Assembly (NCBI RefSeq): GCF_028369105.1
Contig: NZ_JAQNDO010000001.1
Span: forward strand, 5,920,501 to 5,984,500
Reading direction: 5' to 3'
Length of the DNA stretch: 64,000 bases
Source: Polyangium mundeleinium
GTDB taxonomy: Bacteria > Myxococcota_A > Polyangia > Polyangiales > Polyangiaceae
Shown here: piece by piece, positions 1 to 64,000 of the stretch
Layout of the letters: each line of letters opens with the position of its first letter
How positions within the stretch are numbered: the first letter of the stretch is position 1
The notes under the pieces: generated by a model
Database searches by the model: none
Told to the model about the DNA's origin: nothing
Seen by the model: the letters and a program-made list of their open reading frames with translations, nothing else
Translations under genes and position numbers: made by a program

Positions 1-1938
1 GACGCGGCTGTCGCCATTCACGACGGAGGCGATGGCGTGGATGAGCTTGATGATGAGCTTGGCCTGCCGATACCCGGGCGCGGCCTTGGCGCCGAAGATG
101 AAGAGCCGCGGGTGCACGCGCTCGCCGCGCTTGGCGCGCAGGTAGAGCGTGACGATGTGGAGCGCGTTCAAGAGCTGGCGCTTGTATTCGTGCAGGCGCT
201 TGATCTGGACGTCGAAGATCGCGCGGACGTCGACGTCGAAGCCGAGATCACGCTTGACGATGCGGGCCAGCGCCTCCTTGTTCGCGCGCTTGATCGCCCG
301 GAGCTCGGCGAGGAACGACGGATCGTCCACGGCGGGCTCGAGCTCGGCGAGGCGCTCGAGCTCGGTGACGAAGCGCGGGCCGATGCGGGAGGTGATGAGC
401 CGGGAGAGCTTGGGGTTGCAGGCGAAGAGCCAGCGGCGCGGCGTGACGCCGTTCGTCTTGTTGCTGAAGCGCTCGGGCCAGAACTCGTGGAAGTCGCGGA
501 AGAGCGAGGTGCGCACGAGCTCGCTGTGGAGCTTGGCGACGCCGTTGACCGAGTGCGATCCGATGACTGCGAGGTGCGCCATGCGGACCATCCGCTCGGG
601 GCCCTCCTCGAAGATGCTCATGCGCCGGGCGCGGCCTTGATCGTAGGGGAAGGCGACGGTCACCGCGCGGAGCAGGCGCCGGTTGATCTCCTGGATGATC
701 TCCAGGTGGCGCGGCAAGATGCGCTCGAAGAGCGCGACGGGCCAGCGCTCGAGCGCCTCGGGCAGGAGCGTGTGGTTCGTGTAGCCGAAGGCCCGCACGG
801 TCTGCGTCCAGGCCTCGTCCCAGGAGAGGGCATGCTCGTCGACGAGCACGCGCATGAGCTCGGCGATGGCGATCGCCGGGTGCGTGTCGTTGAGCTGGAT
901 CGCGACCTTGTCGCCGAACTTCGAGAAGTCATCGTGGGTCTTCGTATAACGCCAGACGATGTCGTGGATCGAGCAGGCGACGAAGAAATACTCCTGCCGG
1001 AGCCTTAGCTCCTTGCCCTTGTCGAAGTTGTCGTTCGGGTAGAGGACCTTGGAGATGACCTCGGAGGCGTTCTTCTGCTGGACCGCGCTCACGTAGTCGC
1101 CGGCGTTGAAGAGGCCGAAGTCGAAGTCCTCGTGGGCGCGGGCCGCCCAGAGGCGCAGCGTGTTCACGGTGCCCGAGCCGTGGCCCGCGATGGGCGTGTC
1201 GTAAGGCACGCCGAGCACGTGATCGGCCGGGTTCCAGAGGACGCGGTAGCCGCCGCGGCCGTCCTGGACCATCTCGGTGCGGCCGCCGAAGCCAACGGTG
1301 ACGGCGTACTCGGGTCGCTCGATTTCCCAGGGATTGCCGAATTTCAGCCACTCGTCGGCACGCTCGACCTGCGCGCCGTCGCGAATGATTTGCTCGAAAA
1401 TGCCGAACTCGTACCGGATGCCGTAGCCCTGGCCAGGCAACTCCAGCGTGGCCATCGATTCGAGGATGCAGGCGGCGAGGCGCCCGAGGCCGCCGTTGCC
1501 GAGGCCCGCGTCGTGCTCGAGCTCCATCATCTCGTCGAGGTCGATCCCGAGCTCCTTCAGGACCGTGCGGTAGGTCTCCTCGACGCCGAGGGCCTGCAGG
1601 TTCGACTGGAGCGCGCGGCCGAGGAGGAACTCGGCCGAGAGGTAGTAGGCGCGCTTGACGTCCTTCTCGTAGTAGGTGCGCTGCGTTTGCGACCAGCGCT
1701 CCACGAGGCGGTCGCGGACGGCGAGCGAGAGCGCGACGAAGCGGTCGAAGCTCGTCGCGGCCTCGAAGTCGCGGGCGCGCGAGAACTGCACGTGGTCGGT
1801 GAACGCACGGCGGAGGGCGGCGGGGTGCATGCCCGTCCGGTCGTCCTCGACGCGGACGCGCGAGGGCACGGGGTCTTGGGCAGAGGCGGCGAAGGCGCCG
1901 TCGGGCGGCGCGGGAGGGCCCTGGAAGAAGGAGGTCAT
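1..1938 (-). CDS. glgP: Glycogen/maltodextrin phosphorylase, N-terminal 646 residues (runs off left edge)
   Basis: Phosphorolytic cleavage of alpha-1,4-glucan chains to glucose-1-phosphate in the cytoplasm. The frame is open from an ATG at 1938 to the window edge. It shows family landmarks in order: YYLSAEFLLGRALQSNL near residue 78, LGNGGLGRLAACILESMATL, GYGIRYEFGIFEQ, IQLNDTHPAIAIAELMRVL, FSNKTNGVTPRRWL, and VQIKRLHEYKRQLLNALH near residue 605. Family members are about 820-850 residues, so roughly 190 C-terminal residues lie outside the window, including the segment expected to carry the PLP-binding lysine. The gene is divergent from the lipoprotein at 2053, with 114 bp between them that must hold both promoters. 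No frameshift is seen in the visible part. Glycogen versus maltodextrin specificity cannot be told from this portion. Confidence 0.95.
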   Translation of the reverse strand, partial: MTSFFQGPPAPPDGAFAASAQDPVPSRVRVEDDRTGMHPAALRRAFTDHVQFSRARDFEAATSFDRFVALSLAVRDRLVERWSQTQRTYYEKDVKRAYYLSAEFLLGRALQSNLQALGVEETYRTVLKELGIDLDEMMELEHDAGLGNGGLGRLAACILESMATLELPGQGYGIRYEFGIFEQIIRDGAQVERADEWLKFGNPWEIERPEYAVTVGFGGRTEMVQDGRGGYRVLWNPADHVLGVPYDTPIAGHGSGTVNTLRLWAARAHEDFDFGLFNAGDYVSAVQQKNASEVISKVLYPNDNFDKGKELRLRQEYFFVACSIHDIVWRYTKTHDDFSKFGDKVAIQLNDTHPAIAIAELMRVLVDEHALSWDEAWTQTVRAFGYTNHTLLPEALERWPVALFERILPRHLEIIQEINRRLLRAVTVAFPYDQGRARRMSIFEEGPERMVRMAHLAVIGSHSVNGVAKLHSELVRTSLFRDFHEFWPERFSNKTNGVTPRRWLFACNPKLSRLITSRIGPRFVTELERLAELEPAVDDPSFLAELRAIKRANKEALARIVKRDLGFDVDVRAIFDVQIKRLHEYKRQLLNALHIVTLYLRAKRGERVHPRLFIFGAKAAPGYRQAKLIIKLIHAIASVVNGDSRV

Positions 1939-2052
1939 CGGGCGCGCATCATAGCGGACCTGCCGGGGCGCGCCGCAGGAGCTTGTCCCTCGGCGGCCGT
2001 GCTGTGGTAGACGGACCCACGGCCCGCGCTCTCGCGCGGCGAGAGAGGAACC

Positions 2053-2784
2053 ATGAGCAAGACCCGTGGGGCGATGGTGGGTGGGGCGCTGCGAGGCGGG
2101 GCGATGATCGCGCTCTTCCTCGGTCTCGGGGCGGTTGGCTGTGGGTTCTTGAAGCAGGAAGAACCCGAGAAGAAGGCGTTCGGCGTGGCCTGCACGAAGG
2201 ACACGGACTGCGCATCGCTTCAGTGCGCGGTCACGGGCAGCATCTGCACGAAGAGCTGCACGTACGACAAGGACTGCGGCGATGGGCTCGTTTGTCGCGC
2301 CAAGGACACGGGCTCGGGGCTGGAGTGCAGCAAGGCCGCCGGCTCGAAGGTCGGCGCGAGCTGTGCGACCGCGGCAGAGTGTGATCACGGCTTCTGCCTG
2401 AAGAAGGCCGACGCGCCGAGCGAGCCCGGCTTCTGCTCGGCCACGTGCCAGGGCCCCGGCGAGTGCCCCGAGGGCTACAAGCTCTGCGATACGCTCACGG
2501 CCAGCGACACGACGAAGATGTGCATCCTCGGCGACGACCGGATCCCGATCGGGGAGCGGCCGAAGTTCACGGCGCCCACGACGACCGTGAAGACGACGGC
2601 GACGGCCACGGCGACGGCGACGTCGACGGCGAGCGCGGCCCCGACGACGACCGCGACGGCGAGCGCGACGGCGACGTCGACGGCGAGCGCGGCCCCGACG
2701 ACGACCGCGACGGCGAGCGCGACCGCGACGACGTCCACGGGACGGCCGCGCATCAAGCTCGATCTCGGCAAGGCGAAGAAGTGA
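2053..2784 (+). CDS. Cysteine-rich lipoprotein with Thr/Ala-rich C-terminal repeats
   Basis: Function unknown; predicted to be a secreted lipoprotein. A hydrophobic N-terminal segment ends in LGAVGC (Cys 30), a plausible but imperfect lipobox. Residues about 45-160 hold about 14 cysteines in short CxxDxDC / GxxC spacing, as in myxobacterial cysteine-rich surface proteins. Residues about 175-225 are almost only Thr, Ala and Ser with Pro, and contain an exact 18-residue tandem duplication. The C-terminus is basic (RPRIKLDLGKAKK). The ATG follows a purine-rich GAGAGAGG ribosome-binding stretch. Similar Thr/Ala-rich segments often act as extended wall or periplasm spacers; that role is inferred here. 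Confidence 0.8.
   Translation: MSKTRGAMVGGALRGGAMIALFLGLGAVGCGFLKQEEPEKKAFGVACTKDTDCASLQCAVTGSICTKSCTYDKDCGDGLVCRAKDTGSGLECSKAAGSKVGASCATAAECDHGFCLKKADAPSEPGFCSATCQGPGECPEGYKLCDTLTASDTTKMCILGDDRIPIGERPKFTAPTTTVKTTATATATATSTASAAPTTTATASATATSTASAAPTTTATASATATTSTGRPRIKLDLGKAKK
2611..2718 (+). repeat. Two tandem copies of a 54-bp in-frame repeat
   Basis: The 54-bp unit at 2611-2664 is repeated at 2665-2718 with no difference that I can see. It encodes ATATSTASAAPTTTATAS twice. Its length is a multiple of three, so copy-number change would keep the reading frame. Confidence 0.85.
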
Positions 2785-2905
2785 CGTTTGCCCGGAGGAG
2801 CCCGCGCGCGGCTTTTCGCGCGGGTGTTCCGGCGCGCGCGGGGGTCGGGTAGAATCGAATCGCTCGCTGCCTCGAGAGGATCGCGGGCGTCGGGAGCAGA
2901 GGTCG

Positions 2906-3964
2906 ATGAACATGTCTCAGCGAAGGGCGCGTCGCGCGTCGCGCGTGGCGATGATGGCCGGCGCCGCGGCGATCGCGCTCTTCTCGCAGGGTGACGCCTC
3001 CGCACAATCGAAAGAAGAGCTCGACAAGGCGCGCACGCTCTTCCGCGAGGGAATCGCGCTCAGCGCGGCGAACAACTGCTCCGGCGCGCTCGTGAAGTTC
3101 AAGGCCGTCGCCGCCGTGAAGATGACCCCGCAGGTCGCCTTCAACATCGCCGAGTGCGAGGAGAAGCTCGGCAAGCTGCTCTCGGCGCTCGGCAACTACA
3201 GGCTCGCGGCGAGCGCGGCCGCGGGCGACAAGAAGGCCGCGGACGTCGCCACTGCGGCCACGCCGAAGATCGCAGCCATCGAGGAGCGCCTGCCGAAGCT
3301 CACGATCGCGCGCGGCAAGGGCGCGGAGGCGGCCGTCATCGAGCTCGACGGCACCGAGCTCGGCGTGACGCAGGTCGGCGTGGAGATGCCCGTCGATCCC
3401 GGCCCGCACTACATCGTGGCGAAGCTCGGCAACCGCGAGATTTGGAAGGACTCGATCAACGTCCCCGAGCGCGACAAGAAGACCGTGGAGGTCGTGGTCA
3501 AGGACGAGCCCGCGCCGTCGGACGGCCCGAAAAACGAGGGAAAGCCGCCGCCTCCGCCGCCTCCGCCGCCTCCGCCGCCTCCGCCGAGCGGCCCCAGCAT
3601 CCCGGGGATCGTGCTCACGGGCATCGGCGTCGCGGGGATCGGCGCAGGGCTCGCGCTCTTCTTCGGGCCGCGGCAATCGACGATCAACGAGCTCGAGGAT
3701 CTCTGCGGCGGCGACACGTCGTGCCCGCCGTCGGCGAAAGCAACTGCGGATCAAGGGCGGCTGTTCACGGGGATCGCGGAGGCGGCCGTGGGCGTCGGGG
3801 CCGCGAGCTTGATCACGGGCGTCATCCTGCTTGCGACGAATGGTTCGAAAAAATCATCCGCGCCGGCGCAATCAGCCTCGGCGGAGATCGAGCGAGGCGC
3901 GCGGTTCATCGGCGCCGCGCCCGGCGCGACGCTCGGCGGCGTGAGCCTCGTGGGGAGGTTCTAA
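2906..3964 (+). CDS. TPR/PEGA-like protein with two C-terminal membrane segments
   Basis: Function unknown. An N-terminal signal or anchor segment (residues about 14-33) precedes a helical TPR-like region (about 35-130). A PEGA-like beta domain follows (about 130-200: IELDGTELGVTQ, VDPGPHYIVAKLGNREI), then a run of 14 prolines. Two hydrophobic segments (IPGIVLTGIGVAGIGAGLAL and EAAVGVGAASLITGVILLAT) flank a short CGGDTSC stretch, and the protein ends in GGVSLVGRF. The gene at 44405-45448 (minus strand) has the same layout and the same GRF end, so the two are paralogs. PEGA proteins are commonly envelope-associated. The stop overlaps the next start (TAATG), so translation is probably coupled. 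Confidence 0.8.
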   Translation: MNMSQRRARRASRVAMMAGAAAIALFSQGDASAQSKEELDKARTLFREGIALSAANNCSGALVKFKAVAAVKMTPQVAFNIAECEEKLGKLLSALGNYRLAASAAAGDKKAADVATAATPKIAAIEERLPKLTIARGKGAEAAVIELDGTELGVTQVGVEMPVDPGPHYIVAKLGNREIWKDSINVPERDKKTVEVVVKDEPAPSDGPKNEGKPPPPPPPPPPPPPPSGPSIPGIVLTGIGVAGIGAGLALFFGPRQSTINELEDLCGGDTSCPPSAKATADQGRLFTGIAEAAVGVGAASLITGVILLATNGSKKSSAPAQSASAEIERGARFIGAAPGATLGGVSLVGRF

Positions 3965-5139
3965 TGGCACGTCGAGCACGTTCATCCGCGCGCGTGGCTT
4001 CGTGGCTTTTGGTCGCGGGGCTCGGCGTGGTCGTGATGCCGGCCGCGTGCCTCTATCCGGCCTACACGTTCGACGAACCCGAGCCTTCGGGGAGCGGCGG
4101 CTCGGGCGGGCAGGGCGGGCAGGGCGGCGAGGGCGGCGACGGCATGGGCGGGCAGGGCGGAATGCCCGGCACCGAGGATTGCCTGAACGGCACCGACGAC
4201 GACGGCGATACGCTCGTCGACTGCGCCGACGACGATTGCACGCCGGGGTTTTCCTGCGTGCCCGATACGCCCGTCGGCTGGGAGGGGTTCGCCGCGCTCT
4301 TCGAGGGCGCAGAGGCGCAGGAGCCCTCGTGCCCGGGCGCGTTTGCTTCGACGCCATACACGGGCAACCACACGCTGCTCACGCAGCCGCATACCTGCTC
4401 GGCTTGCACGTGCGGATCGCCCAAGGGCCAGACCTGCACGTTGCCGACCACGATCACCCTCTCCGACAAACCCTGTGGTCAGGCGGCGGGCATCTCGAAT
4501 CCCTTCAACCCTCCGATGGGCTGGACGGGGGCCTGCTCCGCGCAATCCGGCTACGCGCTCGAGCAGGTTTGCGGCGGCGTCCCGTGCAACCCCTCGGTGA
4601 GCGCGCCGAAGCCCACGATCGTGGGCGGGAGCTGCGATCCCGCGGGTGGCGTCGCGAATATGCCGCCCGAGAGCTGGGCGTTCCTCGGCAAGGCGTGCAT
4701 CAACGCGCCCAAGGGCGGCGGATGCGGCGCGGGCGAGGTTTGCCAGCCGCGAGCGCCGCTGCCGTTCCTGGGTGAGGTCTGCGTCTTCAAGGGCGGCGAC
4801 AATAGCTGCCCCGCCGGGCAGTACGCCGACAAGCACCTTTTCTACGAGGACGTCGAGGATTCGCGTGCATGCACCACGTGCACCTGCAGTCCGCCCACGG
4901 GCAGCTCGTGCGACGCCACGGTCCAGGTCTACAGCGACACCGGCTGCAACAGCGAGCTCGCGAGCTTCACGGCCGGCCAGTGCGCGAACCTGCCGAACAA
5001 CTTCGCGACGATCCTCGGGCGCAAGGCCGCGATCACGAACCCGCCAAGCGGTGGAGCTTGCGCCGTTTCCGGCGGCGGACAGGCCACGGGCGCGATCACG
5101 CCGGACAACGCGACGACGTTCTGCTGCCGCGTCCTCTGA
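3964..5139 (+). CDS. Cysteine-rich lipoprotein with Asp-rich calcium-type motif
   Basis: Function unknown; 391 residues. The open frame extends upstream, but the ATG at 3964 overlaps the previous stop and begins a good lipoprotein signal (VASWLLVAGLGVVVMPAAC, Cys 29). A Gly/Ser/Gln-rich linker follows (residues about 42-67). Next is an Asp-rich segment, CLNGTDDDGDTLVDCADDDC, a pattern seen in many myxobacterial surface proteins and similar to calcium-binding loops. The rest (about 100-391) holds many cysteines, including two TC(S/T)C-type clusters (HTCSACTCGSPKGQTC and ACTTCTCSPPTGSSC) suggesting an internal duplication. It is probably co-expressed with the TPR/PEGA-like gene upstream. Confidence 0.82.
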   Translation: MARRARSSARVASWLLVAGLGVVVMPAACLYPAYTFDEPEPSGSGGSGGQGGQGGEGGDGMGGQGGMPGTEDCLNGTDDDGDTLVDCADDDCTPGFSCVPDTPVGWEGFAALFEGAEAQEPSCPGAFASTPYTGNHTLLTQPHTCSACTCGSPKGQTCTLPTTITLSDKPCGQAAGISNPFNPPMGWTGACSAQSGYALEQVCGGVPCNPSVSAPKPTIVGGSCDPAGGVANMPPESWAFLGKACINAPKGGGCGAGEVCQPRAPLPFLGEVCVFKGGDNSCPAGQYADKHLFYEDVEDSRACTTCTCSPPTGSSCDATVQVYSDTGCNSELASFTAGQCANLPNNFATILGRKAAITNPPSGGACAVSGGGQATGAITPDNATTFCCRVL

Positions 5140-5159
5140 TCGACGCGTTCGAAAAAACG

Positions 5160-5198
5160 AAGCCGGATCCTGCGCTCCTCGCGCTTCGGATCCGGCTT
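5160..5198. terminator. Bidirectional intrinsic terminator between convergent genes
   Basis: An 11-bp perfect stem (AAGCCGGATCC, 5160-5170, with GGATCCGGCTT, 5188-5198) has a 17-nt loop. Read on the minus strand the stem is followed at once by TTTTTT (complement of 5152-5157), a good U-tract for skp. The plus-strand U-tract is short (CTTTC). It lies between the stops at 5139 and 5233. Confidence 0.85.
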
Positions 5199-5232
5199 TC
5201 GTGTCTCCGGGGTTCGCCTGGAGGCGAGCCGC

Positions 5233-5916
5233 TTACTTCTTCTTCGGCGCGGGCGCGGGGGCCGTCGCGGGCGCCGCGGGCGCCGCAGGCTTGCCCGGCT
5301 GCGTCGCGGGCGGTTTGCCTGCGTCACCACCGGCCTGGGCGCTGTTGTACATCTGGATCGCGCGATCCGTGATCTCCAGGTCGGCGCGCATGTAGGGGAC
5401 CGCGGTCTTCTCCAGGATGATCTCGAAGCCGTCCTGGGCCGCGATCCGGCGCACGATGCCGATGATCTCCTGGTAGATCGGCGTCGTCAGCTCCGTCTCC
5501 TTGCGCTGCATCTCGCGCTGGTACTCCATCGCGATCGCCTGGAGATCGGCCGCCTGCTTCTGCAAGGCCTCGAAGCGCCGCTGGAGCTGGTCCTGGGACA
5601 CCTTCTTGTTCTGCGCGTCCTTCTCCAGCGCTTCCTTTTCGGCCTGGAGCTTTTGCTGCTTGGCGTCGAGCTCGACCTGCCGGCTGTCGAAGAGCTTCTT
5701 CAGCGTCGCCTGGACACGCAAGCCCTTCTCGGTCTCCAGCATCGCGCGACGCACGTCGATGACGGCGATCTTCGACTGCGCCGCGGCCGTCTCCTCCGCC
5801 GCGAAGAACCCGCCCACGCCTGCGACGAGCGCGGCCGCGAGCACGGGGGCCCGCAACCCTTGGAGCCAAGACGAACGCCGAGGATTCACGAAACCAGTAC
5901 GATCTGCACGCATCAC
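5233..5916 (-). CDS. skp: Skp/OmpH-family periplasmic chaperone
   Basis: Periplasmic holdase for unfolded outer-membrane proteins. The 227-residue product has a long basic N-terminus and a hydrophobic signal segment ending near AAAQS (about residue 47). The family start SKIAVIDVRRAMLETEKGL follows, then a long charged Lys/Glu/Gln coiled coil (about 70-140). The OmpH-type close is IYQEIIGIVRRIAAQDGFEIILEKTAVPYM (given here as a region, about 147-176). The Pro/Ala-rich tail ending KKK is longer than in E. coli Skp. ATGs at 5916 and 5913 are both possible. It is not beside bamA or lpxD, its usual neighbours in other bacteria, so this may be one of several paralogs. Confidence 0.9.
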   Translation of the reverse strand: MMRADRTGFVNPRRSSWLQGLRAPVLAAALVAGVGGFFAAEETAAAQSKIAVIDVRRAMLETEKGLRVQATLKKLFDSRQVELDAKQQKLQAEKEALEKDAQNKKVSQDQLQRRFEALQKQAADLQAIAMEYQREMQRKETELTTPIYQEIIGIVRRIAAQDGFEIILEKTAVPYMRADLEITDRAIQMYNSAQAGGDAGKPPATQPGKPAAPAAPATAPAPAPKKK

Positions 5917-6015
5917 TCGGGGGGACTAACCCCGAAGCCGGGTCGATGCAACGATTTCTTGCGTGCTACCGAACGAACCTTCCGCGTTCGAGCGGAGAAG
6001 CGCGTCGCACGCCGA

Positions 6016-9000
6016 TCAGGTGCCTGCCTGAAAATACCGGCCCAGCCGGTGGTAGGCATACTGGACGATCCGATAGACCTCTTCGTTGCGACGAACGAAC
6101 GCCTCGCGATGGTGAGGCATGCGGATCGTGCGGACGCGCTCCGTGAGGGCCGTGAAGGCCGCGTCGAGGACGGCGTTCGCCTCTTCGTCCTCACCGACCG
6201 AGAGCAGGGCTTCGACGAGCGTCACGCGAATGCCCTCTTCCCACTCCTCGACGGGCGCCGAGGCGAGGCGCGCGTTCGCGTCCCGAGCGGTCTCGACCGC
6301 GGCGTCGACGGCGCGCCGGGCGAGCTGGACGCGGGAGAGCGCGAAGAGCGCGAGGACCTGGAGGGCCGGCTGCGCGCGCGTCTCCTCGATCGCCCAGCGG
6401 GCCAGGCTCAGCGCGGTGGCGAGGTCGCCCGGGGCGCCGCGCCAGACGAGGAAGATCGTCTCGTAGATGCGCGTGTTCACCCGCAGGCGCGCGGCGTTCG
6501 TCTCGTCGGCGATGCGGGCGGCCTGGCGCTGGTGGTCGATGCCGAGATCGAGGTTGCCGAGGCGCGCGTAGCTCATGCCGAGGTTGTGCAGCGCGAAGGC
6601 TTCCAGGATGCGCATGCGGCGCGCGCGGGCGTCGAAGAGCGCGCGCTCCAGCATCGACTGCGCCTCCTCGAACATGCCGAGGTGGTTCAGCGCCGAGCCC
6701 ACGTTAAGGCGGCCGCGCGTGGCAAAGGCGATGTCGCTGATGCTCTCGGCGACCTCGATGAGCGACGCGCCCGTGGTGACGACCTCGGACGGGTCGTTCA
6801 TGTGGGCGATCGCGAAGAGCCGCGCGTCGAGGGCGCGTACGAGCGCTTCGCTGGCCCCGGAGGCGCGGGCCGCTTCGACGGCGTCGTTCGCCACGCGCAT
6901 CGCCTCGCCGGGCTGCAGGCGATCGACGAGGCCGCGGACGCGCACCGCGAGCAGGCTCGCGCGGATCGGCGGCGAGAGCGTGTTCGCGTAGGGCGGCGTC
7001 AGGGCCCTGGCCGCGCGATCGTCGCCTTCGGCGGCGCGGCCCGACTCGATGAGCGCGGCCGCTGCGAGCCGCTGCGCCTCGCCCCACATGTCCGAGCCGG
7101 CGCGCGCGAGCTGCGCCGCTTCCTCGGCCGCGGCGATCCCGTCGAGCAGCCGGCCCATGAAGATCGAGAACTGCGCCCGCGCGACGAGGAGCTGCACGCG
7201 CACCTCGCCGGTCGCGCCGCAGGCGAGGCCGCGGTTCGCGAGCTCCAGGGCCGTCTCGAGCTGCGCGCCGTTCGTGTAGGCCTGCTTCGTGGCACGCGCG
7301 TAAAGCCGCGCCGCGCGCTCGTGCGCGCCACCTGCGTCCGCGTGCCGCGCGATGAGGCCCGCGTCGACGTCGCCCACGGATTCGAGCCAGTTGCCCGCGG
7401 CGAGGTGCAGCGCGGCGCGATCCTCGTCGAGGATCGCCTCGTACGCGGCGTCCCGCACGAGCGCCTGGCGGAAGATCCACTCGTCTTCCCCGGCGATCCG
7501 CGACTCCGGCTGGCGGGCCACGATCTCCGCGGCGAAGAGCTCCGAGAGCTCCAGGCCCACGCTTCGTCCGATGAGCGCGGTCACGCCGCCGGTCCAGAAC
7601 GACTGGCCGAAGACGGAGGCCGCGCGCAGGACCTCGCGGACCTTGGAGGACATACGATCGAGGCGGAGCTGCACCACGGCCTGGACCGTGAGCGGCAGCT
7701 CGTTGCGGCCTTCGGCGGCGCAGCGGACGAGCTCCTCCAAAAAGAGCGCGTTGCCGTCGGCGCGCTTCACGAGGTTCGCCCGCGTGGCCGCGTCCATGCC
7801 CGGCAGGGCCGCGGAGACGAGGCGATCGGCGGCGAGCGGGGAGAGTGGCGCGAGCGACAGACGCGTGATGTTGCGGCGCTCCCAGAGCGCGCCGAGTCGC
7901 GAGGCGAGCTCCGTGCGGCCGAAGGCGAACACGGCGAAACGCAGGTCCGCGCAGCCGAGCAGCCAGTCGACCATTTCGAGCGTCGTGTCGTCGGCCCAGT
8001 GCACGTCTTCGAGCACGAGCACTTGCGGCGCGCGATCCGCCTCGGCGCGGACGTACGCTTCGAGCGACATGCGCAGGCGCGCCTGCATCAGCTCGGCGCT
8101 CGCGCGCGCGGCCCGCAGCGGCTCGTCGTCCTGATCCGGGAACGTCACGCCGACGAGCTCCCCCAAGAACCCCGCGACGAAGCGTTGTCCCGGTGGCAGG
8201 CGCGAGGCCACGTGCCTGCGCACCTTCACCACCTGATCGGCCGGCGCCTCGCCGTCCTGCAGGCCCATCACGGCGCGAAGCGCGCGGCCCAGCGCGGACA
8301 GGCTCGACGTCTGGCTGAGCGAATCGCCGCGGCAGATGAGCAGCTCCGGGCGCACCGGCGCGAGTTCCAGCCGCTGCACGAGCTCGCTCCGCACGCGGCT
8401 CTTGCCGATGCCCACGGCGCCGAGGACGAGCGCGCCGCGCGGCGTCGCGTCCTCCAGGAGCTCGCCGTAGATGCCTTGCAGGAGCGCGATCTCCTTCTCG
8501 CGGCCCACGGTCGGCGTGGGACGGCCGAGGAGCTGGCGCGCGACGAACCCGCTCGTGTCCTCGCGCAGCAGCACGCCCCCGCGCGCATCGGCTTGCAGGA
8601 CGAACCGACCTTCGAGCGCGCTCGCGGCGTGCGTATCGACGCGGACCGTGCCCAGGCTCGCGAGCTCGATCTGGCCCACGGCGCGCTCGAGCGCCTGGCC
8701 TGCGAGGTTCGCCCGGCCGCGGATCGCCAGGCCAATCGCCACGGCGGCGCGCGCCGTCGGCAGCGCTTGCGTCACCACGAGCGCGGCGCGGGCGGCGCGC
8801 ATCACCTCGTCCCCGCGCGAGTGCTCCACGCCGAGCACGGCCACCATCTGCTGATCGAGCAGCGGTTCGAGGCGCGTGTCGTCGCCGAGCACGGCGCGCA
8901 GCTTCTGATCGGCCTCGGCGTCGAGGCGCGCGCCGGCGAGCTCGAAGAGCACGGAGGCGACCACGCGGCGCTCGGCGGATCCGGGGCGCGAGGCGGGCAC

Positions 9001-9924
9001 GGGCGGCGCGCCAGCGTCGGTGATGGTGATCGGCTTCTGGCCGGGGAGGGAGCGGACCGCCGAGGCGCTGCTGCGATCGGTCGCGGGCGGATCGTTGTTG
9101 AGCTGGCCGACGCGGGCGAGGGCGCGGGCGAGCTCGCCGCTGTTTTCGAAGCGATCCTCGCGGCTTCGCGCGACCGAGCGCAGGATCACGTCGGCGAGCG
9201 CCTCGGGCACGTCGAAGCGGATGCTCTGCGGGTTCGGCGGATCTTCCAGCACGAGGCGGCCGAGCAGCGCGATCACGTGCTCCGTCTCGAAGACGTTCCG
9301 TCCCGTCACGAGGCGGAACAGCACCGCGCCGAGCGAGTACACGTCGGCGCGCTCGTCGATCGGCTCGCCGCGGGCCTGCTCGGGGGCCATGAAATGCGGC
9401 GTCCCGATGATCGTCCCGCGCTCGGTCTGGTACTCGTCGGGGACGGGCGGCTTCACCACGCCGAAATCGATCAGCTTGATGGCCGTGCCCTTGCCGCGGA
9501 CGAGGAAGATGTTCGAGAGCTTGAGGTCGCGATGAACAACGTTTCGCGCGTGGATCGCGGCCATCGCCGCGGCCGATCGCCGGACGACCTCCACCGCGTC
9601 GCGCATGCCGAGCGGCGCGCGCCGCTGTCGCTGGCCGAGGTCCTCGCCGTCGAGCCATTCCATCGCGAAGAACAGCCGCCCGTCGTTCCACGTCCCGTGC
9701 GTGACGTACTGGACGATGTTCGGGTGACGCAGGTCCGCGAGAATGGCGATCTCGCGCATGAACCGCACGCGCTCCTGCGGCGTCGCGCTGTCGCGCAGGA
9801 GCTTCAGCGCGACTTCCTGTCCCGTGAGCTGGTCGGTCGCCTTGTAAATGTCCCCCATGCCGCCGCTGCCTGCGCGACCTTCGATGAGGAACCGGTCCGA
9901 CGCCTGACTGAACTCCGGGACCAC
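6016..9924 (-). CDS. Ser/Thr kinase - degenerate cyclase-like - AAA ATPase - TPR regulator
   Basis: Large signalling protein of 1302 residues. The kinase domain (about 10-275) has all main motifs: GRAGSGGMG (16-24), Lys 41, HRDLKLSN (131-138), DFG (153-155), MAPEQ (179-183). Residues about 319-455 look like a nucleotide-cyclase-type domain in which I cannot find the metal-binding aspartates. A P-loop ATPase module follows: Walker A GAVGIGKS (502-509) and Walker B VLVLEDVHWADD (635-646), in the style of the ATPase fused to PknK and LuxR/MalT-type regulators. About 500 C-terminal residues are TPR-like helices. No transmembrane segment is seen, so it is probably cytoplasmic. The likely job is phosphorylation-linked transcription or stress signalling, inferred from architecture. 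It is convergent with nothing and lies 99 bp upstream of skp. Confidence 0.93.
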   Translation of the reverse strand: MVPEFSQASDRFLIEGRAGSGGMGDIYKATDQLTGQEVALKLLRDSATPQERVRFMREIAILADLRHPNIVQYVTHGTWNDGRLFFAMEWLDGEDLGQRQRRAPLGMRDAVEVVRRSAAAMAAIHARNVVHRDLKLSNIFLVRGKGTAIKLIDFGVVKPPVPDEYQTERGTIIGTPHFMAPEQARGEPIDERADVYSLGAVLFRLVTGRNVFETEHVIALLGRLVLEDPPNPQSIRFDVPEALADVILRSVARSREDRFENSGELARALARVGQLNNDPPATDRSSASAVRSLPGQKPITITDAGAPPVPASRPGSAERRVVASVLFELAGARLDAEADQKLRAVLGDDTRLEPLLDQQMVAVLGVEHSRGDEVMRAARAALVVTQALPTARAAVAIGLAIRGRANLAGQALERAVGQIELASLGTVRVDTHAASALEGRFVLQADARGGVLLREDTSGFVARQLLGRPTPTVGREKEIALLQGIYGELLEDATPRGALVLGAVGIGKSRVRSELVQRLELAPVRPELLICRGDSLSQTSSLSALGRALRAVMGLQDGEAPADQVVKVRRHVASRLPPGQRFVAGFLGELVGVTFPDQDDEPLRAARASAELMQARLRMSLEAYVRAEADRAPQVLVLEDVHWADDTTLEMVDWLLGCADLRFAVFAFGRTELASRLGALWERRNITRLSLAPLSPLAADRLVSAALPGMDAATRANLVKRADGNALFLEELVRCAAEGRNELPLTVQAVVQLRLDRMSSKVREVLRAASVFGQSFWTGGVTALIGRSVGLELSELFAAEIVARQPESRIAGEDEWIFRQALVRDAAYEAILDEDRAALHLAAGNWLESVGDVDAGLIARHADAGGAHERAARLYARATKQAYTNGAQLETALELANRGLACGATGEVRVQLLVARAQFSIFMGRLLDGIAAAEEAAQLARAGSDMWGEAQRLAAAALIESGRAAEGDDRAARALTPPYANTLSPPIRASLLAVRVRGLVDRLQPGEAMRVANDAVEAARASGASEALVRALDARLFAIAHMNDPSEVVTTGASLIEVAESISDIAFATRGRLNVGSALNHLGMFEEAQSMLERALFDARARRMRILEAFALHNLGMSYARLGNLDLGIDHQRQAARIADETNAARLRVNTRIYETIFLVWRGAPGDLATALSLARWAIEETRAQPALQVLALFALSRVQLARRAVDAAVETARDANARLASAPVEEWEEGIRVTLVEALLSVGEDEEANAVLDAAFTALTERVRTIRMPHHREAFVRRNEEVYRIVQYAYHRLGRYFQAGT

Positions 9925-10067
9925 TGCGCGTACAGGCTACGCGAGGTCCCGCGCGTGAGGGTAGATTTCCGATCGGAGAGCACGGGAAACGTCCCACCCC
10001 GAAAAATTTCGTCCGCGCGTGCCCGCATCTTCCCGCCTCCGCCGCCTCGTGTCATGGCGACGCTTGC

Positions 10068-11234
10068 ATGGCCGAGCCGCTCAAGTTCTTCTTCGACGAA
10101 CGCCTCGTGCGCCGCATCGCGGCCTCGATCCAGGGCGCCTGGCCCGATTTTCCATCACGAACGTTCATCGCCGAGGCCAAGACCGGACTCGACGACAAGG
10201 AGCTCAAGGAGCGCGGGCGCCACATCGCCGCGGCGCTCGGGCGCGCCTTGCCGGCCGACTTCGAGCGCGCGGTGGACATCCTCCTTCGCTCGCTCGAGAC
10301 GCCCGCGTCCCGCGACGAGGGCGCGATGTCGAGCTTTTTCTACCTCCCGCATCTGACCTTCGTGGCGGAACGAGGGCTCGAGCACTTCGAGGCCTCGATG
10401 CGCGCCCAGCACGCGCTCACCCAGGTGTTCACGGCCGAGTTCTCGATCCGACCCTTCCTCCTCCGCGACCCGGAGCGATCGCTCGCGCGGCTCCGGACCT
10501 GGGCGACCGATCCGAGCGCCCACGTGCGCCGCCTCGTCTCCGAGGGCACGCGCCCGCGGCTTCCGTGGGCCCAGCGTTTGCCCGCGTTCATCGAGGATCC
10601 CACGCCCGTCCTCGAGCTGCTCGAGCTCCTGAAGGACGATCCCGAGCCGTACGTTCGCAACAGCGTGGCGAACAACCTCAACGACATTGCCAAGGATCAT
10701 CCGGATCGGGTCGTCGCTTTGTGCCGCCACTGGCTGGAGGGAGCGGGGCCGGGCCGCACGTGGATCGTCCGGCACGCGCTCCGCTGGCTCGTCAAGCGCG
10801 GGCATCCGGGGGCGCTCGCGCTCTTTGGCGCCTCGGCTGCACCCGAAATTGCAATCGAGCGGGCGAGCGTCACGCCGAAGAAGGTCCCCCTCGGCGAGGA
10901 GGCGCGATTCTCTTGCGAAATCGTCTCGCGCGCGGGCGCGCCGCAGCGGCTCGTCGTCGATGCGGTGATTCATTATCCCGGCGCAACCGGAAAACACCGC
11001 CCCAAGGTCTTCAAGGTGCGCACGATCGAGCTCTCGCCGTCGGGGCGGGAGACGATTCAGGGCCGGGTATCGCTCGTCGATTTGACGACGCGCCGCCATT
11101 ACCCGGGCGAACACCGGATCGAGCTCCGGATCAATGGCGAAGATTTTGCGCTTGGCCAGTTCGAAGCCATTGCATCGCGTAATGGAGGCCGCGCCGCACC
11201 CGGACGTGATTCCAGGCATGGCCGTCCGCGATAG
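10068..11234 (+). CDS. alkC: AlkC-type DNA alkylation repair glycosylase
   Basis: Removes alkylated bases from DNA (base excision repair) without base flipping, as known for the HEAT-like-repeat AlkC/AlkD superfamily. Residues about 30-255 are helical repeats with the family signature VRRLVSEGTRPRLPWAQRLP and DPEPYVRNSVANNLNDIAKD followed by HWLEG. Residues about 260-365 form a beta-rich domain (ATPKKVPLGEEARFSC-like start at about 265, ending HRIELRINGEDFALGQFE). This matches the Ig-like domain that AlkC proteins carry in addition to the repeats. Length (388) fits. The start ATG at 10068 is 143 bp from the divergent kinase start at 9924. The last 20 residues are a basic extension. Confidence 0.9.
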   Translation: MAEPLKFFFDERLVRRIAASIQGAWPDFPSRTFIAEAKTGLDDKELKERGRHIAAALGRALPADFERAVDILLRSLETPASRDEGAMSSFFYLPHLTFVAERGLEHFEASMRAQHALTQVFTAEFSIRPFLLRDPERSLARLRTWATDPSAHVRRLVSEGTRPRLPWAQRLPAFIEDPTPVLELLELLKDDPEPYVRNSVANNLNDIAKDHPDRVVALCRHWLEGAGPGRTWIVRHALRWLVKRGHPGALALFGASAAPEIAIERASVTPKKVPLGEEARFSCEIVSRAGAPQRLVVDAVIHYPGATGKHRPKVFKVRTIELSPSGRETIQGRVSLVDLTTRRHYPGEHRIELRINGEDFALGQFEAIASRNGGRAAPGRDSRHGRPR

Positions 11235-11240
11235 CAAGGG

Positions 11241-11359
11241 CCTTGCCAGCGCGTCGATCGGTCATTGGGTGCAAAATCGCCGCACGGCGATGCAAAGGGT
11301 GGATCGGAATGGATCCAGAGGGGACGACGAGCCACCCGAGCGTCACGGCCCTGGCAAGG
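11241..11359 (+). other. Intergenic stretch with nested inverted repeats (candidate structured RNA)
   Basis: Between alkC and the next start I see several mutually compatible stems. An outer 9-bp pair is CCTTGCCAG (11241-11249) with CTGGCAAGG (11351-11359). Inside it is a hairpin ATCGCCG/CGGCGAT around 11276-11291. Next is GGGTGG (11297-11302) with CCACCC (11332-11337), enclosing TGGATC/GATCCA around 11301-11318. A further 7-bp stem, CACGTCC/GGACGTG, lies at 11366-11398. Together they could fold as a closed multibranch structure, on either strand. It matches no RNA class I recognise. High GC makes chance stems common, so confidence is low. Confidence 0.3.
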
Positions 11360-11453
11360 GGTGAACACGTCCTGGTCGGCGAGCCTGTTTTGGACGTGGG
11401 GGGCGGGGATGTCCCTGTGGCAGTTTCGCAGCGAGGGTGGTATCTTCGTCACG

Positions 11454-11972
11454 ATGTCGTTCATCCTCAAGTCCACACCACCGCCGGCGCCGCCGAGCAG
11501 CGGCCGCGCCTCGGTGGTTCCTCCTCCGGGAGGCCTGTCGGCGCCGCGTGATACGGGCCGTCTCGCCTCGCTTTCAGGGGGCCAGGGCGTACTCGAGGGG
11601 GGGGTGCTCGACGTATCGCGCTGGCCGCTCGTCGTCCTGGTCAATCACCCGCGCGCGAACGAGGCGCAAACCGAGCAGTTCGTCAAAAATCTGGCGCTCG
11701 TCCTCCGGAGCCGCGGAGGGAAGTTCGCCCTTTTGCACGATTATCGCGGGACGAAGGAGCTCTCGCCCAAACAACGCAAGACGATGGCGGATCACATCGC
11801 GCAGAACGTCGAGATTTATCGCCGCTGCTCGGCCTGCGCGTTCGTCGTCGACGCGGCCTTCCCCAAAGGCGCGCTCACCGCGATTTTCTGGATGTCGACG
11901 CCGCCCTATCCCTACCGCATGTTCCCCGACGTCGAGTCGGCCGAGCGCTGGGCCCTCGGCAGCCTCGGCTGA
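11454..11972 (+). CDS. Small cytoplasmic protein, possibly SpoIIAA/STAS-like fold
   Basis: 172 residues, function unknown. The frame is open further upstream; ATG 11454 is chosen because the residues before it look like translated noncoding DNA. ATG 11409 is an alternative. An N-terminal Pro/Ser/Gly-rich stretch (about 1-45) is followed by a compact alpha/beta domain: WPLVVLVNHPRANEAQTEQF, LRSRGGKFALLHDYRG, helix with KQRKTMADHIAQNVEIYRR, CAFVVDAAFPKGALTAIFWM, and MFPDVESAERWA. The order beta-helix-beta-helix and the closing Trp motif resemble SpoIIAA-like/STAS-like domains found in myxobacteria; this is a fold guess from pattern only. It heads a run of co-directional genes. Confidence 0.72.
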   Translation: MSFILKSTPPPAPPSSGRASVVPPPGGLSAPRDTGRLASLSGGQGVLEGGVLDVSRWPLVVLVNHPRANEAQTEQFVKNLALVLRSRGGKFALLHDYRGTKELSPKQRKTMADHIAQNVEIYRRCSACAFVVDAAFPKGALTAIFWMSTPPYPYRMFPDVESAERWALGSLG

Positions 11973-12072
11973 CGAACCCCGGCGCCCCGTTTTCGCCGTC
12001 AAACGGGAGGCGCGGATGCGGAGGGCTGCTTTCCCGTTGTCCTCGCGTCGAGGTCGTGCGAGCGTCCCGGAC

Positions 12073-13242
12073 ATGGGTCTCCCCTCGCACTGGTGGAAGG
12101 ATCAAAAGCCTTTCCTCGACGCGCTCTTCGCAGACACGGCGGGGGATTCGGGGCAGCCAGGGAAAACGGGCTGGGTGTGGCTGAGCGAGCACGAGAGCCG
12201 CGAGGCGTCCGCGCGGATCCACAGCACGGAGGCGCGGGACGATGCGCCGCTCGAGGCGTGGATCCCCGCGGAAGCGCACGAGGCTTGCCTCGGTATGCTC
12301 GAAGGCGCGGTCCCGCTCGCGACGCGCGGCGATCTGCGCGCCGACCGCTGGATGCGGAAGATCCACAATCCAACGTTGTTCGCCGACCCTGCGCGGCCGG
12401 ATCAGCTCTGGATCGCGCTCCACGAGACCACGCCTCCGCCGCTGTGGATCCCCGCGGGGACGACGGCGGCGTCGCTCGCCGCGGCCTTTGCGCCGTACAT
12501 CTGGCCCGAGACGCAGGATCCATTGCCGGCGGTGGTCGGTTTGCCCCGGAGCGTCCGGATCTTCCTCGGCACCGAGACCGAGATGGGCGCCGATTTCGAG
12601 ACCATCGCGCGGTTTTTCCAGGGCCTGCCCGGCACCGACAGCCTGCCCTGGGGGACGCGGTTCGCCGAGGATCCGTGGCCGGATCACCCCACGGGGATCG
12701 CGCTCGTCGGGGCCGGGTATCGAATGCCAGAGAACATGGCGCAAGTCGACGGGGCCGTGCCGAGCATCACGCTGCGGTCACGCCGCCTCGGCGCCACGAT
12801 AACCATCTCTTCGATGGGCAAATTCTGCGTGCTCGAGGTCCGTTATGCCCCCGTCGCGCACGAGAGCATCCTGCCGGTGCTCACGCAGATCCTGCCGGGT
12901 TTGCCCAAGGGGTTGCCCTCGGACATGCCCGTCGACGCGCTCGCGGTCGTGGCGCGGTTTCGTGGATATCAGGCGGACGAGCTCCTGGAAATGGTCCGCA
13001 ATCCCGAGGAGACGCCGTCGCTCGGCTATCATGGGATGGCGTGCCTCGCGACGATGGGCGATGACGGCGCCGCCGTGCGGACCTTGCTCGCCGAGTTCGG
13101 GGGCCGCGAGGATCCCCGGCAGCGGGGCCTCGGGTATCAGCTCGCTTCCTTCGCGCGGCACAAGCGATTTCTCCACGAGGCGCTCCTTCGCGAGACGGAG
13201 GCCGGGAACATCGAGGATTTGCGGAGAGCCCTCCGACCCTGA
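12073..13242 (+). CDS. Uncharacterised 389-residue protein with HEAT-like C-terminus
   Basis: No family recognised. ATG 12073 begins MGLPSHWWKDQKPFLDALF; ATG 12016 is an in-frame alternative with a basic extension, and the frame is open well upstream. The first 270 residues are mixed alpha/beta with many Trp and Pro and no membrane segment. Residues about 295-389 are helical with a repeat-like pattern (ELLEMVRNPEETPSLGYHGM ... AVRTLLAEFGGREDPRQRGL), as in HEAT-type repeats. The stop is 15 bp before the start of the TPR gene at 13258, so the two are very probably one operon and may act together. Confidence 0.78.
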   Translation: MGLPSHWWKDQKPFLDALFADTAGDSGQPGKTGWVWLSEHESREASARIHSTEARDDAPLEAWIPAEAHEACLGMLEGAVPLATRGDLRADRWMRKIHNPTLFADPARPDQLWIALHETTPPPLWIPAGTTAASLAAAFAPYIWPETQDPLPAVVGLPRSVRIFLGTETEMGADFETIARFFQGLPGTDSLPWGTRFAEDPWPDHPTGIALVGAGYRMPENMAQVDGAVPSITLRSRRLGATITISSMGKFCVLEVRYAPVAHESILPVLTQILPGLPKGLPSDMPVDALAVVARFRGYQADELLEMVRNPEETPSLGYHGMACLATMGDDGAAVRTLLAEFGGREDPRQRGLGYQLASFARHKRFLHEALLRETEAGNIEDLRRALRP

Positions 13243-13257
13243 CCTTCGAGGAACACC

Positions 13258-16200
13258 GTGAGCGAACAAATCGTGTATTTTCTTCGCGAGGACGTCCCGC
13301 TGCGCTCGATCTTCGAGGGCGTTCTCCGCGAGGGGTTTCAGATCGTGCGACGCGCGCCGCGCAAGGCCGATGCGCCGCCCTTCTGGAGCGTCAACATGGG
13401 CGAAGGGCGGCACATGGTGCTCGTCGATTCTCCCCTGTTCGGCGTCCGCTACATCGAATGGCGGAGCGGCAAGCCGATGCCCGCCTGGCTCGAATCGTCG
13501 GTCGTGCGTCGCTCGGTGGACGAGCTCGCGACGCGGGCGGAGGCGGCGAAGGCGCCTGAAGAGAAGATCGCCACGCTTTGCGAGGCCGTCGCTGTGGCGG
13601 CGCCGACGCTGCCCGACCGAATTCGCAGCGTGCTCGCGGCGAGATTACGCGACGGCGAGGAGGCCGTCCGCTTTATGGCGCACAAGGCCGTTGTGGCGCT
13701 GTCGGACGCGTCGCTGGAGCAGACGCTCGGCGAGATGCTCGCGGGCGGGCCCGTGCCCGAGGACATGCTGGCATGGGCGCGTGAGCTCCACGCGCTTGCA
13801 GAAAAAGCCGTGCGCGGCGATTTCATCGATGATCTCGATACGCAGAACGAAGATTATCTGCGCGACGCGCTCCGGCGTGATCTGACAGAGAAAAAATGGC
13901 GCCGCGTGGAGGTCGCCGCGGCGCGGCTCCTGTGGAAGGAGATGCCGCTCTACGAGCTCGAAGCGGCGGCCGCGTGGGCGCAGGCCATGGCGGCGACCGG
14001 GCGCGTCTGGAAGGCGTACTTCGCGGCGCTGCTCGTCTCGGAGATCGAGCGCTCGCGTGGGGAGGAAGGCCTCGCGGCCGTCGTGCGGGCCGAGATCGAG
14101 CCGACGCTGGCGTCGCGCGAGGATCTGCCGATCCGGGAGGATCTGCACCCGATCCTCTGGATCGTGCGGGACCGATTGAATGACGACTACACGGCGGCGT
14201 GTGATCGCGCGATCGACGCGATGGATGCGCACGTAAAGAACCTCGAGGCCGAGCGTGTTCTCTTTCGGGCGATCTCGCAGCGCAATGGCCCCGAAGGGCG
14301 GCCGCTCGCGAAAAAGCTCCGGGATCTCTTGCCAGGCGCGATCACGCCGCTCGCGCTCCTCACGTATCTGCATGAATCGGGCGATACGGGGGACGAGGCG
14401 CTCGCGGACGCCGAGGCGCTCGCGGCGGCGATGGCCCAGCGCGAGCTCGTGGCGAAAGGAAAGGCCGAGCCGCCTTCACCCGAGATCGCCTCGTTCGACG
14501 CGTGGGCCGAGGGGATCCTCGCGTACCAGGCGCGGAGGCCGAAGGATCTCATTCGCGAGCACATCCGGATCTTGCAGAAGCGCGGCGACAACGAGGGCGC
14601 CCTGCGCGCCGCCGAGCGCGCGATTGTCGCGGAGGACTCGGCCCTCGCCTGGATGGACAAGGGCTTCATCCTCACGTCGATGAAGCGCCACGCGGACGCG
14701 ATTGCGGCGTACACCGAGGCGATCGCGCGCGTCGACAAGGACGGCAAGGTGCTGCTCGGCGGCAGCTACGACGTCCTCTGGTTCAATCGGGCCTGCGAGC
14801 GCGCGATCACGGGCGATCACGAGGGCGCGCTGCGCGATCTCGCCATCGTCGTCGCGAAAGACAAGGAATGGATCGACAAGGCGCGGGCCGACGATTATTT
14901 CGATTCGGTCCGCGAAGATCCACGCTTCGAGGGGATCCTCGCGGGGACGTACGAGTTCCCGCCGGAGAGCGCGCCCTTCGATTGGAAGACGCTCGCCGAC
15001 CACGCGAAAGGGCTCTCGTTTCTCGGGCGGTACGAGGAGGCGATCGTGGCCGGGCGCGAGGGGCTGCGCAAGGCGGAAAAGGCGCTCGGGCCCGAGGATC
15101 CGGGCCTTGCGACGTGCCTCGAAAATCTGGGATTCGCCGCGACCTGGGGCGGCGAACCCCAGCAGGGCGTGGCGGCGCTCCGCCGTGCCGTTGCCATTCG
15201 CGAGCGAATCGACGCCGGCTCGCGCGAGGCCGGGGAGGCCTATCACCACCTCGGCAGCGCCCTCGGGATGACCGGGGATGCTGCGGGCGCCGAACTTTAT
15301 TACGGAAAAGCACTCGCGCTCCGGGAAAAACACGACGGGGTCGAGAGCGCGATGGCGGCGAAGAGCTGGGGCGATATGGCTGGCCTCTCGCTCGGCGCGG
15401 GCCGGAGGGACGAGGGGATCGAGCGGCTCCACCGCGCGCGGTCCATCCTCGAAAAGGTGATCACCGGGTTCGAGGGCGAGGGGCGGGCGGCGGACGACGA
15501 TTCGCTCGTCGAGGCGCGCGCCGATCTGCTCACGACGTGTACGAATCTGCTCGTCACGCGCACGCAGGGAGGCGAGCACGAGGCCGCGATCGAGGCGGCG
15601 CGGGGCGCGGTCGCGCAGGCGGTTCACCTGGGCACGCGCATCAATCCGAGGCTCCGCACCTCCATCGCGCAGACCTTGCAAGCGCTCGTGGAGCTGGGGA
15701 TCGAAGGTGCGCTCGATACCCTCGCGGCCCTGGCCGACGCGGTCATGCCCAAGGAGCCGGCGGAGGTCGTCGAATCGCGCGTTCGCTGGTCGCGTATTCG
15801 TTTGGGGCTGCAAGCGATGCGCGAGGCTGGCTTCGGTGACGAGGTGATTCTCGCGCGCCTCAAGGACGCGCTGCGGGGCGAGCCGCCGCCGCCCGCGGTG
15901 GCGCGTGTCGCAGGCGCGACCGAGGCGCTCTCCGGGTTTGTCCAGGAGATCTCCACGACCCAGGGCACAAACATCGTGGTCACGCTCATGGCGCTGCAAA
16001 CGGCGGAGGCAGGCGGCCGCACGCTCGACGAGACGCTGCACGACCTGCAAGAGCTCGCCATCAGCTCCGTCGCTGCCTCCGTCGAGAGCAAAGAGCCAAA
16101 AACGGAACAGGGCAAGGCCTCGCAGGTGAAGAGCGACGAGCCACCGCCCTGGGAGCGTGATCCGTTCGGCAATCCGTACCTTGACAGCGAGATGAATCGG

Positions 16201-16338
16201 CGTCTCGGTTACGACGACGAGGACGACACGTACGGAGACGAGGACGGCGAGGACGAAGGCGACATCGACGCAGACGGGGACGAGGACGAAGACGAGGGCG
16301 GGTACGGCGACGACGAGGGCGACGACGAGGACGGTTGA
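13258..16338 (+). CDS. Large TPR-repeat protein with acidic C-terminal tail
   Basis: 1026 residues, GTG start. Residues 1-80 form a small alpha/beta module (IVYFLREDVPLRSIFEG ... FWSVNMGEGRHMVLVDSP). Helical repeats follow from about 85. Clear TPRs lie in the middle (NEGALRAAERAIVAEDSALA, DAIAAYTEAIARVDKDG) and at about 580-720 (KALGPEDPGLATCLENLGFA, YHHLGSALGMTGDAAGAELY), the latter of the long kinesin-light-chain type. The last 45 residues are almost all Asp, Glu and Gly. No signal peptide or membrane segment is seen. TPRs imply protein binding; the acidic tail may bind cations or basic partners (inference). It abuts the next ORF with no gap: TGA then ATG. Confidence 0.85.
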   Translation: MSEQIVYFLREDVPLRSIFEGVLREGFQIVRRAPRKADAPPFWSVNMGEGRHMVLVDSPLFGVRYIEWRSGKPMPAWLESSVVRRSVDELATRAEAAKAPEEKIATLCEAVAVAAPTLPDRIRSVLAARLRDGEEAVRFMAHKAVVALSDASLEQTLGEMLAGGPVPEDMLAWARELHALAEKAVRGDFIDDLDTQNEDYLRDALRRDLTEKKWRRVEVAAARLLWKEMPLYELEAAAAWAQAMAATGRVWKAYFAALLVSEIERSRGEEGLAAVVRAEIEPTLASREDLPIREDLHPILWIVRDRLNDDYTAACDRAIDAMDAHVKNLEAERVLFRAISQRNGPEGRPLAKKLRDLLPGAITPLALLTYLHESGDTGDEALADAEALAAAMAQRELVAKGKAEPPSPEIASFDAWAEGILAYQARRPKDLIREHIRILQKRGDNEGALRAAERAIVAEDSALAWMDKGFILTSMKRHADAIAAYTEAIARVDKDGKVLLGGSYDVLWFNRACERAITGDHEGALRDLAIVVAKDKEWIDKARADDYFDSVREDPRFEGILAGTYEFPPESAPFDWKTLADHAKGLSFLGRYEEAIVAGREGLRKAEKALGPEDPGLATCLENLGFAATWGGEPQQGVAALRRAVAIRERIDAGSREAGEAYHHLGSALGMTGDAAGAELYYGKALALREKHDGVESAMAAKSWGDMAGLSLGAGRRDEGIERLHRARSILEKVITGFEGEGRAADDDSLVEARADLLTTCTNLLVTRTQGGEHEAAIEAARGAVAQAVHLGTRINPRLRTSIAQTLQALVELGIEGALDTLAALADAVMPKEPAEVVESRVRWSRIRLGLQAMREAGFGDEVILARLKDALRGEPPPPAVARVAGATEALSGFVQEISTTQGTNIVVTLMALQTAEAGGRTLDETLHDLQELAISSVAASVESKEPKTEQGKASQVKSDEPPPWERDPFGNPYLDSEMNRRLGYDDEDDTYGDEDGEDEGDIDADGDEDEDEGGYGDDEGDDEDG

Positions 16339-16971
16339 ATGAGCGAGGGCCCGGGGAACGACGTACTCGCGACACGCCGGCCGTATCTGGCCGCGGCTTT
16401 CGTGCTGATCATGGGTGCCCGCATCCTTGGGACGGCCTTGTCGCCGGTGCTCTTCGCGCACGCGCCCCTCGCGCTCCTCGCGCTCTCCCCGGTCCCCGCC
16501 AATCTCGTCCTCGTCGCGGGGGTCTCCTCGCCGGTCGCGTACTGGGCCGTTGCATGGCCCATCTGCGTCGGGCAATGCCTGCTCGCGTATCTGTTTGGTC
16601 GCTCCGAGGGGACCCACGCCCTGCGCTGGCTCGTCGCGCGGGGGGTTGCCTCCGAGGGGCGCGTCGAGCGTCTCATGAGGCCGATGCGGATGAGCGCGCC
16701 CTTGCTCGTGATGGCCGTTCCAGGCCCCATCGCCAGCACCCTCGCGGGCGCATTCGCCGCCCCGGCGCGCCTGCTCGTGCCTGCGATCTTCGTGGCGCAG
16801 ACCCTCTGGATCGGCCTCTGCCGCTTCTTCGGCGAGGCGCTCCTCGGCTGGATCGCGGCGCTGCGGGCAGAGGTCGTGAAGCACGCCTTGCCCTTGACGC
16901 TCGTCACTGTGGCGATCGTGACGTTCGTTCATTTCCGCAAGAAATGGGCGAAGCGCGCCGAGCGCCCGTGA
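16339..16971 (+). CDS. Polytopic membrane protein, DedA/VTT-like
   Basis: 210 residues with about five hydrophobic segments. They include AAAFVLIMGARILGTALSPV, LALLALSPVPANLVLVAGV, WAVAWPICVGQCLLAYLFG, SAPLLVMAVPGPIASTLAGA and LPLTLVTVAIVTFVHF. The layout, with a PGP-containing loop after an Arg-rich stretch and a basic C-terminus, resembles the VTT/DedA-type small membrane proteins implicated in lipid carrier recycling, but the match is by eye and weak. The ATG is immediately after the stop of the TPR gene, so it is almost certainly co-translated. Confidence 0.78.
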   Translation: MSEGPGNDVLATRRPYLAAAFVLIMGARILGTALSPVLFAHAPLALLALSPVPANLVLVAGVSSPVAYWAVAWPICVGQCLLAYLFGRSEGTHALRWLVARGVASEGRVERLMRPMRMSAPLLVMAVPGPIASTLAGAFAAPARLLVPAIFVAQTLWIGLCRFFGEALLGWIAALRAEVVKHALPLTLVTVAIVTFVHFRKKWAKRAERP

Positions 16972-17051
16972 CTTGGGCTTGACGAGGGCGCCCTGTTCGC
17001 CCGACGCTGGGAGACTGCCGCGCCATCCCGCGCGTCTCGGGCGAGACATCA

Positions 17052-17906
17052 ATGGGACGAACCATTCGAGGACACAAGGGGTTTTCCTACACGTACGTCG
17101 AGGGCGAGCAGCCGGTGAACCTGCTCTACCTCGCGGCCGTCTCCGGGGCGGGGATGTCGCTCGTCGTGCCCGAGATGGTCGGGCGCGTCGCCGGGGACGA
17201 CACGCCCGTCGCGTGGAGCTGCCTCGCGCTCGGGCGCGCGCTCGTCGAGCGCGGCAAGGCGAGCCGGCAAGGTGAGCTCGCGGCGCTCCTGCGCAAGCTC
17301 GACGGCGACTGGATCCGCGTCGACGATCCGCACCACGTCCCCCTCGAATTCGTCCAGGATGCCATGGCCGAAAACGTGGTCGCGATCGTCGAGCGTATCG
17401 ATGCGGAGGTCGAGCGGCCGCTTCGGGAGCTCACGCTCGCGGGCAAGTCCGGCTATCACCTGCCGCGGGCCGACTGGCCCAAGATGCTCGCGTTTGTCAA
17501 CGAGTCGCTTCCACGCGCGAAGCGGCTCGACATGGGCATGCTGCGGGACGCGGCGGGTCAGGGCTCGGATGCGCTCGCGCCGCAAGGCTCATCGCTGCGC
17601 GGCAAGGTCGATTTTCTCCCGTTCATGGGCCTCTCGATCCTCTGCCACGCGGTGGAGCACGACCTCGAAGGCGTGCTCGTGCACGAGGACGAACCCGAGG
17701 TCCATGCCGACGGGTTTTGGGATCTCGCGCTTGCCTGGCACGATTGGCTCGGGGATGCGGCCGGAGGGATGGAGCCGAGCGTGCTTTTCGCGCGCGCGCT
17801 CGTCGCCCATTTCGCGCGCCGCAAGATCGAGGCGCGCCGCCTGCTCCTGTCCTGCGCGGACGCAGGGGAGCGGCGCGCGGCGAGGTATCTCGCGCTCCTG
17901 CGGTGA
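17052..17906 (+). CDS. Uncharacterised 284-residue cytoplasmic protein
   Basis: No family recognised. Begins MGRTIRGHKGFSYTYVEGEQ and has no signal peptide or membrane segment. The N-terminal half is mixed, with RIDAEVERPLRELTLAGKSG; the C-terminal half is helical and rich in Trp, His and Asp (CHAVEHDLEGVLVHEDEPEV, WDLALAWHDWLGDAAGG). The end (SVLFARALVAHFARRKIEAR) resembles one or two helical-repeat turns. Last gene of the co-directional run from 11454; the 80-bp gap from the membrane gene may hold its own promoter. It is convergent with the next gene, with 7 bp between stops. Confidence 0.75.
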   Translation: MGRTIRGHKGFSYTYVEGEQPVNLLYLAAVSGAGMSLVVPEMVGRVAGDDTPVAWSCLALGRALVERGKASRQGELAALLRKLDGDWIRVDDPHHVPLEFVQDAMAENVVAIVERIDAEVERPLRELTLAGKSGYHLPRADWPKMLAFVNESLPRAKRLDMGMLRDAAGQGSDALAPQGSSLRGKVDFLPFMGLSILCHAVEHDLEGVLVHEDEPEVHADGFWDLALAWHDWLGDAAGGMEPSVLFARALVAHFARRKIEARRLLLSCADAGERRAARYLALLR

Positions 17907-17913
17907 TTCGGCG

Positions 17914-18717
17914 TCAGAAGCGGAACCCCGGCCCGAGGACGCTCAGCGTCAGGGCCGTGAGCGCGGCGCCCGCCAAAACCCACGCCGGCATCGGCGCGAG
18001 CTCCAGCGGTTGTTCGACCTCCCCTCGTGGGGCTTTTACCCACGCGGGGAGCCATGCCAGGAAAAACGTGCCGCCGAGGGTCGCCAGTGCGGAGGACAGC
18101 GCGAATTGCATTCCCTCGGCGTTCAGGAGCGCCGCGGCGCTGAAGAGCACGCCCCCGACGGCGCCGTAGGGAATCCAGCAGAGGACACGCGCGGCGCCCG
18201 CCCGCGCGGGGAGCTCGGCGCCGAGGTGGGGATCGAGCCGGCGCAAGAGCACGCGCAGCGCCGCGGCGGAGATCACGGCTCCGGCGAGCGTCAGCGCGAT
18301 CCGAACGAGGAGCGGGTGCGGGAGGCCCACGATGAAATCGGCCCAGTCGCCATGATTCGCGAGGGGAGACGTCATCAGATAGCCCGCGCCCATGAAGAGG
18401 TTCACGGCCGCGAGCAACCAGTGTGCATACCAGCGATTGCCAGGCCGCCCGGGCGCGCGTGGCATCGTGGCGAGCGACAGGGCGCCGATCAGCAAGTTGG
18501 CGACCGTGCCGCCTGCTTCGACGGCGCGCACCGCCCATTCATGCAGGCCGGCCTTGTCACAATCGAACCAGGCGCTCGACATTCGCAGCGCCTTCCCGCC
18601 CACGAGCACGCACGCGCCCCCGTGACCCAGCCCCTCGTGACCGACCGTGGCCACGAAATACGCTGTGACACCAATGGCAAAGGCGGTGATTGCAGTCGAC
18701 CGCGTCGACGTCTCCAT
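17914..18717 (-). CDS. Polytopic membrane protein with HEGLGH motif
   Basis: 267 residues with about six to seven hydrophobic segments. The first ends in ATVGHEGLGHGGACVLVGG. HEGLGH resembles the zinc motif of membrane site-2-type peptidases but has one extra residue compared with HExxH, so peptidase activity is uncertain. Later segments include AHWLLAAVNLFMGAGYL, LLVRIALTLAGAVISAAALR, VLCWIPYGAVGGVLFSAAAL and AWVLAGAALTALTLSVLG. An upstream ATG at 18747 would add ten residues; ATG 18717 is preferred because a GGAAGAGG stretch precedes it at usable distance. Divergent from the RND adaptor gene. Confidence 0.72.
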   Translation of the reverse strand: METSTRSTAITAFAIGVTAYFVATVGHEGLGHGGACVLVGGKALRMSSAWFDCDKAGLHEWAVRAVEAGGTVANLLIGALSLATMPRAPGRPGNRWYAHWLLAAVNLFMGAGYLMTSPLANHGDWADFIVGLPHPLLVRIALTLAGAVISAAALRVLLRRLDPHLGAELPARAGAARVLCWIPYGAVGGVLFSAAALLNAEGMQFALSSALATLGGTFFLAWLPAWVKAPRGEVEQPLELAPMPAWVLAGAALTALTLSVLGPGFRF

Positions 18718-18886
18718 GGCCGAAGAACCTCTTCCGCCAGGGAGCATCGGCGGCTGCAGGGGAGCCTACAACGGGCGCGTGCCGCGTGGCAACCCGCCCG
18801 ACGCGCTCGTCCGGCCGCGCACCCAAATCGTCCCGCGTGGCATCGGACGAGCCGTGCTGTCCCTCCATCCGATCGACGCCGCGCGA

Positions 18887-20050
18887 ATGCGAGCGTGCTT
18901 GCTCGTCCTCGCAATCCTCGTCCTCCTCGGGCCTGCATGCTCGCGCGAGCGGAAGGGGCCTGCCGAACCGCCGAGACCGCCGGTCCGCGTCGCATTTTCA
19001 GAAGTGGCGACCGTGCCCATCGAGCTCTCTGCCATTGGCACGGTCGAACCCTCGGCGCGCGTTTCGTTGCGGTCGCGGTTGACCGGGCTCGTCACGGCCG
19101 TGAAATTCCAGGAGGGCGCGGACGTGGCCAAGGGGGACGTGCTGTTCGTCCTCGACAAACGGCCGTTCGAGGTCGCCTTGCGCGAAGCGGAGGCGAACCT
19201 CGAGCGGAGCCGGACGCAGGCGGCGAACGCGGAGGCGCAGGCCGCTCGATACGAAGAGCTCGCGGAAGCAGGCGTGGCGAGCCGCCAGGACGCCGAGCTC
19301 CGGCGCGCCGAGGCGCGGGCCGCGGCGGCGGCGGTCGATGCGTTTCGCGCGGCCACGGTCGCGCGGCGGCTCGACCTCGAATATACGACGATTCGCGCCC
19401 CCATGGCCGGCCGAACGGGGAGCATCCTCGTGCGCGAGGGCAATCTCGTGCGGGCCAATGAAACGGTGCTCGTCGAGATCGTTCGCCTCGCGCCGGCGTT
19501 CGTCTCGTTCGCCATTCCCGAGGCGAGCGTGCCGACTTTGCAGCAAGCGATGGCGAATTCGCCCGGGCCGCTGCCTGTCTCCGCGGCGGCGGCGCCGTCG
19601 GGCGACGCGGGGGCCCCGAACCCTGGCGAAGAGGGATCGCTCTCGTTCATCGACAGCACGATCGATCGCGCGACCGGGACCTTGCGCCTGCGCGCGACAT
19701 TTGAAAATACCTCGCGCGCCCTCTGGCCGGGGCAATTCGTGCAGGCGACCGTGCGGCTTGGCGTGCGGGAGGGCGCGGTGGTGATCCCGCCTTCGGCCCT
19801 GCAAACCGGGCCGTCGGGCACGTTCGTCTTCGTGGTCGGCGCGGACGAGGCCGCGCAGATGAGGCCCGTGCAGGCGGGCGAACGCGTGGCCGGCGGGCGG
19901 ATCGTCGTGCAATCGGGGCTCGCCGGCGGCGAGCGCGTGGTCACGGACGGGCAATTGCGTATTCAGCCGGGCGCGAAGGTGACGATCGTGGGCGAAGGCC
20001 CGGGAAGCGCCGCGGGCGCGGCGCCGGCGCCGGGGGAGGAGGCGCGATGA
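18887..20050 (+). CDS. RND efflux periplasmic adaptor (membrane fusion) lipoprotein
   Basis: Links an inner-membrane RND pump to an outer-membrane channel. ATG 18887 starts a lipoprotein signal, MRACLLVLAILVLLGPAC (Cys 18). The HlyD/MexA-family order follows: barrel-sandwich strand RVSLRSRLTGLVTAVKFQEG with ADVAKGDVLFVLD, a helical hairpin (about 95-165) rich in Ala/Glu/Arg, a lipoyl half YTTIRAPMAGRTGSILVREG with NLVRANETVLVEI, beta-barrel DRATGTLRLRATFEN ... LWPGQFVQATVRLG, and membrane-proximal domain. Length 387 fits. Stop overlaps the pump start (ATGA). The open frame reaches to 18647, but that part is antisense to the neighbouring membrane gene. Confidence 0.92.
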   Translation: MRACLLVLAILVLLGPACSRERKGPAEPPRPPVRVAFSEVATVPIELSAIGTVEPSARVSLRSRLTGLVTAVKFQEGADVAKGDVLFVLDKRPFEVALREAEANLERSRTQAANAEAQAARYEELAEAGVASRQDAELRRAEARAAAAAVDAFRAATVARRLDLEYTTIRAPMAGRTGSILVREGNLVRANETVLVEIVRLAPAFVSFAIPEASVPTLQQAMANSPGPLPVSAAAAPSGDAGAPNPGEEGSLSFIDSTIDRATGTLRLRATFENTSRALWPGQFVQATVRLGVREGAVVIPPSALQTGPSGTFVFVVGADEAAQMRPVQAGERVAGGRIVVQSGLAGGERVVTDGQLRIQPGAKVTIVGEGPGSAAGAAPAPGEEAR

Positions 20051-23000
20051 ACGTCTCCCGGCCTTTCGTCCTGCGGCCCGTGATGACCACGCTCTCGATG
20101 CTGGCCATCGTGATCTTTGGCATTGCCGGCTTTCGCGCGCTGCCGGTGAGTGATTTGCCGAATGTGGATTTTCCGACCATCCAGGTGAGCGCGTCGCTCC
20201 CGGGCGCGAGCCCGGAGACGATGGCCGCGGCGGTGGCGACCCCGCTCGAACGGCAGTTCTCGACCATCGCGGGCATCGACTCGATGACCTCGACGTCGGG
20301 CCTCGGCACCACGCAGATCGTGCTCCAGTTCGATCTCTCGCGCGACATCGACGCGGCGGCGCTCGACGTGCAATCGATGATCTCCCGCGCGGCGCGGGAT
20401 CTGCCGCCCAACATGCCTGCGCCGCCGAGCTTTCAAAAGGTGAACCCGGCGGAGCAGCCCATCATGTATCTCGCGCTGTACGCCGAGACGCTGCCCCTGT
20501 CGGAGGTCTCCGAGTATGCCGAGACCACGATCGCACAACGTGTGTCGATGATCCGCGGCGTCGCGCAGGTCCTCGTCTTTGGCTCGCAGAAATACGCCGT
20601 GCGCATCCGGCTCGATCCGCAGGCGCTCGCCTCGCGCGAGCTCGGCATCGACGAGGTCGCCGCCGCCGTCGCGCGTGAAAACGTGAATCTGCCGACGGGC
20701 GTGCTCGAAGGGCCCGCGCGCACGTATGTCGTGCAGGCGAGCGGCGAGCTCTACCGGGCGAGCGCGTTCCGGCCGATCATCGTGGCCTATCGCGAGGGCG
20801 CGCCCGTCCGGCTGGAGGAGCTCGGCACGGTCACGGATAGCGTCGAGAATGATCGGGTCGCGAGCCATTACGACGGCAAGCGGGCGATCGTCCTCGCGAT
20901 CCAGCGGCAGCCGGGGACGAACACGGTCGCCGTGGTCGACGCCGTGCGCGCGCTCCTGCCCGCACTCCGCGCCGAGATCCCGGCCTCGGTCGAGGTCGCG
21001 ACCCTTTATGATCGGTCGATCTCGATCCGCGAATCGGTGGCCGACGTGGAGCATACGTTGCTCGTCACGATCGGGCTCGTCGTGCTGGTGATCGGCATCT
21101 TCTTGCGCGATCTGCGCTCCACGATCGTCGCGAGCGTGGCGCTCCCCGTCTCGCTCATCGGTACGTTCGCGGGGATGTGGGCGCTCGACTACAGCCTCGA
21201 CAACCTCTCGCTCCTCGCGCTCACGCTTTGCGTCGGGTTTGTCGTGGACGACGCGATCGTCGTCCTGGAGAACATCTTCCGGCACCTCGAAATGGGCAAA
21301 CCCCCGCTGAGAGCCGCGCTCGACGGCGCGGGGGAGATCGGCTTCACGGTCGTGTCGATGACGACCTCGCTCGTCGCGGTGTTCGTGCCGGTGCTTTTTC
21401 TCGGCGGGATCGTGGGGCGGCTGCTCCGCGAGTTCGCCGTGACCATGAGCATCGCGATCCTTGTCTCGGGCGTGGTTTCGCTGTTTCTCACGCCCATGCT
21501 GGCGAGCCGGTTCTTGCGGCGAAAGAAGGCAAACGAACACGAAACGAACGACGAGGTGCACGCGGGCCCGTCGGGGCGGATGGATCGCGCGTATTCAAAA
21601 AGCCTCGGCTTCGTGCTGCGGCACCGGTTCGCCACGTTGATGGCCTCGTTCGTCCTGCTCGCGGGGACGATCGTGCTCGGGGTGATCGTGCCGAAGGGCC
21701 TCTTTCCGAGCGAGGACACGGGGCAGATTTTCGCGCTGACGCGCGCCGCGCAGGGGACGTCGTTCGAGGCGATGCGCGGGTATCAAGCGGCGGCGGCGGA
21801 CATCGTGCGCGCGCATCCGGGTGTGGCGTCGGTGATGTCGAGTCACGGCGCCGGAGGGCCGAGCGGATCGGGCAACACGGGCCGGCTCTTCATTCGATTG
21901 AAGGATCGCGACGAGCGCGCCGGCAAGAAGCCCGAGGCGATCATCGCGGAACTGCGGCCCGAGCTCGCGAAGATCCCGGGGCTCGAGGTCTTCCTCCAGA
22001 ACCCGCCGCCCATTCGCCTCGGCGGCCAGCTCACGCGGGCCCTGTATCAATTCACGTTGACGGGCGCGGACGTGGACGAGCTTTACGACGCGGCGACGGA
22101 GCTCGAACAGGCGATGCGCGGGATCCCGGGGCTCATCGACGTGACGAGTGATCTCGAACGAAGGACGCCCGAGGCCACGCTCGTCATCGATCGGGACCGC
22201 GCGGCGACGCTTGGCGTGTCGGCGCAGAGCATCGAGGAGGCGCTGTTCTCGGCGTATGCAGGAAGGCAGGTCTCGACGATTTACGCGCCGACGAACCAGT
22301 ATCGGGTGATCCTGGAGCTCGATCGGCGCTTCACGCAAGATCCGAGCGCGCTCGGGCTCCTCTACGTACGCTCGGCCAGCGGCGAGCTCGTGCCGCTTTC
22401 GGCGGTCTCGCGGACGGAGGAGGGCGCAGGTCCCCTCAGCGTCAATCACCTCGGGCAATTGCCCTCGGTGACGATCTCCTTCAATCTCGCCCCGGGTGCG
22501 CCGCTCGGCGAGGCGGTCGCGCGCGTGTCGGCGCTCGCGCGGGAGCGATTGCCCGACACGATCGGGACGCAGTTCCTCGGCGGCGCCGAGGTGTTCCGCG
22601 AATCAGTCGGCGGACTCGGGCTCTTGCTCGTGCTCGCCATTCTGGTGATCTACGTCGTGCTCGGGATCCTCTATGAGAGCTTCGTCCACCCGATCACGAT
22701 TCTCTCGGGGTTGCCCTCGGCGGGATTCGGGGCGCTGCTCGCGCTGCTCGTCCTCGGCCAGGAGCTCAACGTGTATTCGTTCGTCGGGATCCTCTTGCTC
22801 GTGGGGATCGTCAAGAAAAACGCCATCATGATGATCGATTTCGCCTTGGAGGCGGAGCGGCGGGACGGAAAGCCGGCGGCGGAGGCGATCGTGCTCGGGG
22901 CGCGCATTCGTTTCCGGCCAATCATGATGACCACGATGGCGGCGCTCGCGGGCAGCTTGCCGATCGCGCTCGGGTTCGGCGCGGGCGCCGAATCGCGGCG

Positions 23001-23148
23001 GCCGCTCGGCATTGCGGTCGTCGGCGGGCTCGTGGTGTCGCAGCTCCTCACGCTCTACATCACGCCGGTGATTTACACGTACCTCGACGCGGCCGAGAAG
23101 CGGGCGCGCGAGGCGCTCGCCGAGCGGCGGGCGCGGCGGCTCGCGTGA
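20047..23148 (+). CDS. RND efflux pump inner-membrane subunit (HAE1, MdtB/MdtC-like)
   Basis: Proton-driven drug or lipid efflux pump of 1033 residues, the usual family length. N-terminal SRPFVLRPVMTTLSMLAIVI and RALPVSDLPNVDFPTIQVSA are typical of MdtB/MuxB-type pumps. Twelve membrane segments in two sets of six are separated by large periplasmic loops. The intramembrane proton-relay region GFVVDDAIVVLENIFRHLE carries the paired Asp, and the second half has GIVKKNAIMMIDFALEAER with the relay Lys. Translationally coupled to the adaptor. No outer-membrane TolC-type gene is in the window. Substrate unknown. Confidence 0.95.
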   Translation: MNVSRPFVLRPVMTTLSMLAIVIFGIAGFRALPVSDLPNVDFPTIQVSASLPGASPETMAAAVATPLERQFSTIAGIDSMTSTSGLGTTQIVLQFDLSRDIDAAALDVQSMISRAARDLPPNMPAPPSFQKVNPAEQPIMYLALYAETLPLSEVSEYAETTIAQRVSMIRGVAQVLVFGSQKYAVRIRLDPQALASRELGIDEVAAAVARENVNLPTGVLEGPARTYVVQASGELYRASAFRPIIVAYREGAPVRLEELGTVTDSVENDRVASHYDGKRAIVLAIQRQPGTNTVAVVDAVRALLPALRAEIPASVEVATLYDRSISIRESVADVEHTLLVTIGLVVLVIGIFLRDLRSTIVASVALPVSLIGTFAGMWALDYSLDNLSLLALTLCVGFVVDDAIVVLENIFRHLEMGKPPLRAALDGAGEIGFTVVSMTTSLVAVFVPVLFLGGIVGRLLREFAVTMSIAILVSGVVSLFLTPMLASRFLRRKKANEHETNDEVHAGPSGRMDRAYSKSLGFVLRHRFATLMASFVLLAGTIVLGVIVPKGLFPSEDTGQIFALTRAAQGTSFEAMRGYQAAAADIVRAHPGVASVMSSHGAGGPSGSGNTGRLFIRLKDRDERAGKKPEAIIAELRPELAKIPGLEVFLQNPPPIRLGGQLTRALYQFTLTGADVDELYDAATELEQAMRGIPGLIDVTSDLERRTPEATLVIDRDRAATLGVSAQSIEEALFSAYAGRQVSTIYAPTNQYRVILELDRRFTQDPSALGLLYVRSASGELVPLSAVSRTEEGAGPLSVNHLGQLPSVTISFNLAPGAPLGEAVARVSALARERLPDTIGTQFLGGAEVFRESVGGLGLLLVLAILVIYVVLGILYESFVHPITILSGLPSAGFGALLALLVLGQELNVYSFVGILLLVGIVKKNAIMMIDFALEAERRDGKPAAEAIVLGARIRFRPIMMTTMAALAGSLPIALGFGAGAESRRPLGIAVVGGLVVSQLLTLYITPVIYTYLDAAEKRAREALAERRARRLA

Positions 23149-23195
23149 AGTTCGTCTTGACGGGCGGACGTGGGTCGGGCGAAGTGACGAACGGC

Positions 23196-23783
23196 ATGAG
23201 AACGCTTACGGTCGCCCTCGTCCTCGGCCTTTGCGCAGGTTGCGCAGACCGAAACCAGCTCCGCGCGAAGTACGCGGGCGAGGCCGAGGAGAACCTGAAG
23301 AACGCCGTCGCGCGCGCGTACGAGGCGGGATACCTGACGCCGTTCGAGGTCCCCTCGCGGGAGGAACTGCCGCCGGGGATGCGGCCGCCGGACCCGTCGA
23401 CCGAGGCCCCCGAATCCGAGCGGCGGGCGCTCCCGCGCGCGGGGTGGCTCGAACAACGGGGGAGGGGCGCGCCTGTGCGGTTTTACGGTGAGGGTTGCAT
23501 GGTCGGCGACCATTGCGGCTGCGACGCGGCGCAAACGCATTTCTTCGGAAAAGCCTCGAACGGGATGGTCGTCGTCCTGGTGCCGCAGCCGGAGATGGAG
23601 ATCCGCACGCTGAACGGCCCGGAATCCGAGTGCGACCGTGGTTGCGGGGCGCAGGCGCCGCCGACGCCGTGGCGGGTGTACGAGCTGCCGGTCACCGAGC
23701 TCGATCTCGTGAGCGCAGTCGTGGTGCCGTTCAAGATGACCCGCGTCACGGTGCACTGCGAAACCCAGAATCCCATTCCGTGA
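23196..23783 (+). CDS. Cysteine-containing lipoprotein, paralog A
   Basis: 195 residues, function unknown. The open frame begins at 23145 overlapping the pump stop, but ATG 23196 starts a clean lipoprotein signal, MRTLTVALVLGLCAGC (Cys 16). A helical charged stretch (about 20-45) is followed by a Pro/Glu-rich spacer. A C-terminal domain has conserved cysteines: GEGCMVGDHCGCDAAQTHFF, then VVVLVPQPEMEIRTL, then ECDRGCGAQ. The next gene encodes the same layout. Position directly after the RND genes suggests co-expression with the pump, as an accessory envelope factor (inference). Confidence 0.8.
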   Translation: MRTLTVALVLGLCAGCADRNQLRAKYAGEAEENLKNAVARAYEAGYLTPFEVPSREELPPGMRPPDPSTEAPESERRALPRAGWLEQRGRGAPVRFYGEGCMVGDHCGCDAAQTHFFGKASNGMVVVLVPQPEMEIRTLNGPESECDRGCGAQAPPTPWRVYELPVTELDLVSAVVVPFKMTRVTVHCETQNPIP

Positions 23784-23791
23784 TTTTCATC

Positions 23792-24412
23792 ATGAGAACG
23801 TTCCCCATCGCCATTATCCTCCTCCTCGTCCTCTGCGCAGGCTGCGCGGGCGAGAAGCAGCTCCGCGCGGAGTCTGCCGTGGACGCGGCGAAGCTCCGCG
23901 CGGAGTATGCGACGAAGGCCGAGAAGAGCCTGAAGGAATCCCTCGCGCATCAGCACGAGACGCACGGCCTGAAGCCGGTCGACGCGCGATTCATCCGCCA
24001 TGTGTCGGTGTATGAGCGGCAGCCAAGGTCGACGCCCGAGCCGCCGTACAAGGAGCGAGTGCTGCCGAACGCGGGCGACCTCGTGCAGGGGAAGCCGGGT
24101 GACCGCGTCATGTTTTACGGCATGTATTGCTTGATCGGGTCGAGCTGCGGGTGCGATCTGGAGATGAAGTACTCCTTCGCCGAGAAGCCGGACGGGAGCG
24201 TTGTGATCCTGGTGCCCGCGCCGCAAAAGGAAGTCCACACGATCACGCACCCAGGCGCGTGCTCGTACGGCTGCGGGCAACCGAGCGGGAGCCCCGCGTT
24301 CACGATATGGGAGCTGCCGACCACCGATATCGATCACGTGACCGAGATCGTGGTCCCCTACGAGCTGCACATCGTCCACGAGACGTGCGAGAAGCCGATT
24401 CCCGCGCCGTGA
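23792..24412 (+). CDS. Cysteine-containing lipoprotein, paralog B
   Basis: 206 residues. ATG 23792 lies 8 bp after the stop of paralog A and starts MRTFPIAIILLLVLCAGC (Cys 18). It shares with paralog A the QLRAxx start of the mature chain, the charged helix, the Pro-rich spacer, and the cysteine pattern GMYCLIGSSCGCDLEMKYSF, VVILVPAPQKEVHTI, CSYGCGQPSG and a final HETCEKPIPAP (paralog A: HCETQNPIP). This is a clear tandem duplication with diverged sequence. The far end is convergent with the peptidase gene (6 bp between stops). No known family recognised. Confidence 0.8.
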   Translation: MRTFPIAIILLLVLCAGCAGEKQLRAESAVDAAKLRAEYATKAEKSLKESLAHQHETHGLKPVDARFIRHVSVYERQPRSTPEPPYKERVLPNAGDLVQGKPGDRVMFYGMYCLIGSSCGCDLEMKYSFAEKPDGSVVILVPAPQKEVHTITHPGACSYGCGQPSGSPAFTIWELPTTDIDHVTEIVVPYELHIVHETCEKPIPAP

Positions 24413-24418
24413 CGCGTT

Positions 24419-25900
24419 TCACGGGAACGAGAGCCCGAGCACGTAGGTCTCCCAGCGCTTCTTGAAGGCCGTCATGTCCTCCTCGCCGAGCACGCGGCGG
24501 AGGGTGTCGTAGCCCGTGGGATCCTTTTCGCGGTTCGCGTGAAACTCGTGGTAATAACGGACGAGCAGGCCCTTTTCCTGGAGGTAATACAGCAGGTAGC
24601 GCGAGGCGGCGTAATGGACGCCGTAGTCGCCCTCGTAAAACGCCCCGTCGTTCATCCCGGTGAGCGCGCGGAACGAGGGGACGCGGTTTTCCGCAATGGC
24701 CGATTGCAGGCCGCGCAAGCGCCAGTTCGTGTAGCCGTGGATCCGGCCTTCCTCCTCGCCGCTCTGCTCGTAGAGCGAGCCGAGTCCCTCGTTGAACCAG
24801 GGCGGGCAATCGGAAAAGTTTGCCTCGACGAATGGGTGCACGATCTCGTGCACGAGCGTGCCGCCGCCCGTCGCGATGTTCATGACGAGCGCGCCATGCT
24901 TCGAGGTGTAATACCCGTACGGCGTGGTCGGCTTCTCGCCGAAGAGCGAGATCGCGTTCCGCTCGTAACTCGGCCGGTCCTTGAAGAGCCAGACGACGAG
25001 GATCCGCGACGGGTCCTTGGCAAAATAGTCTTTCTTGAGTTTTTCGGTCGCCCAGCGGACGGTGCCTTCGGCGCCCCTGCGCACGTGAGGCTCGGGGCCG
25101 TCGCCGACGACGACGAACGGGGGCTCGACGAGGATGGTGAACTCGCCGCGCAGGCGCGAGGTCTTCTCCTTGACCTCTATCACCTTTTGCGCGTAATCAG
25201 CCGGGGAAAAACCTGGTTTGCGCGGCGTCGCCTTGGCGAGCTCGAGATCCCGCGGAGCGAGGCGCAGGCGGATCGCGGTCCACACGTCCTTGCTGTGTTT
25301 GAGCGGCCAGAGCGAGAGGAACCGCGCCCGCGACATGCGGCGGTACGCGCCCGCGTCCTCGGCGGGCTCGTGATAGATGATCTCGTCCCGCGACGAATCA
25401 TACCCGACGACGAGGCGGAAATGCTCCGTGGTCGTGGGGCTCTCGTTGTAATGCATGCAGACGATCGAGGGGATGCCCTTCTGCAGATCGGCGTGGATCG
25501 CGGCGAGCTCGGCCCCGAGTGCTTCGTCAGCCTTCGCGACGTCGATGCGGTACCAGACAGGCCCCGGGTCGAAGCCAACGGCCTCGACGGCCTGCTTGAG
25601 CTCAGCGGTGTACGCGCCGCGGCCGAGCGCCGGATCGAGGCCGGTCCTCGCGAAAATGTCGTCCTGATCGAGCGGGCGGCCGAGCCGCGCGAGGGCCATG
25701 GAGACACAAGCCTCGCCGCAAAAATCGGGCTTTTGTCGTACGTGCGGGATGCCTTCGAGGAGGACACTGGCGAGGTTTCCGCGGGCGAGGCCGAGCGGGG
25801 CCGGGGAGGCGACCTGCTCCGGCGGCGGGGGCGAGGAGCTACGATTGCAGCCGAGGAGGACGAGCGGGGCGAGGACGGCGAGGAGGCGAGCAGGGGGCAT
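24419..25900 (-). CDS. Lipoprotein with C39-like cysteine peptidase and HExxH metallopeptidase domains
   Basis: 493 residues. ATG 25900 gives a lipoprotein signal (LLAVLAPLVLLGC, Cys 18); the frame extends upstream without a signal. Domain 1 (about 48-215) has papain-like C39 features: Q56, FCGEACVSMAL with Cys 61, and HFRLVVGYD with His 160. The third position reads YHEP (about 177-179) where families usually have Asp-Pro. Domain 2 (about 250-493) has TLVHEIVHPFVEA (H351, E352, H355) and PWFNEGLGSLYE (E371), the gluzincin-type layout of peptidase-MA-like domains. Two different peptidase folds in one surface lipoprotein is unusual. Substrates unknown; it may process envelope or imported proteins. 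Confidence 0.85.
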   Translation of the reverse strand: MPPARLLAVLAPLVLLGCNRSSSPPPPEQVASPAPLGLARGNLASVLLEGIPHVRQKPDFCGEACVSMALARLGRPLDQDDIFARTGLDPALGRGAYTAELKQAVEAVGFDPGPVWYRIDVAKADEALGAELAAIHADLQKGIPSIVCMHYNESPTTTEHFRLVVGYDSSRDEIIYHEPAEDAGAYRRMSRARFLSLWPLKHSKDVWTAIRLRLAPRDLELAKATPRKPGFSPADYAQKVIEVKEKTSRLRGEFTILVEPPFVVVGDGPEPHVRRGAEGTVRWATEKLKKDYFAKDPSRILVVWLFKDRPSYERNAISLFGEKPTTPYGYYTSKHGALVMNIATGGGTLVHEIVHPFVEANFSDCPPWFNEGLGSLYEQSGEEEGRIHGYTNWRLRGLQSAIAENRVPSFRALTGMNDGAFYEGDYGVHYAASRYLLYYLQEKGLLVRYYHEFHANREKDPTGYDTLRRVLGEEDMTAFKKRWETYVLGLSFP

Positions 25901-26028
25901 CGAGGGACTCCGAGCGTGCTTGGACGCGCAAAGTTCCCAAGACTTGGATCGTGGGCCCTCGCGCGTCACGTCTTCCGGAGGCGGAAGGCATGGGCTCGGG
26001 TGCGAGGGGGCGTTCGGGCAGGGCAGGT

Positions 26029-26478
26029 TCAGCGAGGGAATTCGCTCGAAACCGTGGCGCCTGGGACCTCTTCCGTGACGCCGTTCAGCTCGGAGGACGG
26101 GTCGCTACCGTAAGGGCGGGTGAAGGCCTCCATGCCGTGACCCGAGGGATCGAAGAAGTACACGCCCCGCCCGCCGTCATTGCGGTTGATCCGGCCCGGG
26201 TACCGGCCGTGCGGATCTGCCCAAATGGGAATCTTTCGCTGCACGAGGCGGGCGAGGATCGGGTCGAACTCCTCCTCGGAGACGAGGAAGGCGTAGTGCT
26301 GTATCCGGATGTCGATGCCGACGGTCATGAAATCGAGCGTGACGCCATTGGCGGTGACGACAGGCAGGAAGGGCCCGAACGGCTTGCCCACCCCAAGGCC
26401 GAGGATGTCAGCCAGGAAATGAGCGGATTTCTCACGGTCGCGTGAGAGAACGATGGTGTGGTTGAATTGGACGGCCAT
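26029..26478 (-). CDS. Glyoxalase/bleomycin-resistance (VOC) family protein
   Basis: Single-domain metal-binding VOC fold, 149 residues from ATG 26478. The frame is open to 26544, but the usual family start is MAVQFNHTIVLSRDREKSAHF. Features: HFLADILGLGVGKPFGPFLP, then HYAFLVSEEEFDPILARLVQ and YFFDPSGHGMEAFTRPYG, the standard pattern with His 6, His about 64 and Glu about 120 as likely ligands. The exact reaction (glyoxalase, dioxygenase or resistance) cannot be told. Divergent from the lipoprotein gene at 26755, with 276 bp between. Confidence 0.88.
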   Translation of the reverse strand: MAVQFNHTIVLSRDREKSAHFLADILGLGVGKPFGPFLPVVTANGVTLDFMTVGIDIRIQHYAFLVSEEEFDPILARLVQRKIPIWADPHGRYPGRINRNDGGRGVYFFDPSGHGMEAFTRPYGSDPSSELNGVTEEVPGATVSSEFPR

Positions 26479-26754
26479 GTGTTTTTGCCTCCCCTCCGAG
26501 GCATCGTGCCTCACGAGGGGCACGTTGACAAATCGCTCCTGCACGCCGCGTCCGCCGGTGCGTCCGAGGGGAGGTCGTCGGATTCGGGCCAGCCGGCGCG
26601 GCGGCGGGCGTGGGCTTTACGCGATCGGCGTGGGCCCGGCGATCGGCGCGTGTGTCGACGGCAGTTTCGACGAGATGGTGCTGGGTGTCAGGGAAATCGC
26701 GTTTCCTATTGACAGGAGGTCGATGTCCTTGTTTCCCCGGACACGGTGCAGACG

Positions 26755-27921
26755 ATGACACATCCAGCTCGCTTCTCTCCATGGATCGGCGCCCTCCTTT
26801 GCGTCCTCACAGCCTGCGCCCCGTCCATGACGCCGACGGTCCAGCCGACGACGCGCCCGTGTTCGAATGGAGGTGTCGTCCGGATGGAGCCGATGCGCTC
26901 GTTCGGTCAGGATCCGGCGCCCTTCCGGCTGGAGGGGCGAGCGCTGAGCGCCATGCGCGCGTGTGATGCGCCGCTCCCCATCGTGTACCGCTTCGAGCGG
27001 GAGTCCTCGGGCACGACGGTCCCACTGCGCGCGGTGAGCATGGTGCAGAAGCTGGTCGTCGCCGTCGGCGATCGCGGCGTGGCGCTTCGGCGTGAGGATG
27101 GGAAGGGCTGGCAGCGCGAGGCGACGGGCACCACCAAGGACCTTTTCGCGCTCGTGCCTGTGTCGACGGGGCCGATGGGAGAGCCGGACATGCTCCTCGC
27201 GGTCGGCGCGCACGGCACCGCGGCCGCGCGTATGCCCGATGGGACGTGGCGCATCGAAGAGACGGGCACGGACGAGGATCTCCTCGGCCTGTATCACGAT
27301 CGGGCGCTCACGCTGGCGTTTGGCGCCGGCGGGGTGATCCTGCGGCGCTTCGGGAATGGGAACTGGAAGCCGGTGCCTTCGAGCAGCACGGCAGACCTGC
27401 ACGCATTCAATGCATGCTCGCCTCACAGGTTGTGCGTGCTCGGCTCCGCAGGCGCGATCGTCGAATGCGATCAAGCGCAAACGGCCGGGGAGCTTTCATG
27501 CAAACCCAGGCCGCCCTTCGCCGACGGGGATCTGCCGGCGGACTTCATCAATGTGTTTCACAGGGACCCCAACGTGGTGATCAGCAGTGAGATGACGGCG
27601 GTAGGGATGATCCCGCTGTCCGTCTGGAAGCTATGGCGCCGGGATGGAAACTCCGCGCCGCCGGCGGATGCCATGGAAGCTGGATGGCAAAACAAGTGGT
27701 CGGGCGACCGCCTCGTGGTCGGCCGCGGCGGCGCGGTGTGGCACGGCTGGTTGGAGAAGGACAAACGGATCCTCGAGCGGATCAAGCTCCCTGTCCGCGA
27801 GGATCTTCACGGCGCCGTTTTCGACGGGGCCGACGGCTTTCTGGTGGGCGATCAGGGGACGATCTTACACGTCGCCGTGGAGGGGCTCGGGACCGAGCGC
27901 ATGGAGCTCGTGGGGGGGTGA
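26755..27921 (+). CDS. Lipoprotein with beta-propeller-like repeats
   Basis: 388 residues, function unknown. ATG 26755 is preferred over an in-frame GTG nine bases upstream. Signal: SPWIGALLCVLTAC (Cys about 21). The mature part has recurring blade-like units of about 45 residues with a GxxGxx turn: VVAVGDRGVALRREDGKGWQ, LLAVGAHGTAAARMPDGTWR, ALTLAFGAGGVILRRFGNGN, LCVLGSAGAIVECDQA, LVVGRGGAVWHGWLEKD, and GFLVGDQGTILHVAVEG. This resembles the Ycf48/HCF136-like or related YVTN-type propellers used in protein-protein contacts. No catalytic motif seen. About 40 bp before the convergent kinase stop. Confidence 0.8.
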   Translation: MTHPARFSPWIGALLCVLTACAPSMTPTVQPTTRPCSNGGVVRMEPMRSFGQDPAPFRLEGRALSAMRACDAPLPIVYRFERESSGTTVPLRAVSMVQKLVVAVGDRGVALRREDGKGWQREATGTTKDLFALVPVSTGPMGEPDMLLAVGAHGTAAARMPDGTWRIEETGTDEDLLGLYHDRALTLAFGAGGVILRRFGNGNWKPVPSSSTADLHAFNACSPHRLCVLGSAGAIVECDQAQTAGELSCKPRPPFADGDLPADFINVFHRDPNVVISSEMTAVGMIPLSVWKLWRRDGNSAPPADAMEAGWQNKWSGDRLVVGRGGAVWHGWLEKDKRILERIKLPVREDLHGAVFDGADGFLVGDQGTILHVAVEGLGTERMELVGG

Positions 27922-27960
27922 GTCAATGACACGCGGCGGCCGAGGTCGAAGGGCGTCACG

Positions 27961-29268
27961 TCACCGCCGCGTCTGCCGCGTCGTCACTTCCTCCCCGCTT
28001 CGTTCAGGGAGATCCCACTCGACGGGGATCTCCATCTCGACGGAGTTCATGAACGGAATGGACTTCCACGAATCGCACAGCTTGGCCCCGGCGCTTTCCC
28101 ACTCGATGGGGATCTCGATCTCGACGGAGCTCGTGAACGGCACGGATTTGCACGAATCGCCCAAGTTGGATCCGGCGCTTTCCCACTCGACCGAGATGTC
28201 CGGCTCGACCGAGCTCACGAAGGGCATGGCCTTCCACGAGTCGCCCAGCTTGGGCGCGAGGGTCTCCCGCCTCGGCTGGGCTTGCACGGGCGTCCTGCCC
28301 CTCGCGCTCGGCGCCGGTCGTTTCCTCGTCGTCATGTCGAGCGTCAAATCCTCGCCCTCGTTGCCCTCTTCGTCGAGTGCTGCCGGTTTGCTCTCGACGA
28401 GCACACGCAGCAACGTCGAGAGCTGCGCCACGCTCCGCAAGCGCCTTTCGGGGTCCTTCTCCAGGCATTTCTTGATGATGAAGTCGAAGAGCGGCGGCAG
28501 CTCCGCGTTGTGCGTCGAAGGCGCGGGGGCAGGACCCGGCGACAGGATCCGGAGCGCCATAAGGTTGATGGACGGCGCGTCGAAGGGCAACACCCCGGTC
28601 GTCAACCTGTAGAGAATGACGCCGAGCGACCAGATGTCGGCGCGGGCGTCGATGTGCCGGGACGATTTCATCTGCTCCGGCGCCATGAATGCGGGTGTGC
28701 CGAGCGCGAGCTTGGTCTCCGTGATGTCCATCCGCTTGCCCTCGGCCTCGTTGACGAGCTTCGCGATCCCGAAGTCGAGGACCTTGATCCACGGCTCGCC
28801 TCGCGGCCCCGTCGTGAGAAACAGGTTGGCCGTCTTGAGATCGCGGTGAACGATCCCGGCGTCGTGCGCCTCCTGGATCGCCTCACACGCCTGGAGCACG
28901 TAGTCACACGCTTCCCGGAAGGGCAGGGGACCTCGGGCCTTCTCGACCGCCTTGAGATCTTGCCCCTCCAGGTACTCCATCACGATGTAGAAGGCGCCGT
29001 TCGCGAGGCGATCGATGTCGTGGACCCGGACGGCGTGCTCGCTCTTGATCCTGGACGCAGCCCGCGCCTCGCGCCGGAAGCGCTCGACGGCCGTCCCGTC
29101 GGAGAGGACGTGCGGCAACATGAACTTGATCGCGCGGCGCTCGTGAAGCCCCGTGTGGCGGGCGGCGATGATGATCCCCATGCCGCCCCGGCCGAGGATC
29201 CGCTCGACCACGTACTTGTCGGCAATGACGTTCCCAACGCGGACGTACGACTCCAAGCTCCCGGTCAT
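27961..29268 (-). CDS. Hanks-type Ser/Thr protein kinase with C-terminal triple repeat
   Basis: 435 residues. Kinase domain about 19-310: GRGGMG (26-31), Lys 48, HRDLKTAN (141-148), DFG (165-167), MAPEQ about 197-201, all intact, so it is probably active. Asn in the HRD loop is kept. After a short acidic and basic linker, residues 341-424 are three consecutive 28-residue repeats beginning LGDSWKAMPF, LGDSCKSVPF and LCDSWKSIPF, each closing on EWES or EWDL. I know no domain with this pattern. No transmembrane segment. Divergent from atoE with 151 bp between starts. Confidence 0.93.
   Translation of the reverse strand: MTGSLESYVRVGNVIADKYVVERILGRGGMGIIIAARHTGLHERRAIKFMLPHVLSDGTAVERFRREARAASRIKSEHAVRVHDIDRLANGAFYIVMEYLEGQDLKAVEKARGPLPFREACDYVLQACEAIQEAHDAGIVHRDLKTANLFLTTGPRGEPWIKVLDFGIAKLVNEAEGKRMDITETKLALGTPAFMAPEQMKSSRHIDARADIWSLGVILYRLTTGVLPFDAPSINLMALRILSPGPAPAPSTHNAELPPLFDFIIKKCLEKDPERRLRSVAQLSTLLRVLVESKPAALDEEGNEGEDLTLDMTTRKRPAPSARGRTPVQAQPRRETLAPKLGDSWKAMPFVSSVEPDISVEWESAGSNLGDSCKSVPFTSSVEIEIPIEWESAGAKLCDSWKSIPFMNSVEMEIPVEWDLPERSGEEVTTRQTRR
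27997..28248 (-). repeat. Three tandem 84-bp coding repeats
   Basis: Units at about 28248-28165, 28164-28081 and 28080-27997 encode the three 28-residue repeats of the kinase tail. They share the core DSxKxxPFxxSVExxIxxEW. The copies have diverged at both DNA and protein level, so this is an old rather than recent expansion. Confidence 0.8.
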
Positions 29269-29419
29269 GATGCACCTGCTTCGATTGTTGCGCGTCTATG
29301 GGCTCAGGTAGATACAAACAGTCGAGCATGACCGAGGAGCGAGGACCAAAATCCCGACGGTCGATATCGTTCGTAGACGAGCGCGACAGCCGCGCGCGAG
29401 GCGAGTACCCTCCGCCCCC

Positions 29420-30964
29420 ATGTCCGGTGCCGAGCTGCCGAGCTCTCTCGACAAGCCCAAAGCCCCTCTGCCGTCCGACGACGATCCGCCCGCGGGCGCG
29501 CTCGAGCGGGTCGCGGCGCGGTTCACGGCGTGGGCCGAGCGGTGGATCCCCGACGCGTTCGTGTTCGCGCTCGTGGCCACGTTCCTCGTGGTGATCGCGG
29601 CGTGGGTGAGCCTGTCGCCGAAGCGGGGCGCGGCGAGCGCGGCGGCCGAGGTCGCGGCGATATGGGGCGGCGGGTTCTGGGAGCTCATCCCGTTCACGCT
29701 GCAGATGTCGCTCGTGATCATCACGGGGTACGTCGTCGCGACGACGCGGCCGGTGTACCGGCTGATCCGCGCGCTCGCCGCCGTGCCGCGCTCGCCGCGG
29801 GTGGCGATCGCGTGGGTGGCGCTGTTCGCCATGCTGTCGTCGTGGCTCAACTGGGGGTTTTCGCTGATCTTCAGCGCGATGCTCGCGAAGGAGACGGCGC
29901 GGCGCGTGCGCGGCGTCGATTACCGCGCCGTCGCCGCGAGCGCGTTCCTCGGGCTCGGGAGCATCTGGGCGCAGGGACTCAGCGGGAGCGCGGCTCTGCA
30001 GATGGCGACGCCGAGCGCGTTGCAGCCGGCCACGCGCGCGATCGTGGAGGCGGGCGGCAAGGTGCCGGGCGGCGTGATTCCGCTGTCGAGCACGATCTTC
30101 CTGTGGCAGAGCCTCGTGTCCGTCGGGGTCGAGATCGTCCTCGTGACGGTGCTCGTGTACCTGTACGCGCCGTCCGCCGCGCGGGCGCGGAGCGCGGCGG
30201 ATCTCGGGATCGATCTCGGGGGGTTTGGGGCGCAGGACGCCGAAGGCGATCCGAAGCCCCAAGCGTCGAAGAACTCGCCGCTCGAAGCCGACGAGCCGCC
30301 GCGGAAGGCGACGCCGGGGGAGTGGCTCGAGCATTCGCCGATCCCGAGCGTCTTGTTCGTGTTGCTGGCCGGTGGTTACCTCGTGGGGTACTTCGCTTCG
30401 AGCGGGCAGGGGCTCAATGCGCTGAACCTCAACACGGTGAACCTGATCTTCCTGACGCTCGGGGTGCTCCTGCACGGGACGCCGGCGCGGCTGATGCGCG
30501 CGGTGAAGGAGGCGACGCCGGGCGTGTGGGGCGTGATCCTGCAGTTTCCGTTCTACGCAGGGATCGCTGCCTTGATCGTCAAGACGCACCTCAACGAGGC
30601 GATCGCGGGCTTTTTCGTGGGGCTCTCGACGCCCCGGACGTACCCGGCGATCGTGGCGGTGTACTCGGCCGTGCTCGGGGTGTTCGTGCCGAGCGGGGGG
30701 TCGAAATGGGTGATCGAGGCGCCGTACGTGATGCAGGCGGCGCACGATTTGAAGGTGCATCTCGGCTGGATGGTGGCCGTCTACGATCTTGGCGAGGCGC
30801 TGGCGAACCTGGTGCAGCCGTTCTGGATGCTGCCCATCCTCGGCCTGTTCGGCCTCAAGGCGCGCGACGTGATGGGCTACACGTTCATCGTATTCCTCGT
30901 GCTCTTGCCCGTGGTGCTCCTGCTCGTGACCGTGCTCGGCGCGACGCTGCCGTATCCGCTCTGA
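29420..30964 (+). CDS. atoE: Short-chain fatty acid transporter, AtoE family
   Basis: Inner-membrane transporter for short-chain fatty acids such as acetoacetate or butyrate, 514 residues with about 12 hydrophobic segments. Family features: RFTAWAERWIPDAFVFALVA at the start, WGGGFWELIPFTLQMSLVII, SWLNWGFSLIFSAMLAKE, ALQMATPSALQPATRAIVE, GVILQFPFYAGIAALIV and FVPSGGSKWVIEAPYVMQAA. A charged loop of about 60 residues near 255-310 (APSAARARSAADLG to EPPRKATPGEW) is a little longer than I expect. No acyl-CoA transferase or thiolase genes are adjacent. The 479-bp gap after it holds two terminator units. Confidence 0.93.
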   Translation: MSGAELPSSLDKPKAPLPSDDDPPAGALERVAARFTAWAERWIPDAFVFALVATFLVVIAAWVSLSPKRGAASAAAEVAAIWGGGFWELIPFTLQMSLVIITGYVVATTRPVYRLIRALAAVPRSPRVAIAWVALFAMLSSWLNWGFSLIFSAMLAKETARRVRGVDYRAVAASAFLGLGSIWAQGLSGSAALQMATPSALQPATRAIVEAGGKVPGGVIPLSSTIFLWQSLVSVGVEIVLVTVLVYLYAPSAARARSAADLGIDLGGFGAQDAEGDPKPQASKNSPLEADEPPRKATPGEWLEHSPIPSVLFVLLAGGYLVGYFASSGQGLNALNLNTVNLIFLTLGVLLHGTPARLMRAVKEATPGVWGVILQFPFYAGIAALIVKTHLNEAIAGFFVGLSTPRTYPAIVAVYSAVLGVFVPSGGSKWVIEAPYVMQAAHDLKVHLGWMVAVYDLGEALANLVQPFWMLPILGLFGLKARDVMGYTFIVFLVLLPVVLLLVTVLGATLPYPL

Positions 30965-31139
30965 ACGGCCGAATGCGGCGACGCGCGAAGCCATTCTTCG
31001 TGTTGACCTCCTGCGCCATGTGACAATGGGCACGTTCCGCGAATGCAGAATTGATCGTCGTACATTGCAGAGTTGCGATTCGCGGGGGGCGGGTCGTGGG
31101 TAAGTAGTGGAAAGAGCGAATCGATCCCATTGGCCCAGA

Positions 31140-31207
31140 GGTTGCTCTAGTCCTCCGCGAGCGCCTGCTCCGGTCCCCCCCCACCGTCGAGTAGGCGCTC
31201 TTTTTTT
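31140..31207 (+). terminator. Repeat unit copy 1 ending in an intrinsic terminator
   Basis: GGTTGCTCTAGTCCTCCGC (31140-31158) leads into a 12-bp stem, GAGCGCCTGCTC (31159-31170) with GAGTAGGCGCTC (31189-31200), with one G-T pair, a C-rich 18-nt loop and an eight-base T-run from 31200. It is a strong terminator, 175 bp after the atoE stop. The conserved leader before the stem suggests more than a bare terminator, perhaps the 3' end of a small RNA. Confidence 0.8.
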
Positions 31208-31361
31208 ATCCATCGTCTGAAAGTGTAATCAACATTGCTGATGTTTGGCGGAGGCGAGGGCGTCTCGCACGGATGCAACGCGTCCTTGCAAGATTGCGAT
31301 GTCGGAAGGTCGATCCGGCGCGGATCTTCGCGGATCAGGGGGGGCCCGAGGTTGGTATACG

Positions 31362-31434
31362 GGTTGCTCTAGTCCTCCGCGAGCGCCTGCTCCGGTACCC
31401 CCCCCCGCCGTCGAGTAGGCGCTTTTTCTTTTTG
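31362..31434 (+). terminator. Repeat unit copy 2 ending in an intrinsic terminator
   Basis: The same leader (31362-31380), then GAGCGCCTGCTC (31381-31392) paired with GAGTAGGCGCT (31413-31423) and a TTTTTCTTTTT tail. It differs from copy 1 mainly in the C-run loop and the tail. It lies 10 bp before the stop of the convergent phosphoesterase gene and would protect that gene from plus-strand transcripts. Confidence 0.8.
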
Positions 31435-31443
31435 TTCGCGGGA

Positions 31444-32562
31444 TCAATCGACGCGAACGATGGCCACGTGCTCGATCTTGCCGGGCGGCAGGACGTCGAC
31501 CGTCAGGAAATGCCGGCCGATGCCATCCATCCGCTCGGGGATCGCGCCGCCGCCGCCCGTGATGTGCGCCGGGATGCCCGCGTTCTCGAAGGCGTAATAC
31601 GAGTGGACGTGCCCATAAAACGTGAGGTCGACGCCGCCCCGGGCGAGCTGCGCGAGCAGCTTGTCCGCCTCGGCCCGGCTCGCGAACGAGCCGTTGCGTG
31701 AGCCGACCGGATCGATCGGCACGATGTGCATCGTGACGACGTGCAAGCGGTCGCGGCTCCCTTCGAGCCAGCCGTCGAGCCACGTGTAGACGAGCGGATC
31801 GAGCGTGGCGCTCGCCGAGTCGATCATCGTGAAGCGCACGCCCCGGAAATCGAAGGTGTAGTTCCCGCGGCCAAAATACTCGTGGTAGAGGTCGTCCCGC
31901 GTGCCGAGCTCGTGGTTGCCGAGCGTCGCGTAACACGGGAACACGAGCGACTTCATCTCGCGCTGGAACACGTCGAGCTGCTCGGGCGTGCCCTGCGAGG
32001 TGAGGTCGCCGCTGATGAGCGCGAAGCGGATGCCTGGCGTCGTGTTCATCTTCGCGTAGATGTCCTGAACGTCGCCGATGGCCTCCTGGACGTCGGCGAA
32101 GACGGCGAATCGCCACGGGTCGAGCAAGGCCCGATCGGGCGCGGCGAGGGAGAGCGTGATCTCCTCGTTCGCAGGGAGGTCGAGGCGGAAGGTGCGCTCG
32201 GTGGGGAAGGGCGTGTCGACGATTTCGACAGGCAGAGGCGCGCCGGCTTTCGTCGCGGCGGCGAGCTGCGCGTCGGGGAGGAGGTTTTCGATACGAACGT
32301 TCCAGACGCCCCCCTCGGCGGCGCCCGTGGTCAAACGGAACGAGAGCGTGGGGGCAGAGGCCCATAGATGAAGCTCGCGCGCGCCGAGGCGGCGAACGGC
32401 GGCGAGGCCTTCGGCGACTTCGATGCGTGCGTCGCCCTGCGAGGCGTGGCCCACGTCGAGATCACGGCGGGCGCGGCCCTCGGCGACGTCGAGGCAGGAG
32501 GCGAAGAGCGGCGCGGCGGACGCGACGAGGAGCGCGGCAAAAAACGATGCGATGGGCTTCAC
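31444..32562 (-). CDS. Calcineurin-like metallophosphoesterase lipoprotein
   Basis: 372 residues. Signal MKPIASFFAALLVASAAPLF ends at a Cys (23) after FAS, consistent with a lipoprotein. An N-terminal beta-rich region (about 40-140) precedes the phosphoesterase domain. Motifs: FAVFADVQ (where the family has DxH, here DVQ), ISGDLTSQG, TLGNHELG, TMHIVP and FYGHVHSYYAF. Four of five metal motifs are intact; replacement of the first His by Gln may alter metal use. Likely a periplasmic phosphomonoesterase or phosphodiesterase. Its ATG overlaps the stop of the upstream outer-membrane gene, so the two are coupled. Confidence 0.88.
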   Translation of the reverse strand: MKPIASFFAALLVASAAPLFASCLDVAEGRARRDLDVGHASQGDARIEVAEGLAAVRRLGARELHLWASAPTLSFRLTTGAAEGGVWNVRIENLLPDAQLAAATKAGAPLPVEIVDTPFPTERTFRLDLPANEEITLSLAAPDRALLDPWRFAVFADVQEAIGDVQDIYAKMNTTPGIRFALISGDLTSQGTPEQLDVFQREMKSLVFPCYATLGNHELGTRDDLYHEYFGRGNYTFDFRGVRFTMIDSASATLDPLVYTWLDGWLEGSRDRLHVVTMHIVPIDPVGSRNGSFASRAEADKLLAQLARGGVDLTFYGHVHSYYAFENAGIPAHITGGGGAIPERMDGIGRHFLTVDVLPPGKIEHVAIVRVD

Positions 32563-33737
32563 GGGTTCCCTCCATACCGAAAGAGGAGCGAGGCGCGGCC
32601 GACGAGCGCCGATCCGCCCTGTACGTCGAAGAGCGCTCCCCAGCGAGGCGTGAAAAAGAGCCGCGTCTGCGCGCCGAAGTGTCCGGCGATGCCGCTGCCG
32701 AGGCCAGGGTTCTTCAGCCCACCGGCGAAGCCGTCGTGGCGGTGCTCGTAATAGGCCATGGCCTCGCCGCGGGGATAGCCGCTGTGGCCGAGGTACATGC
32801 CGAACGCCATGCGCGGGGTGAGGAGGTCGTTCGCCTCGACGCCGATGCCAGGGTACCGATGCGCGGCATACGCGATGCCGAGGCCGAGCTCAGCGAAGGA
32901 GCCGCGCAGCGTGGGGCCGATGCGGGCGAGGTCGAGCCGGCCGAGGAGGTTCACCTCGCCCGTCGTCACCGAAAACCCCTCGGTGCCGTAGCTGTGGTTC
33001 GTTAGGGCGAACTCGACGTCGAGGTACGATCCGTCGCGCGCGCGTTCGCTCGTGGAGGTGCGGGGGCCGAAGAAGCGATATGCGGCGGCGATGCGGGCGC
33101 GGGCGTTCGTGTCGTCGAGCGCGAAGAAGCCGAGCGCCGAGAGGCGGACCGAGCCAGCGCGGAGGTCGGCGCCGGGCGTGAGGAAGGCGTTGTAGGCGAA
33201 GTTCGGGTCGTGGACGAACATGACGCCGAGCTGGGTCTCGACCGAGGGCAAATAGACTGGGGGGCTGCCCGTGCCGCCCTCGGGCGCGAGGACGCCGTAG
33301 ATGTCGGCGAGGGCCGAGAGGAAAAAAAACGCGGCGCCGGTGACGGTGCCGAGGATGATCGGGCCGATGAACCTGCGGGTGGCGCCGGTCGCAGCCGCGC
33401 CGCCGAGCCCGGCGACGATGAGGCCAGCCCCGAGGCCCTCGGCGCCGAGGAGCACGAGGCCGGTGCGGGTATGGCCGAGGACAAGATGCCCCGTGCCATG
33501 CACGAGCGCGCCAGGGACGAAGGAGCCCGCGACGGCGAGGGCCTTGCGGCCGCTGCTCGGAGGAGGATTCGGCGGGGCCTTGGGTTCGTCGGCGGCGGGG
33601 GCTTTCGTGGCGGCCGGCGCGTCGGCTTTTCGGGGGGCCTCGTCGGCGGCGGCAGGGAGCGCGGGAAGGAAGAGAAAGGCGGCGAGGGCCGGTCCGGGAA
33701 TCGAAGGCCGCCTCGGGGGAGCGATGAACCCTGTCAC
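32559..33737 (-). CDS. Predicted outer-membrane or envelope protein
   Basis: 392 residues from a GTG at 33737. The frame is open to 34028, but that part is antisense to the next lipoprotein, whereas GTG 33737 gives a signal peptide (IPGPALAAFLFLPALPAAADE). A Lys/Ala/Pro-rich segment (about 40-65) is followed by three hydrophobic stretches (GRKALAVAGSFVPGALVHGT, TGLVLLGAEGLGAGLIVAGL, FIGPIILGTVTGAAFFFLSA). The rest alternates polar and apolar residues and ends SALVGRASLLFRYGGNP, as in a beta-barrel. Function unknown. Operon with the phosphoesterase. Confidence 0.72.
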   Translation of the reverse strand: MTGFIAPPRRPSIPGPALAAFLFLPALPAAADEAPRKADAPAATKAPAADEPKAPPNPPPSSGRKALAVAGSFVPGALVHGTGHLVLGHTRTGLVLLGAEGLGAGLIVAGLGGAAATGATRRFIGPIILGTVTGAAFFFLSALADIYGVLAPEGGTGSPPVYLPSVETQLGVMFVHDPNFAYNAFLTPGADLRAGSVRLSALGFFALDDTNARARIAAAYRFFGPRTSTSERARDGSYLDVEFALTNHSYGTEGFSVTTGEVNLLGRLDLARIGPTLRGSFAELGLGIAYAAHRYPGIGVEANDLLTPRMAFGMYLGHSGYPRGEAMAYYEHRHDGFAGGLKNPGLGSGIAGHFGAQTRLFFTPRWGALFDVQGGSALVGRASLLFRYGGNP

Positions 33738-33828
33738 GATCGCGCAGCTTAGCTGAAAATCGAGCTTGTATTTCCAGCCTGAACGGCTGTTTAATGCTCT
33801 TCGGAGGCGTACCACCGCGAGGCCATCC

Positions 33829-34179
33829 ATGAACCGGATGAAACACGGGGCTCTGTATCTCTCAGCGTTGCTCCTTTGGGGGATGGTCGCGGCGTGCGGC
33901 GGCGACGGGTCTTCCACCACGCCGACCGGACCCACGGCCGGCACGGGCGGCGGCGGCGGTAGCGGCGGCACGGGCGGCGACGGCGGCACCGGCGGAATGC
34001 CTCCCGTCCCACCAGGGCCTCCCGGCATGGAGACCGTGAGCGCCGGCGACGTGATGAAGAGCCCGAGCTACAAGATGGTCTTCACGCTCGGGCAGCCCAC
34101 GCAGAACCAGTCGAAGACGACATCGCCCAGCTATCGGATGCAGGGCGGACTCATTGGAGCGAACGGGAGCTTGCCATGA
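33829..34179 (+). CDS. Small lipoprotein with Gly-rich linker and SPSY repeats
   Basis: 116 residues. ATG 33829 starts [20 protein letters not shown] and Cys 23 follows (MVAAC). A Gly/Thr-rich linker (about 35-70) ends in a Pro run. The C-terminal 45 residues contain a doubled motif: [19 protein letters not shown] and [18 protein letters not shown]. This SPSY(K/R)M pattern recurs in myxobacterial secreted proteins as far as I recall, with no known function. The stop overlaps the start of the collagen-like gene, so the two are probably made together and may assemble at the surface. Confidence 0.75.
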
Positions 34180-35330
34180 GCAACGGGATGATCACGCGCC
34201 TGATCTCGGCTTCGGCCGTCGCGTTCGCGCTCTCTGCCGGCACCGCCGCCGCAGAGGCCGCGGTGCCGCAGACCATCACCCAGCAGGGCCGGCTCTACGA
34301 CGAAAAGAATGCCCCGGTGAATGGCACGCTCCAGGTGACGTTCGCCCTGTACGCCGATCCCGCGGCGACCGATCCGATCTGGACCGAGTCGCACGACATC
34401 ACGTTCGAGGAGGGGTACTTCTCGGCAAACCTCGGGACGGTCACCGCCTTCGACAAGAACGTCTTCGACGGGTCGGTGCGGTATCTCGGGGTGAAGGTCG
34501 GGAACGACCCCGAGATGTCGCCGCGCGCTCCGGTGCAAAGTGTGCCTTACGCGATGGTCGCGGGCGACGCGATCGGTGACATCCACCCGACGTCGGTCTG
34601 GGTCGGCGATACCCTCGTGATCGACGGCACGGGCAAGTGGGTCGGTGATCCGACAGGGCTCGTGGGTCCCGAGGGGCCGCAAGGTCCCGTGGGTCCAACG
34701 GGCGCCAAGGGCGCGACGGGCGCGACGGGCGCGACGGGCGCGACGGGCGCGACCGGTCCGCAGGGGCCGACGGGCGCAGCGGGCGCGAAAGGCGCGACGG
34801 GCGCGATGGGCGCGACAGGTGCGACGGGCGCGACGGGCGGGATCGGTCCGCAGGGTCCGAAGGGCGAGACGGGCGGGATCGGTCCGCAGGGTCCGAAGGG
34901 CGAGACGGGCGGGATCGGTCCGCAGGGTCCGACGGGCGTCGTGTCGGTCAGGAGCCTCGACGCGCCGGGCATCTCCGTGAACGGGAACTCGCTCGTGTTC
35001 GCGTGGGCGGCGACGCCCGTGAGCGTGAACGTCGCGGCCGGGCAACGGATCACGGGCTCCGCGGTGGCCATTCTCGGGAGCTCGGGCACGGCCACGTCGG
35101 TCGGCTTTGGCCTCTGTTACCAGGCCAGCGGAGGTCAGATCATCCCGTTTTACCCGACCTCGTATACGACCACGGCGAGCATCTCGGCGCGCGCGCCGTT
35201 CGCCGCGGCCGGCACGGTGTCGGGCCTCGCGGCAGGGACGTACAACGTCGGGTTCTGCGTGCGGAACGTCGCCGCCACCGCGCTGAACTCGAACGACGCG
35301 ATCAACGGCTGGGTCATGGTGACCAACTGA
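34176..35330 (+). CDS. Secreted collagen-like (Gly-X-Y) repeat protein
   Basis: 384 residues. Signal peptide [19 protein letters not shown] is followed by a folded N-terminal domain (about 28-150: [20 protein letters not shown] ... [17 protein letters not shown]) of the type found ahead of bacterial collagen-like stalks. Residues about 163-250 are unbroken Gly-X-Y triplets, such as [20 protein letters not shown] and [12 protein letters not shown] repeats. A beta-rich C-terminal head (about 252-384) ends GWVMVTN. Pattern suits a trimeric stalk with a terminal domain at the cell surface (inference). Translationally coupled to the small lipoprotein upstream. Confidence 0.88.
34839..34937 (+). 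repeat. 36-bp tandem repeat inside the collagen-like region
   Basis: Units at 34839-34874 and 34875-34910 and a partial third from 34911 encode [12 protein letters not shown]. The third diverges after GIGPQGPTG. Upstream there are also short runs of a 9-bp GCGACGGGC-type unit. Such arrays can vary in length without frameshift. Confidence 0.8.
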
Positions 35331-35352
35331 GCGACGGGCGTTCTCGTTCGTC

Positions 35353-36627
35353 GTGTCCATCCTCTCGATCCTCGTAGACACGGTCACGCGGGCGGCGCAC
35401 GCCTTCGCCCTTGCGATCGCGCCGCCGCTCTTCGCGCCGGAGCCCGGACCCGGTTCGATCACGGGGGCCCTCGTCGCGGCCATCGTGCTCGCGGTCGTGG
35501 TGTTCGGCGCGCTCCGCCTCGCCGCCCGCGTCCGCTCGCCCGAAGCGAGGATCGCCGCTGCCGCGCTCGTCCTCTCGGTCGTCGTGTCCCTCGTCGTCGG
35601 CGCGTACTTCCGTGGCCCCCGCGCGCCGCTCGGCCGCGGCGTGTTGTTCGTCGCCGTGCCCCTGTGGGCGGGGCTCGCCGCGTGTGCTGCGATCGTGGCT
35701 CCGCGCAGGAACGCGCGCCTCGTCGCGTCCGCCGTCGTGGCCCTCGGCCTCGTGCTCTTCGGCGCCTCGGCCGAGTGGCTCTTTTCGACGCCGCAGATGT
35801 GGTGGCAGACCGTGCTCCGCGACGGCGACGAGCGGCGCGCCCTCGACGTGATCACCGAGCCCCAGGTGCGAGCCCGTGATCACGCGGCTGCGCTCGCCGT
35901 CGTCGATCGGTGCCTCACGCTGAAGCCAGCGAGCTGCGCCTGCGGCTCGCGCCGTGCGTTCGTCGTGCTTCACCTCCGGGACATGCCGCGCGCGCTCGAA
36001 GCCGCGCAGGTCGCCGCGGGCAGGTGCCCGGCCGATCCGCTCGCGCAGGCCGCGCTCGCCGCCACGCTCGCCACGAACGGCGAGGGGAAGCGGGCCGAGG
36101 AGGTCGCGCGCGCGGCGCTCGTGGATACGAGCGAGCCGTTGCTCGACTACGCGCTCGCGCTGGCGCTCGATCAGCAAGGCCGCACGGCGGAGGCGGTCGC
36201 GTCCGCTCGGCGGGCGTTCGAGGGGGGCGCCGGTCGCGACGCGGCCGTCCTGCTTGGCGCGCTGCTCATCCGCGAAAACGATCTCGACGGCGCGGAGAAG
36301 GTCCTCGCGCCGATCCCCAAGGAAGCCCCGAACGACGCGGAGGCGCTCTTCGATCTGGCGATCGTCGCGGACAAGAAGAACGATTACAACCGCGCCCGGG
36401 AGCGTTACCTCGCCGCGCTGCGCGCCGATCCGAGCCTCACGGCCGCGCGCCGGAACCTCGCGCTGTTGACGCTGCGCTTCGGCATCCTCGAGGAGGCGAA
36501 GCACCACGCGCGCAAGCTCGTCGAGGCCACGCCTGGGGATGCGCGGAGCGTGGAGCTCTTGCACCGCATCGAGCTCGCTGCGCTCGAACGGTCCGCACCA
36601 CGTCCCACGCCTGCGCCTGCGCCCTGA
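35353..36627 (+). CDS. Membrane-anchored TPR protein
   Basis: 424 residues, GTG start. Four hydrophobic segments lie in the first 145 residues (AFALAIAPPLFAPEP region, ALVAAIVLAVVVFGALRLAA, AALVLSVVVSLVVGAYF, VLFVAVPLWAGLAACAAIVA, with a fifth possible at VVALGLVLFGASAEWLF). The remainder is a TPR superhelix (EVARAALVDTSEPLLDYALA, EALFDLAIVADKKNDYNRAR, YLAALRADPSLTAARRNLAL). Probably a scaffold facing cytoplasm or periplasm; partner unknown. The gap to the convergent arrestin-like gene is 13 bp. Confidence 0.82.
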   Translation: MSILSILVDTVTRAAHAFALAIAPPLFAPEPGPGSITGALVAAIVLAVVVFGALRLAARVRSPEARIAAAALVLSVVVSLVVGAYFRGPRAPLGRGVLFVAVPLWAGLAACAAIVAPRRNARLVASAVVALGLVLFGASAEWLFSTPQMWWQTVLRDGDERRALDVITEPQVRARDHAAALAVVDRCLTLKPASCACGSRRAFVVLHLRDMPRALEAAQVAAGRCPADPLAQAALAATLATNGEGKRAEEVARAALVDTSEPLLDYALALALDQQGRTAEAVASARRAFEGGAGRDAAVLLGALLIRENDLDGAEKVLAPIPKEAPNDAEALFDLAIVADKKNDYNRARERYLAALRADPSLTAARRNLALLTLRFGILEEAKHHARKLVEATPGDARSVELLHRIELAALERSAPRPTPAPAP

Positions 36628-36640
36628 CGCACGACCGCCC

Positions 36641-38395
36641 TCAGCGGTACGGCCCGAGGCTCGACGCGCCCGCGAGCGAGGCGACGGCAGCGGCGAACGC
36701 GTCGGCCGTGGCGAGCACCTCCTCGGGGTCCTGCACGAGCGGCAAACGAACCCCGAGGCGTGTCTCTTCGAGCAGGGGCTCGCGGCCCGTGGCCTTCGTG
36801 AGCGTCTCGCTCCACGTGGCCGGAAGCTCGCGCTCGGGCCGCGGCGACCAGAGCCGGCTCTCCACCGGGCGTTCGCCCTCCCAGCGGTGATCGAGCGACA
36901 GGGGGATCCCCGCGCGGGAGAAGGTTTCCATGGCGAGATCGCCGACCCGGAGGCGCGCGCCGCGCTGCGCGGCGAAGTGCTGGAAGGCGGGCAGGGCCGG
37001 CGCGAGCGCGGCGGGCGGGGGCAACGTGGAGATCGCCTTCGCGAGGCGATGCGCGAGCAATTGGGCCCGCGCGAGGAACCGCTCGAGGCCAGAGACCTGA
37101 TAGACGCCGCCTTTTTGCACGACCACCGCGTGCTCGTCGTCGAGCGCGGCCTCGTCGAAGACCTCGAGCGCCTCGCGCACCTCGGCGCTGAGCAGGCTGG
37201 CGGCCTGGACGGCCTCGCGCGCGCGCACCGTGAAGCGCTTCGCGAGCTGTTTGTCCAGGCCGGGCAGCTTCGCGCCGAAATCGGTCCAGCGCCGCTCGGC
37301 GAGGCGCAGATCGAGGCCGAGCGCAGGGAACGAGAGCTCGGCCACGACGCACGGCCCGAGGCCCTCACGGTGCTCCTCGGTCACCTCGATGCGGAGGTCC
37401 CGTACGTCGAGGATGAGCACGGCCTGCTCGGGATCGAAGTCGACGACCGTGGCCCCGGCGGCGCGCACGGCCTCGGCGGCCGCGCGCCAGACCGAGAGGT
37501 GACGTTGTTTGCCGACGAGCGGCAGGCCCCTCGCGGGCTTGCGCGGGCCTTTCTGGCGCTCGACGGCGACGGGCACGCGCAGGGAGAGATCACGGCCGAA
37601 GGCCACGACGGCGACGACCTCGAGCGCGTAGTCGACGCGGATGAACGGCGAATGGAAGGTCGGCACGAGCTCGGCGGGGATGCCGATGCGGAAGGGGATC
37701 GAGGTGCCCTCCTCGGGCGTGCCTTCGAAGATCGTCCACGTGCGCCGGTCGACTTCGGCGGGACCGGCGGTGCTCGTCACGAGCGCGGTCTCGATCGCGC
37801 TCGTGGCGAGCTCGATGCGCCGGAGCTTGCGATCGCCGAGGCCCGTCAGCGCGATGGCGCCCACGAGGGTACCCAGGACGGGCAGGCGTTGATCTTCGAG
37901 GGAGAGCTCGATCACGGGGTCTTCGCCGCGGTGTTCGCCTGCCTGGCTCGTGAACACGCGCGGCTGCGGGGCCTCGGCCCGCGTGGTCGGCACGCGGATC
38001 GGGATGACGTACGCCTCGTGGCGATCGGGCCACCACGGGATGTGCACGTGGACGGAGAGCTCGTACTCGATCGTGCTGTATCCGCTGCGGTAGGTGGGCG
38101 GCAGGCCGGGCGGGAGGGGGAAATCGATCGCCTGGTCCCAGGTCCCTGGCTGGAGGACGCCCGCGGGAAAACGCTTTCCGAGCCGCATGATCTCGCGGCG
38201 ATGGTATCTGCGGGTGCGGGTCTTGCCGTTGGAGGACGTGCGCTTGTAGCGCGACTCGCGGCCTACGAGCTCGACGTCGATCGCGTCGAAAGGCGTCTCG
38301 GTCTTGGATTTCAGGTGAACGTGAACGCGGAGCCTGTCGCCGGGGCTCGGCTCGGCGGGGTCGAGGTACACGGTGACGTCGGGGCGGCTGCGCAT
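36641..38395 (-). CDS. Arrestin-like-fold protein (Spo0M-type N-terminus)
   Basis: 584 residues, cytoplasmic by absence of any signal. Residues about 5-150 show the arrestin/Spo0M beta-sandwich pattern: YLDPAEPSPGDRLRVHVHL, IDVELVGRESRYKRT, FPAGVLQPGTWDQAIDFPLP, YSTIEYELSVHVHIPWWPDR. A second beta half runs to about 290 (TSIPFRIGIPAELVPTFHSP, VDYALEVVAVVAFGRDLSLR). The last 290 residues (from VERQKGPRKPARGLPLVG) are mixed and match nothing I know. In bacteria Spo0M affects sporulation control; a regulatory binding role is only inferred. No enzyme motif seen. Confidence 0.78.
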   Translation of the reverse strand: MRSRPDVTVYLDPAEPSPGDRLRVHVHLKSKTETPFDAIDVELVGRESRYKRTSSNGKTRTRRYHRREIMRLGKRFPAGVLQPGTWDQAIDFPLPPGLPPTYRSGYSTIEYELSVHVHIPWWPDRHEAYVIPIRVPTTRAEAPQPRVFTSQAGEHRGEDPVIELSLEDQRLPVLGTLVGAIALTGLGDRKLRRIELATSAIETALVTSTAGPAEVDRRTWTIFEGTPEEGTSIPFRIGIPAELVPTFHSPFIRVDYALEVVAVVAFGRDLSLRVPVAVERQKGPRKPARGLPLVGKQRHLSVWRAAAEAVRAAGATVVDFDPEQAVLILDVRDLRIEVTEEHREGLGPCVVAELSFPALGLDLRLAERRWTDFGAKLPGLDKQLAKRFTVRAREAVQAASLLSAEVREALEVFDEAALDDEHAVVVQKGGVYQVSGLERFLARAQLLAHRLAKAISTLPPPAALAPALPAFQHFAAQRGARLRVGDLAMETFSRAGIPLSLDHRWEGERPVESRLWSPRPERELPATWSETLTKATGREPLLEETRLGVRLPLVQDPEEVLATADAFAAAVASLAGASSLGPYR

Positions 38396-38580
38396 CGGGG
38401 CGAGCCATCATCCACGAGGATGCGGCTTGGGCACAAGAGCGAGGCCGCGGGCACGTGAAGACGAGCGCATTCCATCCATAGGCATAACCAAGCGCCGACG
38501 CTGCCACGAGGGGCCAATGCCGACGCGAAATACCCATGGCGTCTGCGCCGAGAGCGAGCGTGCTCCCGGCGACCCGTCCG

Positions 38581-40068
38581 TCAGTGCGCAGAATGCCCGG
38601 ATCCGCCTTGCAGATCGAGCACGCCCATCATCCCGGCGTCGGCGTGATCGAGGATGTGGCAATGGAACATCCACATTCCCGGTCGATCGTCATACCGCAC
38701 CGCAAAGCGGCCCGTGCCGTCGACGGGGACGTTGACCGTATCCTTCCACTCCATTGGGTGGATTGGGGCGAGCGACGCGTCGAGCTTCTGGAAGAAGAAG
38801 CCGTGCAAATGGAACGGGTGGTCGAAATCCATTGTGTTCTTCACGGTCCACACTTGCGTCTCGCCCACCGTCGCCGGGACGGGCACGGCTTCCCACGACG
38901 GCACGCCGTTGATGCCCATCACCATCTTGCCGTCGACCTCGCCTTGCGTGAGATCGAGCGCGATGGGCGTCGCGCCCTCGAGATCCAGCGGCGTGATCAC
39001 GCGATCCGTCTTCGGCCGTGGCGTCTCCGCGACCTCGGCCTCGTCCGTGAGGCGCACCCGGAAGACCTCCTCCTCGGGCCGGTTGAACGTCGTTCCATAG
39101 CCGCGATCGTAGGGCACCCAGCGCACCGAGAGCGTCGATCCGGGCGCGCCGCGGGGCACGACCAGCACGTCGGCGCGCTCCCCCGGCGTGAGCACGAGGG
39201 CCGCGGACTCCACGGGTTTTTCCATGAAGCCGCCGTCGCCGCCGATACGCGTGAACGTGTGTTCTTTCATCGCGAGCTGGAAATATCGGCTCTTCGCGGC
39301 GTTCACGATGCGCCACCGCTGCCGCCGGCCCGCGCGCGCCCGGATCTCCGGGTTCTTCTTGCCATTGACCAGCAAGAGATCTCCCTCGCGTCCGAAGAGC
39401 GTGCCGAAATCGAGGCCCGTCTGTGGATCCTGGAGCGAGCCGTCGTCGCGGATCGCCATGTCCGAGAGCACGAGGACGAGCTCGTCGCCGAGATCGGCGG
39501 GCTCGGTCGGGTCGTCGACGAGCAGCCCGCCATAGAGGCCAAAGCCGAGCTGCGCGGCCGAATGAACGTGCGGGTGGTACCAGTAGAGGCCCGCGTCCGG
39601 CAGCACGAAATCGTAGGTGAACGTCTCGCCGGGCTGGATCTCCGGCTGGCTGTGCCCCGCCGCCCCGTCCATCGCCGCGGGGATTCGCAACCCGTGCCAG
39701 TGGATCGTCGTCGGCTCGGGCAGCGTGTTGCGGAAATGCACGATGAGCCGATCGCCCACGTTCGCCCGCACGAACGGTCCGGGGATGCTGCCGTCGTAGG
39801 TCCACGCGGGTGTCTTCAGGCCGGCGACGAGCTCGAGCTCCTCGATGCGGGCTTCGAGATCCATCTCGAAGGTCTTCGGGTCGGCGTTTCGGTCCGTCGC
39901 AGGGCGCATGGCGACCGCGGAATCCCAGCCTTCGGGCTGCGCGCCCGGGTCCGGGCCGCCGCAGCCGAGGCCCACGAGCCCGAGGAGCACGAGCGGCGCT
40001 CGGCGGCGCGGGAGAAGCGTTTTCCGGGGCGCGGCGAGGGGGCGTTTCGACATCGCAGGAGCGAGCAT
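38581..40068 (-). CDS. Multicopper oxidase, lipoprotein type (laccase/CueO-like)
   Basis: Oxidises substrates such as Cu(I) or phenols with reduction of O2 to water, outside the inner membrane. 495 residues from ATG 40068 (ATG 40053 also possible). An Arg-rich start and hydrophobic LVLLGLVGLGC suggest a lipoprotein. All copper motifs are present: TTIHWHGLR, WYHPHVHS, HPFHLHG and MFHCHILDHADAGMM with the type-1 Met. A Met at the axial position suggests a moderate redox potential as in CueO-like enzymes. Two-domain-spacing resembles three-domain MCOs. A second MCO lies at 54274-56217. Confidence 0.92.
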   Translation of the reverse strand: MLAPAMSKRPLAAPRKTLLPRRRAPLVLLGLVGLGCGGPDPGAQPEGWDSAVAMRPATDRNADPKTFEMDLEARIEELELVAGLKTPAWTYDGSIPGPFVRANVGDRLIVHFRNTLPEPTTIHWHGLRIPAAMDGAAGHSQPEIQPGETFTYDFVLPDAGLYWYHPHVHSAAQLGFGLYGGLLVDDPTEPADLGDELVLVLSDMAIRDDGSLQDPQTGLDFGTLFGREGDLLLVNGKKNPEIRARAGRRQRWRIVNAAKSRYFQLAMKEHTFTRIGGDGGFMEKPVESAALVLTPGERADVLVVPRGAPGSTLSVRWVPYDRGYGTTFNRPEEEVFRVRLTDEAEVAETPRPKTDRVITPLDLEGATPIALDLTQGEVDGKMVMGINGVPSWEAVPVPATVGETQVWTVKNTMDFDHPFHLHGFFFQKLDASLAPIHPMEWKDTVNVPVDGTGRFAVRYDDRPGMWMFHCHILDHADAGMMGVLDLQGGSGHSAH

Positions 40069-40141
40069 CCGCCGAGCCCCTCACGAATGCAAGCCGCGGC
40101 GCGACGGCGCGTCTTGCGAGCGAAAGGCATCTGCTCGTAGG

Positions 40142-42934
40142 ATGCTCAGGATGTCCGTCCACGTCTCCGGCTCGGCTGTCGGGCCTCGCCACCAGCGCCG
40201 CTCCTCCGTTGCGCGCCGGGGACGGGCGTGGGCGTTCGTGTTCGTTTCGCTGTCGATCTTGCTGCTCACGTACGGGTGCGTCTCGCCCGACAGGCCCTAC
40301 GGCGAGGGCCCTCCGGATGGGGGCGCGGGGCAAGGCGGCGGCGGCGGTCTCGGCGGCGGGGGAGGGCAGGGCGGCGACGCGAACGGCGAGCCGTGCAGCG
40401 ACAGCCTCGCGTGTGGCTCCGGCTTCTGCGTGGACGGCGTCTGCTGCGACGCCGCGTGCACGGGCACGTGCACGTCTTGCAAGGCAGCGGATACGGGGCA
40501 GTCGAACGGCACGTGCGCGCCCGTGATCGCGGGCTTCGATCCCGAGAGCGAGTGCGCGGACGAGGGCGCGGCGTCGTGCGGGCACGATGGCTCCTGCGAC
40601 GGCGAGGGCGCGTGCGCGCTCTACAAGGCAGGGACCGAATGCGCGCCGCAGAGCTGCGTCGAGCAAACGAAGGTGCTCGCGAAGACCTGCGACGGCGCCG
40701 GCACCTGCGTGGACACGGGGACGGTCGATTGCGCGCCGAACGCCTGCGTGAACAACGTGTGCGCGACCGACTGCACGAACGACGACGCCTGCGCGGCCGG
40801 GAAATACTGCGACGGCGCCTCGGGGGAGTGCCTGGACAAGAAGGCCATCGGCGAGGCGTGCCAGGGGAACAAGGCGAACCAGTGCGCGAGCGGCTTCTGC
40901 GCGGATGACGTCTGCTGCGACGCGGCCTGCGAGGGCGACTGCGAGGCGTGCACGGCGGCGCTCACGGGCGGCGCGAACGGCACGTGCGCGCCCATCCTCG
41001 AGGGGACCGATCCCCACGGGGGTTGCCTGGATCAAGGCCCGAGCTCGTGCGGGAACGACGGCACGTGTGACGGGAAGGGCGCGTGCCGCAACTACATGGC
41101 GGGCACGATTTGCGTGCAGGGCGGCTGCGCGGGCGGCGTCCAGACGAACCCCGACGTCTGCGACGGCATGGGGAGCTGCGCCGACAAGGGCACGGCGAGC
41201 TGCGCGCCGTATGCGTGCGCCGGCGACGTCTGCGCCTCGATGTGCGTGATTGACGTGCAGTGCGCCGCGGGCCAGTACTGCGCCGCGGGCGCGTGCGTCC
41301 CGAAGAAGACGGCGGGCGGGAGCTGCGGCGGCGCGAACGAGTGCGCGAGCGGCTTCTGCGTCGACGGCGTCTGCTGCAACACGGCGTGCGCCGGCACCTG
41401 CCAGGCGTGCTCGACCTTGAAGAAGGGCTCGGGCGCGAACGGCGTCTGCGGATCCATCGCGGTCGGGAGTGATCCGGACAGCGAGTGCCTCGAGCAAGGC
41501 GCGCCATCGTGCGGGACGAACGGCGTTTGCAACGGCGCGGGCGCCTGCCAGCTTTACGCCGCGGGCACGGTCTGCGTCGCGTCGAGCTGCACGGGCTCGA
41601 CCCAGACGAACGCCGACACGTGCAACGGCATGGGCGTGTGCGCCGACGGCGGCACGAAGACGTGCGCGCCGTACGCTTGCGGCGCGGGGACTTGCAAGCC
41701 GAGCTGCGTGGCCGACGCCGACTGCACGTCGGGCAACGCCTGCGTGAACGGCGTCTGCGGCACGAAAAAGCCCCTCGGTACGGCCTGCGCGGCGGCGAAC
41801 GAGTGCCAGAGCAACTTCTGCGTCGACGGCGTCTGCTGCGACACGACCTGCTCCGGCCTCTGCCAGGCCTGCTCGGCGGCGAAGAAGGGCGGCGGCTCGA
41901 CCAACGGCACCTGCGGCGTGATCCTCGTCGGCACCGACCCGGACAACGAGTGCACCGATCAGGGCGTGATGACGTGCGGCACGAACGGCTTCTGCAGCGG
42001 CATGGGGAGCTGCCAGCTCTACCCGGCGGGCAGCGCGTGCGTCGCGGCGTCGTGCTCGGGCTCGACGCTCACGAAGGCCGACACATGCAACGGCATGGGC
42101 GCGTGCATCGACGCCGGCACGCAGCCCTGCGCCCCGTATACCTGCAGCACGAACGCTTGCAAGGCCACGTGCGCCGGCGACGCCGACTGCGCCTCGACGT
42201 CCTACTGCCTATCACAAGCCTGCGTCGCGAAGAAGGGAACGGGCGCGGCGTGCGCCGCCACGAGCGAATGCGCGAGCGGCTTCTGCGTCGACGGCTACTG
42301 CTGCAGCACCGCGTGCACGGGCCTCTGCCAGGCTTGCTCGGCGGCCAAGAAGGGCGGCTCGAACGGCGTCTGCGGCAGCATCACGACCGGGACCGACCCG
42401 GACAACGAGTGCGCGGCCGCCGCGGCCTCGACCTGCGGCGCGAACGGCTTCTGCGCCGCCGGCGCTTGCCAGCTCTACGCCTCGGGCACGGTGTGCGTCG
42501 CGGCGAGCTGCACGAACGGCGTCGAGACCAAGGCCGACACGTGCAGCGGCACGGGCACCTGCACCGACAACGGCACGAAGGCTTGCAGCCCCTACGTCTG
42601 CGGCACGACGTCGTGCAAGACGACGTGCGCGGTGAACGCGGATTGCGCGGCCGGGTTTACCTGCTCGGGCGGCACGTGCACGGCGGCGGGGGCGCTGCCG
42701 CTCGGCTCGGCCTGCTCGACCGCGGCCCAGTGCACGACCGGCTTTTGCGTCGACGGCTTCTGCTGCAATTCGGCCTGCCCCGGGACGTGCATGTCGTGCA
42801 GCGGCGCGAAGCACACGTTCGGGAGCGGCGTTTGTGCGCCCATCGTGGAGTACACCGACCCCGACAACGAGTGTGCCGACCCGACGATTTGCTGCGGCGG
42901 CACTTGTATGAGCCCGCTCGTCTGCCCCATCTAG
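40142..42934 (+). CDS. Large cysteine-rich repeat lipoprotein
   Basis: 930 residues from ATG 40142 (ATG 40151 also possible; the frame is open to 39845 on the antisense side of the oxidase). Signal AWAFVFVSLSILLLTYGC, then a Gly-rich linker. The rest is made of five full repeats of about 154 residues and a truncated sixth. Each starts with SGFCVDGVCCDxxCxGxCxxC, followed by AxKKGGxNGTC, TDPDNEC and CAPYxC. Six occurrences of the SGFCVDG-type block start near 40421, 40892, 41351, 41813, 42278 and 42740. Roughly 20 Cys per repeat imply a disulfide-rich extracellular fibre. It shares an operon-like position, 9 bp before the kinase at 42944. Confidence 0.9.
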   Translation: MLRMSVHVSGSAVGPRHQRRSSVARRGRAWAFVFVSLSILLLTYGCVSPDRPYGEGPPDGGAGQGGGGGLGGGGGQGGDANGEPCSDSLACGSGFCVDGVCCDAACTGTCTSCKAADTGQSNGTCAPVIAGFDPESECADEGAASCGHDGSCDGEGACALYKAGTECAPQSCVEQTKVLAKTCDGAGTCVDTGTVDCAPNACVNNVCATDCTNDDACAAGKYCDGASGECLDKKAIGEACQGNKANQCASGFCADDVCCDAACEGDCEACTAALTGGANGTCAPILEGTDPHGGCLDQGPSSCGNDGTCDGKGACRNYMAGTICVQGGCAGGVQTNPDVCDGMGSCADKGTASCAPYACAGDVCASMCVIDVQCAAGQYCAAGACVPKKTAGGSCGGANECASGFCVDGVCCNTACAGTCQACSTLKKGSGANGVCGSIAVGSDPDSECLEQGAPSCGTNGVCNGAGACQLYAAGTVCVASSCTGSTQTNADTCNGMGVCADGGTKTCAPYACGAGTCKPSCVADADCTSGNACVNGVCGTKKPLGTACAAANECQSNFCVDGVCCDTTCSGLCQACSAAKKGGGSTNGTCGVILVGTDPDNECTDQGVMTCGTNGFCSGMGSCQLYPAGSACVAASCSGSTLTKADTCNGMGACIDAGTQPCAPYTCSTNACKATCAGDADCASTSYCLSQACVAKKGTGAACAATSECASGFCVDGYCCSTACTGLCQACSAAKKGGSNGVCGSITTGTDPDNECAAAAASTCGANGFCAAGACQLYASGTVCVAASCTNGVETKADTCSGTGTCTDNGTKACSPYVCGTTSCKTTCAVNADCAAGFTCSGGTCTAAGALPLGSACSTAAQCTTGFCVDGFCCNSACPGTCMSCSGAKHTFGSGVCAPIVEYTDPDNECADPTICCGGTCMSPLVCPI

Positions 42935-42943
42935 CGGATCCCG

Positions 42944-44383
42944 ATGAAGCTCGAAGAAGGCGCGATCATCGACGGAAAATACCGCATCGTCCGTTTGCTC
43001 GGGCGCGGCGGGATGGGGGTCGTGTACGTCGCCGAGAACCTCCGCGTGAAGCGCCAGGTCGCGATCAAGGTGCTCTCGCGCGCCGCGACCGAGCTGCACG
43101 GCGACGCGCTCATGCGCTTCGAACGCGAGGCGCAGGCGGCCGGGCAGATCGGCTCCGATCACATCGTGGAGGTCCTCGACCTCGGCACCACCGAGGAGGG
43201 CGATCGTTTCATGGTGATGGAGCTGCTCGAGGGCGAGACGCTGAAGGAGCGCGCCAAACGCGGGCGGATCTCGATCGACAAGATCGTCGAGCTCTTCCGG
43301 CAGATGCTCGACGGCCTCGAGGCCGCGCACGCCGCGGGCATCATCCACCGCGACCTCAAGCCCGACAACGTCTTCCTCCAGAAGAAGAAGGCCGGGCACG
43401 ACGACTGGGTGAAGATCCTCGACTTCGGCATCTCGAAGTTCTCGGGCATGTCGGGCGAGGCCGCGCAGCACACGCGCACGGGCGTCGTGATGGGCACGCC
43501 GTTCTACATGAGCCCCGAGCAGGCGCGCGCGGCGAGCTCCGTCGACGCGCGCAGCGATCTCTACACCGTGGCCGTGATGCTCTACGAGATGCTCACGGGC
43601 CAGGTGCCCTTCAGCGGCGAGACGTTCGCCGAGCTCATGTTCAAGATCGTCTTCGAGTCGCAGCCGCACCCGAAGACCGTGAGCCCGATGCTCGACGACG
43701 AGATCTGCGGCATCGTGGTCAAGGGCATGCACCGCGACCCGGCCGCGCGCTTCCAGAACGCCGACGAGTTCCGCGCCGCGCTCGTCGCCTGGGAGGCGAA
43801 ACGCGCGAGCGGGCAGCTCACGCGTTCGCCGCTCCCCTCGGTCTCCGCGCTCGCCTTGCCGCCGCCCTTGGGCGTGGCCACGCCCGAGCCGCCGCCGGTC
43901 TCGACGCAGCTCGGCGCGGGCGCCGTCGCCGGCCCGCCGAGCAGCCCCTCGGACCCGGGTTCGTCACCGAACAGCGCCTCGCTGACGCGGCAGACCTGGG
44001 CGCAGAGCGAGCGCGCCTCGGTGCCCGCGGTCAAACGCAAGGGAGGGCTCGTCGCGGCGGGCCTCGCGGTCGTGGTCGTGGTGTCTGCCGGCGGGGGGTA
44101 CATGCTTCTCCGTGGTGGCGGGAGGGCGCCGGAGGCTCCTCCGAGCGCCGCGGCCGCCCCTGCACCCACGCCCGAGCCCGAGCAGGCCGCCGCGGCGCCC
44201 TCGCCGTCGGCCTCGGCGGCGCCCTCGCCGTCGGCCTCGGCGGCGACGATCGCGCCTCCAGCGAGCGCCTCTGCCGCGGTCAAACCCGCGCCGACGTCGA
44301 GCAGCGCGCCCGCCGTGACGACCCAAGGGGCGGCCACGAAGAAAAGCGTGACGAAAAAGGTCGTCACGGATTACGGGTATTGA
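42944..44383 (+). CDS. Transmembrane Ser/Thr protein kinase
   Basis: 479 residues. Kinase domain about 13-280 with complete motifs: GRGGMG (20-25), Lys 42, HRDLKPDN (135-142), DFG (160-162), MSPEQ. A Pro/Ser/Ala-rich juxtamembrane linker is followed by one membrane segment (GLVAAGLAVVVVVSAGGGYM, about 368-387) and a periplasmic Ala/Pro/Ser tail ending KKVVTDYGY. Only 9 bp separate it from the cysteine-rich lipoprotein, so it may sense or control that surface protein (inference). It is convergent with the TPR/PEGA gene. Confidence 0.94.
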   Translation: MKLEEGAIIDGKYRIVRLLGRGGMGVVYVAENLRVKRQVAIKVLSRAATELHGDALMRFEREAQAAGQIGSDHIVEVLDLGTTEEGDRFMVMELLEGETLKERAKRGRISIDKIVELFRQMLDGLEAAHAAGIIHRDLKPDNVFLQKKKAGHDDWVKILDFGISKFSGMSGEAAQHTRTGVVMGTPFYMSPEQARAASSVDARSDLYTVAVMLYEMLTGQVPFSGETFAELMFKIVFESQPHPKTVSPMLDDEICGIVVKGMHRDPAARFQNADEFRAALVAWEAKRASGQLTRSPLPSVSALALPPPLGVATPEPPPVSTQLGAGAVAGPPSSPSDPGSSPNSASLTRQTWAQSERASVPAVKRKGGLVAAGLAVVVVVSAGGGYMLLRGGGRAPEAPPSAAAAPAPTPEPEQAAAAPSPSASAAPSPSASAATIAPPASASAAVKPAPTSSSAPAVTTQGAATKKSVTKKVVTDYGY

Positions 44384-44384
44384 G

Positions 44385-44398
44385 CGGGGTTTGCCCCG
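44385..44398 (+). terminator. Short hairpin between convergent genes
   Basis: CGGGG-TTTG-CCCCG right after the kinase stop, overlapping a second possible pairing GGGTTT/AAACCC. There is no U-tract on the plus strand, so it is weak evidence for termination. Confidence 0.25.
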
Positions 44399-44404
44399 TA
44401 AACC

Positions 44405-45448
44405 CTAAAACCGACCGACGACCCCGCCGCCCTGGGGCCCGAGCCACGGGGTCACGAACGCTTTCGGCGGCGCCTTTCCGGGCGTTCCTTTCGACAACAC
44501 GAACAGCACCACGCCGGTGACCGTCAATGCGCCGCCCGCCGCGAGGCCGATGACGCCGATCGTCCCTTTTTGGTTCGCATCCTCGTCGAGCGCGCGTACC
44601 GCGTCCGCCGGTGGGCCCCAGCAGTTGGCGCCGCACGCGTCGAACGCCTTGTCCGCCTCCGCGCGTTTCGCCAGCGACAGGCCCCCGAAGACGCCTCCAA
44701 CCCCGAGCCCCGCCACGCCGAGCCCCATCAGCACGACGCCCGCGATCCGCCCCGGGCTCGTCTTCCCGGGCGGCTGCTCCCGCCCGCCTTCGGGCCCCGT
44801 CGGACCTACGGGCGGCCGCACCGGCGTGATCGGCGCGGCGCTCGCCACGGCCGCGAGCTCCAGCACCATGGCCGCTTTTTCCCCCTCCTTGATGGTCACG
44901 CTTTTCTCGGGCGCCGCCATGCCCTCGGCCGTCGCGCGCAGGACGTGCGTGCCGGGATCGATCGGGCTCGGGATACCGAGGAGCGCCGCGGGGAGCGGCT
45001 TTTCGTCGACCATGACGACGACGTTTTTCGCCTCGGGCGTGGTGCTCACCTGGAGGGACGGGATACGCGGCGAGAGGTCGGCGAGCTCTTTCTCCGCGTC
45101 GGCCTTGGCGTTCTTGAACGCGGCGGGCGCCTTCGGGCCGAGCTCCTCACGCACGATCGAGAGGTAGGCCTCCTTCGCGAGGACGAGCTTTCCGAGGGCC
45201 ACGTACGAGCGCGCGAGCATGAGCACGTGGGTCGGCGCGTGGAAGAGCGCCTCGGCGCGCAGGAACATGTCGACGGCTTCGGCGTAACGCGACTCCTTGA
45301 ACGCGTTCGTGCCGTTCTCGGCGGCGGCGCGGGCGCCGGCTTTCGCCTCGGCGCTCGCGGTGGGCTCCTCGGCGCGAACAGGCGGTGGCGCGAGCGTGGC
45401 GCTCACGAGGAGGCCTGCGGCGAGGAGGGCGCGGGCGCCGAGCTTCAT
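44405..45448 (-). CDS. TPR/PEGA-like protein with two C-terminal membrane segments (paralog of 2906-3964)
   Basis: 347 residues. Signal ARALLAAGLLVSATLAPPPV is followed by TPR-like helices (about 35-130: AAENGTNAFKESRYAEAVDM, LARSYVALGKLVLAKEAYLS). A PEGA-like part (about 140-205: KNVVVMVDEKPLPAALLGIP, PIDPGTHVLRATAEGM) and Pro/Gly linker come next. Two membrane segments (IAGVVLMGLGVAGLGVGGVF and GVIGLAAGGALTVTGVVLFV) flank CGANC, and the end is GGGVVGRF. Same design as the gene at 2906. The convergent neighbour is a kinase, and in many myxobacteria such proteins lie beside kinases. Confidence 0.82.
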   Translation of the reverse strand: MKLGARALLAAGLLVSATLAPPPVRAEEPTASAEAKAGARAAAENGTNAFKESRYAEAVDMFLRAEALFHAPTHVLMLARSYVALGKLVLAKEAYLSIVREELGPKAPAAFKNAKADAEKELADLSPRIPSLQVSTTPEAKNVVVMVDEKPLPAALLGIPSPIDPGTHVLRATAEGMAAPEKSVTIKEGEKAAMVLELAAVASAAPITPVRPPVGPTGPEGGREQPPGKTSPGRIAGVVLMGLGVAGLGVGGVFGGLSLAKRAEADKAFDACGANCWGPPADAVRALDEDANQKGTIGVIGLAAGGALTVTGVVLFVLSKGTPGKAPPKAFVTPWLGPQGGGVVGRF

Positions 45449-45547
45449 GGGGGTTCGGAGTCTACGTGAGAGGGTGCGGATCTGGCAAATTGTCCTTTAC
45501 GGGGCGCGGTGGCGGTGCGAAAACATGCAATTGCAGAGGAGCCGCGT

Positions 45548-46207
45548 ATGGCGATGGCGAGCCCGTGGGGCACGAGCAAGGCAATCTTCGCGGTCGGGTC
45601 CCTCGGGATCCTGGCCGGTTGCGGCAGCTACACGTCCGACTATGTGCCGCCGCAGGACGGGCGCGCCCGCGTCCTCTGGCAAGACGATCACGTCGTCGCC
45701 TCGCTCCCGAGCGAGGCCTCCGGCATCAACTGCAGCGAGGCCGTCCGGAACCTGCCAGCGGACCCGCAGCAGTATTCGTCGTATTACGGCGGATCGACCG
45801 GCGTCGTTTATTACCGTCCCTGGATCATCGTGCGCCCCGCGCCCGTGGTGATCGTGGGATCGGGCAGCGGCTCGCCCACGCCCCGGGCCATCCCCCGGAC
45901 GGCGGCGAACCCAAGCGTCGCCTCGAGCGGCGGATCCGGCAGCATCAGCGGGGGAGGCGGCGGCGGCAAGAGCACCGGCAGCAGCGGCGGGGGCGGGGGA
46001 GGCGGCGGCGACCTGGGCAAGGCCGCAGTCGTGCTCGCGGTCGTGGCGCTCCTGACGCTCCCCATCATCACGCTGAGCCTCGGCTTCACCCGGCCGGAGC
46101 CCGAGGGCGAGGTCGCGAGCGCGATCGACGAGGTCAATGCCTACAACGACCTCGCGCGCCTGCCCGATTCGCCTTGCGTGGCGAGGCCCGCCGGAGAAGT
46201 CCAATGA
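45548..46207 (+). CDS. Lipoprotein with Gly/Ser linker and one membrane segment
   Basis: 219 residues. The frame starts at a GTG (45509), but ATG 45548 begins the signal MAMASPWGTSKAIFAVGSLG with Cys 25 after ILAGC. A small N-terminal domain (VPPQDGRARVLWQDDHVVAS, VRNLPADPQQYSSYYGGSTG) with a Pro/Val-rich PWIIVRPAPVVIVGSG segment is followed by a long Gly/Ser run. A hydrophobic stretch (AAVVLAVVALLTLPIITLSL) comes near the end, then EGEVASAIDEVNAYNDLARL. Function unknown. Coupled to the next gene by ATGA. Confidence 0.76.
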   Translation: MAMASPWGTSKAIFAVGSLGILAGCGSYTSDYVPPQDGRARVLWQDDHVVASLPSEASGINCSEAVRNLPADPQQYSSYYGGSTGVVYYRPWIIVRPAPVVIVGSGSGSPTPRAIPRTAANPSVASSGGSGSISGGGGGGKSTGSSGGGGGGGGDLGKAAVVLAVVALLTLPIITLSLGFTRPEPEGEVASAIDEVNAYNDLARLPDSPCVARPAGEVQ

Positions 46208-46902
46208 GCACACGGCACGCCTTCATGGTCCTCGGGCTTTCGGCCGCCGCACTCGCAGGTTGCGGCTCCGGCTTCACCACCGTCGAGCCGCGCGTGCTCG
46301 CCCCGCACGAGCTGACGCTCCGCTACGAGAACGAGTTTCAGATTCATTCGCCGCAGGGCGTCGTCGCGACCGGCGTGCGATATCGAGGCCTGGCCGAATA
46401 CGTGGCCTGCGTGCCCGACGCCGAACGGCACGCACTCGCAGCCGAAACCGCGGGCGACGCGGCCGTAGGGATGACGGTCGCGGGCATCACGCTCGGCGTG
46501 GGCGGCATGGCCGGCCTCGCAGGGCTCGCCTACCAGAACAACCCCGACCTCATGTGGGGGCTTTTGCTCGGCGGCATTGGCACCGAACTCATTGGCCTCG
46601 TGATGACGGCGGTCGGTCGTGCCACGAAAATCGACGCACACGGCCACGCCGTCGACGCCGTCAACTATTACAACGACGCCGTGGGCAGCCTCGGCGGCCG
46701 TTGTGGTCCGCGCGGTACCGAAATGCCACAGACGCAATACGTCGATGCGCCGGCCCCACCAGCCGCGCCAGGGCCGATCCTTCCGGTGCCAGTCCAGCCC
46801 GAGGTGCCCATGCTGCCGCCCGCATTGCCAGAGCCCGAGGGGACCCCGCCCGCGCAGCCCGCGGATCTGCCGCCCGAGCGGATCATCCTCGACAATCCGT
46901 GA
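46204..46902 (+). CDS. Lipoprotein with glycine-rich membrane hairpin and Pro-rich tail
   Basis: 232 residues. Signal MSTRHAFMVLGLSAAALAGC (Cys 20). Two Gly-rich hydrophobic segments near the middle (GMTVAGITLGVGGMAGLAGL and WGLLLGGIGTELIGLVMTAV) could form a hairpin. AVDAVNYYNDAVGSLGGRC follows; compare ASAIDEVNAYNDLARLPDSPC in the preceding gene, which suggests a shared C-terminal motif (ValAsnxYAsnAsp). The tail is Pro/Glu-rich and ends PPERIILDNP. Operon partner of the upstream lipoprotein; function unknown. Confidence 0.76.
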   Translation: MSTRHAFMVLGLSAAALAGCGSGFTTVEPRVLAPHELTLRYENEFQIHSPQGVVATGVRYRGLAEYVACVPDAERHALAAETAGDAAVGMTVAGITLGVGGMAGLAGLAYQNNPDLMWGLLLGGIGTELIGLVMTAVGRATKIDAHGHAVDAVNYYNDAVGSLGGRCGPRGTEMPQTQYVDAPAPPAAPGPILPVPVQPEVPMLPPALPEPEGTPPAQPADLPPERIILDNP

Positions 46903-46911
46903 CCTCGCAAG

Positions 46912-47257
46912 GCGCCGCGCCGGGGCGCTGCCCCGGACCCCGCGGGGGCTGTTCGCCCCTCGACCCGAACCAGGCACGGCCTGGACCGGGGATGGAAGAA
47001 CTGCGCTCCGCGCAGTTCTTCCAACGGGCCGGTGGCAAGACCATGGAGGTGGGTTCCAAGCTGGCAACGGGCACGCCGCCGGTTGAACCTGCAGCGCTGG
47101 CATCTTGATTGGCAGGATCGTCGGCTGTCTTGACCCTGGCTGTTCGATGAACTGCGCATCGCGCAGTTCATCGACCCCGCGTCCAGCGCTTGCGCTGGTC
47201 CGGGTCCAGGGGCGGACAGCCCCTGGTGGGGCCTGGGGCAACGCCCCAGCGCGGCGC
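46912..47257. repeat. 346-bp element with long terminal inverted repeats, copy A
   Basis: The left end (46912-46975) and the reverse complement of the right end (about 47195-47257) match at about 80% over 63 bp, starting GCGCCGCGC. Inside are two near-perfect hairpins. GGAAGAACTGCGC (46994-47006) pairs with 47010-47022 across a 3-nt loop, and CGATGAACTGCGC (47145-47157) pairs with 47161-47173. Both stems share GAACTGCGC. Open frames over it are not genes: they read through in all frames. Looks like a non-autonomous, MITE-like or other repetitive palindromic element. Confidence 0.8.
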
Positions 47258-47596
47258 GTCCAGGTCCCCGCCGAATGCCCAGCATCCCCGCAAGATCGCG
47301 CTCCCTCCCCGCGGATGTCCTCCTGCCGCGCCGCAACCTGGTCCCCGTCCACGCGACCGCCGACCTCGGGCGCCGTGAACCGCCGCTCCCCGGGCGCATC
47401 CTCCGCCTTGCAGCGCTGCCAGCGGTCCTCCGCGCTCACCCGCACCCGAAAGGCGGCGCCGCAGTTCGAAAGCCCCACGCTGGAGACGCCGACCTGCGGC
47501 GCGGCAAGTCTCCCTCCGAGCGGCCGTCTCCCGTTCCACGGCGCCGCAGGTCCCCGAGCGCGCTCTGCGCCCCCCATCCTGCAGCGCTGGAGGGGG
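47258..47596. other. 339-bp core between the two element copies
   Basis: Contains no clear gene. On the minus strand a frame through it reads GVSSVGLSNCGAAFRVRVSA and then EDRWQRCKAEDAPGERRFTA, which looks somewhat protein-like, but it has no start, no ribosome-binding site, and runs into both repeats. It could be a gene remnant captured between two insertions. Confidence 0.4.
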
Positions 47597-47940
47597 CGTC
47601 GCGCCGGGGCGCTGCCCCGGACCCCGCGGGGGCTGTCCGCCCCTCGACCCGGACCAGGCACGGCCTGGACCGGGGATGGAAGAACTGCGCTCCGCGCAGT
47701 TCTTCCAACGGGCCGGTGGCAAGACCCTAGACGTACGTCTCGAGCTGGCGGCGGGCACGCCGCTGGTTGAACCTGCAGCGCCGCGGTCGCTGTTGGCAGG
47801 GTCGTCGCTGGTCTTGACCCTGGCTGTTCGATGAACTGCGCGGAGCGCAGTTCATCGAGCTTGGGTCCAGCCCCTGGCTGGTCCGGGTCCAGGGGCGGAC
47901 AGCCCCTGGTGGGGCCTGGGGCAAAGCCCCAGCTCCGCGC
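47597..47940. repeat. 344-bp element with long terminal inverted repeats, copy B
   Basis: Same orientation and layout as copy A. It begins GCGTCGCGCCGGGGCGCTGC, keeps the GGAAGAACTGCGC hairpin, and has the second hairpin with loop GGA instead of ATC. The central spacer between hairpins is the most diverged part. It ends 18 bp before the stop of the SMC-like ATPase gene. Confidence 0.8.
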
Positions 47941-47958
47941 CCCCAAGAAAACACCCCC

Positions 47959-49944
47959 TCAGAGATCCATCTTGAGCAGCCGGCCCTCCGGCTTTGAGGC
48001 GTCGAGCAGCGGATACAGCAGGTACGGCTCCTTCTGCATCTCCTTCGGTGGCGGCGCTGTCGTGGTCACGACGTACTGGAAGGCGAGCGACCCGTTTGCG
48101 CTCTCCTCCAGGTGCCGCGCGTAGAGGAACAGCCGCTCGTAGATGCGCCCGTCCATGTCTGCCTCGCGTGGCCCGTCGTGCACCAGCAGCCCTGGGAGCT
48201 GACCGTGTCCGTCCATCGCGAGCTTCATCGCTGCGAGGTCGAATGCGAGCAGCTTGATCGTTTGCATCGCTGCGCCGTCTCGCTCGCCGCGGTCCTCGAC
48301 GCGTAGATCCAGCCGCCGACCCTTCACCTCGACGCGTGCCTCCACGTGGTCGCCGAGCAGTGCGCGCACGACGTCGCGGAAGCGCTCCGAGATCCGCGCC
48401 TCGGCCACCTCTTGCTCGCGCCGCAGCGCTGCTTGCCGCTCGGACGAGGCTTTTACCTCGTCCGTCACCACGGCGAGCCGCTCCGTGTTCGTGTCGGCTT
48501 CGCGCTCGGCTGCTGTCATGTAGTCGTAGAGCCGCTCGACCTCCTCGATCGCGGCTCGTTCTCGCGCGATGCGCTTCTCCTCGGCGGACAGCGTGCTCCG
48601 CCGCCGCGTATGCTCGGCCGTCGCTTCCTTCTGCGCGGACCGCGCCTCTGCGAGCGTGCGCTTCGCCTCCATCACGGCCTCGGCGAGCGCCTTCTTCCCC
48701 TCGCGCGTCATCGGCGCTGCGGCTGGATGCGAAGCTGCCAGCGGACATCCCTTCGCCATCGCCACGTCGAGCGGCACGCTGCAGAGACCTGCGCGCACTG
48801 GCAGCGGCGCGGGCGCGCCTTCCTCGGCCTCTCGCTTCTTCTCGCTCGGCCGCTTTGCTTCCTCGCGACGCGCTTCTGCCTCGCGCAGCGCCTCGACCCG
48901 CGCGCCGCAGGCCTCGGCCGCTTGCCGCGCGGCGTCTTCGGCCTGCTCCACCTCGATCGCTTGCGCCGCGAGCGCTTCCTCCGCGGCTGCGAGGCTCGCC
49001 TTCCGCCTCGACACGGTCTCGCGGAAACGCGCGGCGAACAGCGGACCTGCGTCGTTCGTGTCGTCCTCGACCCCGAGCAGCCGCGCGAGCCTGCGCCGAT
49101 CCTCTGCGGCCCGATCTGCGAGCCTTGGCGCCCTCTCTTCGAGGCCCTGCTTCTCCAGCGCGAGATCCTCGTAGCGGCGTTGCGCCTCGCTCTCCTCGTC
49201 CGACATGAGCGCGCAGAGCGCCCGCAACACCACGTGCCGATCGTCGAGCACCAGCCGCGGGCTCTCCGACTCGCTCGACGGATCGCGCCACTCCACGAGC
49301 CCCGCGAACCGCGACTCCTGATCCCGCGTCAGCCACGGCAGCACGTGCTCCCACGCGATCGGCTCCCGCTGGTGCGGCAGCTCCTTCACCGGCACGGGAT
49401 CCATCACCACGCGCCGGATGTCCGCGAGAAAATCCTGGTACCCGCCGCGCCCGCGCTCGGCGAGCGCCTCGGCGAACGACAGCCCGCGCGTCGCGAACGG
49501 ATGCAGCCCGAGGCCAAACGGCCGCCCCACGATCCAGCGCTCGTCCCCGACGACGATCGCTGCCACGACCCAGCCGTCGGGCAACGCCTCGCGGATCTTC
49601 TCCTGCGCGCGCGTCGTGCCGAACCGCTGCTCGCCGAGCAGGTAGCGCAGCATGCGGCAGAACGTCGTCTTGCCGGCTGTGTGCCCTGTGATTTGCCCGT
49701 CGCCGAGCCGGTTCTCCACGTCCTCGGGCGTGGGTGGGGCCCAGAGCACGTTCAGGCCTTTGCGCAGCGTGATGTGCCGGAGGAGCGAAGCCTCGGACGT
49801 GTCGTAGTCGCGGAGCAGCCAGACCTCGGCCACCCAGACGAGCGGCTCGGAGCGGCCCATCTTGATCGGCGCGGAAGGAGGCGGGGCGGCGGGGGGCTCG
49901 GAACCTCCGAAGAGGTCGAGCTGTTGCATGCGGCGCTTGGTCAT
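47959..49944 (-). CDS. SMC/RecN-like ABC ATPase with coiled coil
   Basis: 661 residues. Walker A is GHTAGKTTF (87-95) after a GLNVLWAP strand, in the style of RecF/SMC-like ATPases. A long charged region (about 275-530), mostly coiled coil, contains CSVPLDVAMAKGCPLAASHP at a position where Rad50-like proteins carry a hook. The C-terminal half-site has LPGLLVHDGPREADMDGRIY (about 595-614), a Walker-B/D-loop-like segment with Asp and Glu. This resembles DUF2326-like and other SMC-type ATPases often found in defence or genome-maintenance loci; I cannot name the family. The partner is the gene upstream (90 bp). A repeat element lies at its 3' end. Confidence 0.85.
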   Translation of the reverse strand: MTKRRMQQLDLFGGSEPPAAPPPSAPIKMGRSEPLVWVAEVWLLRDYDTSEASLLRHITLRKGLNVLWAPPTPEDVENRLGDGQITGHTAGKTTFCRMLRYLLGEQRFGTTRAQEKIREALPDGWVVAAIVVGDERWIVGRPFGLGLHPFATRGLSFAEALAERGRGGYQDFLADIRRVVMDPVPVKELPHQREPIAWEHVLPWLTRDQESRFAGLVEWRDPSSESESPRLVLDDRHVVLRALCALMSDEESEAQRRYEDLALEKQGLEERAPRLADRAAEDRRRLARLLGVEDDTNDAGPLFAARFRETVSRRKASLAAAEEALAAQAIEVEQAEDAARQAAEACGARVEALREAEARREEAKRPSEKKREAEEGAPAPLPVRAGLCSVPLDVAMAKGCPLAASHPAAAPMTREGKKALAEAVMEAKRTLAEARSAQKEATAEHTRRRSTLSAEEKRIARERAAIEEVERLYDYMTAAEREADTNTERLAVVTDEVKASSERQAALRREQEVAEARISERFRDVVRALLGDHVEARVEVKGRRLDLRVEDRGERDGAAMQTIKLLAFDLAAMKLAMDGHGQLPGLLVHDGPREADMDGRIYERLFLYARHLEESANGSLAFQYVVTTTAPPPKEMQKEPYLLYPLLDASKPEGRLLKMDL

Positions 49945-50033
49945 GACTTCCGAGGGCGGGTGCGCGACGCTACCCCACGTTTTTGCGACTGTCTCTCCGG
50001 AAAGGTGGTCCTCGGGCCGCGGCTGCGCGCCGG

Positions 50034-50813
50034 CTACTCCTTCAGCGCGAGCAGGGTCCGATCGAGCGCATCGGCCATCTTGGTGAGTTCCTCCACGGTC
50101 ACGCCGAGCTCCTTGCTCGCCCTGGCGTCGGAGACGGCGCCGTCCTCCACGAGCAGGGCCGCGTACCGCTGCGCGAGCTTCGACGACCGCTGGAGGGTCC
50201 CGCGCAGATCGAGGGAGAGCTCCGGATCGTTCATGAGCCCTTCGAGCGAGGCGAGCACACGGAGCGCGCGCACCTGGTCCGGCGCCTCCTTCGTCTTGCC
50301 CTTCAGGGCCCCGAGCGCCGTGGCGTCGTCGTCGTCGTCATCGTCATCGTCATCGTCGCCGTCGAACCCGGGCAGGCCGCGTTTGTTCTCGATCCGGGCG
50401 AGCATCTCCTCGACGGGGACGAGCGGCACGTCGTTCGGGAAGACGAGCGCGCCTTCGCCGGCGCGCGGCAGGAGGTAACGCAAGGTCGAGACGAGGCCGC
50501 GGCACGGGCCGACCTCGAGGTCGGACGCCTGGTCGAGGGTGATGACGGATTTGCAGGCGCGGTAGCGCGCGAGGATGGGCTTGGAGAGCGGGCGTTTGGC
50601 GAGCGCGTAAGCGGCTTGCAGCTCGGAGACGGGTGGGAGCTCGCCGCCGGCTGCGACCTCGGGGACCGTCTCGTCCTCGTCGATCCGATCGACGTGCTCG
50701 TCGATGTAGGCCTCGAGGTGACGTTCGTACTCGTCGGCGAGCGCGGAGATCGCGCGGGGTGAGAGGGGGCTGTAGAGGAACCAGGTGGCGCTCACGAAGC
50801 CGTCCCATACCAC
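50034..50813 (-). CDS. Unknown protein with long Asp run, upstream of the SMC-like ATPase
   Basis: 259 residues, no signal peptide. N-terminus VWDGFVSATWFLYSPLSPRA is followed by ALADEYERHLEAYIDEHVDR. A run of 11 Asp separates a folded N-terminal part from a helical C-terminal part (QVRALRVLASLEGLMNDPEL, EDGAVSDARASKELGVTVEE, final MADALDRTLLALKE). The C-terminal end has a faint HTH-like pattern (SDARASKELGVTVEELTKM). No family recognised. Co-directional with the ATPase with a 89-bp gap, so it may be the first gene of a two-gene unit. Confidence 0.75.
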   Translation of the reverse strand: MVWDGFVSATWFLYSPLSPRAISALADEYERHLEAYIDEHVDRIDEDETVPEVAAGGELPPVSELQAAYALAKRPLSKPILARYRACKSVITLDQASDLEVGPCRGLVSTLRYLLPRAGEGALVFPNDVPLVPVEEMLARIENKRGLPGFDGDDDDDDDDDDDATALGALKGKTKEAPDQVRALRVLASLEGLMNDPELSLDLRGTLQRSSKLAQRYAALLVEDGAVSDARASKELGVTVEELTKMADALDRTLLALKE

Positions 50814-51071
50814 GGGACGGGCTCCGCGCGAGTGGAAGCGGGCAGGGAAGCGCTGCTAGGGCGGGCGGGTCCTTCCTCGGCGGGGGGGGTTCGAGGCGGA
50901 TCGCGGCGCCGCGGGCAGGGCCCGGACCGCGTTCGGGGTGGGCTGGTTCGTCGGGACCGCCTGGCGCGTTTGTGGATCGCCCGCCGCGGCATCCAGGACC
51001 ACGCCTCCGAAACGCATGGGACGTTGCGAGGTCCCTACGCCGCGGGTAGTTTGCGCGCGGTGAACGAGGCG

Positions 51072-51812
51072 ATGGCCAGGTTTTGCTGGTACGAGCTCAG
51101 GACCACCGACACGGGCGCGGCGCAGGCGTTTTACGCGGACGTGCTCGGATTGCAGATTCGAGACACCCCGGGCGGCAGCCTCTTTTTCCGCGGGGATCAG
51201 GCGGTCGCCGGATGTTCGGCCTTGCCCGAGCTCGCCGCGGCCCGGGGCGCTCCGGCGCATTGGCTCGGGCATATCGGCGTGCGCGACGTCGAGGGCCTTT
51301 CGCGTCGTATCCTCGCGCAGGGAGGGGAGCCGCTCGGACCGACGCGCACCCTCGAAAGCGGCGCGACACGCGTGATTCTGCGGGACCCGTTTGGCTCGGT
51401 CCTCGCGCTCGTCTCGCCGAACCACGCCGCGAGCACAGGCGTGGTCGTGTGGCATGACCTCAACACGCGCGATCATGGCCGCGCCTGGGCCCTGTATTCC
51501 GAGCTCTTCGGCTGGAAGGCGACCGAGACAGAGGACCTCGGGCCGGAGTTCGGCGTGTATGCGAAGTTCTCGTGGGACGAAGCGGGCACGAGCGTGGGCG
51601 GCATGGTCAGCAGCGCGCGGCTGCCGCATATTCACCCGCATTGGCTCTTTGCTTTCCACGTGGAGGACCTCGACGAGGCCCTCGCCAAGGTGAACGCGCG
51701 CGGGGGCAAGGTGCTCGCCCCGAGGCAGCTCCCGAGCGGGGAGCGGATCGCGGCGTGCGAAGACGCGCAGGGCGCTGCGTTTGCCCTGCACGCGTCCGCG
51801 CCGCGCGCCTAG
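51072..51812 (+). CDS. Two-domain glyoxalase (VOC) family protein
   Basis: 246 residues from ATG 51072 (in-frame GTG 51060 is possible; the open frame reaches 50832). Two VOC modules in tandem: MARFCWYELRTTDTGAAQAF with FYADVLGLQIRDTPG and WLGHIGVRDVEGLSRRI; then VVWHDLNTRDHGRAWALYSE with LFGWKATETEDLG and WLFAFHVEDLDEALAKV. Ends AAFALHASAPRA. This resembles the two-module enzyme-like proteins often annotated as glyoxalase or 27 kDa antigen-type (Cfp30-like). Metal-ligand set is not obvious in both modules, so reaction is unknown. Confidence 0.88.
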   Translation: MARFCWYELRTTDTGAAQAFYADVLGLQIRDTPGGSLFFRGDQAVAGCSALPELAAARGAPAHWLGHIGVRDVEGLSRRILAQGGEPLGPTRTLESGATRVILRDPFGSVLALVSPNHAASTGVVVWHDLNTRDHGRAWALYSELFGWKATETEDLGPEFGVYAKFSWDEAGTSVGGMVSSARLPHIHPHWLFAFHVEDLDEALAKVNARGGKVLAPRQLPSGERIAACEDAQGAAFALHASAPRA

Positions 51813-51905
51813 GTTCGTCCGCCCCCGCTGCCGTGTCCGCCTCGGCTGCGGTTTCCGCCTTCGCTTCTGCTCCCGCTTTTGCCTCCCCGGTGGTAGAGCA
51901 TCCGC

Positions 51906-52274
51906 ATGCGCGTGATTTCCATTCATCGAACGAGTCCGGCGGTGCTTGCGACCGTCGCGGCGATGCTGCTCGCGGCCGCGCCTGCCTGTTCGCGCTCGCA
52001 GGAGCAACCCAGCGGCGGGGCCGTCCCGACCGCCGCCCCGAGCGCGACGTACTCGACGCGCGGCAAGGTGCGCGCGATCGGCGAGAAGAAGGACAACATC
52101 ACGATCGCGCACGAGGACATCCCCGGCTACATGAAGGCGATGACCATGATGTTCGAGGTCGCCAAGCCCGAACTCCTGCGCGACGTGAAGGTCGGCGACG
52201 AGGTGTCGTTCACGTTCTCGGACCGCGACGGGCGCCTCTTCGTCGAGTCGATCACGCCCGCGGCCCCGAAGTAG
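51906..52274 (+). CDS. CusF-like copper-binding lipoprotein
   Basis: 122 residues. Signal SPAVLATVAAMLLAAAPAC (Cys 28). The mature part is a CusF/Cop-type OB-fold: YSTRGKVRAIGEKKDNITIA, HEDIPGYMKAMTMMFEV, VGDEVSFTFSDRDGRLFVES. The H/M-rich HEDIPGYMKAMTMMF segment corresponds to the metal-binding loop. Expected role is periplasmic Cu(I) or Ag(I) binding and hand-off. No CusCBA pump is adjacent, but a multicopper oxidase is 2 kb downstream on the other strand. Confidence 0.88.
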   Translation: MRVISIHRTSPAVLATVAAMLLAAAPACSRSQEQPSGGAVPTAAPSATYSTRGKVRAIGEKKDNITIAHEDIPGYMKAMTMMFEVAKPELLRDVKVGDEVSFTFSDRDGRLFVESITPAAPK

Positions 52275-52376
52275 TCAGGGGGTGTCTCGAAGGGCCCGTT
52301 TGTCTCGGCCTTTTTCGACCCTCGACGCAACAAGGTCAGCCTGTTCCCCGCCACTTCCTGTGGTATCGTCTCCTGT

Positions 52377-53168
52377 GTGAAGCTCTTCGCGCCCGGTCCT
52401 TTCCAGGCTCATCAGCTCCGCTCGGGGGATCCGTACGAGCTCTCGAAGGGTCATCCTGTCCTGTGGCTGCCGACGGGCGGGCGCGGCGCGCGGGCGAACC
52501 TGCTCGGGGGCACGGTGCTGGAGACGGATCCGGCCGTCGAGCAGGCGGGGGTGGACGCTGGATTTTCGACGGAGCCGGGGATGATGCGGGCGCCGGACGT
52601 GGCCGTGGGCAACGTGCCGGACGTGGCCGGCTGGGTGCAAGGAGCGCCGCCGCTCGCGGTGGAGTACGCGGATCGCGGCCAGGACGAGGAGGAGCTGCAG
52701 TCGAAGATCGCCGAGCTCCTCGCGGCGGGCACGCAGCATGTGTGGGTCGTGCGGCTGACGGGCCCGCGAAGGGTCGAGGTATACACGCCGGGGCAGAAGC
52801 TTCGCACCCTGGGGCCGGGTGAATCCCTCGAGGCGCCGGGAATCCTGAAGAACGTGGTCCCGGTCGAGGCCCTGTACGACCGCGAGGCCGCGCATGAGGT
52901 CACGCTGCGCAACCTCTTGCAGCGCCGCGGCTACGAGAGCCTGGAGGCCGTGCGGGAGGTGGGGCGCGAGGTGGGGCGCGAGGAGGGGGAGCGCACGGGC
53001 CAGCTCGCCCACGCGCGGGCGGTTCTCCGCCGGCAGCTCGGCAAGCGCGGGATGACGCTCGACGCGGCCCAGGACGCGCGCATCGACAGGATGGCGGACC
53101 TCGCGACCCTCGACCGCTGGCTCGATCAGGCCCTCGTCGCGAAGACCACCGACGAAGCCCTGCGCTGA
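52377..53168 (+). CDS. Uma2-family (DUF820) PD-(D/E)XK nuclease-fold protein
   Basis: 263 residues, GTG start. Nuclease-fold core about 10-150: APDVAVGNVPDVAGWVQGAP, LAVEYADRGQDEEELQSKIA, LLAAGTQHVWVVRLTGPRRV. These give the family's Asp - Glu-x-x - Lys order (Asp of APDVAV, Glu of VEYAD, Lys of QSKIAE). The C-terminal part is a helical REVGREVGREEGERT repeat with basic helices. Uma2 proteins are abundant in myxobacteria and cyanobacteria; activity is unproven in most. No toxin or antitoxin partner adjacent. Confidence 0.9.
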   Translation: MKLFAPGPFQAHQLRSGDPYELSKGHPVLWLPTGGRGARANLLGGTVLETDPAVEQAGVDAGFSTEPGMMRAPDVAVGNVPDVAGWVQGAPPLAVEYADRGQDEEELQSKIAELLAAGTQHVWVVRLTGPRRVEVYTPGQKLRTLGPGESLEAPGILKNVVPVEALYDREAAHEVTLRNLLQRRGYESLEAVREVGREVGREEGERTGQLAHARAVLRRQLGKRGMTLDAAQDARIDRMADLATLDRWLDQALVAKTTDEALR

Positions 53169-53172
53169 CCCT

Positions 53173-54225
53173 TCACGGAAAGGTCCCGCACGGCGTCGTC
53201 GACTTCCCCTCGGACCACTCGGCCGGCAGCGGTCCGGCCACCTTCACGGTGAACGTCGCGTTCCCCTCGTTGTTGCGAGGGTCCGCGTCGTTCAGCCCCA
53301 CCCACACGAGCCCGGACGTGCGGGCCACGAAACGCGCGCAGGGCGCCACGATCGCCCCCATCCGCGCGTCGCCGCCGCCCACCACGGCGATGCCGGCGCC
53401 GTGCGGCGCGGACCGGAACGGCTCGTTCTCGAAATTCGGGTCGTGCGGCTCGTTCTCGAAATACCCGCGTGGATCGATCCACGCGCCGCGCCCCGTACCA
53501 ATCCGGTATTGCCCCCGCGCCGAGATCTCGACCACCTCGCCCGCGCGAATCGGCCGGAGCGACACCAGCGCGCCGCCTGCTTGCGCCGTCACCGCCGCCT
53601 CGGCCGTCTCCATTGGGTTCGTGTAGGCCATCACGGCGAGATCCATCCGCATCACGCCCCCGCCGCGTGTCGAGAACACGGGCCGCGTCGCCTGCGCCGC
53701 GAGCAGCTCCTGCCGGCTGAGCTTCACCCCGCCGATGACCTCCGCAGAGGCACCGTCCCGATCCACCACCGCCAGCGTGATGCCCTCCGCCGGGATCGAA
53801 TTCGTCGGGATCACGAATTCGCCGTGAAACGTGGTTTGCATGGCGTCGTGCGCGGTCGGCGTCTGGTAATGGGCTGCGCTGCCCACGCCGAGCAGCACCA
53901 CGAGATCGGGCAGCCGCGGGTCGGCGTTCGCGGGCCGCGGGCGTGGATCGATGGGGCAAAGGGCCTCGGCTCCCTTGCCCGTGATCGGATCGGTCGTGGC
54001 CATCACGCGGCCGAGCATGCCGCAGGCCGTGCCGTCGGTCGGCTGGGGCTCGATGTCGTCCCAGGGCACCTCGGTGCCCGGCCGGTACGGCGTGACCTCC
54101 ACCGTGTCGACGCGGACGACGAGCCAGGGCGGCTCCTTCCAAGCACTCGGGGTCCCGGGCTCCCCCATCGGCTCGGCGCAGGCCGTGGCGAGGAGCACGA
54201 GCGAAACGAATCCGATCCGACGCAT
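53173..54225 (-). CDS. Lipoprotein with C-terminal LecA (PA-IL)-like domain
   Basis: 350 residues. Signal MRRIGFVSLVLLATAC (Cys 16). An N-terminal beta-rich domain (about 28-210) contains a phosphonate or hydrolase-free, unrecognised fold (LVVRVDTVEVTPYRPGTEVP, ITLAVVDRDGASAEVIG). The C-terminal 125 residues look like the galactose-binding LecA family: VVEISARGQYRIGTGRGAWI, then GLVWVGLNDADPRNNEGNAT, matching the calcium-site Asp/Asn cluster (NDADPRNNEG) of PA-IL-like domains. Sugar binding is inferred. Downstream of the multicopper oxidase by 48 bp, so probably in one transcript. Confidence 0.82.
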   Translation of the reverse strand: MRRIGFVSLVLLATACAEPMGEPGTPSAWKEPPWLVVRVDTVEVTPYRPGTEVPWDDIEPQPTDGTACGMLGRVMATTDPITGKGAEALCPIDPRPRPANADPRLPDLVVLLGVGSAAHYQTPTAHDAMQTTFHGEFVIPTNSIPAEGITLAVVDRDGASAEVIGGVKLSRQELLAAQATRPVFSTRGGGVMRMDLAVMAYTNPMETAEAAVTAQAGGALVSLRPIRAGEVVEISARGQYRIGTGRGAWIDPRGYFENEPHDPNFENEPFRSAPHGAGIAVVGGGDARMGAIVAPCARFVARTSGLVWVGLNDADPRNNEGNATFTVKVAGPLPAEWSEGKSTTPCGTFP

Positions 54226-54273
54226 GCCCCAGCGTACGCCAGAACGAGCGGGAAGGGTAGGGGACGAGCCGCC

Positions 54274-56217
54274 TCACGGCCCGCAAAGCGCGGGGTTTGG
54301 CGCGGGCGGGAGCGGGTATGCCTCCGTCGCCGCCTTGGCGAACTGGCATTGGAGATCCTCGGCCTTGCACCCGGCCTGGCTGATGCAATTGCCGTTCGCG
54401 TCCGTGCCCTGACAGAGGCAGTTCGTGTCGCCCTCGGGGCAGATCTCGACGAGCTCCATCATGCCCATGTCCTCGTGGTTCAGCTTGTGGCAATGCAGCA
54501 CGAACTGGCCCGTGAACTTGCGGAAGTTCGTCAGGATCTGCCGCGGCCCGTCCTCCGCCTGCACCCAGAACGTGTCGCGCCAGTGCGGGAAGTTCGGCTC
54601 CTTGTTCGAATCGTTCGCGCAGACGAGGTACGGATTGATGTGAATGTGGAACGGGTGCCCGTCGAACGCGCGGATCTCCCATTTCTCCGTCGTCCCCACC
54701 TCCATCACCCGGTCGCTGCGGTACCCCCAGGCGCGCCGATCGTCGAAGCGGCGGCAACTGATGTTCGGGGCGGGGCAAATGCACGTCGGCGCGTCCGGAT
54801 CGATGCCGTGCATGTGGTCGCTCGGGCTGCACGAGCCGAGCTCGGCGGGTTTTTCCGGGTCGGGTTGTTCCCCTGGCGTGGGGACGAGCAGCGCGATCTT
54901 CTGGTGGATCTTGTCGACCGATTCGCAGCTCGCCTCCATCGTCTGGCCGTCGACCTTGCCCGTGAACGTCGTGGGTGGCGCGAGGGCCGCGAGGGCCGAC
55001 GCCGCCGGCATGTTCGTCTCCGTCGGCGCTCCGTTTGCCGGATCCACGTCGAAGATCGCCACGAGGCTCCCGAGCGGATCGGAGGGGCGCCGCCCCACGA
55101 GGCAAAGCGTCGTCTTCTCGGCGGGCATCTTCACGACGGCCTCGATACGATAACCGGGCGATACCCACATCGTATCGCTCACGTAAACCTGGGGCAGCGT
55201 GATGCCGTCGCGGGCGATTTGCGTGATGTCGATCGGGTGCAGGACATCAAACGATTCGCAGGTCGGATCGTCCGAGGGGTGGAGCTTCATCCCGAGCTCG
55301 TTCGGCGTGCCGGCGTGCACGATCCGCAAGCGCTCGATCTGATTCGGCGAGGTCTTGATGTGCGGAAGGAGCTTGCCGCTCACGAGCGTCGGCTTCGTAT
55401 CGTTCTCCGCGCCCTCGAAATCGTTCGCCGAGAGCGTATCCTCACCGCACGTCTCTCCGTCCGCGAGCGGCCGCGTCGACTCGACGTTGATGGGCACGCC
55501 GCCGAGGACCATGATTCGCTCCTTCGCCTTGGCGATGCCGGGGACCTCGTCGAGATCCCCCTCGATGACGAGCGCGCCCGCGGCGCCGTTCGTCACCTGG
55601 ATGGCCGTCGAGCCGTGGATGTGCGGGTGATACCAGTTGAACCCCTCGTGGTGTGGCCCGTCCTCGTCGAGATCCCAGCGGTATTGCGCCATCTCGCCCG
55701 GCGGCACCTCGTGCAGCACGTCGTCGGCGTGGTAACGCGCGTCCGGGCCACAGCCCGAGCCCTCGCAGGGGTCTGCCGCGGCGGGCGTCGCGTAGTTCGG
55801 CTGGACGTGCGTGCCGTGCGCGTGCAGGTTCGTCAGGTTGAAATCGTGGCACGTGACCGCCGACGTGTTCGCGGCCCCGGCCACCAGGCGGTAATCGGAA
55901 CGTTTGAAATCGTTGTGGAGGTTGACCCGCACCTTGCGATCCGCGCCGGCCGGCACGCGGATCGTCGGGCCCGGAATCGAGCCATTGTAGGTCCGCAGGC
56001 AATACCGTTTCCCGCCGATCTTCACCTCGCTCGGCGCGAGCCGGAGTTCGTGGACCCCTGCCGCGTTCGGGGCGAGCTCCGGCGGGTTCTCGAAGATCTC
56101 CGGCGGGCCCGCGGGCGTCGCTGCATCGTCCGAGCAGCCGCCGAGCGCCGCGCTCAGCAAGAGGAACGCGCATCGACCTGCACGATGCATTGGTATGTTG
56201 AGGATCGCCTGTTTCAT
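54274..56217 (-). CDS. Multicopper oxidase lipoprotein, large type
   Basis: 647 residues. ATG 56217 gives signal MHRAGRCAFLLLSAALGGC (Cys 28); the frame opens upstream without signal. Copper motifs: LHAHGTHV, WYHPHIHGS, HPFHIHINPY and HCHKLNHEDMGMM with type-1 His-Cys-His and Met. Extra Cys-rich segments lie at about 148-165 and in the tail (CPEGDTNCLCQGTDANGNC), which are not typical of CueO. The size suits three-domain MCOs with insertions. Substrate unknown (metal, phenol or pigment). In operon with the LecA-like lipoprotein, placing both on the surface. Confidence 0.9.
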   Translation of the reverse strand: MKQAILNIPMHRAGRCAFLLLSAALGGCSDDAATPAGPPEIFENPPELAPNAAGVHELRLAPSEVKIGGKRYCLRTYNGSIPGPTIRVPAGADRKVRVNLHNDFKRSDYRLVAGAANTSAVTCHDFNLTNLHAHGTHVQPNYATPAAADPCEGSGCGPDARYHADDVLHEVPPGEMAQYRWDLDEDGPHHEGFNWYHPHIHGSTAIQVTNGAAGALVIEGDLDEVPGIAKAKERIMVLGGVPINVESTRPLADGETCGEDTLSANDFEGAENDTKPTLVSGKLLPHIKTSPNQIERLRIVHAGTPNELGMKLHPSDDPTCESFDVLHPIDITQIARDGITLPQVYVSDTMWVSPGYRIEAVVKMPAEKTTLCLVGRRPSDPLGSLVAIFDVDPANGAPTETNMPAASALAALAPPTTFTGKVDGQTMEASCESVDKIHQKIALLVPTPGEQPDPEKPAELGSCSPSDHMHGIDPDAPTCICPAPNISCRRFDDRRAWGYRSDRVMEVGTTEKWEIRAFDGHPFHIHINPYLVCANDSNKEPNFPHWRDTFWVQAEDGPRQILTNFRKFTGQFVLHCHKLNHEDMGMMELVEICPEGDTNCLCQGTDANGNCISQAGCKAEDLQCQFAKAATEAYPLPPAPNPALCGP

Positions 56218-56400
56218 GGAATCCCTCCGCTCCCGGCCCCGACCGCCGGTGGTTCGTTGCTTTCGGGCTGAACGAGGGCGAGTGTAGAAGATCAGGCGTC
56301 CTCTCGGATGGCCAGAGGTGGTCACTGGATGGACAGGATCTGGTCATCCAGGAGGAAGACCATGGAGTTCGACGCCTCGGCCTCTTCTTTCGGTTCGACC

Positions 56401-57963
56401 CTACCCGGAGCTTCCTCCAGGCCTTCGAGATCGAACCGAGCTCCCCCCGCGCCCCTTCGCCTGCGCCGCGACCTTCGCATGACGAGCACTCTGGGCCCAC
56501 GCGGCGAGGTACACCAAAATGGTCCCATTGAGCGTGAGCGACGCGATCTCCGCCAGGTATCGATCGAAGACGACGAAGCCGAGGACGCCCGCGCCTGCGA
56601 CCGCCACCGTGAGCCACGACAGCCAGATCCGCGGCGTGAGCCATATCATCGAAAGGGAGACGCCCGCGGCCGTGATCAACATGTCCCGCAGGACGACCGC
56701 CAGCATCGTCTCGTCGTGCGCCGCGCCGATCACGCGGCTCGCCACCAGGAAGAGGCCCGTCACGAGGAGCAGCAGCGTTCGTACCCGGTGAAACGGGTTT
56801 TTCAGGAGCGTCCCTCGGAACAGGAACGTCACGGCCGCGAGGACGAACGTCAAGCTCAGCGCGGGGACGAGCATGTCGTCGCGCACCGTGAACTCCGTCG
56901 TCGGGCGAATCTCGCTCCAGAGGGTCCAGGCCCCGATGGTGAAGAGCGCGATGACCGCGAAGAGCCGCCGCTGCCGCCCTTGCCCTGAAGGATCCGCGGC
57001 GGGCTCCTCGTCGAGCTCGGCGAGCAGGGCCTCCATGCTCTCGAACCTCCCGGCCGGATCCCTGGCGAGCCCGCGCGCGAGCGCCTCCGGCACACGCGTG
57101 GGCACGTCGGCGCGCGGAGGCGCAGGGGCCGGCTCGCCCGCGAGCGCAGGGATGACGGGCATTCCGGGTTTTTTCGGTGCGAACGGGTTCCGCTGGTAGA
57201 GCGCCTCGTAGAGCGCGACGCAAAAGCTGAATTGATCCGAGCGCGCGTCCAGCGGATTGCCGAGGAACTGCTCTGGCGACATGTACGCTGGTGTCCCCAC
57301 GATGCTCCCTTCGGCCGTCAAGGGCGACGCGAGCGCGCCGCTCGTCGGCGCCGCGGCGGAAGGGTCCGCGGGGGCCACGCCCCGCGCGTGCGCCAGGCCG
57401 AAATCGAGGATACGCACGCGCCCATCGCCGTCGATCATCGCGTTTGCCGGCTTCACATCGCGGTGCACCATCCCTGCCGCGTGCACCGCGGCGAGGCCCC
57501 GGCCCGCCATCCGATAGGCTTCGAGCACCTCCTCCGCGGATCGGGGCGCCTCCTCCTGCCATTCTTGCAGCGTCTTTCCCTCGATGTGTTCCATCACGAC
57601 GAACACGTCGCCGTCGACTTCCCCCACCTCGTACACCGTCACCACGTTCGGGTGCGACAGCCGCGCGAGCGCCTGCGCCTCGCGGAACATGCGCTTTTGC
57701 GTCTCCTCCGGGGCGTATGCGGCGTGCAGCAGCTTGATCGCCACACGCCGATCGAGCTGCTCGTCGTAGGCGGAGAACACCTCGCCCATCCCGCCCTCGC
57801 CGAGCTTGCGCAAGAGCAAAAACCGCCCGAGCGTCGGCGCCCCGTCCTCGCGCCGCGCCTGCACCTCGGCGGGCGGCAAAGCACCTTCCCGAGGCGCCGG
57901 AGCCGCCACGGTCGGGGCCAGCGCCGGATCCGGGGCGCCCACAGCGCGCAGCGTTTCCGTCAT
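56401..57963 (-). CDS. Ser/Thr protein kinase with multiple C-terminal membrane segments
   Basis: 520 residues from ATG 57963. Kinase domain about 45-345: GEGGMG (55-60), Lys 77, HRDVKPAN (167-174), DFG (187-189), MSPEQ. An acidic Asp/Glu patch precedes about six hydrophobic segments (about 375-505: LFAVIALFTIGAWTLW, LVPALSLTFVLAAVTFLF, LLLLVTGLFLVASRVIG, MLITAAGVSLSMIWLTP, WLTVAVAGAGVLGFVVFD, GTILVYLAAWAQ), probably a sensor or anchor domain. Basic tail. Starts 89 bp from the divergent MoxR-type cassette, so a shared regulatory region is likely. Confidence 0.93.
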   Translation of the reverse strand: MTETLRAVGAPDPALAPTVAAPAPREGALPPAEVQARREDGAPTLGRFLLLRKLGEGGMGEVFSAYDEQLDRRVAIKLLHAAYAPEETQKRMFREAQALARLSHPNVVTVYEVGEVDGDVFVVMEHIEGKTLQEWQEEAPRSAEEVLEAYRMAGRGLAAVHAAGMVHRDVKPANAMIDGDGRVRILDFGLAHARGVAPADPSAAAPTSGALASPLTAEGSIVGTPAYMSPEQFLGNPLDARSDQFSFCVALYEALYQRNPFAPKKPGMPVIPALAGEPAPAPPRADVPTRVPEALARGLARDPAGRFESMEALLAELDEEPAADPSGQGRQRRLFAVIALFTIGAWTLWSEIRPTTEFTVRDDMLVPALSLTFVLAAVTFLFRGTLLKNPFHRVRTLLLLVTGLFLVASRVIGAAHDETMLAVVLRDMLITAAGVSLSMIWLTPRIWLSWLTVAVAGAGVLGFVVFDRYLAEIASLTLNGTILVYLAAWAQSARHAKVAAQAKGRGGSSVRSRRPGGSSG

Positions 57964-58052
57964 GGCATCGACGTTAGCGGCTCGCGAGGACGACGGGAAG
58001 CGCCGAGGGCCTCCCGCTCCCGCCGAAAGCTCTGGCATAGTCGTGGTCACGC

Positions 58053-59582
58053 ATGGATCCCCATCGCCTCGTCGCATCGTGGCTCGACGGCCGCGCCCGC
58101 GTTGAAAAGGACGGCGCGCTCGTCCTCGGGCCGCCGCGGAGCGCGGGCCTCTCGGGCAAGCTCCGCCGCGCCTACACGTGGATCGCCACGCAAGCCCTCG
58201 TGTGCCCGTACCTCGACATGGAGCTCGAGGAATCGACGACGCTCGGCAAGGGCGAAGCGCGCGTCGACCTCGGCCGCGCGGCGCACGCCTCGTACGTCCT
58301 CTTGCCGCTCCTTTGCCTTGTCACCTCGCAGCGCTTGCTCTTCGTCGGCGCCCCGGGCCGCGGCAAGACCACGATGGCCACGATCATGGCCGCGCTCGCC
58401 GGCATCCCCCTCGACGAGATCCGCCGCATCGTCCAGCACGGCCATCCCCAGCTCACCACGGCCGATCTGATCGGCAGCCCCTTGCCCGCGAGCCTCGTCA
58501 AGGCCGAGGCGTCCGGCGAGATCCGCGTCGAGTGGCGCCGCTGGATCGGCAAGCGCGTCAAGATCATCGACGAGTACAACCGCATCCCCACGAAGACCCA
58601 GTCCGCGCTGCTCTCGCTCCTCGCCGAGGGCTACGCCGAGAGCTTTGAGCAGGTCGCGCTCGCCGGCAAATCCGCCTGGTATCTCACGGCGAACGAAGAC
58701 GCCGGCGGCGGCACGTTCCAGGTCATCGAGGCCCTCAAAGATCGCATCGACGTCGTCGTCCGCGCGCCGCCCTTCCACGCGCGCTCGCTCGACGCCCTCG
58801 CCGAGCGTGTCGCCACGGCCCGCCCGCCCGAGACCCGCATCCCCGCCGACGTCGTCTTCTCCGCCGACGAGCTCGATCAAGCCGAGGCCGAGATCCGCGC
58901 CGTCCCGGTCCCCGAGAGCGTGCTCGACGTGCTCGGCTTCTTCGCGGGCCAGCTCGACTTTTGCCGCCGGGCCTCCGACGTCCTCGAATACCGCAACAAG
59001 GACACGCTCCACCTCGCGGGCAAGAAGGTCGCGCACGTCTGCAACGAGGATTGCCCGCTCGACAAGAACGTCCACGTCTGCACGCAGACCGAAAACGGCG
59101 TCTCGGCCCGCGCGCTCCAGGCCATCCTGCTCTTCGCCAAGGCCCTCGCGTATTTCCGCGGCAAGAGCGAGGTGACCGTCACCGACGTGCGCCTCGTCCT
59201 GCCCTTCACGCTCTTCGACAAGCTCCGCCCGAACCTGCAGAGCGCGTTTTTTCAAAAGGCCGAAGCCCGCGTCCTTTTGCTCGACCGCGCCACCTGGATC
59301 ACGCGCCTCTTTGATCAAGCCGCCGTCCAGCACGCGGCCTACGCGCCGCTACGCGAGGGCGTGCGCGCGCTTCGAGTGGAGGCCGAGGCGAGCGCGCTCG
59401 GCGCCACCACGGCGGATCTGAAGCGCCGCGTGGGCAAGGTGCAGCGCGCGATGGAGGAGCTTCTCAAGCGCGCCGATCTCTCGGGGCCGATCTACGACGA
59501 CCTCGTGCTCCTGAAGAGCATCCACGAATCCTACCAGCGCAGACTCACGGCCGCCGAGCGCCTGGAAGGAGGCGCCTCGTGA
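58053..59582 (+). CDS. MoxR-type AAA+ ATPase with HxC/Cys cluster
   Basis: 509 residues. Walker A GAPGRGKT (99-106), Walker B IIDEYNRI (171-178), sensor-1 LTAN (211-214), arginine-finger region ALKDRID (228-234). In the C-terminal part (about 320-345) a cluster of H328-x-C330, C334, H341-x-C343 could bind zinc; I do not know this feature in standard MoxR. MoxR ATPases remodel or activate partner proteins, commonly with von Willebrand A domain proteins. The stop overlaps the next start (GTGA), and the third gene of the run encodes a vWA protein, as expected. ATG 58053 has the usual start MDPHRLVASWLDG. Confidence 0.9.
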   Translation: MDPHRLVASWLDGRARVEKDGALVLGPPRSAGLSGKLRRAYTWIATQALVCPYLDMELEESTTLGKGEARVDLGRAAHASYVLLPLLCLVTSQRLLFVGAPGRGKTTMATIMAALAGIPLDEIRRIVQHGHPQLTTADLIGSPLPASLVKAEASGEIRVEWRRWIGKRVKIIDEYNRIPTKTQSALLSLLAEGYAESFEQVALAGKSAWYLTANEDAGGGTFQVIEALKDRIDVVVRAPPFHARSLDALAERVATARPPETRIPADVVFSADELDQAEAEIRAVPVPESVLDVLGFFAGQLDFCRRASDVLEYRNKDTLHLAGKKVAHVCNEDCPLDKNVHVCTQTENGVSARALQAILLFAKALAYFRGKSEVTVTDVRLVLPFTLFDKLRPNLQSAFFQKAEARVLLLDRATWITRLFDQAAVQHAAYAPLREGVRALRVEAEASALGATTADLKRRVGKVQRAMEELLKRADLSGPIYDDLVLLKSIHESYQRRLTAAERLEGGAS

Positions 59583-60469
59583 CGGATCTCGAAGCGCTGG
59601 CGACGCATCATTTACGGGAAGGAGAACGCCGTTTTTCGCGGTGGGACGGCGCGCTCTTCGAAGCGCTCGTCGTCGGGCCGGGCAAGCGACTCGCGGGGAA
59701 CCTCGACGGATCCGAAAGCTCGCTCCGTGTGTTCGAAGCCTGGCTCGGCCTCGTGGTCGAGGCGATCGGGCTCGGATACATCCGTCCCGGCGTCGTGGGC
59801 GAGGGCGATACGCCGCGCGCGCGCAGGCCGGAAAACCTCGTGGAGCTCCTGTTCGTGGACGTTCTCCCGGACAAGCTCCCGACGCTTCCGGTCGAGACGC
59901 GCATGGGCCTGCTCGCGAAGGCGTGGAACCTCGGCGAAGGCCTCTTCGGCGAGCCGCCGTGGCTGAACCTCTGCGTCGCCGCGGCCATGGCCGTGCCCAT
60001 CGCTTCCTCGAACCCCGGCGCGCTCCTCGACCTCGAAGGCCGGCTCCTCAAGATCCTCGACGCCGCCCTCGCGCCGCGCGTCCGCTCCACGTGGAAAGGC
60101 CCGTTCGCCGTGCGGACGGTCGATCTGCGCGAGGTCGAGTCCGCGTTTCTGCCGGGCCGCGTGCATTTCGGCGCGCCCACGCTCGTCTGCGTCCACGATC
60201 GCAAGCGGCCCGATCTCGCCGCCGGCGTGCTCCTCGGCGCGCGTGGCGCCACGAACCTCGCGTTCCGCTCGCCGTGCCTCGCCGACAAAGCCGAGGCCGA
60301 TCCGAGCTTGCCCACGGTCACGCTCGGGCAAGGCGTCGTGTACGTGAGTGACACGCGTGTCCCGCTCCCGCACTGGAAACGCGGGCACAGCGTCGCCGCC
60401 TCGCGCGCGGGCCTCGTCGTCGCGACCGCGCTCGACTCGCAGCGGCTCTGGCTCGTGGAGAGCCCTTGA
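59579..60469 (+). CDS. Unknown protein between MoxR ATPase and vWA/peptidase
   Basis: 296 residues, GTG start, overlapping the ATPase stop by 4 bp. No signal peptide. Helical N-terminal half (LRVFEAWLGLVVEAIGLGYI, ENLVELLFVDVLPDKLPTLP), then beta-rich end (FAVRTVDLREVESAFLPGRV, HFGAPTLVCVHDRKRPDLAA, VYVSDTRVPLPHWKRGH). Ends LDSQRLWLVESP. No known family recognised. By position it could be the adaptor or substrate-recognition part of a MoxR-vWA machine (inference). Confidence 0.8.
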   Translation: MTDLEALATHHLREGERRFSRWDGALFEALVVGPGKRLAGNLDGSESSLRVFEAWLGLVVEAIGLGYIRPGVVGEGDTPRARRPENLVELLFVDVLPDKLPTLPVETRMGLLAKAWNLGEGLFGEPPWLNLCVAAAMAVPIASSNPGALLDLEGRLLKILDAALAPRVRSTWKGPFAVRTVDLREVESAFLPGRVHFGAPTLVCVHDRKRPDLAAGVLLGARGATNLAFRSPCLADKAEADPSLPTVTLGQGVVYVSDTRVPLPHWKRGHSVAASRAGLVVATALDSQRLWLVESP

Positions 60470-62127
60470 GCGCAGAGGAGCGCATCACCTCCCTCGTGGC
60501 GCGCGCCTTCCCCCGCGCGCGCGCCCGTTACTCGCCCTATCTCTTGATCGGCGAGCCCATCGTCGATCCGGACGGAGACACCTTCGCCCGCATCGACCTC
60601 GCCTCGCGCACGATCCGCCTCGGCGCGCGCCCGATCACCGAGGCCTCGCTCGAAGACACGCTCGAAGCATTGATCGCCCACGAGATCGGCCACCACGTTG
60701 CGTTCCCCGGCAGCCCCGTCGAGCACGCGCGCCTCCTCCTGCTCGAACGCACGTTCCTTCCGCGCCTGCCGCGCTCGCTCACGGGGCCGCTTTACGATCT
60801 GCTCGTCGACGAGCGGCTCGGACAGGGTGTGCCCTCGATCGAAGACGATCTCTGCCGCATCCTCGCAGCGCGCGGCGCGCGTTCGCCCGACGACGTGCTC
60901 TTCACGTTCCAGCGCGCCGTGATTGAAGAGCTCTGGCAACGAAGGGAAGGGGAGCTCGTGGGGAACAACGCCGCCGCGTTCGCGCGCGCCTTTCCCGACC
61001 ATCGCCTCGACGCAAAACTCCTCGCGCAAAACCTCTTCGCATTCGCGCCCGACATTACGCTCCAGTACCTTTATTTCGCCTCGATCGCCTGGCGGTACGC
61101 CATGGCGAGCCCCGCGCCCAAACATGCCGGCGGCGGCGACTGCGCCGAAGGCGAGCTCTCCGCCGAGGACCTCGCCGCGGCGCTCGTGCCGAAGAAGGGC
61201 GAAAAGGCGGCGATCGCGCGGGCGATCCGCGAAGGTTTTTTCCCGAAAGACCTCGCCGAAAAGCTCGCCGATCAGAGCCTCGAGCGCCGCGCAGGCGCGA
61301 TGCCCGGCGACGGCCCGGGAAAATCCGAGCTGCTCACGACCGCGATGGCGGCCCATTACCGCCGCGAAGCCGAAAAACACCTCTTCCGGCCCCCGCCCGC
61401 GCGTGTATGGGCCGACGCGCTCGTGCCCACCACGCACCTCGAATGGGAGCCCGGCGATCCAGTCGCCGATATCGACTGGGTCGCCACGCTCCTCCGCCGT
61501 GGCGAGATGCTCGGTGCCGCGATGCCGCTGCTCCGCGAGCGCATCGCCGACGAAGAAGGCCAGAGCACGCCGTCCTTCCTCGGCCGCACCGAGATCTACC
61601 TCGACGTCAGCGGGTCCATGCCCGACCCGAAGCGCGCCCTCAACGCGATGACCCTCGCCGCGCAGATCCTCGCGACCGGCACGATCCGCGCGGGCGGCGC
61701 GGCGCGCGCGCTCGTCTATTCGGTGGGCCACGAAAAGGCGTGGGACTTCTGCCGCTCCGAGCGCGTGCTCTCGAAGTTTTTGATGCGCTACATCGGCGGC
61801 GGCACGCAGTTCCCCTTCGACGTCCTCGCCGCCTCGGTCGACGAGACCCGCATCGAGCAGCCGATCCGTGTGATCATCACCGACAGCGACTTCGACGCGA
61901 ACTACGACGCGCAGCGACAAAACGCGACCATCTTCGCGCGCGCGGCCGAGTGCTCCCCGGCGTTCGTGCTCCTCCTGCACGCGCCGAACCGCGAGAAGGT
62001 GCGCAGGTACGAGCAAGCCGGCGCGCGTGTCGTCGCGGTGCGCGCCCTCGGCGATTTCCCGCGCGTCGCGGCGGAGCTCGCGTTTTCTTTGTTCGACGAT
62101 CCTGGCACGACGAACCCCAGCGGATAG
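60466..62127 (+). CDS. HExxH metallopeptidase-like / von Willebrand A fusion
   Basis: 553 residues, TTG start overlapping the previous stop (TTGA). N-terminal region with AHEIGHHVAFPG (His 72, Glu 73, His 76) and downstream LYDLLVDERLGQG (Glu 117 is a candidate third ligand), as in zinc peptidases. C-terminal vWA domain has a complete MIDAS set: LDVSGSM (Asp 380, Ser 382, Ser 384), GGGTQF (Thr 447), ITDSDF (Asp 473). Peptidase plus vWA next to MoxR recalls the DUF2201-type metallopeptidase-vWA proteins, but I did not establish membership. Likely the effector of the cassette. Confidence 0.85.
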   Translation: MSAEERITSLVARAFPRARARYSPYLLIGEPIVDPDGDTFARIDLASRTIRLGARPITEASLEDTLEALIAHEIGHHVAFPGSPVEHARLLLLERTFLPRLPRSLTGPLYDLLVDERLGQGVPSIEDDLCRILAARGARSPDDVLFTFQRAVIEELWQRREGELVGNNAAAFARAFPDHRLDAKLLAQNLFAFAPDITLQYLYFASIAWRYAMASPAPKHAGGGDCAEGELSAEDLAAALVPKKGEKAAIARAIREGFFPKDLAEKLADQSLERRAGAMPGDGPGKSELLTTAMAAHYRREAEKHLFRPPPARVWADALVPTTHLEWEPGDPVADIDWVATLLRRGEMLGAAMPLLRERIADEEGQSTPSFLGRTEIYLDVSGSMPDPKRALNAMTLAAQILATGTIRAGGAARALVYSVGHEKAWDFCRSERVLSKFLMRYIGGGTQFPFDVLAASVDETRIEQPIRVIITDSDFDANYDAQRQNATIFARAAECSPAFVLLLHAPNREKVRRYEQAGARVVAVRALGDFPRVAAELAFSLFDDPGTTNPSG

Positions 62128-62131
62128 AGCC

Positions 62132-62722
62132 ATGTCTTTCCTGAAAAACTGGACCGCGAAGCCCACCGCCGCCGCGCCGGCCGCGCAAGACGCCCGCCTC
62201 CTGCCCGAGAGCGTGCCCCTCGACCTCGCGCAGATCCTCGCCGCGCTCGGCCAGGTCCTCGCGGAGATCGAGCCCGCCGCGCTGGACGTCGACGTCGCGC
62301 GGGCCAAGCTCGCGGACCTCTGCCGCGACCTCGCGATCGAGCCCGTCGATCCGCTGGAGCTCGACCCACTGGCCGCAGGTCTCGATCGCAGCGCAATCGA
62401 GCGGCTCGCGCTCCTCGTGCTCGTGCTCGAACGGCGCGGGATCCCCGAGCCCGCGCTGAAGCGCATCTTCGAGGGACGCGCGCGCACCGCAGCGCGGGAA
62501 GGGATTTTCGACGTCGCGCGGGGCTCGGGTCTCGTGACGCTCGATCTCCTCCGCGGCAGCCCACTGCGCCGCGAGGAGCTCGCGCGCAGGCTCATCCTCG
62601 GGCTCGGCGCGTCCGTCGCGGGGGAGAGCCTCGCCGAGGCGCGCGCGGCGCTCGAGCGGCTCGATTACGGCAGGCTGATGGCGGAGGCGGAGCGGGCACG
62701 GCGGGCGGCGGGGAAGGGGTGA
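62132..62722 (+). CDS. Small helical protein, last gene of the MoxR-vWA cassette
   Basis: 196 residues, starts 4 bp after the vWA stop. Predicted almost all helix (ALDVDVARAKLADLCRDLAI, ERLALLVLVLERRGIPEPAL, EELARRLILGLGASVAGESL), with no signal or membrane segment. It begins MSFLKNWTAKPTAAAPAAQD, a flexible basic stretch, and ends AERARRAAGKG. No family recognised. Tight spacing suggests it belongs with the cassette. Confidence 0.78.
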   Translation: MSFLKNWTAKPTAAAPAAQDARLLPESVPLDLAQILAALGQVLAEIEPAALDVDVARAKLADLCRDLAIEPVDPLELDPLAAGLDRSAIERLALLVLVLERRGIPEPALKRIFEGRARTAAREGIFDVARGSGLVTLDLLRGSPLRREELARRLILGLGASVAGESLAEARAALERLDYGRLMAEAERARRAAGKG

Positions 62723-62784
62723 GCTTCACCGTCGTGGTATAGGGACCGCGCGTCGGTCGTTGCAGGATCGAGGTAGGTCGAGGG

Positions 62785-63465
62785 ATGAAGGGAAGCCCGG
62801 AGAGGACTGGAAAGATCGTGCGCCTGGCCGCGGCGGTCTTGTTCGTTCCTGCGTTCGGGGGCGGCGTGTGGGTGGGTCGAACGATGCTGGAGCGGAGGCC
62901 ACCGGCGACCGAGACCGAGACGAAGCCAAAGACCCGGTCGGAGCACGCCGCGGAGGAAGCGGATCGGCAGGACCTGGCTGTGTGTCGAGAGAGGGTGGCG
63001 GTTCGTTCAGGGGCGCGCAGGGCCCCCTCGGACCCGGCCGCGCCGCCGGGGGATGTGCAAGAGGACGCGGGCAAGCGCGTCGCCTCGGTGGAGGAGCTGC
63101 AAGCCGAGTCCGCGCAATGCAGAAAGAGTGAAGTCCTGGCCAGCGCGGAGGTCTGCGTCGCTGCGGCTCGGCAGTACCGCGCGCTCCTTTCCTTACCGCA
63201 GAACGGCCGGTGGTGCGGTCCCAAGTCCAGGGCCGCCGATCTCATCGAGGAGAACTTCGAGCGTTGCGCCGTGTTGGCGGACGTCCCGGCGGATTTCCGC
63301 TCGAATGACCTCACGAAGGAACAGGCGAGCCTCGTCGCGGAGGCGATCCGGATTCACAAAACTCTTCCGGAAGAAGAGCTGCTCCGTCGCTTGAAAGAGT
63401 TCGTCTGGACGTGCACCGAGACGCCGAAGAGCACGACCGAGCCCGAGGCTCCGGGGCCCTTGTGA
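62785..63465 (+). CDS. Membrane-anchored protein with C-terminal cysteines, paralog 1
   Basis: 226 residues. One N-terminal hydrophobic segment (IVRLAAAVLFVPAFGGGVWV, about 11-30) keeps the rest outside. A charged linker (about 40-110) is followed by a helical domain with VEELQAESAQCRKSEVLASA, EVCVAAARQYRALLSLPQ, FERCAVLADVPADFRSNDLT and EFVWTCTETPK. Cys positions recur in the next gene. Function unknown. It lies 62 bp after the cassette and could be a separate unit. Confidence 0.78.
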   Translation: MKGSPERTGKIVRLAAAVLFVPAFGGGVWVGRTMLERRPPATETETKPKTRSEHAAEEADRQDLAVCRERVAVRSGARRAPSDPAAPPGDVQEDAGKRVASVEELQAESAQCRKSEVLASAEVCVAAARQYRALLSLPQNGRWCGPKSRAADLIEENFERCAVLADVPADFRSNDLTKEQASLVAEAIRIHKTLPEEELLRRLKEFVWTCTETPKSTTEPEAPGPL

Positions 63466-63474
63466 GGTTTTCGC

Positions 63475-64000
63475 ATGAATGAACGTCCCAAGAGCGCGGG
63501 CCTTTGGGGGGCTCTCCTCGTGGCAACGAGTTTTCTGGTCGTCGCTTTCGGGGGTGGCGTGCTGGCTGGCTGGGCGACGTGGGAACGCACGACGAAAGCC
63601 ACGGAGACGAGCGCGGCGTCCGTCCATGATCCGCAGGAGGTGAAGAGAGAGCTCAAGGCGTGTCGACGCGAATTGGCAAAGCTCTCGAGGCCTCGTGCGA
63701 CCCCGACGGCCGTTCCTACGGCGGGAGAAGCGAACGACGCCGGTCCAGAGAGCGCCGCCAAGGTCGAGGCGCTGCAAAAGGAGGTCGACGCATGCAGGGT
63801 CCGGGAGACCTTGGTCAACGCTCATGTCTGCGGCACGATGAGGGATCATATCACCATGCTGAGCGTCTTCCTGAATCACTCGGGGTGCGTGGAGACGGGC
63901 GGGGTCGACGAGCACATGGTGAACAGTTTCGACAAGTGCGCCGAGTTCGAAGACTTCCCGGCGCATTTGGATGAGGACGAGCTCGACAAGGAAGAGCGGC
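63475..64000 (+). CDS. Membrane-anchored protein, paralog 2 (runs off right edge)
   Basis: The frame is open from ATG 63475 to the window end (175 codons seen). N-terminal anchor LWGALLVATSFLVVAFGGGV, then a charged helical region (VKRELKACRRELAKLSRPRA) and a domain like that of the preceding gene: ALQKEVDACRVRETLVNAHV, GCVETGGVDEHMVNSFDKC, AEFEDFPAHLDEDELDKEE (compare CAVLADVPADFRSNDLTKEQ upstream). It is 9 bp after its paralog. The C-terminus is missing here. Confidence 0.78.
   Translation, partial: MNERPKSAGLWGALLVATSFLVVAFGGGVLAGWATWERTTKATETSAASVHDPQEVKRELKACRRELAKLSRPRATPTAVPTAGEANDAGPESAAKVEALQKEVDACRVRETLVNAHVCGTMRDHITMLSVFLNHSGCVETGGVDEHMVNSFDKCAEFEDFPAHLDEDELDKEER

Follow-up and report, generated by a model that had tools for sequence, protein, structure and literature searches.

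Gene and domain layout

The window, as used here, is a 64,000-nucleotide stretch of the Polyangium mundeleinium genome. A minus-strand open reading frame within it encodes a 493-residue protein (P0001) that consists, in order, of a lipobox-like signal with its cysteine at C18, a low-confidence linker, a C39-like domain and a metallopeptidase-like domain (Table 1). A reading made from the letters alone, hereafter the sequence-only reading, had placed C61/H160 and H351-E352-H355-E371 in this one frame, and its numbering is exact for the ATG at 25900. Its description of a single exported protein that combines catalytic folds from two different classes is now backed by profile matches, predicted fold and conservation. 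Compared with two genus-mates, dN/dS is 0.20-0.22 in the C39 half and 0.12-0.24 in the metal half; because the values are low in each half and relatives from different phyla retain the residues of both sites, the combination of the two domains is not a chance observation. Q56 is presumed to be the oxyanion-hole Gln.

Table 1. Features of the peptidase gene, with positions in the window
Feature	Positions	Strand	Evidence
Gene for the 493-aa C39 plus gluzincin-like protein P0001	24419..25900	-	ATG 25900; stop 24419-24421; purifying selection in both halves
Presumed lipoprotein signal LLGC, residues 1-18	25847..25900	-	Sequence; genus-mates have LLAC, IVAC or VVSC there; loose pattern only
C39-like papain-fold domain, residues 43-220	25241..25774	-	PF13529 1.8e-10; VIA-align Z 16.6 to 8z4h, 16.1 to 9azl, 16.0 to 3erv
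Q56, presumed oxyanion-hole Gln	25733..25735	-	Kept in 59/60 fused ORFs
C61, presumed nucleophile	25718..25720	-	Kept in 57/60 fused ORFs
H160, presumed catalytic His	25421..25423	-	Kept in 57/60 fused ORFs
E178, presumed third catalytic residue (Glu)	25367..25369	-	Glu in 52/60, Asp in 8/60 fused ORFs
Gluzincin-like metallopeptidase domain (Peptidase MA / DUF1570 type, predicted collagenase-M9-like fold), residues 230-493	24422..25213	-	DUF1570 in 25/44 members; VIA-align Z 16.6 to 7esi
Predicted HEIVH zinc-binding motif, residues 351-355	24836..24850	-	H351, E352 and H355 each in 59/60 fused ORFs
E371, presumed third zinc ligand	24788..24790	-	Kept in 59/60 fused ORFs

The N-terminus points to export. 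LVLLGC at residues 13-18 fits a loose lipobox pattern and fails the strict one; the corresponding residues are IVAC in one genus-mate and VVSC in another. Among the 44 aligned members of the family (alignment A2, described below), 43 have a signal-like hydrophobic stretch near the chosen start, defined as a 12-residue mean hydropathy of at least 1.6. The loose lipobox pattern is found in 13 of the 44 and the strict one in four, P0001 not being one of the four. Judged by these patterns the lipobox is not general in the family. The earlier placement of the protein on the surface finds no support in these counts.

Distribution of the fusion

Relatives in which both domains lie in one frame occur in the genus and well beyond it. 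Among 59 near relatives, the full fusion is present in five of the six genus genomes (own included) and in two further family members. The sixth (G001), 99% complete, is the only sampled genus genome without a match to P0001. When 84,980 species genomes were scanned, at least 53 loci emerged, a lower bound since only two short peptide patterns were used, and 48 of them hold near-full-length relatives that span both domains. These come from Myxococcota, Planctomycetota, Verrucomicrobiota, Lentisphaerota and bins of other labels, and include complete genomes such as those of Minicystis rosea and Planctomycetes K23_9. Outside the genus, identity to P0001 is 47-61%, with one relative (L071) at 31%. 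Conservation was assessed across these 48 of the 53 loci and the window, leaving out L070, L072, L074, L075 and L077, which are broken, partial or limited to the C39 domain, but retaining L068 despite the break in its frame near the end. Alignment A2 comprises the window and 43 of the 48 relatives, its exclusions (L025, L027, L068, L071 and L073) being near-copies, broken in frame or metal-dead.

Even samples of two phyla give a measure of frequency, with the best few candidates per genome scored and the centre genome of each sample known beforehand to carry the gene. Eight of the 282 Myxococcota genomes (own included) carry both domains in a single frame, seven with both sites intact and one Cys-dead. 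The corresponding number for Planctomycetota is 10 of 294 among the matches listed: seven are fully intact and three have one dead site, and in one case the frame continues past the contig end. Whole-profile matches at E<=0.001, nearly all of them through the metal domain, are far more widespread, in 52 of the 282 Myxococcota genomes and at least 200 of the 294 Planctomycetota genomes. Some of the Planctomycetota metal-domain matches, for example those in G404, G528 and G547, lie in open frames of about 800-1000 residues, which may be further fusions or merely long open frames. The fusion had been called rare by the sequence-only reading; it is indeed uncommon in both samples, but with 48 two-domain relatives in several phyla it is not singular.

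A mobile-element setting was considered and rejected: a search of phages gave no match, and the sole plasmid match covers only the metal domain, at 28% identity.

Conservation of the two active sites and choice of partner

The active-site residues were counted in 60 distinct proteins from 83 fused ORFs, a set that includes five near-identical genus members and two incomplete or disrupted ORFs (L130, which reaches the end of its contig, and L068). Both sites are intact in 56 of the 60, across several phyla, and one motif set is gone in the remaining four; the lack of conservation that would have counted against the sequence-only reading is confined to these four. All four metal residues are kept in 59. 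In three proteins (L108, L109 and L130) the Cys and His are missing while the metal site is intact, and one (L071) has lost the metal residues and kept the Cys site. Because loss is reciprocal, the two sites are not an obligatory relay. The L071 genome also holds a separate metal-domain gene with an intact motif about 13 kb from the fused gene (L129:162-1238 and 14406-16088), and this gene may take over the role of the dead metal site.

At the third C39 position, the 56 intact proteins have Glu in 51 cases and Asp in five. Of more distant C39_2 proteins, seven can be aligned here and have Asp-Pro, and others differ, which marks Glu as a trait of the clade. The Glu in place of Asp that was first remarked on in P0001 is therefore correctly read, as E178, and is a clade trait, no defect.

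The two domains differ in how freely they occur apart. When the C39 profile is used alone, again with the best few candidates per genome scored, strong matches (E<1e-35) fall in fused ORFs without exception, three of three in 188 Myxococcota genomes and eight of eight in 199 Planctomycetota genomes; of these 11 in 387 genomes, one (L108) is Cys-dead. Weak matches are other C39_2-like proteins, and one stand-alone relative (L077; 27% identity, profile E 2.9e-14) is of intermediate strength. Close metal-domain relatives, on the other hand, also stand alone, in proteins without a C39 match, and in the flanks examined none of these unfused relatives has a separate gene of the P0001 C39 subfamily beside it. 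Of the two sites the metal one is kept more widely, and the C39 subfamily of P0001 was found almost only next to it. In a tree built by a quick method from 94 metal domains, with stars on 14 of its 91 inner branches, unfused rows are interspersed with fused ones and 13 changes are needed; the tree does not separate gain from loss of the fusion.

A second pairing of C39-like and metal domains

A further combination, new here, joins a second C39-like family to distant relatives of the metal domain. The two are fused in one genome (G031), where the papain-like domain of this family, different from that of P0001, precedes a distant metal domain (L019). In four Myxococcota genomes (G043, G050, G056 and G312) the C39-like gene lies directly behind a stand-alone metal-domain gene, and the stop of the one and the presumed start of the other overlap by four bases, GTGA or ATGA. 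These overlapping pairs are at L016/L168, L017/L166, L011/L169 and L184; the coupled C39-like gene of G056 (L169) is without its Cys/His part. Two more genomes (G027 and G029) have both genes on different contigs. The second C39-like family, at E 1.5e-11 or better, is found in six of the 59 near relatives, and all six also have the distant metal clan. That clan is present in 12 of the 59, six of them without a second C39-like match, and two weaker matches to the C39-like family (G024 and G013) come without the metal clan. In the even Myxococcota sample, 12 of 282 genomes match the second C39-like profile, strongly only in G043 and G312, both of which are adjacent pairs.

Profile-profile comparison (hhalign) aligns this second family with the C39 profile of the window gene through Cys and His, at 67% probability and E 5e-5. 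PF13529 matches two of its five members, at best with 1e-4. By eye, Asn can be assigned to the third position of the family, with Asp there in a single member. Fused proteins and overlapping neighbour genes in distant bacteria suggest that the two enzymes cooperate on a substrate. The sample is small and the genomes related, and the second pairing is for that reason a lead of some weight, not proof.

These observations bear on an alternative in which the relevant enzyme is the metal domain alone and the C39 domain is mainly a binding or positioning module, its active site kept in most lineages for a minor or regulatory cut such as self-processing. The uneven losses, three Cys-dead proteins with an intact metal site versus one of the reverse kind, fit such a division of roles, as does the existence of close metal-domain relatives without a C39 domain. 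However, a binding module would have no need of the Gln, Cys, His and acid that are kept together with the metal site in 56 of 60 proteins across phyla, and distant metal domains are again paired with a C39-like domain that has Cys and His, that of the second family. We consider it unlikely that the metal domain alone accounts for the protein.

Predicted folds and family assignment

An AlphaFold2 model of P0001 built with the 44 alignment rows contains both folds (mean pLDDT 92.4, pTM 0.87), and with these values the relative arrangement of the domains is predicted with confidence. For the N-terminal half, Peptidase_C39_2 (PF13529) is the best Pfam family, matching residues 50-180 with 1.8e-10 and 42 bits against a cut-off of 24; the same family matches all 44 aligned members at E<=0.01. 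The half has the Cys, the His and the acidic third residue that Peptidase_C39_2 requires, shares its Gln, and is predicted to have a papain-like fold, with Z of about 16 to C39 structures. It departs from Peptidase_C39_2 in that most members of the P0001 family have Glu as third residue and are fused to a metallopeptidase-like domain. The C39 family of ABC transporters (PF03412, the PCAT/LanT type) reaches 13.9 bits, under its cut-off of 22, and E<=0.01 in seven of the 44 members; unlike that family, P0001 is without an ABC transporter, there being no transporter domain among its Pfam rows. The NCBIfam models C39_PA2778 and flagellinolysin both leave P0001 far under cut-off.

Structure comparison of the predicted C39 half brings together PeiR, PCAT1, ComA and the C39-like 3erv at Z of about 15-17. 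In a second alternative, the papain-fold domain would be an isopeptidase or acyltransferase like the pseudomurein endoisopeptidase PeiR or phytochelatin synthase. PeiR (8z4h, Z 16.6) and phytochelatin synthase (2bu3, VIA-align Z 15.7) are tied with PCAT1 (16.1) and 3erv (16.0), and Guanylate_cyc_2 (PF09778) matches all 44 members at E<=0.01, with 25.9 bits on P0001 against a cut-off of 28.1. Tied folds do not distinguish between chemistries, though, and PF13529 is the only family that exceeds its cut-off on P0001. An isopeptidase or acyltransferase seems to us rather improbable.

The C-terminal half resembles DUF1570 and Peptidase_MA_2 in its HExxH and downstream Glu and in weak profile matches, both of them under cut-off on P0001: DUF1570 (PF07607) with E 0.039 and 14.7 bits against 22, and Peptidase_MA_2 (PF13485) with E 0.12 and 12.6 bits against 32.4. 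At E<=0.01 the two families match 25 and eight of the 44 aligned members. The predicted fold of this half is like those of the M9 collagenase peptidase domain (7esi, 4ar1) and M30 lugdulysin (7bb8), with VIA-align Z 16.6 to 7esi (rmsd 4.0 over 228 residues, 11-14% identity to M9) and Z 13.4 to 7bb8. P0001 differs from M9 collagenases in that low identity and in being without collagenase activator or collagen-binding domains. No collagenase family is found among its Pfam rows, and searches by sequence gave no convincing solved relative. We take the spacing to the third ligand to be shorter than in M9 and M30. HExxH with a downstream Glu and zincin-type PDB matches of the predicted model together mark the half as a putative gluzincin (clan MA) in the broad sense.

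Genomic neighbourhood

Two small, adjacent, paralogous lipoprotein genes lie on the plus strand at about 23145-23783 and 23792-24412. Their products have CGCD and further cysteine motifs, and neither has a Pfam match at E<=1. Beyond them, downstream of the peptidase gene and on the other strand from it, is an AcrB-type RND gene, and the RND efflux genes are syntenic within the genus among the matches listed. A glyoxalase-family gene lies upstream on the same strand, 128 bases from the peptidase gene. No RiPP genes were recognised beside the window gene by inspection of its neighbours, and a promoter and terminator scan gave results at chance level.

Across 53 loci (window included, genus counted once), only three neighbour clusters occur in three or more lineages: kinase-like ORFs in seven, ABC-ATPase-like ORFs in three and PAS-kinase-like ORFs in three, all named by eye. 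Distances to the peptidase gene vary between 0.5 and 4 kb for the kinase-like and the ABC ORFs, the PAS-kinase-like cluster adjoins the peptidase gene but its members differ, and no neighbour keeps a regular place across phyla at these loci.

The nearest candidates for dedicated substrates of P0001 would be the lipoproteins, which are paralogous, with 37% identity to each other, the second being convergent with the peptidase gene and ending 6 bases before the end of that gene. The window genome carries the pair, whereas G004 and G005 each carry one homologue there, and the fusion flanks of G002 and G003, like the remaining fusion loci examined, yielded no homologue. A role as dedicated substrates is accordingly very improbable, and the suggestion that the protein processes paired substrates finds no support, the pair being a single gene in two of the five genus genomes with the fusion and not found in two more, with no neighbour recurring at a regular place across phyla. 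A sequencing or reading-frame artefact, of which the few broken MAG copies (L068, L070, L072 and L074) might make one think, has next to no probability given 60 distinct fused ORFs, some in complete genomes, and purifying selection on both halves.

Proposed mechanism and significance

Our preferred reading, to which we give a probability of roughly 60%, is that P0001 works outside the cytoplasm as a two-site peptidase, its two activities coupled yet separable and directed at the same substrate class. The protein would be exported and, in the case of P0001, probably lipid-anchored. Its N-terminal domain would act as a C39-like cysteine endopeptidase by a Cys-His-Glu mechanism (C61-H160-E178), and its C-terminal domain as a zinc gluzincin-like peptidase in which H351, H355 and E371 would hold the metal and E352 would serve as general base on a zinc-activated water. 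The two sites, held in fixed relative position, would act on one envelope or extracellular substrate class, probably sequentially. We infer catalysis, the common substrate and the order of cuts from the features described above. Each site would perform its own chemistry, and with the chemistries independent, a lineage can drop or inactivate one of them.

A broader proposal, which we put forward tentatively and regard as possible, extends this reading to the recurrent pair of cysteine and zinc peptidase as such. The pair would be a single functional unit of the envelope, assembled at least twice and acting in two steps on a common substrate class; the two assemblies would be the fusion found in several phyla and, in Myxococcota, the genes overlapping by four bases together with the one fusion.

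To our knowledge, few proteins combine peptidase folds from two catalytic classes. The architecture of P0001 is apparently undescribed in the literature reached: outside subscription papers, no C39 plus gluzincin-like combination is described among the matches listed. It joins known folds in a conserved way and does not amount to an enzyme of a new kind. A comparable two-step process exists for lanthipeptides, where a C39 enzyme and then a protease of another class process one substrate in series (PMC10885120). That two-step removal of RiPP leaders, by a C39 PCAT and a second protease, resembles the present case in having two protease classes in series; it differs in that the proteases are separate proteins and the C39 part sits on a transporter.

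The family offers an unusually clear comparative case: the two sites persist together in several phyla, a few lineages have inactivated one or the other, and a pair of overlapping genes exists besides. Through it, the idea that a cysteine peptidase is coupled to a zinc peptidase in the bacterial envelope becomes testable.
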